A DNA stretch of 64,000 bases from Tetraselmis striata. Taxonomy: Eukaryota; Chlorophyta; Chlorodendrophyceae; Chlorodendrales; Chlorodendraceae. The stretch spans positions 186,001 to 250,000 of the forward strand of contig VCJN01001754.1 in the NCBI GenBank assembly GCA_006384855.1, read 5' to 3'. This document shows, piece after piece, positions 1-64,000 of this stretch. The notes under the pieces are model-generated. The model saw nothing but the letters and a program-made list of their open reading frames with translations. It searched no databases and was not told the origin of the DNA. A program made the position numbers and the translations under genes. The first letter of the stretch is position 1. Every line of letters begins with the position of its first letter.

Positions 1-680
1 CAGCGGCACCCTGGACGGGGGCAGCACAGGGCAGCCGCTGAGCTCACCCCGAATGTGTGGGTAGCTAGAGTGGAGGGCACCAGAGGGTGGCGAAACTGGG
101 ATTCGTTCATTCTTTTTCCCGATCCCTTGTTTGGCCCGTTTCCTTGTTTTGGCGCTCTGGGCGAGGCCCACCTGCGCGTCAATATGGCAGCTGAACAGCA
201 ACCTGGAGAGCTGCCTGCACAGCGCAGCGCGGCCAGAATAAGGGTCGTGAGAGGGAGCATCGTGGCGGCTTGCTGGTGCCGCGGGCGACGCATCGCCGCG
301 GTCGGCGGCACCTTATCTCGCACTTGGCGGTCGCGGCGCCCAGCTGCAGCTCCACGAAGCGCTCCGCGGAGGGGCCTGGTCGGCACGACACGGCAGGACG
401 GCACGTGCTCACGAAACAGCGGAACAGGCAGGGGTAGAGGCGAAGCGCAGCACAGGCCGCGGGATGTTAAAGCCCTCAGCCTCTAACCTGCAGGGGCCAG
501 CACACCGGAGAGGCTGACGCCGGTGGAGGCCAGCAGCTCGGCCATTACGGCGCGTTGCTGCCGGCCGTCGTCCGCGCTCAACGGCTGCGGCGGCCAGTGG
601 CGCAGCGGCGGGGCGTCGCCGCAGCGGTTGCTCCAGCGCAGGAGCGCGCGGTACAGCGCGACCGACAGTCGGGACGCCAT
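1..680 (-). CDS. LYR-motif-like protein, 5' part of a spliced gene
   Basis: Not recognised with certainty. From an ATG at 680 the protein opens MASRLSVALYRALLRWSN, which carries the L-Y-R...LL-R pattern of the Complex1_LYR family, small mitochondrial or plastid assembly proteins. The first exon (680-488) ends CTGCAG before a GTTAGA donor. Exon 2 (375-312) and exon 3 (214-172) follow with matching phases (1 then 2) and CAG acceptors, giving a continuous frame of 100 codons. A 17-base exon at 64-48 may come next; it is uncertain. The gene then leaves the window, so the C-terminus is missing. The upstream bases 681-1600 show no other gene and would hold its promoter. The LYR assignment is inferred from one motif; the exon chain itself is better supported. 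Confidence 0.45.
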
Positions 681-1640
681 CCGCTTTGCAGTGTCCACCT
701 GCTGTACAAGGCAGTCCCCTCGGGGGGACAACGGCTGAGGCGCACACAGGGTGGATGATTGAGTTGCTAGCAGCAGAAGCGACACAGAAAGTCGATTTAC
801 GAACGTAAACCAGATGTATGGGAGTACTGCGTTCGCTAGTGGTACCAGGTACCGACCATTTGCAGGGCGGGTGGACTCATCGGACCCATAGTCGCTAATG
901 CAGCAGCTCTGGTCATTTATTTCACTTTGTTGGTAGCGCGTACTAGGTAAGGATTACGAGTAGCGACTACCACTACCGGGTACCCGGTACTGTACTGGTA
1001 GGTGGCAGAAACTTTAAATAGTGGCGGTGGTTGCCGTGGCCGCGCAGTTTTGCCACCCTTCTAGCGTTTTCCAATCATGTTTTGCTACTACTAAATGATA
1101 TGCGATTATGTTTACTACTAGTAGTTGGGGTTTCCTTTTCCCTTCTCTGCTTATTAGCATGCTCGGCACGGCACCAGTACGGCGCTACTCTGTCCATGTG
1201 GAGTGCCCGTACCGCCCGAGGATAATCGTGATGACCCAGCAGCCCCTCGGCAATTTCATCGTCTGGCGGAAGTTGCCGTACGCCCTACGGCACCACCGAC
1301 CCGCGCACGCTTCCCAACGCAACCATCCCGGTAGCGCTGCTCCCGCATGCTTCGTCGTGCTGTGTTAAAATAACCATGGGGCTTGTCCCTCTCCATCTTC
1401 CTTTGTCGTGGCGCACCCACCATGGGATCGCACCCACTACGGGGTCGCGCCCCGACAAAGCTCGTGTCTTCGTGACATAATGCGAGGTCTTTGGTATACA
1501 AGTCATTCAGAAGTGATGCCATGCACCCATGTCGAGGACATGTCTTACTTGCTGGACGGGAAGCGGTCGACGATCGACCAGAGGGCACCGTGCGCCGGCC
1601 CCTCGAGCCGACAATCGGTGCCCCACACGGACAACCGTTC
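681..1640. other. intergenic, no gene seen
   Basis: No open frame here reads like protein. Short runs such as the repeated GGTACC-type words near 840 and 970 recur near 11,910 but I see no defined element. It may hold the promoter of the minus-strand LYR-like gene. Confidence 0.4.
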
Positions 1641-1802
1641 GGGGGGGGGGGGGGGGGGGGGGGGCGCTCTTCACGCCTCGCGACACAAGAGCCCCCCATG
1701 CCGCCGGCCTTCGGCACGCCGACGAAGAAGACTGCCATTTCCGGGCAGGGACGACCCATGCGCCGGTGGGACTGCGGCTTCAACGCGCTACTCCGACTGA
1801 TT

Positions 1803-1833
<31 letters not shown>

Positions 1834-1970
1834 CTCTTCACGCCTCGCAACACAAGAGCCCCCCACGCCACCGGCCTTCGGCACGCCGACGAAGAGGATT
1901 GCCATTTCCGGGCAGGGACGACCCATGCGCCGGTGGGACTGCGGCTTCAACGCGCTACTCCGCGCCACAA
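1641..1970 (+). repeat. tandem duplication led by poly-G
   Basis: A block made of a pure G run (1641-1664, then 1804-1833) followed by about 135 bases of unique sequence occurs twice in direct order. The two unique parts differ at only a few positions. Each copy starts CGCTCTTCACGCC or a near match and contains TTTCCGGGCAGGGACGACCC. The G run therefore lies at the duplication joint, which fits slippage or unequal exchange at the homopolymer. Long open frames here are low-complexity artefacts. Confidence 0.8.
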
Positions 1971-2039
1971 CGGTGGGGCTGCCCCTCGCAACCCCACGCA
2001 CGCAACTTGTCGGCGCCTACCGACCACCGATGTATGCCG

Positions 2040-2830
2040 CTTCCGGGCCCGTACGCACACAGCTGGCGCAATTGTGCCGCTACTACGCGCAGCTGGCCGG
2101 CCTCGTCAAGCCGCCGTTGCACCGTGTTCTCGGGTCGCTTCCGCGGTACGTACGGACCTGGTTGGCGACATCATCGGGCCGCTACTACACATTGTGCTCC
2201 GGCCGCTTCCGCGGCAAGAGGTGTTTTTGGACATCATCGGGCCACCGCTGCACTATGTGCCCCTAGTCGCTTCCGCGGTCCGGGCAAGCAGTTGGTCGGC
2301 GCCATCGGGCCGCCATTGCGCCACGTGTCCATGGTCGCTTCCGCTGTCCGGGCACGCAATCAGTCGGCGCCCTCAGGCTGCTAATGCTCCGATGTGCCCC
2401 TAGTCGCTTCCGCGGTCCGGGCACGTAGTTGGTCGGCGACAACGGGCCGCCGCTGCACCCCATACCTCGGATGCATTCGCAGCCCGGGAACGCAGTTGGT
2501 CGGCGCCATATCGGGCCGTCGTTGCACCCCGTACCGCCCCGGTCGCTTTCGCGGCCCGGTCACGCAGTTGGTCTCTGCCATCAGGCCGCCGTTGCACCCC
2601 GTGCCCCCGATTGCTCTCGCAGCCCGAGCACGCAGCTGGTCGGTGCCGCCATGCCGCCTGGACACCATGTGCCCCTGTCGCTTCCGCGGCATGGGCACGC
2701 AGCTGGTTCATAGGCACCATCGGGCCGCCGCGCACGTTGTGCCCGGTTGCTTTCGCAGCTCGGCCACGCAGCTGCTCGGCGCCATCGGGCCGCCACTGAA
2801 CGTGGCCGGTTGCTTTCGCAGCCCGGGCAC
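2040..2830 (+). repeat. degenerate ~66-bp minisatellite
   Basis: About eleven diverged copies of a unit of roughly 66 bases, recognisable by CGCTTCCGCGGTCCGGGCAC and by CATCGGGCCGCC in each copy (copies near 2139, 2200, 2267, 2335, 2402, 2468, 2540, 2610, 2675, 2750 and 2808). The array ends where the capsid-like coding fragment begins. Open frames across it are artefacts of GC-rich repeat sequence. Confidence 0.75.
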
Positions 2831-3284
2831 TGTGGACCATCTACCGCTTCACCACCAACATGACCAACGCCACGGCCAATGCCGTGAGCAACCGTCCCGA
2901 CCCCGAGTTTGCGGAGTGGCAGTTCGAGGTGGGCGGCGAGCTGATGCCCCCCTCCCGGTGAGGAGCACCGTGGAGACCTTCTCCGAGTGCCTCAAGGCGC
3001 AGCACGGCCTGGGCGTGGTGGACGACTTGGTGAACATCACCAAGACGCAGTACGAGCTGACGACCGCCGCCGCCACCGACGCCGCGTCTGCGCTGGCCCA
3101 GGACCTCGAGTACCTGACCAGCGGCGCCGGCAAGGCCAAGAGCGGCGTGGACGTGCGCGGCGTGGACGTCTTCTTCGAGCAGCGCTGGGCGTCGGCGACC
3201 AGCCATGCCTTCCGCCTGGACACCTTCGCCATGTTCGACGGCACTCTGAGCATCAAGAATGGTCAGTGCTCGGTGACAAAGTAG
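2831..3284 (+). pseudogene. major-capsid-like protein, C-terminal fragment
   Basis: Intronless fragment read in two frames joined near 2955. It starts at the minisatellite edge with a segment containing EWQFEVGGELMPP, then continues STVETFSECLKAQHGLG, FFEQRWASATSHAFRLD and ends TFAMFDGTLSIKNGQCSVTK and stop. The pattern (W-F-x-V-x-G-x-L-x-P early, a charged middle, then an LDxFAxFD strand and I-x-NG near the end) resembles the C-terminal half of polinton-like virus capsid proteins. This is recognition by pattern, not by alignment. The N-terminal half is absent, replaced by the 66-bp repeat, and a frameshift breaks the rest. The lipase gene stops 8 bases away on the other strand, a compact, virus-like arrangement. 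Confidence 0.45.
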
Positions 3285-3895
3285 GCGATCCCTACTTGGC
3301 CGCGTACAGCTTGCGCATTGCCGTGCGCGCGCGGGGGGGCATGAACCAGTCCAGGAGGTGGGCGTCCGCCGCGATGGTCGCCTTGCCGGTCTTGTCGCCC
3401 TTGTAGGGGCAGTTGACCAGCGCGATGCAGCCGGCCTTCGAGAGGGCCTTGGCCCCTCCGGACACGATGTCGCCGTCGACTCGAAAGACGACCGGCGTGT
3501 TGTCCGGAGTGCATAGAGGATCCCCCACCAGGCCGGGGTTGAACGCCACCGCCATCGACCTGAGCGGGGCCGCCGCCCATATGGCCAGCGAGCCCCCCAT
3601 GCTGTGACCGGTGGTTTCAAGCTCGTAGTCCGGGAACTCCTTGGCGAACATCATGCACGCCGTCCGGACCAGCTGGAACCTTGAGTCCTCGTCGAGCCTC
3701 ATCGCGAGGACGGCGACGTCGGCGAGGCGGTCGAGGCCGTCGGCGGGGTTGGTGCCGCGTCAGGCGAAGATGGCGCGCTTCTCCTCATGGTGCACGAGGC
3801 ACGCGTAGAAGCCGTCGGTCTTGTCGCAGGCTGCCACGTCCCAGCCCTTGAGGTACTTGCGCGCCCATGTCTTCACTGTGAGATTCAGATGTGAC

Positions 3896-4449
3896 GTAAA
3901 TGTGCCCTACTGGTGACGAACGACGACATACGGGGACGATACGGGACGGACGAGGGACGTGGATTTCATACCCAGTAGCGACGACTATCGCGCGCGACCT
4001 GTAAAGTACTATATGAATTTCTCGTTTCCATAATTTCATCAAATTGATATGCGCACGCGGGCTCGCGTGTCGCCCGCCGACGCGGAGTACCCGGGCTAAG
4101 TACAGGCGGCTGCAAGTACTCGCTGCACATCGCTGCACATCGCCGCGGTGTGCCGCGATGTGCGCGCGGCACGACGGGCGGAGGTGTGGGCGGATGTAGG
4201 TGGTACGGTAGGTGGTAGGCGGTAGGTGGTGTTCGTAGGTGCGCGTTTTAATGCAGCCGCCCTAACTGCTGATGATTGTGTAACGCCCCAGCACGCGCAT
4301 GAAGTACGGGGTCGCCTCACGGTCACCGCCGCTCACCGTTGAATCAAGCGCGGACAGCCGCGCACTCGCATCTGTGTTGCCTGCCGGTGGTGGGTTACAT
4401 CCACCCCAACTCTCAACCCCCCCCCCGCCCCCCGCGCGCGGCAGCAGGC
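3896..4449. other. left subterminal region of the CACTA element
   Basis: Non-coding. It holds short direct repeats such as GCTGCACATCGC (twice near 4120-4142) and GGTAGGTGG-type words near 4195-4240, like the subterminal repeats to which CACTA transposases bind. Binding is an inference from the family. Confidence 0.35.
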
Positions 4450-7104
4450 ATGCCGGCAAAGGGATGGATAGCGAGTGTGTCGAAGGATGGCGTGTACACA
4501 TGCAAGCACTGCCACGGCATCGTGACGGGTAGTAGTGAAAGGACGGCGCGAGAGCGGCACTTCCGGAAATACCCGAACTGTAGCCACTCGTTGAAGCGTG
4601 CGGCTAAGTTGCGCCGCAAGGCCGCCTTATCACAAGCAGCACCAGCAGGGGCGGCAGCAGCAGCAGCAGCAACAGCAGCAACAAGCGCGGCAGCAGGAGT
4701 AGCTGCAGCCGTCGGAAACGGCCCGCGGGCGCCGGTCTCGGACGACGGCGGCTCGAAGGTGGACGATGTGATGGGCGTGGGGGAGGACCCCGTTGGCGAA
4801 GACGGTATGGACATCGACGCGCCTGCGTGGCCGCCGGCGGGCGTCGAACCCGCGATGAGGGCGTGATATGGAAAGGCGATCCCGGCGACTTCTACATGAA
4901 GGTCATCGCCAAGAAGTTCCGGGGAGTATGGCACTACGGCGTGATAACCGGCGTCGTTACCGAGTGGGTGTTGGAGGACTACGGCGGGGCGACCCAGTGG
5001 CGCGCTGTTTTCGAGGACGGTGACATTGTGGACCTTCTGCGTTCAGAGGTGAGTGGGCCCGGCCTGCGTGCTGGTGGCACCACTCAACTGCGGTTGTATG
5101 GAATCACACGCACCCGCCCGGTCGGCGTGGCAGGTTGTGGAGGCTATGGCGGCTGCCCAGGAGCACCCCCCTGTGGATGCGGACGGGGATGCTCGCTTGG
5201 TAACCGTCCATCAAGGCGATGACTTGTCCAGTGAATCACGCACCTTGCCCGGCGTGCGTTCAACACAACCCGGCTGGCGGAGGCCAAGCAGAACACTGGC
5301 TGCCATGGCCTGTGCCATGTGCATGTGGTCCTGGGCTATGTCAGCATGATCAACCTCTTCCCCCTCGCGCCGTTCCACCTGTTTTTTTTTGGCTTGGGAA
5401 GGGACTTATGGAGGAAATTTGTCACCGTGCAGGGCCACATTGGATTCCGAGCTATGAAGCAGGAAGACCGGCGCCAGGCTTTAGTCCCGATACCCAGCAA
5501 CTTTGAACGCGGGTTGCGCCCTTCGTTTGCAGTGTCCAAGAATCGAAAGGTAACCCCCCCCCACCCCCCCCGGGCGTGGGCGTGGGCGTGGGCGTGGGCG
5601 TGACGGCATTCCCCTCCATGACTGCAGGGTCAGGCAAGGTGACGGTGCAGTCCGGCTGGGTCATGGAGGACTGCTTGCACCACATGGAAACGTTTTCCAT
5701 TCTTAACGCCGGTCCGCTGCTCGAGGAGGCCCGGGTGAAGGCGATCATGACCGAGAAGGAGCTTCGCGTCCCTAGGCGGTGCTTGGGCACATGTACAAGC
5801 GCATGCAAGGAGCTGCGTGGTTCGTCACGCGGTGGGGGTTGCAGAATGTGGTGACGGAGGAGGACGGCCCCGAGCGCAAGGCGCAGGTGGACGCGCTCAC
5901 TAGGGAGGGGAGGACTCGATACCCCGCGCGGCGCCAAGGCGCGGCGGCCGGGGCAGCGCGGCGCCAAGGCGCGGCGGCCGGGGCAGCGCGGCGCCAAGGC
6001 GCGGCGGCCGGGGCAGCGCGGCGCCAAGGCGCGGCGGCCGGGGCAGCGCGGCGCCAAGGCGCGGCGGCCGGGGCAGCGCGGCGCCAAGACAGCGGCGGCC
6101 GGGGCAGCGCGGCGCCAAGACAGCGGCGGCCGGGGCAGCGCGGCGCCAAGACAGCGGCGGCCGGGGCAGCGCGGCGCCAAGACAGCGGCGGCCGGGGCAG
6201 CGCGGCGCCAAGACAGCGGCGGCCGGGGCAGCGCGGCGCCAAGACAGCGGCGGCCGGGGCAGCGCGGCGCCAAGGCGCGGCGGCCGGGGCAGCGCGGCGC
6301 CAAGGCGCGGCGGCCGGGGCAGCGCGGCGCCAAGGCGCGGCGGCCGGGGCAGCGCGGCGCCAAGGCGCGGCGGCCGGGGCAGCGCGGCGCCAAGGCGCGG
6401 CGGCCGGGGCAGCGCGGCGCCAAGGCGCGGCGGCCGGGGCAGCGCGGCGCCAAGGCGCGGCGGCCGGGGCAGCGCGGCGCCAAGGCGCGGCGGCCGGGGC
6501 AGCGCGGCGCCAAGGCGCGGCGGCCGGGGCAGCGCGGCGCCAAGGCGCGGCGGCCGGGGCAGCGCGGCGCCAAGGCGCGGCGGCCGGGGCAGCGCGGCGC
6601 CAAGGCGCGGCGGCCGGGGCAGCGCGGCGCCAAGGCGCGGCGGCCGGGGCAGCGCGGCGCCAAGGCGCGGCGGCCGGGGCAGCGCGGCGCCAAGGCGCGG
6701 CGGCCGGGGCAGCGCGGCGCCAAGACAGCGGCGGCCGGGGCAGCGCGGCGCCAAGACAGCGGCGGCCGGGGCAGCGCGGCGCCAAGACAGCGGCGGCCGG
6801 GGCAGCGCGGCGCCAAGACAGCGGCGGCCGGGGCAGCGCGGCGCCAAGACAGCGGCGGCCGGGGCAGCGCGGCGCCAAGACAGCGGCGGCCGGGGCAGCG
6901 CGGCGCCAAGACAGCGGCGGCCGGGGCAGCGCGGCGCCAAGACAGCGCATACAGCGGAATCGGCGGAAAGGGATGCATTACAAGCTGTGGACGGCAGCCG
7001 CTGAAAACTATGCGGTCATGCCGCAACAACCCCAGCACTGGCTTCTGGATACCTCTGATCTGGCTGACGGCGGCGGGCTGCGGGATGCAGGGCCGCATGA
7101 CTGA
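4450..7104 (+). CDS. transposon-encoded protein with BED-like finger
   Basis: From ATG 4450 the protein has a zinc-finger-like segment, VYTCKHCHGI...RHFRKYPNC (C-x2-C...H-x5-C), then an Ala-rich acidic linker. A one-base shift near 4855 leads into an SH3/Tudor-like stretch (WKGDPGDFYMKVIAKKFRG...WRAVFEDGD). A good GTGAGT donor follows at about 5050 and an acceptor at about 5133. The next coding block includes LGRDLWRKFVTVQGHIGFR and ends at a C-rich intron (about 5550-5627). The following exon reads VTVQSGWVMEDCLHHMETFS. A second shift near 5775 leads to MLGHMYKRMQGAAWF and then into the minisatellite, which stays open to the stop at 7104. The role as transposase is inferred only from position; no DDE triad was seen. 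Confidence 0.5.
5931..6955 (+). repeat. 30/31-bp minisatellite in the transposon ORF
   Basis: About 34 near-identical units. Type A is 30 bases, with CCAAGGCGCGG; type B is 31 bases, with CCAAGACAGCGG. They run in blocks: 5 A (5931-6080), 6 B (6081-6266), 15 A (6267-6716), then 8 B to about 6950, the last one partial. Type A keeps the reading frame; each B shifts it by one. All long frames on both strands stay open because the unit lacks stops, so the large minus-strand ORFs here are artefacts. Two related units lie at 49,823-49,880. Confidence 0.92.
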
Positions 7105-7701
7105 GGTGGCGGTGCTGGTGAGCCCGCAGAGTCTGCATGCGGCGGAGGCGGCGCAGCCGCATAGGCACTAGACAATGCTCTGAAGCGAGCCCCAATTGTC
7201 TGCCCAGCGCCTGCCCCAATGTAACGCACCAGCTTGGCAGCAATTGGCAGCTCTTTTGCCCCCCCCCTCCACCCCACAGACACACTACCAATACCAGTTT
7301 CTCATCCCGGCGGGCAGTTGATGCGTATACCCAGGCTTGTGCGTACGCAGTGCGGGGGGGGGGGGGGGGGGGGAATCACTATAGCTAAGCTAGTGATGTG
7401 AGATATGAGTGCAGCAACAGATATTGTGCAAGATATAATACGATGGCATGCAAGCGGGTCCCCGCTCTTCCACAATCATTGGCCCTGCTCCCTCTTGCCC
7501 CGCCCCCGGTGCCCTTTAGCTGCTCTCAGCATCCCGAGTGGGATGGGCGGGGCAGCGGTTGCTACCGAGTGAGGCGTAGCATCGTTTGCAGTGGCAACGC
7601 AGCCTTTCCGGTGTGACGCCGCCTGGATGTAACCCAGCAGTACGCGCAAAGTGCAAGTGTTACACGTCCGTGTGCCCCACCCAATGACATTGCGCCCGAC
7701 C
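7105..7701. other. transposon interior, no gene seen
   Basis: Between the plus-strand gene and the convergent Cys-rich ORF. It contains a pure G run (7354-7373) and no convincing coding sequence. Confidence 0.4.
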
Positions 7702-8403
7702 TCACTGACGGCATGTCTCGCTCTCCTTCAGCTCCTGGGCCGTCCGCCGCCTCACCCTGCGCACCCTACCAGCCGCGCGTGCCTTCTCGGAAGCCTCACA
7801 CACGGCGGCGCGAGTCGCGTCGTGGAACGCGTCCCTGACATGGCGGAACTCCGCCCTCTTCGTGGCCGTGGTCGGGCAGGGGACTGCCCGCTGATGGGTC
7901 GCCATGCATGGGTACTTGGGGCCGCACAAAGCCGGGGTGCCGTCGCAGCAACACTCCCAGTCCGTCCGTTGGCCGCAGTCCACGCATGACGGGCGTCCGG
8001 CCAGGACACGCACATGATAGTGCATGTGGCCGCCTCCCGCCACTGCTCGTAGTGCTCCGGTCAACATGGCGACGAGCAAGTCGGCATGTCCCGCAGGTGG
8101 CTGCGGGGCGGGTGGCGCGAGCGCAGCCTCGCTCGCCTCGACAACCCCCTCAGCCCGATCAGTCGCCTCGACCACGGCCTCCTCTGCCTCCTGACGCGGC
8201 GCACCAGGCGCATCATCGTCGCCTGGCAGGGCGTCCCCCCCCGCAACGGCGCCGTCGGCGGTGGCCGACGCCGTCGTGGCGGGGTGTTGTGAGGAGGTGG
8301 CCCTAGACATAGGTGGGGCCGGCACCGCCATGTGTTGCTCCACATGCGGTGCGGTTCCTGACGCGACAGCTCCGTCGCACCAGTACCGGCGCCGGCACCC
8401 CAC
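7702..8403 (-). CDS. Cys-rich zinc-binding-like transposon ORF
   Basis: A 233-residue open frame. An acidic Ala/Glu-rich first half is followed by a dense cysteine block, SCVDCGQRTDWECCCDG then ALCGPKYPCMATH, with CxxC, CCC, C and C-x5-H spacing that recalls the Cys-rich C-termini of piggyBac-like transposases and other treble-clef fingers. A basic tail with an RRVRRVRRRTAQ-like run follows. It lies within the CACTA element, convergent with the main gene. Family and function are not recognised; metal binding is inferred from cysteine spacing only. Confidence 0.35.
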   Translation of the reverse strand: MGCRRRYWCDGAVASGTAPHVEQHMAVPAPPMSRATSSQHPATTASATADGAVAGGDALPGDDDAPGAPRQEAEEAVVEATDRAEGVVEASEAALAPPAPQPPAGHADLLVAMLTGALRAVAGGGHMHYHVRVLAGRPSCVDCGQRTDWECCCDGTPALCGPKYPCMATHQRAVPCPTTATKRAEFRHVRDAFHDATRAAVCEASEKARAAGRVRRVRRRTAQELKESETCRQ

Positions 8404-9360
8404 GCACGCCTGCTGGGCTTACCACCAACCGGCATGTTTCCTTTGGGAGGCGGTTCATCCGCGTCGGAGGTGAGCGGCGGTGCCTGTGTGGGTGTGGATA
8501 CTGCCCGGCCATTAGGGCTCCCGCCGCCTGTCGCTCCGCCGACCCACGCCGCGGCGTGTGCTGCGCCCCGCATAGTCGCCTCGAATATAATATACATGAC
8601 GCGGGGACGGGGGGGGATTCGTGCGTTTCGTATGTCGGCGGAAAGGCGTGCGAAGCTGCGGCTGGCGAAGGTGGTGGAAGTAAGCGTGGCGGCGTCGGCG
8701 GCGTATTACCGTGCGTGCATGCGTGCGCAACCCCGCGGCAGCAAGCGCCGGACTCGGCGTGTGCCAGCGGCAGAGCTGCGAAGCCATGGACACGGTACGG
8801 GATGCCAAGTCTGGCTAAGCAACTGCCGAGGCTGGCGGCTTAACCCCCATGTCCGGCGGTTGAGGGACGGAAAGTGCGTAGAAGTTGATCGGGAAAGCGG
8901 GCATATAAGCCTGGCTGTGCTAGGTTCCTATTAAGTAATGACGGTTTGTGCTAAGTAATTCTTAGGGGTAGACCATGCAGCGCAGGTAGGGGGCGGTATA
9001 AATGAGGCCGGGCACATATACTGCTCCACGAAACGACACTGTCGCACGTGTAGTTGAATAGACGCCCCCCCCCCCCCCCCCCCGCCGGGTCGGCCCGCCG
9101 ACCCGCCACGGCATGTAATATTTGTCATGCATCGCTGGGGTATGTGTGAGTGGATGCCCCGCCGCCACATCCCCCCCCCCACCCCCACCCCCCCCCCCCC
9201 CCCCCCCATTTACACTTGTGCACTCATAAAGTTTGGGCTGGTTTCGGAGCAATACATGTACGTATGTATATACATACAATGGAACGTAGGACCTGCGCGG
9301 AAAGAGGGGGGGCTGGCGGAATGCGTTGGGGGTGCGTAGAGTAGCGTGTTGGTGAGATTC
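8404..9360. other. transposon interior with two poly-C runs
   Basis: Holds pure C runs at 9065-9083 and 9188-9207 and a basic open frame near 8632-8934 (contains AERRAKLRLAKVVEV) that I cannot assign. Nothing else is supportable. Confidence 0.3.
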
Positions 9361-10465
9361 GGGGTGCATCGGACGCCGGATGCCCATCCACCCAGCGTAA
9401 AAGACGCCTACGTAATATTCACACTATATATATTCACACGCAAATGTGTGAAAACCGGACATTCCGTGCGTGCCGGATGGGTGGGAATACGGCGTCCGAT
9501 GCAGCCAAAACCCCAGCAACACGCTATTCTGTGCACCGCCAATGCACTCCGCCAGCACCGCCTCATTCTCTGTCGATTTCGAAAACGCCTTCACATTACC
9601 CACCGGTAATTGCAATTGCCACCGTGTAATGTTGTCACGATGTGCGCACACAACAACACTTACTACCGGTTCCGACGCGGATGGAGGCGGGGCTTGCGGA
9701 GTGAGTTGGGGGTGCGTAGAGTAGCGTGCTGCAAATAATTGGGGTGCATCGGACGCCGGATGCCCACCCACCCGGCGTAAAAGACGCGTAATATTCACAC
9801 TTTATTAACACACAAATGTGTGAAAACCGGACATTCCGTGCCGGATGGGTGGGAATACGGCGTCCGATGCAGCCAAAACCCCAGCAACACGCTATTCTGT
9901 GCACCGCCAATGCACTCCGCCAGCACCGCCACATTCTCTGTCGATTTCGAAAACGCCTTCACATTGTCCACCGCTAATTGCTTGCAATTGCCGTGTAATG
10001 TTGTCACGATGTGCGCACACAACAACACTTACTACCGGTTCCGACGCGGATGGAGGCGAGGCTTGCGGAGTGCGTTGGGGGTGCGTAGAGTAGCGTGCTG
10101 CAAATAATTGGGGTGCATCGGACGCCGGATGCCCATCCACCCGGCGTAAAAGACGCGTAATATTCACACTGCTTTATTAACACACAAATGTGTGAAAACC
10201 GGACATTCCGTGCCGGATGGGTGGGAATACGGCGTCCGATGCAGCCAAAACCCCAGCAACACGCTATTCTGTGCACCGCCAATGCACTCCGCCAGCACCG
10301 CCTCATTCTCTGTCGATTTCGAAAACGCCTTCACATTATCCACCGCTAATAATTGCAATTGCCACCGTTTAATGTTGTCACGATGTGCGCACACAACAAC
10401 ACTTACTACCGGTTCCGACGCGGATGGAGGCGAGGCTTGCGGAGTGCACTTGCGGTGCACAGACT
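9361..10465 (+). repeat. three tandem ~370-380-bp units with fold-back core
   Basis: Three direct copies starting GGGGTGCATCGGACGCCGG at 9361, 9741 and 10110. Each contains an inverted repeat: GCATCGGACGCCG with a CCACCCGGC arm is mirrored about 75 bases later by GCCGGATGGGTGGG and CGGCGTCCGATGC, giving a potential stem of about 30 pairs. A smaller palindrome (CACACAAATGTGTG) sits in the loop. Each copy ends with a TGCGTAGAGTAGCG-type word. This could be a MITE-like insertion amplified in tandem or a subterminal repeat of the CACTA element. Confidence 0.85.
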
Positions 10466-10509
10466 AGCGGGAGACTAGACCCATTGTCGCTTATTTACAA
10501 GCACGGGCG

Positions 10510-12186
10510 GTGCTGCCAGACCTGATCGTCTACGGCCGATATAATATTCACACTATATTAACATCGGTGCACACCGCCGCACACCGCCGCACACCGCCGC
10601 ACACCGCTGCGCGCGCACATTCGTCGCACACATTATCCCGGATTCACTCGCCGTATCCATTACGCCGTGCTACTTCAACAATAAACATTGCGAAATTACA
10701 CCGACACAATGCCGCACCGACTAGCTCTTGACAATACGTGCATATAAATAGTAGTGGCGCGCTGCTCCTCGCCTCCGATGTGTCGTTGACTGCTGCGGAA
10801 GGCGGTCGTCGACTGGGTGTTAGTTTCTCCACCTCGGCCGCCCCCCCCCCCCCCCCCCCCCGCCCCCCCCCCCCCCCCCCCTTCACCGCTCACAGCGCCA
10901 TGGCCGACCTCGCCCCCCCGGGCAAAAGTGGGCGGCGAGCCTTGTTGTCTCGCGTGTCCGCGCCGCCGGCATCGAGGAGGACGAGAAAGACATGAGGAAA
11001 CCCGTGACAAGGTGGGCGCGCAACAAAACACTCCATCCTCCGCATTAGCACGCACCCACTCGTGGCTAACTTGTGCCGCGCGCAGGTTCGTCCGGGAGCG
11101 CCGTAAGGCCCACCTCAACGCCAAGGCTTCCACAGTGCCAGCGGCGCAACTCGTGGTGGCCGAGGAGGCCGCATCCTCAGCCGCTTAAAGGCGAAACGAT
11201 TGTGGCTTGTTGTGGGTGTCTGGGCACAGGGGGCGTCCCGACGCCAAGGTAAGGAAGCTCATGGCGGCGTCGTCGACGGCACAGCCTCCCGGGGTGGTGA
11301 AGACACTGACGGATGACAAGAAGCGGAAGAGGCCAGTGAAGAAACGCCGAGGTAAGAAACTGACGGTCGCGGAGTCGGAGGCGGAGTCGGAGGCGCAGGC
11401 GGAGGCGGAGGCGGAGGCGGAGGCGGAGGCAGCGAGATCGTCGAAGCGGAGGGTCCCCCGGGCACGCAAGAACAAGAACAAGCAGTAGCCCCCGCCCCCT
11501 TTACACCCCCCCCCCCCCCCCCCCCCCCAGGCGGGAGCGGCTGGCGGCGAGGGGGGGCGGGGGGGGGCGGGGCGGGCGTGGTCCCCCGCCCCCGCACCCC
11601 CCCCCCCCCCCCCCCCCGGGCCACATCCCCCGATGGCAGCTGTCGCGAATATTGTAATTCAATCATTCTTCGGCAAACCGCTGCCTGCCCCCGCCCTCCC
11701 CCTCGCGAATATTTATGTAACGTGAGCACTCTTTGGCAAAACATGGCAGCCAAACCGCCCATCTGATGACCTTTGATCGGACGGCTGGCAGGCCCGATCA
11801 GCAGTACTAGTACTGCAAATTCCCCAGTGTTACCAAATACGTACGGCTGCGATTTGCGCTCCCATGTACTAATAGTCGTACTTATCCACAGGACGACTAG
11901 GGTTCGTGCCCGGGTACCGGGTACCGGGTACTACATCCCCGGTACCGGCGTCATAAATATATCGCGTACTACCCGGTACTACACGGACAACCTTGTACCT
12001 TGTACGTCAGTGCCATGTACGCTTCACCGGGCTGGTACGGCTACCAGAATGATGACAAAAAGGATTTATCGCCCGCCGGCAATAACGCCGGATGTACTCG
12101 CACGTAACTGGATGGACGTGCCGCCACCAGCAGCAGCCTTCACGGATAAATAATAGTCGCTAGTAGTAGTGCTTCGTCACCTGTAT
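10510..12186 (+). other. right arm of the CACTA element with short basic ORFs
   Basis: Begins with an ACACCGCCGC microsatellite (about 10,568-10,610). C runs at 10841-10860, 10863-10881, 11506-11528 and near 11,600 interrupt it. Two short plus-strand frames are Lys/Arg-rich: one ends at 11188 (contains FVRERRKAHLNAKAS) and one spans 11207-11488 (contains DDKKRKRPVKKRRGKK, then an EA repeat coded by 11378-11430, then a basic tail). They may be exons of one nuclear, DNA-binding protein; the splice sites were not resolved. The part from 11,500 on is non-coding. Confidence 0.3.
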
Positions 12187-12511
12187 GTCACATCTGAATC
12201 TCACAGTGCTTGCCGGTCCGCATGCCCTTGTCGTTGACGATGTAGCACTGCGCGGAGGCGTTGGCGAACTCGTCGGCGGCCGCGAGCTTCGTCTTCCAGG
12301 CGCGCGTCGTCGTGCCGATGGTGGCGCCGGCGAGCCCCGGAAACGCCTTTACCGCCGTGGCGATGACGTTCGCGAGCGAGTACTAGTCGCCCCTGAGCCA
12401 CTTCTTCGCTATCTGGAGCACGCGTTGGGTGGTCTCGGCGGCACGGGCGGAAAGGGACGGCATCTTGTGTTTAACAACAGTTGACACAAAAGATTCCTAA
12501 CCCCCATGTAA

Positions 12512-13021
12512 ATGCCCGCCTTCCGCCGTGTCCACGTGAGCATCGAGGACCGCCTTGACGGCGACCGCACGCGCTTCCGACTCTCGCTCGACGGCGACGT
12601 CGCGCACGAGTTCCTAGGCAAGCCCCTTCGGGTGGCCGTGGAGTGGTGCGACGCGATTCGGTGCAACGAGGTGTCCATCGACTACTCGACGATATCGTCC
12701 GGACACGGCCCCGCTCTCCTCTTGGAGTGCATGAGCGCCACGCAGGGCAACACGTGGTGCAGCTGGAACGGCTCGGCCTCCCGGACGCTGTGCATGCTCC
12801 AGAACGACCTGGGCAGCGGCGTTTACGGCATCCAACAAGACGGCGGTCGCGTCCGGAGGGAGAGCATGGGCGCAATAACCTCCGGACAGATCATGGATGC
12901 GCACGGCCCCATGGAGCTTCGCTTGAGTATATTCACCGGGTCGACGGTGCGTCCCGTAGCGTCGGACGCCGACGTCGAGTCGTACTCGTTTTCGCTACTT
13001 TTTTGGACTTCGGACGATTAG
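12512..13021 (+). CDS. putative viral structural protein, jelly-roll-like, copy 1
   Basis: Intact intronless 169-residue frame starting at ATG 12512, 48 bases from the divergent lipase start. It is rich in alternating hydrophobic strands, with no signal peptide or membrane segment. The C-terminus (MELRLSIFTGSTV ... VESYSFSLLFW) matches in layout the end of the next gene (GVRVRVLDSTTGQ ... GEFVFSVVVW), so the two look like tandem paralogues of about equal length. In a capsid/lipase neighbourhood I infer a minor capsid, penton or spike role, unproven. GC-rich codon use is like the rest of the island. One of the few unbroken genes here. Confidence 0.5.
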   Translation: MPAFRRVHVSIEDRLDGDRTRFRLSLDGDVAHEFLGKPLRVAVEWCDAIRCNEVSIDYSTISSGHGPALLLECMSATQGNTWCSWNGSASRTLCMLQNDLGSGVYGIQQDGGRVRRESMGAITSGQIMDAHGPMELRLSIFTGSTVRPVASDADVESYSFSLLFWTSDD

Positions 13022-13022
13022 A

Positions 13023-13516
13023 GTGTGCCCTCCGGACTGGCCTTCCCGTGGTACCGCGTTTGGTTGTCATCGGCGGATCGCACCGCCGGCACGGTGCAGG
13101 ACGCGTACCTGCCGTTTCGTTGGACCACCAACAGCAACGCCGTGTCGCAAACCGGAGGGGCGTGGATGGCAGCGTGCGACTATTGGAGTTCGGTAAACCA
13201 CGAGACGGCCAGCCTATCGTCTGGACTCACCCTCGAGCTTCGGGGATTGGTCCGGATGTCGACTTACAACACAGAGTTCCTGCACCTTGGGCGCAGCTAC
13301 CGGACGGGCGAAGAGAACTGGTTCAGCCAGCGGCTGTCTATAAAAGGCATGAGCACGGACGCACTCGGCCAGAAGTGCGTCACCGACCCCGACTCCATAA
13401 GCGGCGTCCGCGTGCGCGTGTTGGACTCGACCACCGGCCAAGCGCCGGCGGACCCCGACCAGCTCGGCGAGTTCGTGTTTAGCGTGGTGGTGTGGCACAG
13501 CCCCGTGCACGAGTGA
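13023..13516 (+). CDS. putative viral structural protein, copy 2 (start ATG lost)
   Basis: Open frame of about 163 codons beginning one codon after the stop of copy 1. The expected start reads GTG (13025) instead of ATG, and the next in-frame ATG is far inside, so the start appears mutated. It has a beta-rich composition and ends EFVFSVVVWHS, parallel to the end of copy 1. Its TGA stop overlaps the ATG of the next small ORF (TGATG at 13514-13518). Tight packing and paralogy suggest a viral structural module. No family is recognised. Confidence 0.45.
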
Positions 13517-13617
13517 TGAGCGAGCCTTTCTACGACGCCGACGTCGGGCTGCGTCTCATCGGCATTTGCGGCCCGTCGCCGGCCAAGCGGCCCGAGAAGA
13601 TAAAGTTGGTACGTTAA
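13516..13617 (+). CDS. 33-residue ORF overlapping the upstream stop
   Basis: ATG at 13516 shares bases with the TGA of the preceding gene. It codes a 33-residue basic peptide ending KRPEKIKLVR and stop. It is too short to recognise and supported only by the stop-start overlap, which is common in compact viral genomes. It could be chance. Confidence 0.25.
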   Translation: MSEPFYDADVGLRLIGICGPSPAKRPEKIKLVR

Positions 13618-13644
13618 CCCGCTGTTCGAACCAAGGGGGGCGAG

Positions 13645-13907
13645 ATGCCGTGCATGGTGGAGATCACGTCGCTGCCGATCAAGAAGCCGATTCCGCCGAC
13701 TGAGTCGGCAAAAGTACCGACCGAGTCGGTAGAGGCAGCGCCACAAACACCAGAGGCTCCGGCTGAGTCGGCAAAGCGCGCGCTCACTACGCGCTTCGAC
13801 ACCTTGAAATGCGTGAGTGCGGTGCGACATTCAAAAACAAGCACGCCAAGCACGACCATTACCGCCGGGGCAAGTGCGCGAAAAAGACCGTTGTAACTAA
13901 TAACTAA
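13645..13907 (+). pseudogene. small zinc-finger protein, frameshifted
   Basis: From ATG 13645 a Pro/Glu/Ser-rich N-terminus (with repeated ESAK and PTES words) leads to TRFDTLKCV. A one-base deletion near 13,815 then moves the frame; the new frame reads ECGATFKNKHAKHDHYR followed by RGKCAKKT. Together this gives C-x2-C...H...C spacing of a single C2HC finger, like small DNA-binding proteins of large DNA viruses. Each half lacks half of the ligands, so the gene is broken. Stop at 13905-13907. Confidence 0.45.
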
Positions 13908-13909
13908 AC

Positions 13910-14786
13910 ATGCCCCTCCTGGACCACAGCCCCCGCGCACGAGTGATGACCACCCCCGTGGTGGACTTGCCATGTCCACCACCACCTTTTATCGCCCTGC
14001 GGTGCCTCTTAGTGACACTAGATCTTAGTAGGTGGACTTGGTGGACTACTTTTACTATATTTATAACCTCATTTTCCATAGGGGCTACGAGGGCTTTACA
14101 TGGGAGACTCCGACCCCGACGGAGAGGGCCACCAGGTCCACCAACTGGAATGCGGCGTGGTGGCCGCGAAAACGACGCGGCACTGCCGGCGTGAAAAGTT
14201 TGGGGGACTTCCGTCCTCCACCCCTGCTTAGAGTGCGCCGTTGCGCGAAAAAGACCGCTGGAACTAGTAACTAAACATGCCCCTTCTCGACTTCGGCCTC
14301 CCCCACCGCGGCAACCACCCCGTTGCGCTGCCCACCTCAACGAGGACATGTGGGACGGGTTGTCGACGTCCGGAGTACTATATGAGCCCGTTTCCAAGCG
14401 CGAGTCTGCGAACCGCTCGCCGACAAGGCCAGCATCACGGATGTCACTCCAAAGGCTCGCCCAGCGAGCTGGGCTTTGCCGGACACCGGGGGTGCCAGTG
14501 ACTTGTCCGGACGACTGATATTGAAAGCGCTATGTGATTGCTGCACCGACACCGACGCCTGGGACTTTGCGGGGGCGTCCGGACAACCCCTCTGCGGCGA
14601 CGTGTTCTCGAAAGTGGACCCACGGCGTACGTGGTGGAGGCGTCGGCGTTTTCGGCGCTCAGCCTGAGCCATGCCATCGTGGCCAACATCACCGGCGGCG
14701 TGTCGATCACGAGCACATCGCTCTGCGCCGGCGCGGACCCCGAGGCCGACGTGGTGAAAGCGGCGACCATCGTGGATGTGGTCTAA
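13910..14786 (+). pseudogene. decayed viral ORFs with a repeated leader
   Basis: Two ATGs (13910 and 14277) are preceded by almost the same 35 bases (GCGCGAAAAAGACCG then AACTAATAACTAAAC or a near match) and begin MPLLD. The first frame soon becomes nonsense. After 14277 the sense alternates between frames: MPLLDFGLPHRGNHP, then HLNEDMWDGLSTSGVLYEP, then LCDCCTDTDAWDFAGASGQP. A shift near 14,625 leads to AYVVEASAFSALSLSHAIV and a stop at 14786. At least three frameshifts. No family recognised. Confidence 0.35.
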
Positions 14787-14811
14787 TTAATATGTTTAAT
14801 TATCCCACATC

Positions 14812-15430
14812 ATGGAGAACACGACCCTGCCGTGGGAGATCCCGCAAGACGCCCTTCAGCCAAGTATAGTGGACCCGGAGGCGGTGCCCGTGTCCACGCG
14901 GGCCCCTCAGGACGATCACATGGTGTCGATCGACATATACGACGACGAGACGTTGTTATTCCACTTCCGCGACACGTGTCGGTGACAGAAGCGGCTGCAC
15001 GACGTGGCGCACCATCGCTACCGGAACCTCTCCGACTGCAGCGCGGCGGCCGTGGTCGGCCTCACGACGGTGGCCGGCATCTTCACCGTGATCCTCCCGC
15101 TGCTAAGACCCGAATCCGACGTCATCCCCATCGTCACAGGGTCGGTCTCCATCTTGGGCGGCGCGTTGGGCGCGCTGGCGCGCAGCCTTAACCTGGAGGT
15201 TAAGTCGTCGCAACACAACAACTACAGCGCGGAGTACGCTGAAATCGCGCGCCATCAACACGGAGCGCGTGCTGTCGGAGGGCGGGCACGGCACGTACAT
15301 TTCCAGCAGGTCCGACTTCATCAAGACGGTACAGCACCGGATGAACCGGCTGGACGACGGGGCGCCCTCGATACCGACGTGGGTGCAGAAATCGGTGGGC
15401 CACCCCTCCTCCCGGCAAATCGGGGACTGA
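14812..15430 (+). pseudogene. two-helix membrane protein, SLATT-like, broken
   Basis: ATG 14812 opens an acidic N-terminal tail (DDHMVSIDIYDDETLLFHF), then an in-frame TGA at codon 58 (14983-14985). After it come HDVAHHRYRNLSDC, a first hydrophobic helix (AAAVVGLTTVAGIFTVILPL), a short loop with PESD and a second helix (VIPIVTGSVSILGGALGALA), then SLNLEVKSSQHNNYSAEYAEIAR. A one-base deletion near 15,245 moves the frame to AINTERVLSEGGHGTYIS and on to the stop at 15430. Two adjacent helices followed by an amphipathic helix is the layout of SLATT 2TM effector proteins, known from bacterial defence systems and some large viruses. The match is by architecture only. Confidence 0.45.
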
Positions 15431-15466
15431 ACCTTTTTCAGTGCGTGATAGTATAGAGATAGAGAT

Positions 15467-16096
15467 ATGGGCGTCACTTCCGTCGCGCTGCACGTGAACA
15501 CCACCAACACCATCGTCGGGGCCACCGTGACCGACGTGACCGGCAGCATGTTTGGGAGCACCTTAAACTACACTTACACCACCACCGCCAACACCGCGCT
15601 ATACTAATGGCGCATAGCCACGGATAACGGCGGGAACAGCACGACCGAGGCCCTGGGTTCGTACACGACGGACAACACGACCGCGCCGACCGTCACCTCC
15701 GCCACGCAGGCGGCGGGCACGCCGGCGGCCACCGCGATCGACCTGGCGTTCGGCGCCACGGACAACGACCCTGCGGGCGTCAACGCCATCTATGTGTACC
15801 AGAGCACCACCGCGACCGCACCGGACGTCGCCAATGTCAAGGCGAGCGGGGTTGCGAAGGTGGGCAGCGCCACGAGCCACACCTTCTCCGGAGTGACGCC
15901 CGCGACGCAGTATTACGCGTGGCTGGTGGCTACCGACCCGAGCGGCAACGACACGGCGGTCACCGCGTTCACGCCGGCGAGCCCGACGACGGCGGCCGAC
16001 AGCACGCCGCCGACCATCACCAGCTACTCGCTGGCCGCCGGCGGCGACGCTGAGACCGAGGTGACTATTAGTGCCACTGTAGCGGACGGCGTGTAA
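15467..16096 (+). pseudogene. fibronectin-III-like surface or fibre protein
   Basis: The frame from ATG 15467 to 16096 is open except for one TAA at about 15,605, where the family pattern predicts Tyr (ALY-stop-WRIATDNGGN). It holds two Fn3-like repeats: SATQAAGTPAATAIDLAFG leading to TQYYAWLVATDPSGND. The Y-x-W-L-V/I-A-T-D-x-x-G-N signature recurs once per repeat, and once more in the next gene. Thr/Ala-rich, with no signal peptide seen. In this island it fits a virion fibre or adhesin; a host cell-surface origin is the alternative. Confidence 0.5.
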
Positions 16097-16856
16097 TAAA
16101 ATGATGTATCTAGATAAATGACGGCTCCGGCGATTACCCAGGTGGAGCTGCTCCGCAACACGACCAACGACGTGGGCACCGCCCCTGCATTCGACATCAC
16201 CAGCTCTTTCTTGGGCAGCGTGACCCCGACGACCGGCGCTTCACGTCACGTCAGCCGGCGCGAGCGTGGCCAGGAGCGGCCTGACGCCGGGCACCGCCTA
16301 TTATTACTGGCTCTCGGTGACCGACAAGGCGAGGCTGATCACGGCGCAGTACCTGGGTACCATAACGACAGCGACCTCGTACAGTCCGCTCATAACGGCA
16401 CCAACGACTACTTGTCTGTCACCGGCACAACCCAAAACGAATATAACGTGGGCACGATTTCGTTATGTCTCAAGACGACTGCCACTGCCGGTATCGTGTT
16501 CTCGCACTACGACAACATCGGTGAGGCGAGGTTGACACCCGAGGGCCGGATATGGTACACCAGCCGCAGCGCGTTGACTGAGTCGAATGTCAACGTGACA
16601 TTCGTAAACACAGCTGCAGTGAACGACAAACTGGCACAACTACATCGTGAGCTACAACATGACATCCCGAACGGCATACGTGAGCGTTGATGGTGTAATC
16701 GATGCTTTGTTGGTGAGCACCAACGTCAACTCGAGTGTCACTTGGAAAGAGTCTGCATACACCGTCGGTGCGAGGCAGACTTCTATATTGTTCGACGGGT
16801 GTATGGCAGAGCTCTACGCCACCCGCGAGTACCTCGACCTGAGCGTCGATGCCAAC

Positions 16857-17269
16857 TGTTATACTCCATTTCCCTTTAGCCATAATGTTCTGCTATACTA
16901 GCAGGTATAACTCCCCGCAAAGGTAGTACGACTACGCATCCGCGGAGTCGCTGTACATATTAGTATTGCGGGCGTAAATATTAGTAGTATAAGGCCGAAG
17001 ACTGTTCTGGAATTCTCTAGAGTTCTCTGACTCAAGCCTTACGTGGCTAACACAGCACGGGTATCCCATGACACCCGGCTAACATAGCACAGGTATGACT
17101 ATGACCTCGGCGGGTATCAATACCGCCTCGGACAAGTCTACTAGGTAGAATTCAGAGACAGAACTATAACCCAGGAACCCCTGTAACCAGAAGAGATTGG
17201 CCATACTTTCTAAATCCTTCCGCTGCATCCTAAAGGGCCTAAAGAACAGGCTTAAGCTAGAGCCTAACA
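16857..17269 (+). repeat. 5' LTR of the gypsy element
   Basis: 413 bases, starting TGTTATACTCC and ending GCCTAACA (TG...CA ends). It matches 23212-23624 with about five substitutions. At the position where the 3' LTR has CGTATAAATACC, this copy has GGTATCAATACC, so its TATA-like element is damaged. Confidence 0.95.
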
Positions 17270-17270
17270 C

Positions 17271-17286
17271 TTGGTTTCGGAGCTTA
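17271..17286 (+). promoter_or_regulatory. primer binding site
   Basis: TTGGTTTCGGAGCTTA starts two bases after the LTR. TGG pairs with a tRNA CCA end, and the rest would match a tRNA ending ...GCUCCGAAACCA. I cannot name the tRNA. Confidence 0.6.
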
Positions 17287-17308
17287 GACAGCGGTAAGCG
17301 ACGTAAAG

Positions 17309-18469
17309 ATGGCTACACCAGGAGAGACACCACCTGAGGACAGCGGAAGCTTTCCGGTAGCGGCCACTGCCGGCGAAGCACAGCCGATTCCGCTTGAAGG
17401 AGGTCAAGAGGGCACGCAACCGACCCTCGCAACCATGATGAGCATGCTTCAACGACTAGCCGACCGAGTCGAGACTATGTCGACGGAGCAAGCGAAGATG
17501 CAAGATGTAGCGCAAGCTACAACGGCGGCAATGGCGGAGATTCGCCGCCTTGACGAGTACGTGCGACAAGGCTTCAGTCATTTCGACGACCGAGTGAACC
17601 GGAGCCGAGTTGTAGAGCAGCAGATGCGAGACCAGCTTCGTTCTGCCCGGACCAGCGACATGCCTGGACTCATGCCGAGCGATGTGAAACCAGCGAAGAT
17701 CGAGAAGCTATCGACTACGAATATCGACGAGCTACGGAACTGGTTTCGTCATGCACGGGGTTACCTGAAATATCACAACGTAAACCCGGAGGAACCTCGT
17801 AGCGTGTACTGGGCATCTGGCTATTTTCACGGACCTGTATCCAAGTGGTGGTACGCGCAAGTGGCGAGTACGCACGACGAAATTGGCGGCGGTTTTACCG
17901 GTATTACGCACATGGAGGCGGCACTAATCACCGAATTCTGTGGACGTACAACGGCGAAGCAAGCTCGTATCCATCTGGATCGCGCGACACAGCGGACTAC
18001 AGTACAGAAGTACGCGAATTATTTCCGCGAGCAACTACTGGAGTTACCCCATCGTCACGAGGAAGATAATGTACATGACTTCCAGCGCGGACTGAAACCC
18101 CATATTCGAAAGGAAGTTGCCCTGAAAAACCCTAAGACCCTGGCAGAAGCTGTACAGGCAGCTCTGGCTGTTGAAGCTGCGGAGCGGGAGACAGATGTGC
18201 ACCGCGAGATCCGTCGCGAGCGCCTAAACATCATGGACGACGATGGCGACGACGACGAGCAGTACTACAGCAGTGCTGAGGGTGAGGCTACAGAACAAGA
18301 AGACGACCTGTTGATGGCGCGGCGATTGACCGAGGAGGAGTTTGAGAGATTTAAGAAGGAGGAACGCTGCTTTATCTGCAGGGCGAAAGGTCATGTTGCG
18401 TCCGCGTGCCCGAGCAAGAAGAAGAAAATTTCTGAATATCGACCCAGAAAGACCCGGCCGGGAAACTAA
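17309..18469 (+). CDS. gag: gypsy Gag with zinc knuckle
   Basis: Intact 386-residue frame from ATG 17309. The N-terminal half is a Gln/Glu-rich coiled-coil-like segment (MLQRLADRVETMSTEQAKMQ). The middle is the retrotransposon Gag capsid fold (ELRNWFRHARGYLKYHNV; SKWWYAQVA; QRTTVQKYANYFREQLLELP). An acidic stretch precedes a CCHC knuckle, CFICRAKGHVASAC, near residue 362, for RNA packaging. It ends in a basic tail and TAA immediately after GGGAAAC. The length is usual for the family. This is the only unbroken gene of the element. Confidence 0.92.
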   Translation: MATPGETPPEDSGSFPVAATAGEAQPIPLEGGQEGTQPTLATMMSMLQRLADRVETMSTEQAKMQDVAQATTAAMAEIRRLDEYVRQGFSHFDDRVNRSRVVEQQMRDQLRSARTSDMPGLMPSDVKPAKIEKLSTTNIDELRNWFRHARGYLKYHNVNPEEPRSVYWASGYFHGPVSKWWYAQVASTHDEIGGGFTGITHMEAALITEFCGRTTAKQARIHLDRATQRTTVQKYANYFREQLLELPHRHEEDNVHDFQRGLKPHIRKEVALKNPKTLAEAVQAALAVEAAERETDVHREIRRERLNIMDDDGDDDEQYYSSAEGEATEQEDDLLMARRLTEEEFERFKKEERCFICRAKGHVASACPSKKKKISEYRPRKTRPGN

Positions 18470-18500
18470 GACGTGAGTCGGCCGCGCGCGGCGCGCGACA
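18460..18500 (+). promoter_or_regulatory. probable -1 ribosomal frameshift site at the gag stop
   Basis: GGGAAAC (18460-18466) stands in the gag zero frame as G GGA AAC, directly before TAA. A -1 slip at this heptamer continues as CTA AGA CGT GAG TCG and stays open into pol, which is in the -1 frame. About 14 bases downstream the palindrome GCCGCGCGCGGC can form a GC stem. Heptamer, spacing and stem are those of known -1 signals; activity is untested. Confidence 0.75.
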
Positions 18501-21500
18501 GGGTGAAGGACTGTCCCCTAAAACGGCTCGCGAGACTACAGAAGTACAGCCCTCGTATCCTCGAACGACACTGAGGCCTGATTTCCTCCACAAGGATTTC
18601 AGCGACTGGATGGTACATCGCGAATTATTTCACGAGTACACGAAGAAATACGGACCCTGCGACCTGGACGGAGCTTGCGATAATGACGGCCTGAATTCTC
18701 AAGTTTCTGGTAGTTTTTGCTGTCCGACGCGCCCATTTCAGGAACAGGATCTCGGAGAATATCGGCGTATTTGGCTAAATGCCCCGTATGACCGAATTGA
18801 AGAATTTTTGGGCCACTACCTTCGACAGAAGTTATTGCATCCGCATCTACGAGCAATTATTGTGGTTCCAAAATGGTCGCGTAAGCCGTGGTTTCGACTA
18901 CTTAGAAATTTTCGTCTGGTGGATGAGTTGCCAGCGGAGACTTCTGTGTTTACGTGTCCAACGAACGATGGCATAGAAGGTGCGAGACAAGATGTTGGCC
19001 CCACTCGATGGGCGACACAGATCTACGCTGACGATGGCGCCGGCGTACGGTTTCTACCGCAGCACCTGAGAACCCCACCGAAGCATGAGTGGACGCACTC
19101 GAAGGTTCTAGTAACCGATGGAAGACGAGTGCTTCTGACTGTAGAAGACAGCGGACTGATTTGGTTTCCAGAAGGCAAGCGCGGCGACACGGACGCGACG
19201 CCGGAGACAACAGCACTACGACGATTACTCGAGCAAACTGGGTACCGGGTACAGGAGAGCAATCTACGGTACCTCGGCACTCAGCGGACGGGAGACAACC
19301 GGTGTCCTGTATACCTGTATCGCGCTCGTCGTAATACTGTACCTGCGAAGACCCCTTTGAACCGTGCACTATGGACAACCTGGAAGAAATTATTGGAGGC
19401 ACGAAGTACGGGTTATCTGGAGACGGAGACAGTACGCTACCCACTACGGTACGAAAGCTTCGGCGAACAAATTGATGAATATGTCAACCGTAACGTCCGA
19501 CTACCTGGCGAAGACACATCGCGTTTGTGCAACGTATCTTCCCCGAGTGGTACCCGACTACTGACCGTTACTAGCGAATTGCGAGGACGACACTGTAAAA
19601 TACTGGTGGACTCTGGTGCAACCGAAAGTTTTGCGAGTACCGAATGGGTACAATTGCATCATTGCCCTACAGTCTCCGGAGGAAAACACCGTATAAAACT
19701 GGCAAACGGCAGTATGAGTACCAGTACCAAACGGCTGAGGAGCGAAGTACTTACCGTAGGAGCTTTCGACTATAAATTGGACGCTATAGTTACAGACCTG
19801 GAGAAATTCGACATTATTCTCGGACAACCTTGGCTGGAAACAGTTAATCCTGACATTGACTGGACTGCTAAAATTATTAATTACATGAGCTAGCAGCAGA
19901 AGGCGATATCGGAAATCACCAAAATAAAAGGCAATCAGGACTGCTAAAATTATCAAACACCGGAAGACTGGACAACACATTGCTACAGCGGAACAGTATA
20001 CTGTACCTACGACGGTTTACCACCTGGACGCGGCTAAGATGGCGAAGGAACTGAGGAAGAGTCGCGGCGAGGAACTGTTTGCTGTTGCGGTACGCGAGGT
20101 GTTCGATGCGGTAGCTGAGCTGCGCACGGACCAGTCGACCGAGTGGCTGGACCGAGGAGCTCAAGGAGTCCCTTATGGAGTTTGCAGACATCATCGCGGA
20201 GCCTACTGACCTGCCACCGGAGCGCGAGTTCGACTTTGAGATCAACCTGGAGAGTGATGAACCCCCCAAGGAACGAACGTACCGTATGTCACCAGCGGAG
20301 TTGCAGGAGGTACGGTCACAACTGGAGGAATTGTTGGCAAAAGGGTGGATTCGTCCGTCCAAGTCAAACTACGGCGCCCCAATTTTATTTGTGCGTAAGA
20401 AAGACGGCACTCTGCGTATGTGTGTGGACTACCGTAAATTGAATGACCTTACGAAGAAAGACCGGACCCCGCTTCCTCGTATCGACGAATTATTGGACTC
20501 ATTGCATGGTGCGACTATTTTCAGTACTCTGGACCTGTACAAAGGCTACCATCAAGTACGAATTAAACCGGAAGACATCCACAAAACAACGTTCCGGACA
20601 CACTATGGACTCTACGAGTACTGTGTGTTACCTTTCGGCTTGACAAACGCCCCAGCTGGATTCTAGACTATGATGAACCGTGCTTTGAGCCCATATCTCG
20701 GCAAATTCTGCGTGGTATACCTGGACGACGTGCTGATCTACAGCAAGACAGTTGAAGAGCATCTCGAGCACATCAGATTGGTGCTACGGGAGTTGCAACG
20801 ACACCACTTGCATATCAAGCTGTCGAAGTGTTCGTTCGGCAGTACTAGCGTGGAGTTTTTGGGCCATATCGTCGAAGCAGGACAGATCAAGATGGACCCC
20901 CGGAAGGTGGAAGCAGTTCAACAGTGGCCCGTGCCGAAGACAGTAAAGGACGTACGAGGTTTTCTCGGCCTTGCTGGCTATTACCGCAAGTTCATCCATA
21001 ACTTCGCGGCTATTGCGGCGCCACTACATGACATGACGAAGAATCAACCGGAGTTTGTGTGGACGCCTCGTGCTGATGCGGCGTTTCGTGCATTAAAGGA
21101 CGCAATGGTACGAGCACCTGTACTGAGTATACCGGACACATCTGCGGACGCCCGTTACACATTGTATACAGATGCTTCTGGATTTGCAGTGGGAGCTGTG
21201 CTGCTGCAAGATCAAGGCTCAGGACTTCGATCTGTCGCGTACCATGCACGCAAGATGAACAAACACGAAGTTCACTACCCGGTACATGAGCAAGAGTTGT
21301 TAGCGGTTCGTGATGCACTCATCAAGTTCCGATGCTACCTTGATGGAGCGGCGGGCTTTACGGTCATCACCGACCATACATGACACACTACGGCACTTCT
21401 TTCGCCAACGCGATTTGTCGACGCGGCAAGTACGATGGCTGCAAGTGTTTGCGCCTTACCAACGACATATGGGCATCGTCTACAAGCGAGGAGCTGCCAA

Positions 21501-23125
21501 TCATGCGGACGCCCTCTCTCGGCGAGCCGACTTGAAGGATGCGCTACATAAGCTAGATCTGCTGAACAACTGGGCAGAAGACGAGGCTGACTGCGAAATA
21601 AATTCAGTTTTATTTGCTATGGAGTCGCGACTACAAGCGGACAACAAGTTTTACGACGAAATCAAGACCGCATATGACTCCGACGAGTACCTGAAATCGC
21701 GGAAGGCTTTACCATCCTGGCTAGTACGTCACAGTAGTGGTCTACCGTACGCCTACGGCTCACGACTTTACGTACCAAATGTGGCGGACCTGCGACAACG
21801 AGCACTGTACGAACTACATGACGCGCCTACTGCTGGACACCCAGGAGGACGACGACTACTGGCGCGTACTGTGGAACTGTACTGGTGGCCCCGTATGAAA
21901 CAGACTGTCACTAACTACGTGCGACGCTGCCCTACCTGTCAACGTACTAAGGCGGCCCGGCATAAGCCATACGGCTTACTTCAGCCCCATGACGTACCGT
22001 CACGACCATTTGAGGTAATATCCCTGGATTTAATCACAGATCTTCCGGAGTGCCAGGGGTATGACTCAATAGTGATTTTCGTATGTCTACTGTCAAAGCG
22101 AGTAATTGTTGAGCCAACTACGCAGACAGTTACTGCTGAAGGCCTGGCGGAGATTATGCATCGCTCAGTTTTTCGTCATTTCGGCCTGCCGGCTAAACTC
22201 ATCTCTGACCGAGACCCCAGATTTATGTCGGAATTCTGGCAAGATATGTTCAAGACCATGGGTACTAAGCTGAACATCTCTACAGCTTTTCATCCAGCAA
22301 CCGATGGCCAAACGGAACGGACTAACCAAACTTGGGAGCAAGTGCTACGCTGCTACGTGCACCCTCTGCACGATGATTGGGTCAACCACCTCACCAACGT
22401 GGAGTTTGCGATCAACGCTGCTCAGTCGACTTCGACTACTATGTCCCCTTTCAAGGCGACTTTGGGATTTGAGCCGACTACACCTGCTACTACTCAACTC
22501 GCAACCGAGCCAACTCGAGCTCTTCCGGAACACGTCAAGTATGTACAGGAGCTTCATCGCTTCGCGCATGATTGCGTACTGGAGGCTCAAACTCGTATGC
22601 AGACTGCAGCTAATCGTAAACGACTACCCGTACCATTCAAGACCGGCGACAGAGTTAAGCTGAAAGCGTCTCATCTGAAGTTTATTCAGCAACCCTGTGC
22701 TAAGCTACGTGGGCCCCTTCGTCATTACAGAGCAGATGTCGCCAGTTGCTTTCCGATTGCAACTACCTGCGGGCGTACGAGTCCACGACGTGGTGCACGC
22801 GAGTATCCTGGAGAAGTGGTATGCCGACCCTGACCAACCGGCGAAGTCTGAACGAGTACCGATTGTCCATGACGCAAACCGATTCCATGTTCAGGACATA
22901 CTCGATGTTACCTTCAACAACAATGGCACTGGACTACTGTTTCGAGTGCGATGGGCGTTCCCGTACAACGTACCAAGCGAAGACACCTGGGAGCCCCTAC
23001 GCGGAGTCAAGCACCTAGACATTTTCCGGTCGTTCTTACTGTCTAAACCATACCGACAGTTTACTGAGAGCCCAGACTTCATTCGGTTCCGGAATCGCTA
23101 CCCAAGCCGAGTACCTTCGGCCTGA
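18466..23125 (+). pseudogene. pol: gypsy Pol with added MTase- and Nudix-like domains
   Basis: In the -1 frame relative to gag. Order: an adenine-methyltransferase-like domain (LDGACDNDGLNS, then WLNAPYDRIEEFLGHY, then AIIVVPKWSRKPWF); a Nudix-like domain (SGLIWFPEGKRGD ... ETTALRRLLEQTGY); aspartic protease (KILVDSGATESF, FDIILGQPWLE); RT ([25 protein letters not shown]); RNase H (YTDASGFAVGAVLLQ); integrase with HHCC finger (ending RRCPTCQRTK) and DDE residues (ISLDLITDL; ISDRDPRF; DGQTERTNQTWE); C-terminal chromodomain (FRVRWAFPYNVPSEDTWEPL). Breaks: 60-bp insert plus duplication at 19878-19953, shifts near 20,148, 21,380 (four extra bases) and 22,705, TAG at 20664. It ends at 23125. Confidence 0.9.
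19862..19953 (-). mobile_element. 60-bp retroposed fragment with 16-bp target duplication
   Basis: GGACTGCTAAAATTAT occurs at 19862-19877 and 19938-19953, flanking 60 bases found nowhere else in pol. About 40 of these bases (GAGCTAGCAGCAGAAGGCGA and neighbours) reappear reverse-complemented near 25,140-25,180, and the CTAGCTCATGTAA core also near 36,490. The insert brings in stops and shifts the frame by one (76 mod 3). A long target duplication with a CATGTAA tail points to target-primed retroposition of a non-LTR or SINE 3' end. Confidence 0.75.
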
Positions 23126-23200
23126 ACTTCAAAATCAAGACCAAGACTGTAGTTTCCTGTAGTTCTGTGACACCTGCACAGCGAGGACGCTTGTGCTTAA

Positions 23201-23211
23201 GGGGGAGAGAG
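23201..23211 (+). promoter_or_regulatory. polypurine tract
   Basis: GGGGGAGAGAG immediately before the 3' LTR, the expected plus-strand primer of an LTR element. Confidence 0.85.
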
Positions 23212-23624
23212 TGTTATAATCCATTTCCCTTTAGCCATAATGTTCTGCTATACTAGCAGGCATAACTCCCCGCAAAGGTAGTACGACTACGCATCCGCGG
23301 AGTCGCTGTACATATTAGTATTGCGGGCGTAAATATTAGTAGTATAAGGCCGAAGACTGTTCTGGAATTCTCTAGAGTTCTCTGACTCAAGCCTTACGTG
23401 GCTAACACAGCACGGGTATCCCATGACACCCGGCTAACATAGCACAGGTATGACTATGACCTCGGCGCGTATAAATACCGCCTCGGACAAGTCTACTAGG
23501 TAGAATTCAGAGACAGAACTATAACCCAGGAACCCCTGTAACCAGAAGAGATTGGCCATACTTTCTAAATCCTTCCGCTGCATCCTAAAGGGCCTAAAGA
23601 ACAGGCTTAAGCTAGAGCCTGACA
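23212..23624 (+). repeat. 3' LTR of the gypsy element
   Basis: 413 bases from TGTTATAATCC to GCCTGACA. It retains a TATA-like box (GTATAAATACC near 23,469) in the promoter position. Confidence 0.95.
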
Positions 23625-24201
23625 CCAACCGCCGCAAGTTCATCAGCGCAACGGGCACGCCAGTCAGCCTCGGCACCAAGCGACGGGTCGTTGCCGACGG
23701 GCAACCAACCAAACATCTACTAGTCCGAACAAGCCAACAACTGGAACGCCGGGAAGAACTTCGGCAGCGGCGGCAACTTTACGTACGGTTACCGGCACGC
23801 TAACCAACTGCGCCCCGTCGCCGGGCATACCCGGTCCCCTTTCCGCTACCGTGAGCTCCACCCCCGCTCCGATGGGCGGGTCCTTGAATAACGTGCTGGT
23901 GAACAACCTCACGAGGGCCGAGTTGGGTCGGGCACCACCAACACTGTAACTGTGGATTTCACTAACCAGCCGCTTGCCAGTGTATCCTCTTACCTGTTGC
24001 ACAAAACCAACCACGCACGTCTCGGTGACGGTGAAATTATACGATTCGAGCGACAGCCTGATCTACAAACAAGGCCACAGCTCGAGCAGCTACAACGCCA
24101 CGGTGTCGGTGTCCCTCACTGACGTCAAGTACGCTGAAGTCGTGCCCACCCGATCCGGAGCGACTGTTCTCCTGTATAAATTCATCACTACGGGGTACTA
24201 G

Positions 24202-25665
24202 TAGCGTACGGGTTAGAGAGCGGCGGCCACGGCCCCCTAGGGTTTCGACGCCTAAATTATTTTATTGATCCGCGTCCGGACGACCCCATTGCGATTACCA
24301 GTATCGGCGAGTCGCCGTCGATAGCGGGACTCACCCTCGGATTTCATCTCTTGAAGTCCACCACGGTCCTAAAGTCATCATCTACCGCCAGAGCGTAAAA
24401 AAGACCGGAAATTACGCGAATATGGCGTAGTAATCACTTTTACCCCTAGTCGCTACAATCTAAACAACAGGTGATTCGAACATGTAAGGATTACCCCGGT
24501 AGGATTAACGAGGATGTAACGCCGTAGGGATGACTCGTACTCGTACATATATGTATTAATATCGAGCGAGGATGATTACAGGTACCTGTACTGTACTGTA
24601 GTATTATCGACGAGATGATCTCGCACGCTCGACCCCGACGTTACATATACGCTTTGCATGCGCACGCGCGCGCGTCTGAGTAGCGCTCTGCTCGATATCA
24701 TCCGGTGATCATCCGAGTGGATCAGCCCAGCATGCCAGCCAACATGTGGGGAGCAGCGCCTGCAGCAGGCGCGGAGCCTGATGATGCACCGCGCGACCAA
24801 AACACCGTACGAACTGTTTTCAGGCAGTTTTTTTATTTTTCCCGCCCCTGGGACGGGACTGGCACCAGTGCTAAAAATTTTCCAGGGTGATTTCCAGAGT
24901 CAGGGTTTCGTACTCATTCGTCCTGTAGTCCCTACCTTACGGTACTGTAGCGACTAGTTTTTATATTTTTAAGTATGATAAACCACGTATGATGCTTAAA
25001 TGTAGGCTTTTTCCTTCCCCAGTACTTTGCGTCCATTCTCTTGACGCTCTCCCTGTAACCAAAAAGATTAAAAACGATGATGTAAGGATTACCCTGTATG
25101 GTGTACGGGTACCCTGTATATATGTAGACTTCTATATGTGATTTCCGATATCGCCTTCTGCTGCTAGCTCATGTAATTATATATGTAGACTACAGGTAGC
25201 TACTACTACTTGTCTGCTTTTCTTTCTTCGCCCCCGGACAGGACTGGCACCAGTGAAACCCTTGCGCAGCGTCTACGACGGCCGTTTAGGCAGCAATCCA
25301 GTTACGGAAAGCCCTGGGTAGGCGACGCTCCGCTACCCAGGGTACCTGTCTGCTGCCTGTACTAATCCCTACTTGTCTGCTACAGGTAGCTGCAGTAGCT
25401 GCAATGGGCTTACAGTTTGGGACGACGTCACGTGACCCACTGGGCCATTCTCTTGACTCTTGACGCTCTCCCTGTAACCAAACAGAATAACTGGGCCATC
25501 CAGCACCCCTCCGCATCCGCCCTCGCTGATCAGCTGTGGCTGTGGTCTTGCAGCCCGATATCCCGAGCGCCCAACCACAGTCGGGCCACTTCTCACCCCT
25601 GCGTGCTCGCTGGCCGCTGATCTTCGCAAATTCTCCGCCGTCTTCCCCCCCTCCCTCTCTGCCCG
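24202..25665. other. spacer between viral island and host genes
   Basis: No coding sequence seen. It holds a GCGTAAAAAAGACCGG word (near 24,393) like the leaders at 13,878 and 14,236, AT-rich patches, the reverse complement of the small pol insert (about 25,140-25,180), and a copy of a repeat that is found again at 27,420. The last 100 bases, pyrimidine-rich, may be the 5' UTR of the next gene. Confidence 0.5.
25222..25345 (+). repeat. ~120-bp dispersed repeat, copy 1
   Basis: CTTCGCCCCCGGACAGGACT ... CGGCCGTTTAGGCAGC ... GGAAAGCCCTGGGTAGGCG is repeated in the same direction at about 27,420-27,545 with scattered changes. A shorter relative lies near 24,840-24,875 (CCCCTGGGACGGGACTGGCA). The two main copies flank the plastid-protein gene. 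Confidence 0.7.
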
Positions 25666-26003
25666 ATGGCATCGCTCGCCGCGACCGCCGCGCCGCCCTC
25701 CGCGGCGGCCGCGCGCCGAGTAAGCAGCAGCGCCACCGCCGGCAGCCTGCGGCCGCTGCCCGCCGCCCCGCGCCCGCTCGCCGCTCGCCGCCTCCCCGCC
25801 GCCGCTGCGCCCGCACACCGCTGCACCGGCCGCGTCGTCTTCGCCGCGGCGGCGGCCGGCGCCAGCAACGGCGCCAGCAACGGCGCCGCCGCCGCGAAGT
25901 CGGACAAGCGCCTCAAGCCCTTCTCCAACACCAACAAGTGCGCCCATGCCCGGCTCCCGCCCCCATCACCCATATTCTGGGCACTTTCCCTTTTGTCCTT
26001 GGG

Positions 26004-26037
<34 letters not shown>

Positions 26038-26461
26038 CTTCCAGCTGCTCCAAGAGGATCGCAAGTGCTATCCCTTCCCCACTTGCGTTCTGGCGCAGCG
26101 GGATCCTGATGACCCTCCTGCCCCGTTGTCACATTCCGGGGTTGCGCGCCGCCCCAGGTTCCTGGTTCCCCAGAAGTGCCAGTTTCAGTTTGAGCTGGAG
26201 TGGAAGAAGCGCGAGCAGGACATGAACCTGTACACCGGCTTTGAGGGCCTGACCATCAGCCGCAACGGCGATGAGTACACCACCACCTCCAAGTGGGCCA
26301 CCATCTACGATTGGGAGGACTGGTCCTCGGGCATCCACCACCGCCGCAGCCACCTCCCCGTGGGCGTGAGCCAGTACCCGCCCGCCAAGGGCACCGGCTT
26401 CCCGGAGACCTTCGTCCCGCTCATCGGCCTCACCGACAAGCCCATGATGGCGCAGTACTAG
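25666..26461 (+). CDS. predicted plastid-targeted protein, two exons
   Basis: Exon 1 (25666-25937) and exon 2 (26158-26461) join in phase 2 to code 191 residues. The donor is AA-GTGCGC and the acceptor GCCGCCCCAG. The first ~65 residues (MASLAATAAPPSAAAARRVS on) are rich in Ala, Ser, Pro and Arg with almost no acidic residues, as in green-algal chloroplast transit peptides. The mature part has an aromatic, charged core (FQFELEWKKREQDMNLYTGF, then WATIYDWEDWSSGIHHRR) and ends FVPLIGLTDKPMMAQY and TAG. I do not recognise the family and see no membrane span. The 220-base intron contains a 31-base pure G run. A stromal or thylakoid-associated role is inferred from the leader only. Confidence 0.75.
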
Positions 26462-27619
26462 GCGCCGTCCAGTCACCGGGCGACGCACCGCCCCACCCCA
26501 TCCCATCCCACACCCCCACCGGGCCAGGTACCGCACTGCTCCGACGGCCGCGCAGGGAGTGGCGCACTTAGGGGAAAAGACGCTGCCCGCGACAGGACTA
26601 TGCCTCAGGCCGTGAGGCTTTGCGAGGCCTGAGCATGCCGTGCAACAGGGGGCTGCCCCCCCCCCCCCCCCCCCCCCCCCCCAATTTCATCTACGTGTAA
26701 TGACAGAGTATCGTAGCCCCACAACCGCCCTGCCGGTTGGCATGTGCACATGGTCAGGCCAAAAGGGGGAGGGGAATGACCAAAGGAGGAGCAACAGGGG
26801 GCTCGGCTCCTGGACCCCAGGCCGCCGGATGGTGCTGCGTCGGGGCAGGCGAGAATCCAGGCCGCTCCGAGCCGAAACTCCCCTGTGCACAAAAATATGG
26901 CGTAAACATGGCAGCAGCAGCAGCGGACCGCGCGCCGCACAGAGCAGGAGATGAGGCATGCGCGCGCACTGGCTGGCTGCTTGGATCGTTGGGGGCGCAC
27001 CACTCACATTTTGGAACCTGGACGGCTGGCCAGAGAATACTGGTCGGGCGGCAGAGGGTTTTCGGCACTCACTCTCCGCTGCCTCGTCGCTCCACATTCA
27101 AGCAAGGCACTGCTTGCACCCGAGACGGCCGATTCCCCAGTGGCTGAGGGGGGTGGGGGGGCTGCCCCCGCTCAGTGCATGATTGGGTGGGTGCGTGATT
27201 GTTTCGCAAGAAAGGCCGCGTCCGCAGCCACACAACCCCTCACTGCACCATCGCGTCTGGGGGAAGGAGTCTGGCTTCCATCAGCCCCCCACGCGAAACT
27301 CGCTGTGCGCTTGATTAGATGCCAGCTGTCACCGGATGCCCCTGACCGGCGATGTTAAGCAACTGCAGCCGTAGGAGCGCTGCACCCTGATGCAGCGGGG
27401 AGGGCAACCTTGTTTCTCCTTTTTTTTCGCCCCCGGGACAGGCAGGCCTGGGCACCGATGAAACCTTTCATGCAGCGTCCCTACGGCGGCCGTTTCGGCA
27501 GCGACGGAAAGCCCTGGGGTAGGCGGCGCTCCGTTAAAGTCATCCTGGGAGGGCCACCCTATCACCACGAGCCTCTTACAGTGCGCTGCTGCGCGTGCAG
27601 GGGAGAGGGGAGGGAGAGG

Positions 27620-27649
<30 letters not shown>
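26462..27649. other. spacer between convergent host genes
   Basis: 3' ends of the plastid-protein gene (plus) and CNOT2 (minus) face each other here. It contains a C run (26656-26682), the second copy of the ~120-bp dispersed repeat (about 27,420-27,545) and a 29-base G run (27621-27649) that abuts the CNOT2 stop codon. No gene seen. Confidence 0.6.
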
Positions 27650-27650
<1 letters not shown>

Positions 27651-30221
27651 TACTTGGGCGCGGGCGGCGGGGGCTGCATGCCCGAGGGGCCGCCGCCGCT
27701 GTTGCCGCCGCCTCCTGCCATGCCGGCGGGCGGCAGGCCGGGCCGCAGCAGGTTGGGCGCGCGCTCGAGCGCATCGTACTGCAGCCCGAAGTTGTCGCGC
27801 CGCACGCACTCCCAGCTGTTGGTGTCAAAGACAAAGTACGACGCGCGCTCAAAGCGGTCCGTCTTCATGATGGGCTCGGTGTTGGGGACGCGCGTGAGCC
27901 AGAGCTTGTGCTCCTTGTGGAACCACCAGCCGCGGCTGGCCAGCTCGTCCGCCGCGAACAGCTGCGCCTCATCGCCCGGCATGGAGTAGAAGATGTAGAA
28001 CAGCGTGTCCTGCTGGAACTTGGAGAAGTAGCCCGGCTGCAGCCGCGGCGGGCTGTGCATGTAGCACGCCGGCACGCTGAACTCGGGCTCGGGCCGCACC
28101 GGCGCGTCGGCCCACGGGCTGGCGAAGCTCTTGTACAGGCTGTCGGGCGAGTTGAGGTTGAGGCCGAGCGTGGTGAGGTCGGTGCCCAGCGCCAGCGTGG
28201 TCAGGTCCTGCTCCGTCATGCGGATCACCGACAGCAGGCCCAGCAGGCCAAAGCGGTCCGGGCCGCCGCCCTTGCCGCCGCCCGGCTTGGGGCCGCCGGC
28301 GCCCATCTGCGCCGCCGCCGCCGCCTGCTGCTGGCTCCACATCATCTGCTCGTAGCCGCTGCTGCTGCTGGGCGCGCCCTGCTGGAAGCCGGCGCCCAGG
28401 CCTGCCACACCAAGAGAGGGGGAAGAGGCGGGGTAAGACGTGCAGCAACAAACTCTTCAGAGGCAGTTTGACAATGTCGCATTTCCTCTCTCCAAAGTGA
28501 TGTCCCTCCAAAGGACACCCGTGCCTCCTCATCACTGTACTGTAATCCGCGGGGCGCGGCAATGCTGCTGCAGGCTCGGGGTGTAAAACACCATCACGCA
28601 AAGACTGCTACGGGTGGGCTCCCGACCGTACGAGTACCGGTACGGCTGCGCACCTGCGCGCAAGGCGGCGCCGCTGTTACGACCGTCCGACCGCAGCTCG
28701 GCTCGGAAGCTACACCCGAGGCATGTGGTCCAAGGTTCGACTGGGTTGCCGGCTAATCGGCCCCTACCGCCCCCCTGGGGGCGCGCGCTAGACTGGAAAT
28801 GCATTTACGGGGAGTCGCCACGGAGGGGAAGGGAGGCCTGGATGCCGCCGGGATGCTTTGGCCGATGAGGGCACCGGCACAGGGAATCGCCGCTGCTGAG
28901 CGCACCGGGGGCCCTGGGCGGATGTGCGTTCTGTGGTGGTGGTGGGGGGAGGAGAGGGGGGGGGGGGGGGGGGGGATAAAACACAGAAGACCGCCCGAGA
29001 GGACATACCCCCGCATCTTCCTGCTAGTCAAGGTGCTTCATGTGCTGTTGCAGGTAGACAGTGCTCGCAGCCGTGCCGGGTACGAGTGCCGGCCCACCTA
29101 CGAAAACCTGCATCATGTGCTTCGAATCGGGCATGCATGCAACGTAACATAATAACGATCGACACATTTCCGCTATAGTGCTGCCTGTGTGCGGCCCCGG
29201 GCAGGCATTACAGGCTCCCATTCGCACTGTTCTCGTCACCGCGTCGGCACCCGCGGTCACGATAAGGGCCGCGGTACTGAACAACGGAACCGGGAACGCC
29301 CATCCGGACCCAGGGACACAATCCTCTGGACGCCTCCAAGGCACTGCGGACAAGAAGCCCGGACATCGCGGAGCTCAAACGACCGGGTGGCGGAATCGGC
29401 TGTTGTCCATTTGGATATTCAAATCTGTTCAAAACATGTCCAAATGGCCAAAGGTCGGCCTCCCCACACAATCATCCTATGCGCGGTAGACGGGTGCCCA
29501 GCTCAAAGCGCCCGTGACATGCCCCCAAGAGTCCATGCACAGGTGCAGGACCCCCGAAAACGGTCCCGGGACAGTCTCTTCTGTACGCCCGCGCCGCGCT
29601 GGCCGTCTTGCTGGGGGTTGTGGTGGTGGTAAACGCCCCCCCCCCCCCCCCCCCCCCCCAACTGCCACCACTGCCAGCCGCGCTCATGTTCCCGGCAGCG
29701 GCGCACCTGACATGTCGTCGCCTAATCTCTGCCCGCCAAAGCTGGACGTCGCGGAGGAGGGCAGCGCAGGGAAGTCCTCCGTCTGCATGGAGAACTGCTG
29801 CTCCGGGGTTGGCGCCACACGCGGCTGGCCGGGCCCGCCTGCACAGAGGGGCGGGGGAAGCAGGGGGCAGGCGCCGAGGTGGGGGGGGGGGGGGGGGGGG
29901 CAAGGACTCAAGACTATGCTAGGTGAGGTGACTGTCGGGTATCGCGCCATTCTAACATAAGTTGTAGGAGGAGGATGCAGCAGCCTTCAGACTAGACCGC
30001 TGGTGTCGTCACAACATGGTGTCGTCCGCGCAACGTCCTATAGCACTTGACACGCTGACAGAAAAGTGAAGGGGGGTGCCACCCACGAACCGAGTTCGAT
30101 GTTGTGTGTGGGAATTCGGGACGGATGTTTGTTTTCAGGGTTTGGTGGGCAAGGCGAGCGCGGTCTCGGTCATTCTGGTACGCCGTGCTGGAGAGGAAGG
30201 GGCAAGGAAACGGAGGAAAAG

Positions 30222-30253
<32 letters not shown>

Positions 30254-30957
30254 CTCCGAGTGAGGGGAAATCGCTGGCGTCAAAGGCAGGCTGCTCGGGG
30301 CCCTGGTCGCCGGGGCCGAGGGAGCCGGGGAAGCCAGGCATGCCGCCGTGGCTGTCGACTCCGCCCTTGGCGCCCAGCATGCCGGACAGGCCCGGGCCCA
30401 CCTGCCCTTGCGCCTTGTTCATCATCGCCAGGAGGTCGCCGCTGGGGTTGCCGTAGCCGCCGGCGGGGCCGACGCCGGGCATGCCGGGCATGCCGCCGCC
30501 GCCGCCCAGGGGCCCGCCGACCGGCACGCCCGGCCGCGCGGGGGAGCCCTGCATGCTCAGGCTGCCCAGCTGCCCCGTCAGGTGGCTCACCGGCAGCCCC
30601 CGCGGACCCCCCAGAGACGCCAGGTTGACACCGCCGCCGCCGACCTGCCCGCTGCCGGTGCGCATGCCAAGCAGGCCGCCGCTGCCACCGCCGCCGCCAC
30701 CAGCGGGGCCCATGCCCATAAGGCCGGCGCTGGCGCCGCGGTCCATGCCAGGCCGGCTGCCGCCAGGCATGCCGCCCGGGGCCACGCCGCCGCTGCCGCC
30801 GCCCGGACCCAGGCCGTTCATGCCCATCGGCATCCCGCTGCGACCCGGTACCTGCCCGTAGCGCTGCATCTGCAGGCCGCCGAAAAGACGAGGGGAGAGG
30901 GAAAGGGAAGGCAGGGGGGGTCACCGGAGCTCAGCGCCAGGCTGGACGGGCCTGCTC

Positions 30958-30991
<34 letters not shown>

Positions 30992-31718
30992 GCGTGTGTG
31001 TTTTTCTTTTTGTTCTGCCCCAGGACAGCACAACCCTTACAGCACCTCCATACCGCGTTTCTCCTATCACGAGCTGCTCGTGGACCCCCCCCCCTCACCC
31101 ACACACACATCTGCTGAACCCCACTACAGCCCTTCGATGCCCAAACATATGAAGGATGGGGGCTAGGAGGGGGGGGGGGGGGTAAGCTGCACCTGCTGCT
31201 GCATGCTGCCGGGGCCCAGGCCGCCGGGGAAGCGACCCTGGCCGCCTCCCACTTGCTGCGGCTGTGGCTGCTGCGACGCGGAGGTGGGGATGCCACCCAG
31301 CCCAGGTCTACCAGCGTAAGGGGACGGGGTGAGTCAGCGCGGATGGATGGAAGGCAGAGGAATGCCTCCAAAAGGGAGGGGGGGCGAGCTCCTTACCGCC
31401 CGCCGGGCATGCCGCCCTGCACGCCGTAGTTGCCCTGCATGGAGTGCAGCATGTTGCCTGCGCGCCAATCGGGGAAGCTCTGTGAGGTCGTTGTTCCGGT
31501 GGGGCACGGGGACAAAGGGATCACAAAAGGGGAGGAAGGAGGGGGATGGGGGAGGGGGGGAGTGTCCGCCACCCTCCCGGGGGACGGGAGACGGGCGGAC
31601 CTCCCAGGTTGAAGGCGCCGTTGCCGCCCTGGCCGCCTTGCCCTTGGGCGTACTGAGCATTGGCGTATGCGCGCGCGTTGGACGGGTCCAGGCCGCCGCC
31701 TGTGTTGGCGTTCAGCAT
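27650..31718 (-). CDS. CNOT2: CCR4-NOT complex subunit 2 (NOT2/CNOT2, VIP2-like)
   Basis: Six coding exons (31718-31601, 31457-31397, 31307-31193, 30869-30254, 29838-29707, 28401-27650) join in perfect phase to 597 residues. Start ATG 31718: in the exon before it (ends about 31,850, GTGAGC donor) the frame is closed by a TAA, so that exon is 5' UTR. The N-terminal two thirds is Gly/Pro/Met/Gln-rich and disordered, with the opening MLNANTGGGLDPSNARAYAN and two short NOT2 motifs, FDASDFPSLGG and MQTEDFPALPS. The C-terminal NOT2/3/5 domain (about residues 396-575) has FGLLGLL, LGTDLTTLGLNLNS, FASPWADAPVRPEPEF and FYIFYSMPGDEAQLFAADEL. NOT2 is a core scaffold of the CCR4-NOT deadenylase in mRNA decay and transcription. 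Intron 4 starts GTG followed by a 30-base C run. Confidence 0.93.
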
Positions 31719-32929
31719 GCCGCGGCCCCGCAGTCCCGCCCTGCGACGCCCAGTGAGCGGCAGAGGACTTCCAGTGAGCACAGATGGCCACGCCACACTC
31801 AGCTGGGGAGGATGGGGGCGAAGAAGTGCCTGAGCTCACCTTTAGTGTAAAGCTCTCAAGGCTCTTCGGCGTTCAGTGCGTAGACTGAGACCTGGATTGG
31901 TGGGTGGGACGGAGAGGAGCCGGACACGCGGGAAAAAGAGAGCGGGGGGGGGGGGGGAGAGGGCGGGGGGGGAGGTAAGATGGGTTTCGGGGGTGGGCCG
32001 GATCACGCGTCCACCCTCACGTGGACCGCCGGCAGGTACCAGTCCCAAAGCAGCTTGCGACCCGAGATGCGGATGCGCTTGGGTTAGGGCGGCTCTAGGC
32101 GAAGGTGCGCGGGGAATGAAGCGATCGGGCACGGCCTGGGCGGCGGGAAGAGGGGAGAGCTGACGGCCGAGGTAGAGCTGACGGGGTAGAGCTGACGGCG
32201 CGGAAGGATGGGTGCGACGAAGAGCCGGAAAATGCTTGGAAAACGGAATTTCAGTACTTATGGATAGTACTGCTACCCTGGAAATGCAGCTCAGTCGCCC
32301 GCCAGCACCGGTGTTGATTTGTTTTTGCGGCCCCCTCTGGCGGCCGTCTGGGCAGGGGCGCACGGCAGGAGCGCCCAGCGCTGCCCTCGCTTGGCGAGCC
32401 ACACAGGACGCGGCAAAGGTTGCCGCGGCGCTGCCTGAGCCGGTCTGGGAGTCTGGGCTGGGCCAGCTGCAAGGCTAGGCAGATGGAAGCGAGCGCGGAT
32501 GGACGCGTTTCTGTGTGCCGGACTCCTGTATATAGATTAGTACTGGAACCCCCCCCCCCCCCCCACCCCCCGAGTCACCTCCGGCCAGCCTCCATTAAGC
32601 AGTAGTGGGTGCGTGCAGTAGAGCCCTGCAGTACCTGCAGTACACCTGCAGCCCAGTCGCAACAGTGCCGTCCTCACCACCGCCGCACGCGATGGCTTGC
32701 AAACACCGCCCTCCGCCCGGATCTGCCCGGTAGGCCGCTAATACTCGCCACTCTCCAGCCCAGTAGTCACGCAAGGTTGGGGCCGCTGGCGGATGGAGCT
32801 GCTTGCTGTGGGGCGGCTGCTCATGCTGGATGTCTGCGCGCGCGCGGCGACGCGTGCTGCCAATACTATATACAGTACACACTCTACTGGTGTGAATTAC
32901 AAAAAGGGCAGTTCCCCAGAATTAGAAAA
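31719..32929. other. CNOT2 5' region and spacer
   Basis: Includes the 5' UTR intron (about 31,848-31,741) and the non-coding first exon of CNOT2, then a GC-rich stretch without a convincing gene and a C run (about 32,550-32,564). The CNOT2 promoter should lie around 31,900-32,300. Confidence 0.5.
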
Positions 32930-35210
32930 TCAACACAGCAAGCCGCCTAAAAGCGGCCCGCATCCCGCACAAGGCGGGATGGATGAGTGATGCGCACACG
33001 GTTCAGAGTCCGGGCGACGCGTGCACGTGTGTGTGGGGGTGATCCTCGGACGTGCTGTGCAGCTTCAACAACGGGATGGCAGACGAATCTGCGCCGTCTG
33101 ATGAGGCAGCGAGCGCGCTCTCGAGCGGCCACCAAGCTCAGGACCCCGAGGAAATCTCTTGCGAGCAAGGCCTCATGGTGAGCCCGGGTGATGCACCGAG
33201 TGCCCCGCGATGAGAGGGCACCCCGATCTGCAGCCAAGCTTGTGATACCACGCACTGTGCGGTGCAACCCCTTGCTCACCTCACCCACTGTGCCGAAGAC
33301 CATGCCCGTGTACTCCGACATATCCAGGATGTCTCGAAGAGGACCCTTCTGTCCGGGCTCCGTGTTGTGCCACGCCGCATCCCGCGCATCCAACCCCCGT
33401 TGTATGTCGCCCAACAGGGAGCGCTCAAAACGATCCACAGCCGTGGCCCGCGGCACTGCAGTCTACTTGACCCCGTACCGCATAGTCTTGAACTCCTGCA
33501 GCGTGGACTTCAAGCTCCGGGGATCGTAACTCCCGGTCACGACGTTGAGCGCCGGAAGGGAGAGCTCTGCGTCCGGCACTAGGTCCTTAAGTTCATCCCT
33601 AGGTACGGTGTTGCCGAGAGGCACTGCCTGCTGGAACAAGTCATCCACCTCCCGCCGTACGGCGACACCTAGGTCGTGAACACAGTGATCGCGGAAGGCA
33701 TCTACGATAGCCTCGTGCTGTACACGCCAGTGAGCGTCTCCAGGCGCCGGGAGGTTCATGAGCGCGTCGCCGTTTAGGTCAACAGTGACGGGATTGTGAT
33801 CCGTCGAGGGCAGAATGATCTGGCTCCCAGGCATCCACTGGGGCCAAGCATGGGCTAGGCAGAAGGAAGTACCTGGCAGCGACCTCCCGCAGCTCATGTG
33901 GAGTCATGGATGTCCGCGCGGTGGGGATGGCCACTGTCCACATGCCTGACGCCGCGTCGAGCTGGTTGAACAAGATCCGTTCCCTACATGTGGCAGGGAG
34001 AGCGCACACCTCATTTCGAAGCCGAGAATTGTTGGCCTGGTCTAGAAATGTCGTCAGCTCCTTTGCGAGCCCGACGCAGCCTCCACTTCCCGCTTCATCT
34101 GGCGCGCATCTGCGTCGCCGAGATGGCCGGCAGTAGCCGCTTGGAGGCGGCCCCACGCCTCGCGCATCTCTGCGGCGTAGCTGTCCGACCCATGAGCATC
34201 GTTGAGGAAGTGGTCATATTGGCGGGCGGAAGAAGTTGCGTTGAAGCTGCCTCGGCCAAGTACGGACCCGAGCTGTGGGTCGAAGAAACCAGCGGTGGGA
34301 ATGTTGGTGCCGGAGTTCCTAGTCAGGAACCTTGGGAGGATGGCATTCATGCAGCCGATGAAGGCGGCATCACGAACGGTAGCCATGCGGCGGATGCCAG
34401 CTCCCTTCAACCGAGTGGGGAGGTGAAACTAACATGCTGCGCGCCCTGGCCGTTGCATCCTCGCTCAAGGTAGCCACCTCCGCTGCCACGGGGTCGGGGT
34501 CGTGCAAAAGCTCCGCCACGAAATCGGTGACCACCGGATTGGTGTCGGTGCTGTACGTGGAGGGATCAAAAGAGACCCCTAGCACCCGTTCGACCGCCGC
34601 GAGGATGGTGGCATCCACCGCCTCCGCAAAGGCCTCCACCTCGGACGGAATTGCGGAGCCAGTACCCCGCCTTGTGTTGCATGCAATGCTTGAGCAGGGC
34701 CCATGCGTGGTGATGCAGGGCGTAAGTGTACCGACGGCTGGGCTTGGCAGACAAGAGCTTGCTCAAGCTAGCGTCCACCTCCTCTTGTAGCTCCTCCGCC
34801 CTGCCGCGCATGTACGCCTGCACATACTCCGGCGATCCGAGCGGCACGTTGAGGACCGCGATGCCGTGATGGGCATCTAGCTCGGGCCACTCGATGTCGG
34901 CCGGAGCCTCACGCCGCGCGGCCTCCATGTCTGCGCTGTACGCCTGCATCTTGTCGAAGCGCACCTCAAGCCCCACGGACGCCTTGATGGACGTGCGGAA
35001 GGCGTGAAGAGCCGGCCAAACGTGCTCCGGAAGGCCCACCAAAAATCCATCGTCGGCGTTGAAGCGCGCCGCCCCGCCATTGACCTCCAACGTGATATCA
35101 CGCTGCTGCACCTCGGGGTGAATCGCGACGGAAAAGGAAGTCGTGGCCAAAGGTGCGCCCTGTTGCACTCCGTCCTCCGACCGCGGAGGGGCGGACCGGT
35201 CGTCCACACT
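32930..35210 (-). mobile_element. 5'-truncated non-LTR retrotransposon, RT and C-terminal parts
   Basis: Read on the minus strand in several frames. RT motifs: GVQQGAPLATTSFSVAIHPE (palm/B-box region), then ARFNADDGFLVG, whose ADD replaces the usual YADD. Thumb-like helices follow, and a C-terminal region with HWRVQHEAIVDAFRDHC ... VRREVDDLFQQAVP and SLPALNVVTGSYDPRSLK, reminiscent of restriction-like endonuclease regions. Frames change near 34,640, 34,080, 33,800 and 33,470. The 3' end (about 32,930-32,985) is a GC hairpin (CATCCCGCC ... CGGGATGCGG) also found at about 43,375-43,430. The first RT blocks are missing. Not functional. Confidence 0.7.
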
Positions 35211-35429
35211 CTATTGGTACACACCGGTCGTCACACACTCTACTGGTACCGCCCGTACTACCGATGTTGGTGCCTCGTGCGGGATGCGTGTCGCTTGAGC
35301 GGCTGGACTTAATCTTTAAATACTTTGCAGCTAGCACTTGTAATCATCTTTAAGTACTAATAATCCTACCCACCCACCCACCCACCGCCTGGGCGGGCCC
35401 GATGACCGTCCTCGGCCCTCGGAATCGCG

Positions 35430-36230
35430 GCCCTTCCTCCGCCTCCGCCCCCGGCTGGGTGTGGGGGCGGGGATCGTGCACGGGTGGCGCCTTGGTAGCC
35501 TTCGCCCCGCCCGTGTTGCTACTGCCGCGGAGGAGCAGTGTGAACTGGACACCGGCGTCTTACGTCGTTGCTGGTCCGGTCAAGTCCCCGTTCGTTGTTC
35601 TTTGAGCACCCTCTCCCTTCCTGTCCTGTCGGCGCCTCCACATCACATTCGGCCTAGTGCCGCTATTGGAGTGGCCCGGGATGTTGTGCTGGGAAGGGAG
35701 TTCTACGTTCGGCGGAAGGGGACGCGACCGAGCTGGCGGCGGTCTGGCGCTGGGCGGAACAACGCGCGCTGGACACCGGCGTCTTACGTCGTTGTTGGCC
35801 CGGTCGGCTCTCCATTCCCTACTCGTGGAGCACTTTCTGCCTTTCTGTCATGTTGGCGCCTCCACATCACATTCGGCTCAGCGCCGCTATTGGAGTGGCC
35901 CGGGATGTTGTGCTGGGGAAGGCGTTCTACGTTTGGCGGAAAAGGACGCGACCGATCTGGCGGCGGATTTGGCGTTGGGTGGCCTGCGTCTGTTGCACGC
36001 CCGTGGCGCCCCGTTCTGGGTTGGACCCCCCACTTCCGCTCCTTGCTGCGAGACCTCTACTTCGAAGCTCCTTTTCTGTCGGCGCCTTCACATCACATTC
36101 GGCCTAGTGCCGCTATTGGAGTGGCCCGGGATTGCGTGCTGGGGAGAGCGTCTCTACTGCGTGGAGCGGCGGTTGGCTGGTGCCGATGCCATGTCGGTGG
36201 CTGTCCTGGCGGTTCCCGCCTCTGGTGGCC
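35430..36230 (+). repeat. three to four tandem ~225-bp units
   Basis: The phrase GCGCCTCCACATCACATTCG and GGAGTGGCCCGGGAT recurs near 35,630, 35,857 and 36,080, with a partial unit before. Long frames across it are repeat artefacts. The array is followed by TTTGCAGCTGGCTCATGTAATC, the tail type of the non-LTR fragments, so it could be 5' promoter units or the body of a retroposon. Confidence 0.75.
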
Positions 36231-36329
36231 TGTAGCTGGATTTTCTTCTGGATTTCTGTATGGATTTCTTGAATTTTGCAGCTGGCTCATGTAATCATCT
36301 TTAAGTACTGATTTAGCGGTGGACGATTT

Positions 36330-36420
36330 ATTGTTATTGGGTGTTTACATCAGTGCTTAAACACTTTTACATCATGCCTTAAACATATGCGCACTACAAA
36401 CAGAAATAACAGTAACCATG
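36330..36420 (-). mobile_element. 3'-end fragment of the 43-46 kb non-LTR family
   Basis: On the minus strand it reads TGTTATTTCTGTTTGTAGTG and then two GATGTAA words, matching the 3' ends near 43,485-43,535 and 54,262-54,320. Only the last ~90 bases are present. Confidence 0.65.
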
Positions 36421-37195
36421 ATTTATGGTTAATTGTGGACGTTTTCTATTGCCTGCTATTCGGGTAGTGGTTTCTTGATCGCCTTTTACAGCTAGCTCAT
36501 GTAACTATTGTTGGACCCAGTGTACCCCGGTACCCTGAATCCGCATTTTCTCTCTGTGAAATCCGCATTTTCTAGTGAAGTGCTGGCTGCCGTACATGTG
36601 CCTAAGATGCACGACACCCACATGCTACCAGAGTACGCACGGCACTTAGACTTCTTTGCCAGATTGTCTTCTTTGATGGAGCGGTGTCTGCCCTAACCGA
36701 CACCTAGCCGGCTGGTATAAATTGTCAGCCTCGGCTCCTGTAAATTCAGTCAACTGCATTTCCCAGAAAGTCCCGATTCACCTACTCGCTCAAGTGACAG
36801 TGCCACTCAGCCATCACTACGGCGACAGCGACCACCTTTCGTCCATCGCCCACGGCTAACGGCAACCCTTTACCTTCCCGGTTTGCATCTTGCTTGCTGG
36901 CACTCGACGTGATTCGACGCGTGCACGCCGACTCTCGCCGACTCTCCCCGTAGTGACAGTGCCACTCAGCCATCACTTCGACAATCTCCTTCCGACAGGT
37001 TTTATGGGCCCTCTCCTTTAGTTCGACGCCTTGCCCCGTGCTCGACGCCTGCCACATGAGGCTTCAACCTACGTGTATCTCGACCCTCGACAGCTTTCGA
37101 CGGTCGACGGCGACGTGCGACGAGCTTTTCTTCCCACCCGCCCACCCCTACGGTTATACATCTTCCAACACAAGTGCGCCATCCTTCCACAATGC

Positions 37196-38862
37196 ATGTC
37201 TACCAGCAACACCACCGGCATTATGAACACCCGCCCCCTAGCCAATCTGGCTCGGAGGAGTGCGATCAAGACGGACCCTGGCAGCGCTCCACCACCACTT
37301 GACTTCCGTGATGATGCCAGTTCTGACAACGCCTTCAGCATAAACGGTGCACCAGACAGTGACGCAAGTGACATGCAGCAGATCAAGCCGGCTGCAGTGA
37401 AGCCGACACTCGACATCATTCAAGAACGTACCCGTCTGGGACGACACTACCGTCCATCTCTACGCGGGACAACGCTCAAGCCATGAAGATCTCTCTCGGC
37501 AGCGCCGGCTACTTGGACACCACCAAGGGCAAAGGCACCCGTCAGGAACAAATGATTCTCATGGCAGCCCTGCGCCACGCAACAGCCTATTATTATCCCA
37601 TGGCACTGGCCATCGTCAACATCATCAACATGGACCTGAGGAAGTGTGGATATGCAGCCTGGAAGGCCCTTCTTACTGAGCTCGTGGAGGAGCGCAAGCG
37701 CTTGGAGAAGGAGATCACATCAGGCTAGCTCCCGAATAAGCCAGTTCGGGTGTATGTTCGGCGCTACAAGAACCTCCGGAATCTGTTGAACAAGGCACAT
37801 GGCCAGTGGACCTTCGAGTACGTGGCCACCAACTACCTCATCCCGGGACTTCGCCCAGACTACGATCATATCGTCGACACCACTATCTCGGCGGCCACTG
37901 TCAACGAGAACCTGGCAACCATCATCCGCGCCGGACGGAACATGGAGGCGCGCAAGCGTGAGCGTAAGCAGTGCGTCCTCGCGTGCCCGCCAAACCTCAA
38001 TTCCTACAACCCTATGGACCCGCAGCACGCCACCAAGCCCAACGTTGTATGCAAAAGGTGTGACCGTCCAGGCCATACCTAGCAGCAGTGTGTGGCCAGG
38101 CGCCATGCCAACGGCATGCGTATCATGGGTGACACCACGTCAAGCGGCACCATGAACGGCCCTCACTATGACCGCCATCCGCGCGCGCCTGCGGAGCGTC
38201 ACATCCACAACAGCTATGGCCACAACCCGCACGACAACTACAACCATCACGCGCCGCGAGGTCAGCATTTCTACAACAACAACCGCACCAATCCGGACAG
38301 GCTCCAGCGGCAGCAACGTTGGGTCAACTGAGGCGGCAACAACGGCATGCAGCGCCATCCGCAGCCGGTCAGCTTCGTCTCCCCTGCCGGACATTAGAAC
38401 CAGGGACATCAGCAGGTCAACAACAACTCCGACCAGCGGCCGACAGGATACCGGGAGGCCTATCCGTTCATGGGTGTGTCCCCGACGGCACAGCACCACA
38501 GCAGCATGCCCATCATGCTCACGTGCACCATCGCAGCCCCAGGAGGGGCGGCACCGGAGCGCAAGAGTAGGGGGAGGGCGAGGACGACGCGGAGGATAAC
38601 TTACATGCCCACTGGCAACGCCCTCAACCCGTCCCCACCCCAGCCCAACCCCTATGCCTCGCCTCACCCACATTCCCGGCCTCGGCGGCGTTGGCGTCCC
38701 ACGTCCTTCATGCGGAGCAGGGCGTCTTGCGTGGCGACCCGCCACCGACGCTACCGCTCCTTACCGCTGCTCCGATCCTCCAGCTGCCAACCTCTCTGGT
38801 CATCGACCATCTCTTTTCACCGTGACATGGCCCATCAGCATCTGAGGCAGAGGCTCTGTTAG
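37196..38862 (+). pseudogene. gag: copia Gag with CCHC knuckle
   Basis: Starts at ATG 37196, shifts frame twice near 37,430-37,480, then runs from 37483. It contains YLDTTKGKGTRQEQMILMAA, KCGYAAWKALLTELVEERKR, NKAHGQWTFEYVATNYLIPG and the knuckle CKRCDRPGH-x4-C near 38,050-38,092, in which one of the four spacer codons is TAG. A His/Asn/Arg-rich, probably RNA-binding, tail follows. In-frame TAGs at about 37,726, 38,080 and 38,395, plus a TGA near 38,329. Confidence 0.8.
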
Positions 38863-39795
38863 AATGCGGCTTCGCAATCCACAAGATCACCGACGCTGAC
38901 CCATCAACCGAGGCTCGCACTACATATGTGGACACATCGCCTACATGTCATCAGCAACAAATATCCGGACCGTCTGCCTCCATCAGCATTTCAGGACTGT
39001 CGTGCCAGGACCCCCATGGACGTCAACGACATCACCATCACGGACCTGGAGCACCTGCGCCCGGTCACCCGCGTCGTGTCAGGCCCGCCGTGTCAACCAT
39101 GGTCACGCGCGGGCTCACGCCTTGGCTGGCAGGACCATCGTTCTCGGGCCTTTGCTTCCGTCATCGGTTTCATCCGTTTCTACCTGACTACACAGCCCAC
39201 AACAGTGCGCTATATTGTGGAGAATGTTCCAGGCGCGCTGGACTTCCCTGAAATACTCTCCTCGCTTGGAACCGGCAACATCATGCGCGCGACCGCTTGC
39301 GGCTCAGCAGCTCACCGCGACACCCTCATGTGGACCAATATCGCTCCACAACCAGACATCGAGAACTACGTCAACAACATCAACGCCATCGAACTCACCG
39401 ACCCCGGCCCCCGCGCGTGGGACCTCTGCCTCTCCGAGTTCCCCCACTTTACTCCAGTGGTGACAACCGACTATTTTCCGAAGTTCGTCGCCCGCCCCGG
39501 CTCATGCGCCTTTCGCATGCAGACCAACATTCAGCCGGGCGCTGGCATTGTCTACGAATATGATGGCCCCTAGTCATGGGCAACAAACAACGGCAGATGG
39601 CGCGAACCCCCTGCAGCTCTACGCGCTCGCGCCATGGGCTTCACCTTGGATGATCTGCCCACATTTCACCTTTTCAAGGCGGCATTCCGCAACCTCCTCG
39701 GCGGAGTCATCGATCTCAACGTCATGCGCAACTACATCAAGGCTGTCCCGGGCGCCGCCACTGCCCCACCAGTCATCACGGTCTGCCACACATAG
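38680..39795 (+). pseudogene. C5-cytosine DNA methyltransferase inside the copia element
   Basis: Methyltransferase motifs appear in order. A weakened motif I region (LVIDHLFSP, stop, then ALLECGFAIHKITDADP) is in one frame up to 38,925. In the next frame come MDVNDITITDLEHLRPVT, motif IV VVSGPPCQPWSRAG with the catalytic Cys, motif VI YIVENVPGALDF, a motif VIII-like AAHRDTLMW, and after a TAG the end region WREPPAALRARAMGF and GGVIDLNVMRNYI in place of motifs IX-X. It would transfer a methyl group from S-adenosylmethionine to cytosine C5. It sits between gag and protease in the gag frame, so it was probably part of the polyprotein. Inactive now (TGA near 38,826, shift at 38,925, TAGs at 39,571 and 39,793). 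Confidence 0.82.
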
Positions 39796-42110
39796 CACGG
39801 CGTCTCCATCAAAAGCGACGGGGAGGCATGGGTGCTCATCGACTCAGGCGCATCCTTTCACGTCAACGCCCACCGCGTACCGACCACATCTACTACATGG
39901 ATATATCTCCTGCAGCGGAGCAAATTTTGATGGGCGGTTTCGGGCAACCGGCAATCGGCGTCGGCACCACACTGGCACCAACACTGGACACCACCGGCAG
40001 GCCACATACCATTGGCGCGAGACTATTACCATACTCCCAACATCACCTCCAGTGTCGGCCTCACCAACATCAGCCGCCTCCTCAGCACCCATCAACTTAG
40101 CAAGCATGGCTACTCCGTCTACTTCAGTTGCCCCCTCAACAGCATGATCACCCCGGATGGCGCAGGCATCCACCTTCAGCCCTACCCCGGCACCACAGGC
40201 CTATACGGCATCCAGCTCCTTCCCATCCGCGATCCCTCTCATGGGGTCATGGCGCCGCCATCTCCGACGGTTTCCTACTCCCTGTGGCATCTTCGACTTG
40301 GTCATCGTTGCGCACGCCACATGGCACTCACCCAACAGCATGCCATCGGCAACCCGAAACACGGCCCCGTACTAGAGGCCATCTGCCTAGCATGCATCCA
40401 GGCTAAGTCCCACCAACAATCGGTCAACCGGCAGCCCTCCCCACGCGCGACAGCGCCATACGTGCTCGTGGTCACTGACGACTGGAAGGGACCTTGCCCG
40501 TCGGTAGCTGGGGCGCAGCATGTCTTCGGCGTAGTGGATTCCTACACTGGCGTGAGACCAAGGACGAGGCCGTCCGAGCCATCCATCAACTTCATGCGGC
40601 AGTGCTCGGCATGGGTCACGCCATCCAACGCATACTGGCCGATCGCAGCGCGGTTTACACCGGCTCTCCGTTTCGCCAAGCATGCGCCGACCTCAACATC
40701 GCGATGGAGTTTACCGCGTCTCACTCTCATCATCAGGCAGACGTGGCGGAGCGCTCTTTCCGCACCATCGGTGAGTGTGCCCAAGCCATGCTCCTCCACG
40801 CCGGCCTCGACCGCGCCTTTTGGGACTGGGCGTATCTTCACGCCGTCTATCTTTGCAACCGCCAGTGGAGCTCGTCCGTCAACGCCATACCCTACACACT
40901 GATGACCGGCCGCAAGCCGGACCTCACCGACCATGAGGTCCGGCTGTCTTCGGCTGCGTGGCCTGGGTCAACATCCATGTGACTATGAGGGCAGCCAGGG
41001 GCAAAATGACACCTAAATCCTGGCCGGGCATCTATGTTGGCCACCATGAGGACTCCGCTGGCTACCGCATCTACAACCCAGCAACCAGGCGCGAAACTGT
41101 GACACGCGATGTCATCTTTTACGAGGTAACACAACCCTTCTCCAGCACTCCGACTCTCTCTATGCCAGTCTTCCAATTCCCCGACAATGACCACCTGCTA
41201 GATGAGCCGCAACCCTTGGACCAGCAGGAGGGGCCCCAAGCATCGCACCCATGCCACCATCAGCCGCGCTTGCCTGGGCTCAGGAGGGCCCCCCACCTCC
41301 GCATCACGACGAGCAATATCTTCCGTGTCATCAGGAGGGGGACGCCACAGCACTACTAGCTCCTCACTTCAGCGGATCGGCGCAACTGCTTTCCCCTCAT
41401 ATCGACCTCAGCTACTACCACCCACGCTAGTGGCATCCGCCATCGCGGAGGTTGTGCGCCCCTACTCAACGCAGATGGCAGCCCTCGCCCTACAAGCACC
41501 CACTGCCCGCGTCTCCAAGGCGCCGCGCAACTACAAGGAGGCTATCTCCAGCAATCACCCCAAAGACCGGGAACAGTCCATGGACCGTGAGATCGACTCT
41601 ATCACCAAGATGGAGACTTTTGTCTGGATCAGCGTCCCTGAGCTTCGACGCGACAGCCCATCAGCGATCATCATACAGACGGCGTGGGCCTTCGCGGAGA
41701 AACACGACAAGGATGGCAAGCTCATCACGCGCAAGGCCAGAGTGGTCGTCCGCGGCGATCAACTCACCGCCGGCGAGAACTATGATGACACCAATACCTA
41801 TGCCCAGGCGTCAGCTTCATCGCCTTGCGCACCACTTTTGCTCTCGCAGTTCAACTCGACTTGGAGCTATACCAGTTCGACGTCACATGTGCCTTCATGA
41901 ACGCTAACCTCGATGAAGCTGTCTACGTCTACCCCCCCCCCCCCCCCCCGGCTACAGCCGCAAGGACCACGCTTGGAAACTCGTTTAGGCACTCTATGGC
42001 CTGCCGCAGGCACCCACGGCAAGGTTTCTGCGCTTTTCTTCCTTTCTCCGCGACTTCGGCTTCATCAGCTCCGAGTGCGATCCCGGCGTATGGACGCTGC
42101 CCTGAGTTTC
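39796..42110 (+). pseudogene. pol: copia protease-integrase-RT remnant
   Basis: Protease AWVLIDSGASFHVN directly follows the methyltransferase region. Then a GAG-preintegrase segment (YSLWHLRLGHRCARHMALTQ with a CxxC further on), integrase core pieces in three frames (VLVVTDDWKGPC; RILADRSAVYTGSPF; HHQADVAERSFRTIGE), and an RT N-terminal part (MDREIDSITKMETFVWISVP; ARVVVRGDQLTAGENYDDTN; YQFDVTCAFMNANLDEAVYV). A pure run of 18 C (41,932-41,949) replaces the bases after VYVYPP. The last readable RT phrase is FGFISSECDPGVWTLP. Confidence 0.8.
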
Positions 42111-42180
42111 GTCAACTTATCGTCGCGTTCTTTACAAACCTCAAGAAGCCCATCGCCGGTATATCTATTGGACCCCTACC

Positions 42181-42429
42181 ATGGAAGCATGGATCCTTCG
42201 CCAATTCCCACCCGACTCGGACGTTGGCATGGCCTATCGCAGCCTACCATTGGCCGATTATCCCCCCATCCCTCGGGCCGTCGCACCTGCCATGAGCGTC
42301 GCCGCCGTGTTCGCCGACATCGACAACTTTCAATCCAATCTCTTGGCATGCATCCACTCCGAGTCCAACATGCCCGTCGTCATCATGCGCTACGCCACTA
42401 CCATGCACATCGCGCGCAAGCAATCATAA
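42181..42429 (+). CDS. unassigned 82-residue ORF after the copia remnant
   Basis: Opens MEAWILRQFPPDSDVGMAYR and ends ATTMHIARKQS. No recognised motif. It may be a piece of another element, such as a Gag N-terminus, or chance. Given only because it reads more like protein than its surroundings. Confidence 0.2.
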   Translation: MEAWILRQFPPDSDVGMAYRSLPLADYPPIPRAVAPAMSVAAVFADIDNFQSNLLACIHSESNMPVVIMRYATTMHIARKQS

Positions 42430-43370
42430 TAGCAAATATACGTATAACCATTCTATATTATCTCATATATCATATGCGATGGCGGATTGTTTTACATATA
42501 TATGTGATACTGTATGCTGACGACACATTTATGCATTCATAGATAGATAGATAGATAGATCGATGGATGGATGGATAGATAGATAGATAGAAGGATAGAC
42601 ATAAGTAGTGATATAACGCCGGTACACCATAAATTTTATGAGTTGTGATGTAATGTAATGTAAAATTCGTATTGTATGTATATTGATAACTACGGCATTA
42701 ATAATCACCATAATATCTTACTATCACAAAGTAAGAGGAAGAGGGAGTAAGCGATTGAAAATGAAAAACGCGCCGTTGACTCTGCGCCGGTGCGGGCGGC
42801 AAAGCGGAATAATCATTGTTGAGATGGCGGAATGGCAATATTAATTTATCAAGCAATATTGATGACGCATATTGGGTGGATGTCAATGCAATATTGTCTC
42901 ATATTGAGAAACGTACCGTCTATATCCTTATTCTTTCCAATTGTTATACGTGGACCAACGGAGCGAAGAGAGAGAGAGAGAGTAGGGTGCAGAGGGAGAG
43001 AAGATAGATTATTCAATAAATACATAATGTATATTGGCTGTATCGGCAGAGTAGCGCCATAGTGCAGTAGTGCACTACTATTGTTGTTGCTGTTAAATGC
43101 ATAAAACTATGAAGTAACTTGACAGTTGAATCAGCGATGCGTCGACTTTCGGAAAATTTTAAAAGAACGGGTTCTATATCACTGGCCTACAGTAAGTTCC
43201 ATGAATTGCATTGCCAACGGTTTGAAGTAGTCGCTACCAGCAGCGAGCGTTTGCATTGCCAGCACTTTGAAGTACCGGAGTTTTTTTTTCATTACCAGCT
43301 GCGAGTAGCGAGTACCAGTAATAGTACCAGCGATACCAGCAGCGAGTATCAAGTACCAGTACCAGCTCAC
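42430..43370. other. AT-rich spacer with a GATA microsatellite
   Basis: Base composition drops sharply from the GC-rich flanks. It contains a GATA/GATG microsatellite (about 42,540-42,595), AT-rich repeats and GAGA runs near 42,970. No gene seen. Confidence 0.6.
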
Positions 43371-43374
43371 TCAT

Positions 43375-43432
43375 CCATCCCGCCTCATTCGGGATGCGGG
43401 CCGCTTTTAGGCGCCTTGATGTGTTGATTTTC
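43375..43432 (+). mobile_element. 3'-end hairpin of the 33-35 kb non-LTR family
   Basis: CATCCCGCCTCATTCGGGAT then GCGGGCCGCTTTTAGGCG and TGTTGATTTTCTAGT, almost identical to the reverse complement of 32,920-32,985. A solitary 3' end in the opposite orientation. Confidence 0.7.
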
Positions 43433-43484
43433 TAGTACTACTTTTAGCAGTAGGTGCAGATTGAATTGTTCTATTACATCAGGG

Positions 43485-46245
43485 CTTTCACAAATGCGAA
43501 CTACAAACAGAACTAACAGCAACTATAAAAGGTTGCCAGCAAAAGAGAGATTTAAGCATGAAACCGAGGTCGAGCATGAGGCCAGGGAGCCAAGAATAAA
43601 TGAGGAGCCAACGGAACCACGAAGTCGCTTAGCTGCTAGGAACCAAAGGGACCCCCGCCCCGGGGTAGACTATCAGCTGCGGCGAGGACGCTTGCAGCCA
43701 ATGACCCGGGTCATAGCAACACATGCCGACGAGCGACGCGACGCAGGCGCAGGAGCACCATCACGTGCCGCACGCGCGGCCGCGACCCCGCCAAGAACGT
43801 TGTCTGCATGTGCCATGTTGATGAGCAAGGAGAACCGGCGGCGCCACGCGGACAAGAGCTGGCCGATTTTTTGGCCAGTGTGTGTGTGGCTAGCGTTCGC
43901 GAGCTCCACCAACACAGCCTCAGCGTGCGGGGCCAGCGAGCCAAAATCGGGAACGGCGAAAGGAACAAAGCGAAGCACGCCGGCGGCGTTTCGAACACCC
44001 TCGTCATACTTCTGGATTTTGTGGCGCTCTGCAGCCCGCAAAGCAGTCGTTGGATCCGAGCTTGACACGCCGAGGATAGGGGCAATGGTGGTATCGACAG
44101 CAACCGTGTTCCCGCGGATACCACCATACCCAAAAAGCCCAACATCGGCCGGCCGGCCGTTGCTGCCCTTCGGAAGAGAAACAAGCACCGAAGGGTCCGT
44201 GAGGATCTGGACACCCACGCCTAGCGCGGACTTCACGTCGTGGCAAATGTCGGAAAGGCCATGTGCCGCCCACTCGTGTGCGGCGTGATTGGAGTCGCCC
44301 CCAGAGCAACGTGCCACGTGATCAGCGTACGCGACCGCCCAAGTTGAAGGAGTGAAATCTACGCCAGCATCATCAAAACGGGACAGCATACCTTGTACCG
44401 AGAAGGAGCAAAAAGCACAAGGGCATGGCTCGCCAAGACAAAGGGAACAGGAGCCGCCGGAAGGCCAAATGGGCGGCAAGCGGCAACACGGAACATGGAA
44501 TCGTAGTACTCAGGGGAACGCTCACGGACTTCACCAAGGCGACCCTCACTTGGAGGATCAGTCACCAGGAACGCTGTCGCAGCGCGTAAGAGGCGGCCTC
44601 GGAAGCGGTTGCTGTCAGGGCCGCTTGTAGGCATACGCGCAGCAAGCTTTGCGAAACGGACCGTGTGAATGCGGTGGCTCTGGATTTCCTGTACTTTTCG
44701 CATGGAGTGCAAGGGGAAGTCCGAGTAATGCGGGATAGCTTGAAGGTCGGCCGCCGAGCGCATTGCAGACGCCGGCTCAGCCCCGGCGGCCGAGCAGCCG
44801 GCACGGGCAACGTGGGAGCGCTTGGAGGGGAGCAACTTTAGGGCAGAGGCCAACGGCCCCGCTAGATCCTCGAGCACCGCATCTCCACACTCGTCAACGA
44901 CACGGGTATTAGCGGCGCGAAGCTCGACAGCCCACATCGGCGCCGACGCGTTGGCGCCGGCATCCGGCTCCAACGTTGGGGTGGCCAAAGCCTGGTGGAT
45001 CGAGGACGCCCCAACAAGGTAGAGGCTATGAGGGCTGGATACGCCGGACGGGTTGGAAAAGAACGCCCCGGCGTCGCTCAGGGTGGTATGTTGAGCACGG
45101 AGGAAACTCACAGCCTGGCCAACCACGAGGGCGGCAGCGCCGATGTGGGAGGCATCTGCTATAACCACATTATCGCCGATGCCGAGGCCCCCAAATTGGA
45201 CCGGGGGGGACAACTGCGTGAGCATGGAGGGCGTATCCAAGAGGTCGGGGCTAACACCCCATATGCCGGCAAGCGTTGAAAATGCGGCGGAGCCTGCATC
45301 ATCGAGGAAGGACGTAATAGTGTCGCCATACCCCTCGGATCGACCCAAGCCCCGAGGCGTGGAGCGGAGATGGTGGCCAAAACGACGGCCGCAAACTTGC
45401 AGCAAACGAGTAGCTGTGTGGGAGTGGAAGTGGTCGGCCAAACCGATAAGCCGGGAGCCGAATTGGTGAAATCTTTCGACCGATTTGTCCAACAGTTCCC
45501 GGGGGAAAGTGGCCGAGCCCACATGGGCACCAAGCACCTTGATTCCGGACGAGGAGGCTGCAACACCATGCAACAAATGCTCAAAAGGAAGGGCGCCAAA
45601 CGGGGACGAAGAGCCAAGCTGACAATTCGCCTGTCGTTTGCGAATGGTGACGCTTAACCCAACGGCGGCAAAAGCGGACGGGGCCACCCACGTAGCAAGC
45701 GCAAGTCCGTCACCAGTGCCGACCAGGTTGACGTCGTCTGAGAAAGCCGCCAACACTGAGTGACTGGGGGCAGCCGCGCCGATGCGAGCATACACTCGGG
45801 CAGCGACGGCGGTGAACAGGATGAGGCCGAGGATGCAACCCTGGCGGGCCCCTCGACGGCTTGGAATCCGGAGAGAGGAACAGGGTTGGGAGCCGGCGAA
45901 GACGTACAAATTGGACTCTTGACCATAAAGCATGATCGCCGAACGCAATAGAGGTTGCCAAACAGGGTCCTCTAGCAGTGTGCGGAACATTTCGGAGCGG
46001 TAGAAGGAATTGAACGCGTTTTCGGAGTCAAGCTGCACCAAGACGAGGGATGGATCCGAGTCTAGAAGAGATCGCACAAGGAATTGAACTAATTCCACGC
46101 CAACCTTAACGCCAAAAACCGAACTGGCCGCGGGCGGCAAGCCATTGGGCGATGGGCTCGCCATGAGCGCGCAAGAGGACGCGCATAGCGTACCGGACAA
46201 ACACGCTGCCGATGCCAATGGGCCAAACGGACACCTTCATGTCTC
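43485..46245 (-). mobile_element. non-LTR retrotransposon with RT and nuclease-like C-terminus
   Basis: Minus strand. The first RT block (VFVRYAMRVLLRAHGEPIAQ) is in one frame at about 46,230-46,140, then a shift to a 600-residue frame: VQLDSENAFNSFYRSEMF, RRGARQGCILGLILFTA and VLAAFSDDVNLVGTGDG (FSDD in place of YADD). A second shift near 44,370 gives the C-terminal domain: FTPSTWAVAYADHVARCSGG, NGRPADVGLFG ... GNTVAVDTTIAP, fitting the (R)PD...D-x-T core of restriction-like endonucleases of site-selecting non-LTR elements. The 3' UTR ends in ...CCCTGATGTAA at about 43,485. It is truncated at 5' and has two frame breaks. Confidence 0.8.
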
Positions 46246-46587
46246 CGGTTCTTTTGTCGTGGTTACTCCGCCTCTATCATTTGGCTTCGGAGCCTGACCC
46301 GGAAGCGCGCAGGTTCGATTCCGCATTGTGGTGCCATTCGCCATGCATAGTGTAAGGATGATAATGTATGAACTTCGCGCGTGAACGGGGACGATTCGGA
46401 TTCTTTGAGAGGGGTAGGAGTGTAAGCGACAAGTTCGAGTATCATCGGTTGTACTCGTATGCGGATCCCGTATGATATACGGAATAGCGGTTTCATCATG
46501 TGCGGGTACTCGTACATATATTTGTGATAAATATCGCATACTGGCAACAGATCCGCTAGCGCTTTTGTCGTGGATACTCCGCCTCTA
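46246..46587. other. duplicated 30-bp word and tRNA-like B box
   Basis: GTCGTGGTTACTCCGCCTCT near 46,255 recurs with one change near 46,568. Between them GGTTCGATTCC (about 46,311) is a perfect RNA polymerase III B box, but the surrounding bases do not form a good T stem or a full cloverleaf. It may be a decayed tRNA-derived SINE. Confidence 0.3.
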
Positions 46588-46870
46588 TCACTGGCCCTCT
46601 TGGCCAGGGGGCTCCGGGCTACTGCCCTCGTCGACGTTGTCGCCAGGGACGGCTTGCGTGGCGGCCAGGTTCTTGACCGCGTTGGTGTTGTGCTTGATGA
46701 TGCCGCCCGCCCTCTTCTGTTGCTGCTTCAGCACGCCCACCAAGCCGTACGTGGAGCTTTGGCGACGCGGCGGTGCCCGCCAGCGGCAACGACACGGCCT
46801 TGTTGCGCTGAACACCCGATACGGTCAGAGTACCGCCAAACGTAGGGACTGGGCGGGGGTCCGACACAGC
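46588..46870 (-). pseudogene. unassigned protein remnant in two frames
   Basis: One frame reads MSDPRPVPTFGGTLTVSGVQ and NKAVSLPLAGTAASPKL. After a shift near 46,750 the other reads STYGLVGVLKQQQKRAGGII and AVKNLAATQAVPGDNVDEG to a stop. Intronless and Thr/Val/Gly-rich like the genes of the viral island at 12-16 kb, so possibly from a similar source. Not recognised. Confidence 0.3.
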
Positions 46871-46979
46871 AACCGCGAAAGTCAGTATGCGTGGTGATTG
46901 CTTGTCGCGGCGGTGGCTGTGTAATCAAACAAGTGTGAAACAAACGCGACTCACTTGCGGCTTCCGAGTGCGGCGTCAC

Positions 46980-49130
46980 CTTGCAGATCTCGAGCTAGCC
47001 TAAGGAATCTGATTGTCGCGCGGCCAGCATTCGCCAAAGACAGCTGACATCACCCCCTTGTTCATAGCTGCAGAAGCAACGTCAAAAAGTAATGCAGCAC
47101 GGGGCGGTCAACGCCTGTGAAATTCTAATCCTCTATGCAGTCAAGTCACCGACCCGCCGACTCAGTGTACCTTTCAGAGTAGACTCCAGCCCCCGGCTCG
47201 TGGGATTATGGCATGGACCGTCGACGGAGGCGTTCTGAACGCGAGTGCCCATGTCAGATCCGGTGGGGGGGGGGGGGGGGGGGGGGGGCAATGGTATTGG
47301 GTTAAAAAGATGGGCACGGGTCGCGTTGGGTACAAACGAGGTAAATACAGCGAGACAACACCCTCATCGGACACTTGACACCCATGCATGATGGAGGGTG
47401 CTGGGGGACGAGCAGCTACGGTGCTGCCTGGCGAGTGTGCGTCAGGTAGGCGCAGCCGCTTTCTAAAATAAACAAGTCCGGCGCCGCGCCTGGACGACTT
47501 GCTCTCCGCGCGAGTCGTCTTTGTTCATATATAAATATATATTGACATATTATAATAAGATAGTATAATGTTTTATAATGTAATGTATTTTTAATATAAT
47601 AATCTATGACTACATAGTATATTGATAATATAATATATAACTGTATATTATATGGCGCGGATCGTAGCAGTATTGTAGTGCGCGAGTACCGGCTTGCTGC
47701 GTATCCATAGCGTAATATCCACGTAACTGTGTTCATCCTTGAGTCCTATCCCGTATGGCGACCGTATTTAGCGTGTAAATGAGGACACATGTGTCCTCAT
47801 TTGACACAAACATGCTCCATGGTCGTACTTCGCTCGTAACTACCCCGTAACGGGGAAAAGTCCCGTAATGAGCTTGTAATTTGACGGTACGCGTCTGCAC
47901 AAGCCCAAACAGTAATGAAACAAAGCGACCGACTATTCCCATACGACAGGGCTGCCAAACGGCTTATAGTGCCGCAAGGGGCCGGTTGGCACACGGTGCA
48001 GCAAAAGTGCCGGCTTATCCCAGCTACCAGTACCAAACCCAAATCCATGTACCCAACCAGCACCCACCCGCCACCGGCATCACCCAGCGTTGCCCACCAT
48101 CCACGGTTCCTCGCCTCGTTTCAGTATGGCCAACAAGCTGCCCGCGCGCATCGTACTACAGCGTCCCAGGACAGCGTAAAACAGGAAGTTTAGCCGTTGC
48201 CTCGACCGGCAATTGGTCGTGAGGGGGTGCATCCATCTCGAGCCGGGGTGGTTTACAACCCGCAGGACGGAGCGACATGAGCTACGGCCCTACTTTCCCG
48301 CTTCTTCATGTATACGTTGTACATGAAGCATCCCCCTGACACGGCGACAAATGTGCGCAGACTGAGAGAGACTACCAAGAATTGGGAAACCGACGTGGCG
48401 GGTGGCATCGTCCCCGATTACCCGCACCCAGCAAGTGCAGCCGCAACACTCAGGGCAGCCTTCCTGCCGTACCCCAACATGCCATGAGGCGTGGACGAGG
48501 CCACCGGGCCAGCGGCCTCCGTAATAGTACTGACTCCCATCATGCAATGGGCAGATAGATACCGGCAGCCAAGATCTTGTTTTATAGTGGTCGATTCACG
48601 AAATTTTGCAATGAGAATAGGAGAGGAGATGCTCCACCCCCTTGGGAGAGTAGACTGCGGACAGATGAGGCATAGTCGGGCCATCAGCCAAAGTGCTTAA
48701 AGGTAGAGGTGGGGCATAGTTGCACGTATAGCCAGTAATGTAGCGAGTAGCAACACGCGGAAGAATAATTTTAGGATTGTGTAACAGTCTGGCAAGCCTT
48801 ACCCATATGACTGTCCTGACGGTGTCACCTCCCTTGTAGTCCCTCGTACCCAGCAGACTGCTAGTAGGGGATGTTCAATAACCGCCGTCGATTCAGATGG
48901 TCAAGGGGGCTAGGTTTATTTGGGCGGTGGGTGCGCAGGGCATCAGTGGCGCCGGGGCGCTACGCGGAATTGCTGAGCAGCAGATAGAACTTCGATCGGT
49001 TACATTTACAAGCTATACCGAAATTCAGCTAGTATTGCAGGGTCATTGTGTTATATGTGCACCACGTATACTGCCCCACATCATGTGAGGTCATGCCAAA
49101 CTTGCATCAGTCATGGTCTGTCACTATGTC
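46980..49130. other. repeat debris, no gene seen
   Basis: Contains a G run (47265-47288), a word (about 47,388-47,420, ATGATGGAGGGTGCTGG) shared with 51,981-52,013, a very AT-rich patch (47,520-47,660) and unassigned sequence. I find no supportable coding region. Confidence 0.5.
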
Positions 49131-49134
49131 CGGA

Positions 49135-49504
49135 TCAGCATAGTAGCAACACAGCATCTCCCGGATGTGCTTCAGCACGACAGGGAAGGCGTGATGCCCC
49201 TTGCGAATGTTTGGCCCAAGGGGCGCCTTGCTCTTCCACACACCAGTGCCGAGGGGGGACCCTGTCGCCATGCGCCACAGCGAGGGTGAGGTCCGGCAGC
49301 GAAGGGCTGGTGTGGGTCACCTCGCGGAAGTATTGCACTCCCCCAACATACATGTGGTTGTCATGCTGCTCCACCTTGGAACGCATGTCTCGCAGTACGG
49401 CATGCTTGTTGTATTCATTAGTTGGCACCCACTGCTCGTCCCACGTATTGCGCATGAACACCACATGCCCGTCTCGGACTTCTGATGCACAACCTGCATG
49501 TGTG
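49135..49504 (-). CDS. hypothetical coding fragment
   Basis: The frame reads SEVRDGHVVFMRNTWDEQWV, MRSKVEQHDNHMYVGGVQYF and REVTHTSPSLPDLTLAVAHG before the stop. Balanced composition and a possible acceptor (TGCATCAG) near 49,488 suggest an exon or a pseudogene piece. No family recognised, and no neighbouring exon could be linked. Confidence 0.3.
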
Positions 49505-49822
49505 TGTATACTATAACTCAGCATGGCAACACTGTGTAGGCAGTTTGGAGTCAAGCGTTGGGGGGGGGGGGGGGGGTGCCTTTATCCAGAAGTTGCGCTT
49601 CCATAATCCTTGTGTCTTCGTGTACGATACAGAGGAAGCCAGGAATGATGTTCCCTCCCCTATCTTGTACTGGTGATACATGTTGTACATGCGGGGTAGT
49701 GCAGCCAACAACCTTTATTGTTAATCATAATCAACGATCATAACAAATCATTTTCGACCGCAACTAATAAGAGTTAAATCGACCCAAGTCCGTCGATTTC
49801 ACAAACCGCATTTCTTTTGCTA

Positions 49823-49880
49823 ACGCGGCCGGGGCAGCGGGGCGCCAGCGGGCCGCGGCCGGGGCAGCGGGGCGCCAACG
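49823..49880 (+). repeat. two units of the transposon minisatellite
   Basis: GCGGCCGGGGCAGCGGGGCG is followed by CCAGCGGGCC and a second copy. The units match the 30-bp repeat of 5931-6955 except for a few bases. A second site of this family, 43 kb away. Confidence 0.7.
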
Positions 49881-50928
49881 CGCAACAGGGTACGCAGTAT
49901 GCGGTTCACCTGGTAGTAGAAAGTTTCGTACATATCCGCAACATGATGCGTTACGATTCTGACCTATGACCTGCGTTAAGATTCTGACTGAATGGGGGGT
50001 AGAGTGGGGCATGGGGCCGGCGGGGGTGGGGGGGGTGGGGGGGGGGGGGGGGGGGGGGGGGGGGAGGAGTCACTTGATGCTATATATGGGGGTCGAGCCC
50101 CATTTCATATGCGCGCTTCCATGCCGGCTCAGGCTCCTGTGTGCCGGCTCACTGACAGTACTTATCCAGCGCCTCTGCGTAGGCCGCCCAGTTGGCGGGG
50201 GCGGCTGAGGCGCCTTGATGCACGGCGGCTGAGGTCCCGGTACTGAAGTCATACCTCGCAACAACGTCCCCTACACCGTTGTTGTCGCTGCGGCTGTCGT
50301 CAGAGGGGTTGCCTTCCACAAGCCCCGCGGAAATGCCTTCGGCGTCGCTATTGGCGTCGGGAAGTTCGCGTAGCTCCTGTCAGGTGCACATATGCGCGCA
50401 AGCATCTAAACGAATGCGCGTGTAGTAATATAAGGATGAAGCACAGCAAATCATGTTTTACACGTTGCCAGTGCGATATACTTTCACCCCTACGCCAATA
50501 ACTAAGCAGCCCCCCGAAGGCACCGTCGGCGGGTGCACAAGGGGCGCACCGCCGATAGGGCGTCAATATAATGGCGCCTTGAGGCAACCTGCGAGTGAAA
50601 TCGATCAGTTGCTCTGTCGTCATGTCGGTCAGGTATAGCAGTTGTATCTCCTACTCAGCTAGGTCTTCGCAATCTTCGTCGTCGTAAATCACCTTCATCA
50701 CTAGCTCCCTATCCGCCGGGTTTACGTCTTCGTTATTCCGTCTCCAACTGACGACCTGGATGTTGGATGATACACACGGGTGGCTATCATAGGGCGGCGG
50801 TGGGCCTATGGCAGGTGTGACGAGACGTCAGGGAGGGCAATGGGCGGCGGTGGGCAACTACCTGGCCGAGAAAGCTCCCCCGCGTCCTGAACATCTTGGT
50901 TATGACAGCGGCCACGCTAGCTCGGCAT
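49881..50928. other. spacer with G run, no gene seen
   Basis: Includes a G run around 50,037-50,064. Open frames are short and unconvincing. Confidence 0.45.
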
Positions 50929-51369
50929 TCATCTCTTGCGCTGCCATGCTTGCTGCGAGGCCATCATCAGACGCACCGAACGATTCGTTTCGGGGAGACG
51001 AGAGCGGCGGAGAGGGAGGCGGGGTGGGGGGGGGGGGGGGGGGGGGGGATGGCGGCGGCGGCGGCGGCATCGATGCATCACCCGGCTCGCCCCGCGTTCG
51101 GTCTGACCGGCGCCGGACGGAGCAGAGGCGTGACGGACGTACGGTGCAGCAGGGTCGCCATCACCACCGGCTGCGACACGCGCCGTGGTGTCCGGAGACT
51201 CGGCGCACGCCTCCGTCCATCTATGATTGTCGTAGAATCGAGTCTTCGAGACAGGGGCGCCACACGCGTTGCAGTGCACTCTCTTGGTCGCCGCTTCCCA
51301 AGTCCCCGTGGCATGCGTCCATCCCTCCTTGTCCTCATGAATACGGCGCTTGGAGTTGCGACGCCCCAT
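50929..51369 (-). CDS. BED-like zinc-finger protein, N-terminal part
   Basis: From ATG 51369: MGRRNSKRRIHEDKEGW, then VHCNACGAPVSKTRFYDNHR and a following Cys give C-x2-C...H...C spacing, like the finger that opens the CACTA-encoded protein at 4450. The frame then becomes Arg/Ala-rich and runs into a C run on this strand (51,048-51,025) coding poly-Pro, where I judge it ends as real protein, possibly at an intron. It is probably the first exon of a transposon gene; no downstream part was found. Confidence 0.4.
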   Translation of the reverse strand: MGRRNSKRRIHEDKEGWTHATGTWEAATKRVHCNACGAPVSKTRFYDNHRWTEACAESPDTTARVAAGGDGDPAAPYVRHASAPSGAGQTERGASRVMHRCRRRRRHPPPPPPPPPRLPLRRSRLPETNRSVRLMMASQQAWQRKR

Positions 51370-51801
51370 GGCACACCACTGCTCGGCGCCGGCGGCTCGC
51401 AGTGGCGGGGGGTGGGTAGGAGCTAGTCAGTGGCGCTCACGCTCTGCGCATGTTATTGAAGTGTCTAGCAATTTAGCCGGCGATTTGAGGCCGTTGGCCG
51501 TTGTGTCGCCACGGAGCTTGTGATGAGACGTTAAAGTACAGTGTGGCGAAAGTGCCACACGATTACGGGTGGCCGCGCAAGGCGCGATGTGGGTACAATG
51601 TACTGTGGGAATGGCACATGCTATTGGTAGCCTTGATACTGGTAGCAATTATGGAACGGGGGCAGCCGGGCACTTCATTGCGACTACCGAGCCTAGCAGA
51701 GAAGTGGCGATTACACGGTACATACGGCAATTACAAGCACATTCCGTGGGAAAATCACGATTACGGTCCATTACAATGTAATTATGAGACAGTCTAGGAG
51801 G

Positions 51802-52300
51802 CTAGTGCGCCCTGGGGTTGCTATGGGTGAATGCGGATATGTCTGTTAGTCGGTTGGCCGCGGAACTGTATCTGCCGCACCCGTCCTCAACGATGTGGCC
51901 CGTGTTGCACAGAGCACCGAGTGGTATGGCCTCACAGCTTTGCCGTAGGGGATGCTTGGGATTAGCTTGGCGTGCGTGGTCATGATGGAGGGTGCTGGCG
52001 GACGAGCAACTACATACTGTATTGTCGCGCAGTGTGGCTTCGAGGTCATGAGGCTCGACTCCCCCTAGTCCCTCCGTCTCGTAGGGCTCCAGAAGGGTGT
52101 CGGACAGAAGTGGGGTGATATCTTTCCCCGTGAGTCCCGATTGCTGCGGGCTGTCGAACCACCCGACGTGATGCAGGCGTTCGATGTCGTACATCGGGTC
52201 CTCCGAGTCCACTCGGGGATGTAGCGGGAGCTTGTTTTGGTCGACTAAGGGTCCGACATAGCTGTCCCCTCGTCGGCGTGCCGCGGGAGGACCCGGCGGG
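51802..52300 (-). CDS. hypothetical ORF
   Basis: Open frame with YVGPLVDQNKLPLHPRVDSE, MYDIERLHHVGWFDSPQQSG and LEPYETEGLGGVEPHDLEAT, balanced in composition. Part of its sequence (near 51,981-52,013) is repeated at 47,388-47,420, so it may belong to a repeat family. No family recognised. Confidence 0.25.
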
Positions 52301-53099
52301 CGTCCTCACGTAGCAGGTGTAATTTTACCGACCTAATGTAGTCGCCATGCGGCGGGTTTGTCTAGGCCCTGGCTGCCTAGGCACTAGGGTGGGCAGCGGC
52401 TCGGAGCAGACGCGGAGTTGGCCGGCGCTTGGGGCGTAGCCCCACCACCGGGTGATCTATGCTACAAGCCGCCGCTCTGTCTCGGCGCGACTGGCAGTGT
52501 CGATCGGATGACTGGCTTTCACCGCGTCATTCGTGATCAGCGACACGGTGGGAGACTTGGGGTACCCTCTCGGCTCGCCCGTCGCCGTTAGCTGCAACGG
52601 GCGAGCCCGTGGGCGGGAGTAGTGCGGATGTCGTGGCCGCGGAGCTGCGGCGCTTGGAAAGTTCGGACGAGGTTGTGATCGGAGGGGCTGGATTTCGCGG
52701 GCTCTTGCCACGTTGGCTCAGGAGAGAGGACTAGCGCGGCCGGTCATGGGTCGTTATGCATATCTTGGTCCACTCTTCACGGTCCGAAGTCGCGAGTTAG
52801 TTTTGTGCGGGCAGGACGTCAACACAAAACTAAGAGAGAAGCCCCATCTAGCGGACGATGATGGTTTTGTGAAATTTGGCGGGTATTGGGGTGACCGATG
52901 ATTTTTGTGCTGTGGCGATGGCGGGGTCGGCGGGTTGCGGCGGCGCGGTGCCGGCGACTTAGTCGGTGGTGGGTGGGTCGGCCATGTTGGCGTCGGGTAC
53001 GCCGTAGAGACCTCTCTCCGCCGACCTTATCCACGCGGGTTCCAACACGGGAACAAAGTACTACTCTCTTAACACTGTAAAGAGCGGCGGAGAATTTTG
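52301..53099. other. spacer, no gene seen
   Basis: GC-rich, with short open frames only and nothing I can support. Confidence 0.4.
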
Positions 53100-55010
53100 T
53101 GCACCTAGATCTAGCTTACCGGCACCGGGTCACGCGGATGATAACGTCACGACGAGCGCAACTGCGTACGCACCGGCGTATACCTAGTTCGACTAGCTGG
53201 TGTCAACCAGCCGGGCACCGTTGTCTATGGTGTACACGTACATGTACTACCCTAAATCTCCGAGTGCCAGTCGAAGCAACCTCGTAGCGATCGTGCGTGT
53301 CGCGATGCGTATACGCTCACTCGGACGACTAGTATACGATGGTAGTAGAGAGACTATCTGCCGCGTATTCACTCCTTCAACTTGGGCGGTCGCGTACGCT
53401 GATCACGTGGCACGTTGCTCTGGGGGCGACTCCAATCACGCCGCACACGAGTGGGCGGCACATGGCCTTTCCGACGTTTGCCACGACGTGAAGTCCGCCA
53501 TGGGCGTGGGTGTCCAGATCCTCACGGACCCGTCGGTACTTGTTTCTCTTCCGAAGGGCAGCAACGGCCGGCCGGCCGATGTTGGGCTTTTTGGGTATGG
53601 TGGTATCCGCGGGAACACGGTTGCTGTCGATACCACCATTGCCCCTATCCTCGGCGTGTCAAGCTCGGATCCAACGACTGCATTGCGGGCCGCAGTGCGC
53701 CACAAGATCCAGAAGTATGACGAGGGTGTCCGTAACGCCGCCGGCATGCTTCGCTTTTGTTCCTTTCGCCGTTTCCGAGTTCGGCTCGCTGGCCTCGCAC
53801 GCTGAGGCTTTCTTGGTGGAGCTCGCGAAAGCTAGCCACACACACACTGGCCAGAAAATCGGCCAGCTCTTGTCTGCGTGGCGCCGCCGGTTCTCCTTGC
53901 TCATCAACATGGCACATGCAGACAACGTTCTCGGCGGGGTCGTGGCGGCGCGCGCAGCACGTGATGGTGCTCCTGCGCGTGCGTCGCGTCGCTCGTCGGC
54001 TTGTGTTGCTATGACCCGGGTCATTGGCGGCAAGTGTACTCGCCGCGGCTGATGGCCTACCCCGGGGCGATGGTCCCCATTGGTCTCATGTTCCCCTTTC
54101 GGTCTTTCTGGTCGTTCCTTGGCTTCAGTACTTCCCTTGACCCTTTGGTTCCTGGCAGCTTGGCGACTTCGTGGTTCCCTTGGCTCTTCCTTGGTTCTTG
54201 GCTCTCTGGCCTCTTGCTCGACCTTGGTTTTAGGCTTGTGTCTCTCTTTTTATGGCAACCTTTCATAGTTGCTATTAGTTCTGTTTGTAGTGCGCATTTG
54301 TTACAACCCTGATGTAAATTTTTTACATCTGCCGCGGACGAAGTTAACCGGAAGATGGTCCCTCTGCCTGCTGATGACGCGCGTAGTACACGCGTGTGTG
54401 CCTCGCACAACCTGCGAGACGCTAGTTCTCGTTGCACCCCACCTATGTGTCGGTTTTATGCACGACCCCTGGTTATCGGCACGGACGGGGTCCGAGAAGT
54501 ACCTAGAACTAGCTTACCGGCGGCGGATAACCCTGCCGATGACGCTGCGAGAAGCGCAACTGCGTACACACCGGCGTACATCCGGTGTTAACCCGGGCGC
54601 CGTTATCTTCGGCGTAATCTATATCTTTGAGGGCAGCCGAACTAACCTCTTACCGTCGCGCTACGCACGATCGCGATGCGTAGTACGCTCATCACTCGGA
54701 CAGAGTTACACGGCAGGTGGTTCCTCACCTTAGAACGCGCCCCATCGTATGCGGCGCGTGCACGCCGGCATGCCTTGCAAAGCCTGCAAGGCGCTAGTTC
54801 TCGAGGCGCTCCACCTACGGGCTGCCCATACGCACCCGGCGCGATCGACATGAAGGGTCGAACAAGTACTTGAAACTAGCTTACCGGGAGCAGATAACGG
54901 TGTTGATGACGGTGCGATGCGCGCATTTGCGTACACTTCGGTCTGCACCTCTTGTTGAACCAACGGGTGTTCCTTGTCTACAGCGTAACGTATAAGTATC
55001 TGAGTGGAGT
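53100..55010 (+). repeat. diverged tandem repeat, about three copies
   Basis: The word CTAGCTTACCGG followed by a GATGACG-type and a TGCGTACAC-type word appears near 53,110, 54,508 and 54,880. Leaving out the non-LTR insertion at 53,366-54,326, the spacing is about 370-420 bases. Copies are strongly diverged. Confidence 0.5.
53366..54326 (+). mobile_element. 5'-truncated non-LTR copy with 10-bp target duplication
   Basis: Holds only the nuclease-like C-terminal domain (FTPSTWAVAYADHVARCSGG ... GRPADVGLFG ... NTVAVDTTIAP), with one frameshift near 53,755, and the 3' UTR ending CCCTGATGTAAATTTTTTAC. It is the same family as 43.5-46.2 kb, in opposite orientation. ATCTGCCGCG flanks it (53,356-53,365 and 54,327-54,336), a clear target-site duplication that fixes both ends and shows target-primed insertion with 5' truncation. 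Confidence 0.88.
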
Positions 55011-55664
55011 CTGTTGGGAGTCAAGTTTAAGGTACAGGCTGCTCATCAATACTTTGGAATGACGATGAAGCTATAGCCGGCACCCCAGACTGGCTACGAC
55101 TACTTTGCGGCGGGGGTCACTTTCGAGCAAACACTGTGGTGATACTCCGTACTACATGTAAGTCGCAGCACGAGCCATGCCGATTTATTGACATGCTCAG
55201 GAGGAGGCAAAAGTGCGGTATGCTGCTGCTGTGACATCATGGCTGGCATGATACGCAAAACATGGTAATATAAATGGCAATAATCAGCTCCCGATAGGAG
55301 GCAACAAGGGGTGTAAGAACAGCACAATTTCAGGCACAAAGCTCAGGGAAATGAATCAAAGAAAAGAGTGTGATGATGAAACACTAGAGGACATTTATAC
55401 TTCTAACAATATGCCTACAATTGTGGATGACTGCATGCTCATAGCGCGCCATGGTGAGCCCGGTGGGACTGCAATGGCGTGCACCAAAATGCGTCGACGC
55501 GGGTAGTGGAAATAATGTCGTGTCGAAAGGGGGGATCCGGCATTGCGGCCATGGGCTTCGTTCAAGGGGGGCATATGCCACGTATGAGTGGTCCGTGCAC
55601 GGGTGCACGCAACACACTGTCCCGCAACCGTCTATCAATATAATGTGCGTGTGTGCGTGCGCGC

Positions 55665-55705
<41 letters not shown>

Positions 55706-56133
55706 GTAGTAAATCATGCAGCACATTTGTTTTGGATACAACAGGGATGCAGCATATGGATTATGTATTCACTAGGGGTGAGCGCGGTGTAGCGCAAGGA
55801 ATAGTTGCGTGCGGCAAGCACATATTACTATTGATTCACCATTCGATATACGATGCATAAAACGTAGCTAGCCTGCCCTTTCGACTGCAATGCCGCACAG
55901 CAGTGTGGGGAGTGGGTAATATTGTATTGGTGGCAGTTAAGTATATGTAAGGAACGAACATACAAAGCACGTTACAACTATTAAGAACTACGGATGAAGT
56001 TGGGTTACATGGTAAAAGGAGCGGACTCCAAGCACGGAGTGGGTGTTCATCCACGCCAGTACCTTAAGCCTCTCTTTTCCTCCCTTCTGGACAAGCAGGC
56101 AGCAGCTATCGATGAGCCGGTCTACTTCTTACT
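55011..56133. other. spacer downstream of the ankyrin gene
   Basis: No gene seen. It contains a GT microsatellite (55,667-55,703). The bases just below 56,134 are the 3' UTR side of the minus-strand ankyrin gene. Confidence 0.5.
55667..55703 (+). repeat. (GT)n microsatellite
   Basis: About 18 GT units preceded by a GCGCGT stretch. Confidence 0.95.
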
Positions 56134-59100
56134 TCATGGGCTGCTGTCTCCCTCCGTATCGCTGGAGTCATGGTTTGGCAGGGGGTGTGCAGATGGGTGA
56201 TCTTTTGTAGCCTTCCCGGTCGTTTCATCGGCAGGCGTTGTCGGGTCTGTCTGCTTTTGAGTTGTTGGCGCGTTGTCGCCCTGTGCCTTGCCTGACTCAA
56301 GATCCTGCATAATGCCAGGCAGAGAGTGCGCAGAATCTTACGTGCTGGCGGCTGAATTGCAGGTCTCATACAGCACTGCCACACCACCCCAATCCCAATA
56401 GGCGGGAATACCTACCCCCTAGGTGCTCCAGCTCAGGTGCGCATGTCGAGAAATCATAATCATAACATGAACGAGAAGAATAATACAGGTAGTTGCTACC
56501 AGTACTAGGAGGTAGAACCGCGGCTTTTATGCGCCAATGTCGATCTTCCGTTCTAGTGCTACTTGTGTTCAGCGGTGCTGGTTTTTTAACTCGCGGTTTA
56601 TTTGCAATTTACCTGTAGTCACTGGCACCGCGGTGTAATTCACACCAGTCGCTACGTCACACAGCCGGTGGTAGCAAGGAGAGGGGATACGCCACGCGGA
56701 CGAGGGAGAGGGAAGACCAGCTACAAACCCATACCCCATTTCGGACGTTACTCGTATCTGGCCAAGCATGGCAGAATTTGAATTCAGGAAAAGTTGACAT
56801 ATTTGCTCGAAATCGACAAAGCCGTAATGTACCGAGACGCGCTCGTGTTTTTGTGGATAAGCTAAATTCACAGTTTGGAAATTGGGAATGAATAGCTCAC
56901 CGGTGAGGCAGGAGCGTCGCCGGCTTGATGACCAGCCGCAACCTCTGTAGTCCTCCCGACCTTTTCATCCGCAGCCATTGTCGGCGGGTGTGTCTGCTCT
57001 GTATTCACTGGAGTGTCGCCCGCCTCGGCACTGCCAGCATCACCGTCCTGCAGAGGGCGCACACAAGTTATATGCTGGTTGAGCAGCAGGCCTCATGCAG
57101 AATTACCGCCCCCACCGCGCGGAGGCGGGGGTAACCCCTAGGAAATCCAGCTCAGGTGAGCACGGGGTTTCCATTCTGACTGAGATGAAAGGCATAAAGA
57201 AAAGCGATCTCACCTGTGAGACAGCAGCGTCGCCGGCTTGAGGACCAGCCGCAGCCGTTGTATCCCTCTCGACCTTCTCATCCGCAGCCATTGTCGGCGT
57301 GTGTGTCTGCTCTGCAGTCACTGGAGTGTCGATGGCCTGGTCACTGCCAGCATCACCATCCTGCAGAGGGCGCACACAAGTTACATGCTGGTTGAGCAGC
57401 GGGCCTCATGCAGAATTGCCGCCCCCACCGCGCGGAGGCGGGGGTAACCCCCTAGGTACTCCAGCTCAGGTGAGCACGGGGTTTCCATTCTGACTGAGAA
57501 GAAAGGCATTAAGAAAAAGCAATCTCACCTGTGAGGCATTAGCGTCGCCAGCTTGATGACTAGCCGCTGCCTGTTCACCCTCTTGGCCAGCTGTCAGTAG
57601 TGAATCCTCAGGGGTGCCTTCATCCGAATTTCCCATCTCTTGCTTTTCTGGAACGCTTCTTTGAGGAGCCTTAATTCCACTCGAGTCAGAATCCTATGGA
57701 ACGCACACCAGAGGGTCCGCTGAAGTTTTAGATAAAGAAAATGGCAGGCCGGATGCACCAGGTTTTGAGTCATTCCTGCTCATTGATTGCCCTGCCTGAA
57801 TCGTGCAGGGGTGAGCAAAGGTCTCCCATGCCGTTGCAATATGGCGTTGAGAGAGGGGGGGGGGGGGGGGGATAGGGCTTACCGATGCAACATGAGCAAG
57901 TCTTGGAAACACCTTGAGCTGCAGCAGCTTCTTGGCTATGCCAGGCTGCAGGTACTGCGGTCCATGGCAAGAAAATCAATGTCGGCTACTAGGCACAGGT
58001 GGATTCTATGCTGCAGGCTAGATACACAGGCTCACTCTTGTGGTGGCTGGAGGCGGGAGGCTCACCGGGTCACGGGACCATTCCACCAGGTCATAGTCCT
58101 TTTCAAAAAGCTTGAGAAGCTCATCTGCCACCGCGACAATCTCTTTGTTGGTGAGACGGGTGTCCTCCTGCCCAAAGAGCTTGTTGTCCTCCTTGCTCAT
58201 AACATCCTTCAGCTCCCTCAGCTGTTCTTCATATGGTTTGGCCTGTGCCTTCAGCTCGCCACGATAGCCCGCGCCAGAGCCCCCTTGTCTTGAGTCTCCC
58301 TCCGCCACAAAAATGAGTGTCTTCGGATCTGCGCTAGTTGCTCCAGGGCCAATGCCCAGTGAACATGCGAGCTGCGAGCAGACCACAGTAGCTTTCTCAA
58401 TTAAGAGCGTGGGTTAAGCACGATGACCGGCGCTGTCACAAAATTTGATTATGTACTTCAAGTTGATAAATGGTGTACAAAGTGGATTCATACCTCAAAA
58501 AGGCACCATGGTCGCCACAGGGTGGCCGGATGGCTGTAACGGCATGTGCCATCCTCATGCTTCACGTAGCCGTGATTTGGCCGGATGCGGCTCAGCCATT
58601 CCTCAACTTTCTCCCGGCGGGCTGTTGTCACGTTTTTGTGGAACTGCCTGGCGTCATCTAGACGGCCAAACATCGATTCCGCATGTGCTAGGTAGACCAG
58701 CACTTTCTGCGCAGCGTGGATTCCGTCCTTCATGGAGTCCCACTCGGCATTGATTCTCTTTACTCGGCACAACAGGACAACAGTTTGTTAGCATGTGTAA
58801 GTCAAGCATTGCAGCCTGGATAGAAAGAGAAGAGTGATAACTCGGAAACAAGAGGGCGCATGCATAGGCTGCCAGCGCACCTGGTCTGTCCAAATATCGA
58901 TGGCGTTGTTGGTAAGCTCCTCGAAGTTCTGGACAATCTGAAATACTGGAGTTTGCGAGATAGCTTGCGCATGAGACATGAAGAGATGATGCTTTATGGG
59001 GCCACTGTTGTTCAGCTCAGGAACCCGCATCACGGCAGCAGCGCGACCCTGGCCAGCATCTTGTCTGTCGCTGTCATGCATGTTGTGTGTCTTGCAGAGA

Positions 59101-62100
59101 TTCTGCACATAGTTTGATGCATTCCTGTAGAAGTACTTGGCTTCACTGTGGTCGACACTAGGAACTGCGCCACGGTCACACAGCAGGCGGATGATGTCAT
59201 GTTTGCTTGCGTTGTTGCCAAAATGCTTCACCGCATGGTCCAGCGCAGTCAGCCCGTTTTTGTCCGTGTCCAAGATGCATCTGTAGGAGCCGGCCGTAAA
59301 AAAACTCAGTCTCAGAATATCCAGACACCTGAGTGACATTGCTGCACTTTTTACAGGCAATACAGAAGAAATTGCGGACGTGTCTGCGAGGGCCACATGG
59401 ATTTCCGGAGACCTATTGGATTTTAGCATGCACCTGTGGTTGCACATGCAGATACTGTCTACATATTTTGGGTAGTTACGTGGGTATTGGGGTTCACGTT
59501 CACCTGTTTACCACACGGCGCTCCAGCATGTAGGGCTTTTCGTCGATAATGACTTCGTTGTCACTGCTTTTACGAACCTTCTTGATGGTTTCTTTAACTG
59601 CCTCCCACTCCTCAGCCACCATCAACGTGTTTTCACGAAAGCAACCAATATTCCGCCCCTGAGGGTCGAGGACGGTGACCATGAAGGGGTTGTCAAATTG
59701 GTCAGAGTTTTCTAGCTTTCCAAAGATATGATTCTCGCACCAACTCTGGAAGTCTTCCTCAGTGGTGATGGGCCTGCGATCTGGACCCAGAAAGGATACT
59801 TTTTCGCGGGTGCTGCGCTGGCTGGGCTGGCTCTCCCAGAGGGCATGCCCCAGGTATTTTGCCTGCTCCTTCACCAAGAGGTGGTCCTCTGGTAAGTAGA
59901 CAGTCGTGTTTGATTCCAGTAGGGAACACCACTTCAAGATGACCTCCAGAAGACGCTTCTCGCCGAGCTTAACCGCTTGAATGAGTATGCCACCCGCATC
60001 TTCATACCTAGTTGCCATCATTAGATAAAGAAAAACACCGCCTTAGAATGTTCAGATATACTGTTCTCGCCGTATCCAAAACATACCTTATTTAACCAAC
60101 AACTGAAACACACCTTATTGAGATGCTGAGCTTTGCAATAAATCAGCTTTTGTAAATCAGCACTCCGCCCGTGGCGCTATACCTTGTTTGCAGCATGTCG
60201 GCCACGCTGATGGTACTCTCAGGTGTGGCATGTGATGACTTGGCCTCAAAGTCCTCATCTGACATAACAGTGCCGCTGAATGTCGAGGCGTCGTCCTCAT
60301 TTGCAAATGTGGCACTGCCTGCTGTCATGTCAGACATGCACTTGTCCAGGATCTCCTGTAAAGTAGAGGCCACAAGACCAGCGCCTTTGCCGTCACGGAG
60401 GAGATCCTCCAGGGACCCCTGGTCTGGGCTGAACAGTTTGCGCATCTGTGTGGCCTTGTTCTCGTACTCTTCCTCAGAAAGCATTCGTTGCGTTGTTTTC
60501 CCATGGCATTTCATTGCTCTCAGGGGCTTGCCCTGGTAGGCCTCAATGGATTTGCACCTGGGATGAGTGACAAGCTGCATGACGGCATCATGATGTGTGC
60601 TGTCCTCCCCAGACTGAGCAGCAAGGTGCAGCATAGACAGCCCATTCTGGACAGTGAAATAACAACATAGCATGTCTTGTCAGGATTGTTAGTAGATTTA
60701 GATGGCTCTAAGCAGGTACAAGATTATAATGCATGGAAAAAAGTAAGAAGAGAAATATTAGCGAGGGACGTCTCAGCAGCTGATCACCTGCACAAAGTGT
60801 CTCTCGTCTGCAAAAATCTGGCAGCCAACATCCGCATCCAGTATTGCCTCCAGGAGATCTGCCCGGCCATTTTTTGCAGCCCAGATGATGACGCTTTCCC
60901 CGGTCTGCCCAGAGGCAAACGGACAGTATATCAAACCCTTGGGGTGATATCTAAAATACGAATTTCACTTCACCAAAGCAAAGCTTTGTAAAGTGTTGCG
61001 TGACGTAGTTGTAATGTTAGCATCCTGGTGCGTGGGTGTTAAAGATAATCCGATAATCCGATTTCGTTCCATTCCTGAACACATTTGTTCGACATTTCAC
61101 GACTATACACCTGTAGTATAATTCTCTATCGATTACGGCACCGGCAAACACCTCGTACGGCCATTGAGATGGAAGGGGCCGGTGCCTCCCCCCCCCCCCC
61201 CCCCCCCCCCCCCCCCATCTTTTCCCGGATGCACTACATCTGATCTGCCCCTGTGCATACTCAGGAATATACAGCCCGCAACTCTCAACGTCCCGGACGC
61301 ATTTGCCCTAAATTAGATTGCCGGAACGGGCAGACACCTATTGATCTCCGCTCCGTTGTCTTGCGCAACCAATTGTAAGTGCAGTATGAGTGGGTACAGC
61401 ATTGGAATAATGCCCCCTCCTTCCTGTGTGTAGTAGAGTATAGAAAAATGATACTTGGATCCAGCAGGCACATTCAACTTGCCACCCAGCTTCCTGCTGC
61501 ACTTGTCCCAGTCCGCGGGCATGTACCTTGATCCTCGCTGTCACGTCAATCGCGCTGTGGATGATCATCGTCTCTAGGAAGGGTTGGTTGTCTCCGCTCA
61601 AGGCTTGCTCAAAGTGGCTCTCATATTTGTCTGCAGCTCTCAGCATCACATCTTTGATGTCTCTGTGGAAGAACAGTGGGGAATTGGTGGGAGGGGAGAC
61701 GGACATTGAGTGCACTCAGAGCAGATACAGTCGTGCATTCTACCCAGTACTCTAGCCACCACGCCATGCTAGAAAATAACGTGGCGTATGCAGACCTGTC
61801 TTTGCACTTCGTGAGAAGAATATTAGCAGCATCGCCCCCCTTCTTGTCCTTCAGGATAGGGCATGCCTCCATTGACAAAAGTTGGTTGATGATCATGACC
61901 TGACTCGGAAGAGGGCGCTTGTTCTTCACCAGTGCCTCTGCACCCAATAAAAAGGCGGTCTTCGATTCCTGCAGACGGAAACATTTTATTGTGTGTTTAG
62001 TCAACATGTCATCATTGGGTGTAATAATTCGCAGCAAAGGGTCGGCAGACAGTGAGCTTCACACCAGAGTGCACAGGTTGACATAGTTTGGCTTTTTCCT

Positions 62101-64000
62101 GACAAACTGATTGCTCTTGAGGGCGCTGAGAATGTTTGTGAGGTGCTCAATCTCCTCATCAGCCTTTTCCTCCTCCTCTTCTGGTACTGATTTTCCGCCG
62201 GACATGAACGGCTCGATGATGTCGCGTGATAACCCAAACTTCACAACGTGCATAAGGAGGCTTGTATTATCCTAATTTGCAACAGGGCCACAAATGGTTG
62301 ATGAGCGAGTGGGATCCTGAAATATGCCACACAGGGGGGTCATACAGGTATAACGATTTAACAGCAAGCAGGGGAGAGAATATGTGTATATACCGGAGAC
62401 AAGGTGGTTGGGTCAGCGTTGTACTCCAGTAGCAGATCCATAGCTGCAGCCAACAAAGCCGTAGCCACCTTCATGTTCACCAAGGAGTCAAAGGTGAGAA
62501 TGATCAATGGGGCCTCTCCCATTGTCCTGGTCATTTCTTCAAGCTGGTCCCTGAGTAAGGAGCTAGGTGTAGTGTTCTTTGTCTTTCGCTTGGTTCGCCC
62601 CTTGGTATTTTTCGGACCGCTGTCCTTCCGGGATCCTACATCTTGATAAATCGTGGCATCTGCCGATGCTCCGGCTTCCAGCAATCTGCAATGCAAATCA
62701 TGGTAGATGGTGGCATACCATCGTTGGATCAGCAAAGGCATATTCAGAATTGCAGAGTAGGGTCGTAGCTAAGTTGGAACGGGGCGCCCGGTTGGGAATG
62801 CCTGAGTGGTGCAGCTGTGTGGTGCATCTCGTAAGGAGGGCACCATCTACAAAGCCAGTGTGGGTTGATTTGCATGCACTATTAACCGTAGCAGAACAGA
62901 CTATGTACACATGGACGATGAGGAATGCATGGCACTCACATCCTCGCCAGTTCTAGCAGCTCGCTCTCCTCATTAATCGCCTCCGGATCCAACGCACGTG
63001 CTTTGGAAGGGTCAGCCATGATGGGGTCATATGCGCTCATCTCGGTGAGGAGCCAGACAAGGAGATGAGGCGGCATACAACGGACAAAATCGTCGCGGAG
63101 GGGGTCACCGTGCCGGACAGGATCAAACTTGACGAGCTTCTCGTTCTCGCGGACTTCTTTGAGCAGGATGTACTCGAGTCGGTCCTGGCGCTCCCTGAAG
63201 GGAAGAGATGGCCCCTCTCCCCTCGAGTCAAGCAGATAGAACGCCATGTTTCGGGCCAGCTGGAATCGCGCAGCAGCCTCCTTCGCGCAGCAACCAGCTT
63301 GGATTGGACGAAGAGCTCCGAAAATGATGTCCTCGAGAGGGGTCAACCCAGCTAGATCTAGCACATGCTCTTTGCTAGAAGCCAGCCTGACGCCAGTATG
63401 ATGAAGATCTGGGAGCCCGTGAAGCCCTCCCACTTGCTTGAGCAGTTCCATGATGTCAACAGCCTGCACAGGTTTGTCCAGTGCCCATTTATGGTTTCAG
63501 CGCTCAGTGTTTGAGTACAGCCAACACATGTTAAATCTGCCGGCACAACCTAGGCCGTGGTCATACTCATTGTGACCTATGAGTACCTGATGGACAACAG
63601 AACTTTCGTCAAGGTTTGATTCTTTGACCAGGGCATGAGTGATCTCCAACGCGGCCTTGAAGCGCATGTATCTCAGAAATGCGGAGTGGCTGCTCTGTAG
63701 CTCCCTTCCCTTGTGTAATCCACTGAGGTCCCCCTCCTCGACAAATATTGACAACATGTGATGTGCTGCCCTGTGCCATTCTGCTGCGTCATCACCACCG
63801 TTGTGTGGTAGGCAGTACAGCTTGATGAGCAGCTCAAAAACGTAGTGTAGAATTGTGTTCTCACCGTCACTCTGCGGATAACACAGGGCATGGACTCAAA
63901 GCACGTAAAAACAGCGACAATTCAAGTAGACAGAAGAATACGAGCGGACAGCAGCATTGATAACATGCAATCACGCGGAGGCATTAATATCCGGATCACT
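56134..64000 (-). CDS. large ankyrin-repeat-like protein, last 17 exons
   Basis: Seventeen exons join with consistent phase and no stop to at least 1,443 residues: 63871-63587, 63463-62940, 62685-62394, 62238-62065, 61968-61796, 61662-61527, 60904-60788, 60646-60183, 60007-59504, 59280-58881, 58757-58494, 58371-58066, 57945-57883, 57693-57529, 57360-57214, 57047-56901, 56304-56134 (TGA). The 5' end is beyond the window. Ankyrin-like helices recur: DGENTILHYVFELL, LLELARILLEAGASAD, TGESVIIWAAKNGRADLLEA, NGLSMLHLAAQSG, LDTDKNGLTALDHAVKHFG. A KR-rich linker and a Glu-rich coil (PEEEEEKADEEIEHL) lie between. The C-terminus is a run of acidic Thr/Ala repeat exons. No membrane span or enzyme motif seen. 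A protein-binding scaffold is inferred; the family is not recognised. Confidence 0.88.
56901..57528 (-). repeat. tandem exon-intron duplication in the ankyrin gene
   Basis: Two units of about 313 bases, each one intron plus one 49-codon phase 0-0 exon (57360-57214 and 57047-56901). Both exons share MAADEKV and QAGDA. The last exon (56304-56134) and the end of exon 57693-57529 are older relatives. Adding or losing a unit would keep the frame. Confidence 0.9.

Follow-up and report, generated by a model that had tools for sequence, protein, structure and literature searches.

Cytosine methylation is one of the main weapons of hosts against transposons, and a transposon that carries the enzyme for this silencing mark is a paradox that has been in print since 2018. 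Retrotransposon-borne DNA methyltransferases (DNMTs) were described in that year from LINE, DIRS and Gypsy elements (PMC5890265). According to the published account, KnitGypsy-Dnmt3 of Klebsormidium nitens carries a Dnmt3-type methyltransferase (MTase) in its Pol polyprotein, under purifying selection, and this MTase gave no methylation in yeast, a result that its authors call inconclusive. The same account has two copies of SymbioDIRS-Dnmt3, from Symbiodinium, methylating CG de novo in yeast, and describes the Copia elements of Symbiodinium as having no DNMT domain (PMC5890265). A 2025 article in Mol Biol Evol places some DNMT3 within "LTR Copia and DIRS" elements, citing the 2018 paper, which reports Gypsy; Copia is named there as a carrier, but its section 5 describes no Copia element and its main text does not mention Tetraselmis (PMC12344493).

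Here we describe a set of Copia elements in the chlorophyte Tetraselmis striata that bear an MTase domain, one decayed member of which lies in a 64,000-nt stretch of contig VCJN01001754.1 (the window). Like KnitGypsy-Dnmt3, these are green-lineage LTR retrotransposons carrying a DNMT3-like MTase in their polyprotein; by its description, however, that element is a Ty3/Gypsy with a DIRS-like repeat arrangement, whereas those found here are Ty1/copia with the domain between the CCHC knuckle and the protease. SymbioDIRS-Dnmt3 likewise has a Dnmt3-type MTase in a retrotransposon polyprotein, but is described as a DIRS element with a tyrosine recombinase. Across the literature covered (titles and abstract openings, with few subscription journals or preprints), no DNMT element in Tetraselmis, Copia-borne DNMT or LINE with a PCIF1-type domain was found described. 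A described Copia set with an MTase in a chlorophyte is new, as are LINEs bearing two methyltransferase domains.

The decayed copy in the window

Positions 36,509–42,100 of the window hold a decayed, 3′-truncated Ty1/copia element of lineage A, with its parts on the forward strand in the order 5′ LTR, Gag with a CCHC knuckle, C5-cytosine MTase domain, DSGA protease, integrase and partial reverse transcriptase (RT). By blastn it aligns with the open-frame sister copy L016 at 84% over 36,509–38,617 and at 88% over 38,613–42,100, an alignment that spans the LTR start, gag, MTase, protease and integrase; L016 positions 4358–4541, between gag and MTase, are missing at about 38,615. The 5′ LTR (36,509–37,001; blastn, 82% to the L016 LTR) is the only one, as a search within the window found no LTR pair. 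Next comes gag (37,001–38,624), which is frame-shifted and includes a CCHC zinc knuckle and a spacer; it is matched by blastn and by blastx to residues 15–553 of P0001 in frames 1, 3 and 2. Beyond the MTase, the aspartic protease region (approximately 39,829–40,200; DSGA in the sister copy) matches P0001 residues 716–1257 in one frame by blastx. The gag_pre-integrase, integrase core and SH3-like domains, assigned by Pfam on P0001, occupy approximately 40,213–41,242 with frame shifts (blastx, residues 1145–1489). The truncated RT region runs over 41,421–42,110 (blastx, residues 1554–1788), with the last blastx piece reaching 42,132 and the DNA match ending at 42,100. RT stops at residue 1788 of 2,130, and the remaining RT, RNase H and 3′ LTR are gone. 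Rfam searches of the whole window at gathering scores returned no match.

The MTase domain spans approximately 38,739–39,760, projected from P0001 residues 655–992, as located by PF00145, an 88% match to the lineage-A piece, blastx and the letters themselves. PF00145 matches 38,863–39,573 with an E-value of 2e-9, scoring 37.7 bits where 22 is the cut-off, and the same site was recovered in a six-frame genome scan (E 2.3e-7). The earlier note's proposal of a Copia element with a C5-MTase between Gag and protease is correct. Its motif order was right and its coordinates were correct to about 10 bases: GPPCQPWS (Cys codon 39,091–39,093), ENV (39,220–39,228), HRD (39,313–39,321) and GVIDLNV (after 39,700) lie in a single frame, with one TAG (39,571–39,573) between HRD and GVIDLNV. 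Motif IV retains its Cys and motif VI its Glu. The copy is dead, as had been claimed: besides the TAG, its 11 blastx pieces spread over all three frames, and the opening part of the domain is in a different frame from the remainder. The further suggestion of a frame shared with gag can be seen directly in the lineage-A sister copies, in which gag and MTase lie in one 2,130-aa open frame, but not in the window copy. The precedent named in the earlier note, cytosine methyltransferases captured by retrotransposons, does exist (PMC5890265).

Sister copies and Copia lineages

Five Copia lineages of this genome carry the domain at the identical place within the element, namely A, B1, B2, B3 and C. 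Copia D is common in the genome and has no MTase domain; Copia P0058, from outside this genome, is a carrier. We found at least 107 genome matches to a 399-aa lineage-A piece containing the domain and at least 124 to the B1 domain, with some copies matching more than once; these searches scored the best 104 of 601 and 121 of 498 candidates, respectively, and further searches scored 117 of 543 and 137 of 993. The earlier note had considered that the region might be a one-off piece of host gene absent from other copies, which these numbers contradict. An open frame of at least 2,000 aa spans the MTase match, with no stop inside it, at 25 loci or more (5 A, 6 B1, 2 B2, 10 B3 and 2 C, lineage being assigned by identity).

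Measured LTR pairs across the sister copies are 98.7–100% identical. In lineage A, the uninterrupted copies L016, L017 and L018 have LTRs that are 99.2–100% identical and 5-bp target-site duplications (GTTTC, ATGTC and CTAAG, respectively), in keeping with the expectation that active sisters may exist. Lineage-A LTRs are about 481–485 bp, begin with TGTTGG and close with CTCCGACA (TG..CA), the ends and duplications being seen on these three copies. Directly after the LTR, where a tRNA primer-binding site would be expected, stands GGTTTTTGGGCCC. The same scan found no 5-bp duplications in B1 or B2 copies; it requires TG..CA ends, which B LTRs may not have. An 819-bp repeat pair at L014 was attributed to a neighbouring copy and not counted as an LTR pair. 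No LTR pair was found within the stretches examined for L034 and L035, and those of L021 and L037 are cut off by the stretch end.

Pfam placed DNA_methylase above cut-off in all three of P0001, P0002 and P0004 (34.5–45.8 bits), followed by gag_pre-integrase, rve, SH3 and RVT_2; rve fell below cut-off in P0001 and P0002, and gag_pre-integrase in P0004. Pfam detected the CCHC knuckle in P0002 and, with a score under its cut-off, in P0004; in P0001 the knuckle was recognised by pattern. RVT_2 was present by Pfam in four of four (the same three and L037), and the domain order is gag-protease-integrase-RT-RNase H, with the protease (DSGA/DTGA) and RNase H recognised by eye from their motifs. Four RT-deleted B1 derivatives (L013, L025, L026 and L028; LTRs 99.4–100%) retain the MTase, as Pfam on L026 also shows. 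One genome therefore offers a natural comparison among Copia elements with the domain (A, B1–B3 and C), without it (D), RT-deleted keepers and a deletion derivative (A2) that retains a version of the domain without the catalytic Cys. Comparing methylation and spread among such elements in one alga would reveal whether they carry marks set by the domain that they encode.

Origin, motifs and selection

A profile built from six retrotransposon MTases had DNMT3A as its best solved-structure match (E 1.2e-16), whereas lineage A alone resembles any solved C5-MTase only weakly, with HaeIII as the best match (1.3e-4), then DNMT2-type (2e-3) and DNMT3B (4e-3). Retrotransposon MTases and DNMT3A were separated from bacterial and viral rows with 100/99 support, in a tree with a single DNMT3 row, long branches and no DNMT1, DNMT5 or DNMT6 rows. 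On this sequence evidence the domain appears DNMT3-like. In common with the catalytic domain of DNMT3A/3B it has AHR in the motif VIII region and LLG as the end motif, but motif I is altered in the Copia lineages, the domain is part of Gag-Pol, and it is accompanied by neither ADD nor PWWP, which are features of DNMT3A.

For the trees, 12 of 34 database hits were used (five retrotransposon-type and seven outgroup rows); the final tree kept three of the nine outgroup rows of earlier trees and eight or nine of the nine extra hits with a long enough domain, P0056 being partial. The Copia MTases form one clade, ((A,C),(P0058,(B3,(B2,B1)))), with support of 87/63 in the first tree and 98/97 and 100/99 in later trees. 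The RT tree reads ((A,C),(D,(P0058,B3,(B1,B2)))). As far as resolved, the two agree, so a single capture within Copia suffices. Separate captures by the A/C and B lineages would account for D, which has no domain and whose RT is closer to that of B (48–50% identity) than to those of A and C (37–40%). A grouping of A/C with LINE-type MTases narrowly escaped rejection (p-AU 0.065), and the first tree supported one Copia clade with 87/63. We nevertheless find this history rather improbable, since later trees recover one clade, the data reject a grouping of B with LINE (p-AU 0.026), the branching matches that of RT and the insertion place is identical; with the RT root placed on the branch to D, even a loss becomes unnecessary.

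Each autonomous Copia lineage read (A, B1, B2, C, B3 and P0058) has both the motif IV Cys and the motif VI Glu. Motif IV reads PCCE in C and PPCA in B3 versus PPCQ, and P0058 has PDC and ESV. The catalytic Cys was found in 26 of 27 distinct places, most of them chosen through a PF00145 match and hence biased toward a kept motif; the exception is an A2 derivative, L033. In the A2 examples L033 and P0013, the Cys (PLQ) and ENV (QNC) are lost. L033 gave no PF00145 match, and B3 scored 18.7 bits, under the cut-off. A2 has nevertheless spread too. The LTRs of L033 are 99.6% identical and flanked by a 5-bp duplication; it moved recently without the Cys, so activity in cis is not required for movement. 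Lineage A has SPCHGPS where others have the Gly-rich AdoMet loop of motif I, with one Gly common to both, and AdoMet binding by the lineage-A domain is uncertain; the Gly-rich motif is kept in the LINE and Gypsy types and partly in B and C. Enzyme activity of the Copia MTase is putative.

In B1, MTase dN/dS was 0.227 (10 loci, 45 pairs; five of the loci reach RT), or 0.200 when restricted to 21 pairs whose dS exceeds 0.05, compared with 0.647 and 0.714 for the adjacent spacer, 0.295 and 0.279 for PR-INT and 0.178 for gag. These ratios indicate that the B1 domain is under purifying selection. They depend largely on a single division of the loci into two groups, one made up of RT-deleted derivatives, and higher MTase dS across this division hints at a mosaic. 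The seven lineage-A loci, L016 and L017 among them, differed too little to yield a ratio. No MTase-specific CpG depletion was found: observed/expected CpG was 0.75–0.98 in MTase-bearing elements versus 0.80 in D, as measured on one or two elements from each lineage and a single copy of D, some stretches including flanks. The range brackets D and gives no footprint of self-methylation. With the DNMT-bearing retrotransposons of de Mendoza 2018, the Tetraselmis elements share an in-frame MTase and many copies, and evidence of selection comes from B1.

Proposed role and alternatives

The window holds a dead, 3′-truncated copy of a Ty1/copia lineage whose single Gag-Pol frame includes a DNMT3-like C5-MTase between CCHC and protease. 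On the explanation that we consider probable, the domain would be translated and packaged together with Gag-Pol and would methylate cytosines of the element's own cDNA, either inside the particle or shortly after nuclear entry. New copies might then arrive pre-marked, at lower cost to the host, or with their DNA shielded; the element would spread through fresh copies, and defective elements could be served in trans.

A fragment of a host or viral methyltransferase gene inserted into a single copy of the element, or a motif match by chance, might be suspected from the broken window copy taken alone, but is extremely improbable: the copy survey rules out chance or a one-off insertion, the place within the element is identical in each lineage read, and the Copia MTases form one clade that includes P0058. 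A domain retained for some function other than catalysis, for example binding of nucleic acid or the architecture of an enlarged Gag particle, with a decayed MTase at least in A and A2, would fit the unusual motif I of lineage A, the motif IV replacements in C and B3, the loss of Cys and ENV in A2 examples, one of them recently mobile, and the missing CpG footprint. We think it unlikely, because mere binding is not expected to preserve the catalytic Cys over such distant lineages, where the motif VI Glu also persists, and B1 dN/dS is 0.20–0.23. We give a similarly low standing to action in trans, in which the MTase would target not the element's own cDNA but host chromatin or the DNA of rivals such as other transposons and DNA viruses. 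The numerous copies could supply enzyme nucleus-wide, one derivative moved despite Cys loss, and host-wide effects were raised for Symbiodinium by de Mendoza 2018 (PMC5890265); the position inside Gag-Pol would instead favour particle-bound action, as the cDNA-methylation reading proposes.

More tentatively, and with more doubt than belief, the Copia domains could belong to a retrotransposon-dwelling DNMT3-like branch that has long been passed on as a functional component of Copia Gag-Pol and that methylates element cDNA as a life-cycle step. Related branches would sit in Gypsy and in LINEs with a PCIF1-type domain, exchanged between retrotransposon orders and not recaptured from hosts. The LINE of L019 resembles SymbioLINE-Dnmt in being a non-LTR element with a C5-MTase; the latter is described as an orphan DNMT lineage whose MTase is in most cases encoded by an ORF that precedes the RT ORF (PMC5890265). 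In the LINE of L019, the MTase lies downstream of RT, in one frame with the PCIF1-type domain, and is DNMT3-like.

The window element and its relatives in the genome

The element at window positions 36,509-42,100 is a broken Ty1/copia retrotransposon with its 3' side cut off, as delimited by alignment to L016, a lineage A copy from the same genome (blastn identity 84% over 36,509-38,617 and 88% over 38,613-42,100). The alignment stops in the reverse transcriptase (RT), and L016 positions 4358-4541 have no counterpart in the window copy. Because the 11 blastx pieces obtained against the 2,130-aa L016 frame (P0001) fall in all three frames, the polyprotein cannot be made from this copy; the earlier note was right to describe it as dead. 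Most of the C5-methyltransferase (MTase) domain itself can be read in one frame, interrupted once by a TAG, and its profile match to PF00145 scored 37.7 bits (cut-off 22). Just upstream of the element (35529-36151), a 214-nt repeat occurs twice and an 83-nt repeat three times, with a spacing of 224-226 nt. A 625-aa open frame at 44362-46236 (-) matches RVT_1 weakly (E 4.4e-5; 23.7 bits, short of the 29.6 required) and is perhaps a non-LTR element.

The genome searched (224 Mb, 2,903 contigs) is that of a chlorophyte of the class Chlorodendrophyceae. It holds at least 107 matches to a 399-aa lineage A piece (104 of 601 candidates scored) and at least 124 to the B1 domain (121 of 498 scored), both lower bounds in which one broken copy may yield more than one match. 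Such numbers in the genome dispel the doubt that the domain is a one-off host gene fragment. Among proteins, lineage A is matched best by jgi/Tetstr1/431152, a gene model with 99% identity across P0001 690-1020; Tetstr1 very probably stands for Tetraselmis striata. Lineages were assigned by identity: A (~71-100%; L016-L018, L029-L032, L023, L024 and the window copy were read), its derivative A2 (mostly 64-71%, over query residues 22-286 only; L033, P0013), B1 (mostly 90-100% to the reference L009; L009-L015, L025-L028), B2 (51%; L020, L021), B3 (46-48%; L037, L038) and C (~32-37%; L034, L039). Among the matches listed, at least 25 loci have an open frame of at least 2,000 aa spanning the match, with zero stops inside it (by identity, A 5, B1 6, B2 2, B3 10 and C 2). 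The LTR pairs of lineage A are 99.8% (L016), 99.2% (L017) and 100% (L018) identical, each with a 5-bp target-site duplication (TSD). B1 and B2 pairs are 98.7-100% identical, and a scan built on TG..CA ends, as for lineage A, found no TSD in these copies. LTR identity of 98.7-100%, with TSDs in A, therefore indicates that the elements moved recently; in lineage A, together with the uninterrupted frames, this supports the suggestion that active sisters may exist.

Proposed capture and affinity of the domain

The MTase tree, ((A,C),(P0058,(B3,(B2,B1)))), where P0058 is a database Copia protein, follows the same order as the unrooted RT tree, ((A,C),(D,(P0058,B3,(B1,B2)))). Support for Copia as a single MTase clade was 87/63 in the first tree, 98/97 after DNMT3A was added, and 100/99 with P0058, more LINEs and fewer outgroups; a single capture within Copia would thus be enough. 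Copia D (L035, 1,561 aa) is devoid of the MTase by both Pfam and the retrotransposon-MTase profile. At least 18 RT matches at 40-41% identity belong to frames that are each exactly 1,561 aa long, some sharing contigs, L035 being the one read. D adjoins B and P0058 in the RT tree, with support of 96/96 to 100/99 on that side, a topology that the integrase sequences reproduce weakly (73/79). Whether D would have lost the domain or never gained it depends on where the trees are rooted.

In the tree with DNMT3A added, the retrotransposon MTases and DNMT3A split from bacterial and viral sequences at 100/99, and the former as one group without DNMT3A reached only 80/80; that grouping is absent from the later tree (P0058, more LINEs, fewer outgroups). 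Joining Gypsy with DNMT3A was not rejected (p-AU 0.27). Against solved structures, a profile of six retrotransposon MTases retrieved DNMT3A first (E 1.2e-16), and lineage A alone retrieved HaeIII first (1.3e-4), with DNMT3B at 4e-3. From these comparisons, we call the domain DNMT3-like, not DNMT3.

Evidence for and against a working enzyme

The motif IV Cys is kept in every autonomous Copia lineage read (PPCQ in A, B1 and B2; PPCA in B3; PCCE in C; PDCH in P0058), as is the motif VI Glu (ENV; ESV in P0058), a retention that counts for a functional enzyme at the level of prediction. Across 10 B1 loci, dN/dS was 0.227 for the MTase, 0.178 for gag, 0.295 for protease-integrase and 0.647 for the spacer between CCHC and MTase, the 45 pairs being non-independent and their depth stemming from one two-group split. 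For the 21 pairs with dS >0.05, the values were 0.200 for the MTase versus 0.714 for the spacer. The B1 MTase thus appears to be under purifying selection, which likewise favors a predicted working enzyme. Four of the 10 loci (L013, L025, L026, L028) have lost RT in frame and retain gag, MTase, protease and integrase (Pfam shown for L026), with LTRs 99.4-100% identical. Between the two B1 groups (L009 versus L025/L026/L028), dS is 0.18-0.19 in the MTase, more than twice that in gag, spacer and protease-integrase (0.06-0.08); because of this excess, the data hint that the segment was swapped between lineages, and it may have come by such exchange.

Other features point the opposite way. Motif I of lineage A reads SPCHGPS, which would count against function, as would A2, whose examples have lost both the Cys (PLQ) and ENV. 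In the A2 derivative L033 (G000 C835:92500-99500), pol is largely deleted, yet the LTRs are 99.6% identical and a TSD is present. Many further A2-like matches cover query residues 22-286, some in ~1,200-aa frames among the matches listed. CpG observed/expected revealed no depletion specific to MTase carriers (A 0.89, A2 0.90, B1 0.81-0.88, B2 0.75, B3 0.87, C 0.98, LINE 0.81) relative to D (0.80); the window gave 0.99.

In the most likely mode of action, Gag-Pol containing the domain would be packaged, the MTase would come upon newly made cDNA, and some cytosines of this presumed target would be methylated before or at integration. In PMC5890265, two DIRS MTases methylate CG in yeast, and LINE and Gypsy MTases gave no methylation there, a result its authors consider inconclusive.

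Methyltransferases in other elements

A LINE-like element (L019:3-7895 (+), G000 C2687; also L036) carries, by Pfam, RVT_1, RNase H and two methyltransferase domains, one of PCIF1 type (PF12237) and one C5-MTase, within a single frame, and among the matches listed at least four loci carry this type, one split into two pieces. All seven LINE-type ENA proteins (P0050-P0056) combine RVT_1 with a C5-MTase; six (P0051-P0056) add PF12237 (PCIF1_WW), two of these also having a PHD finger. The PCIF1-type domain reads NPEY at the place where PCIF1 itself has NPPF. Gypsy-type proteins P0014, P0015 and P0057 also carry a C5-MTase, with FECQ, PECQ or WPCQ at motif IV, and P0014 has a PHD finger in the precomputed Pfam list.

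Published work already describes DNMTs carried by LINE, DIRS and Gypsy elements (PMC5890265), and one sentence of PMC12344493 names Copia as a carrier, citing that paper. In titles and abstract openings from a literature that includes few subscription journals or preprints, we found neither a Copia-borne DNMT nor DNMT-bearing elements of Tetraselmis described, nor a LINE that combines a C5-MTase with a PCIF1-type domain.

The genome also contains several near-identical copies of another type of C5-MTase in 325-aa frames (GPPCVGLSNANF; L001-L006, L008; G000 C1230), perhaps borne by a DNA virus-like element. Three related copies share one contig, and a 377-aa frame adjoins the MTase in L002, L004 and L005. 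A 630-aa C5-MTase frame in L041 (G000 C2009) looks bacterial by eye, and its contig is possibly a contaminant.
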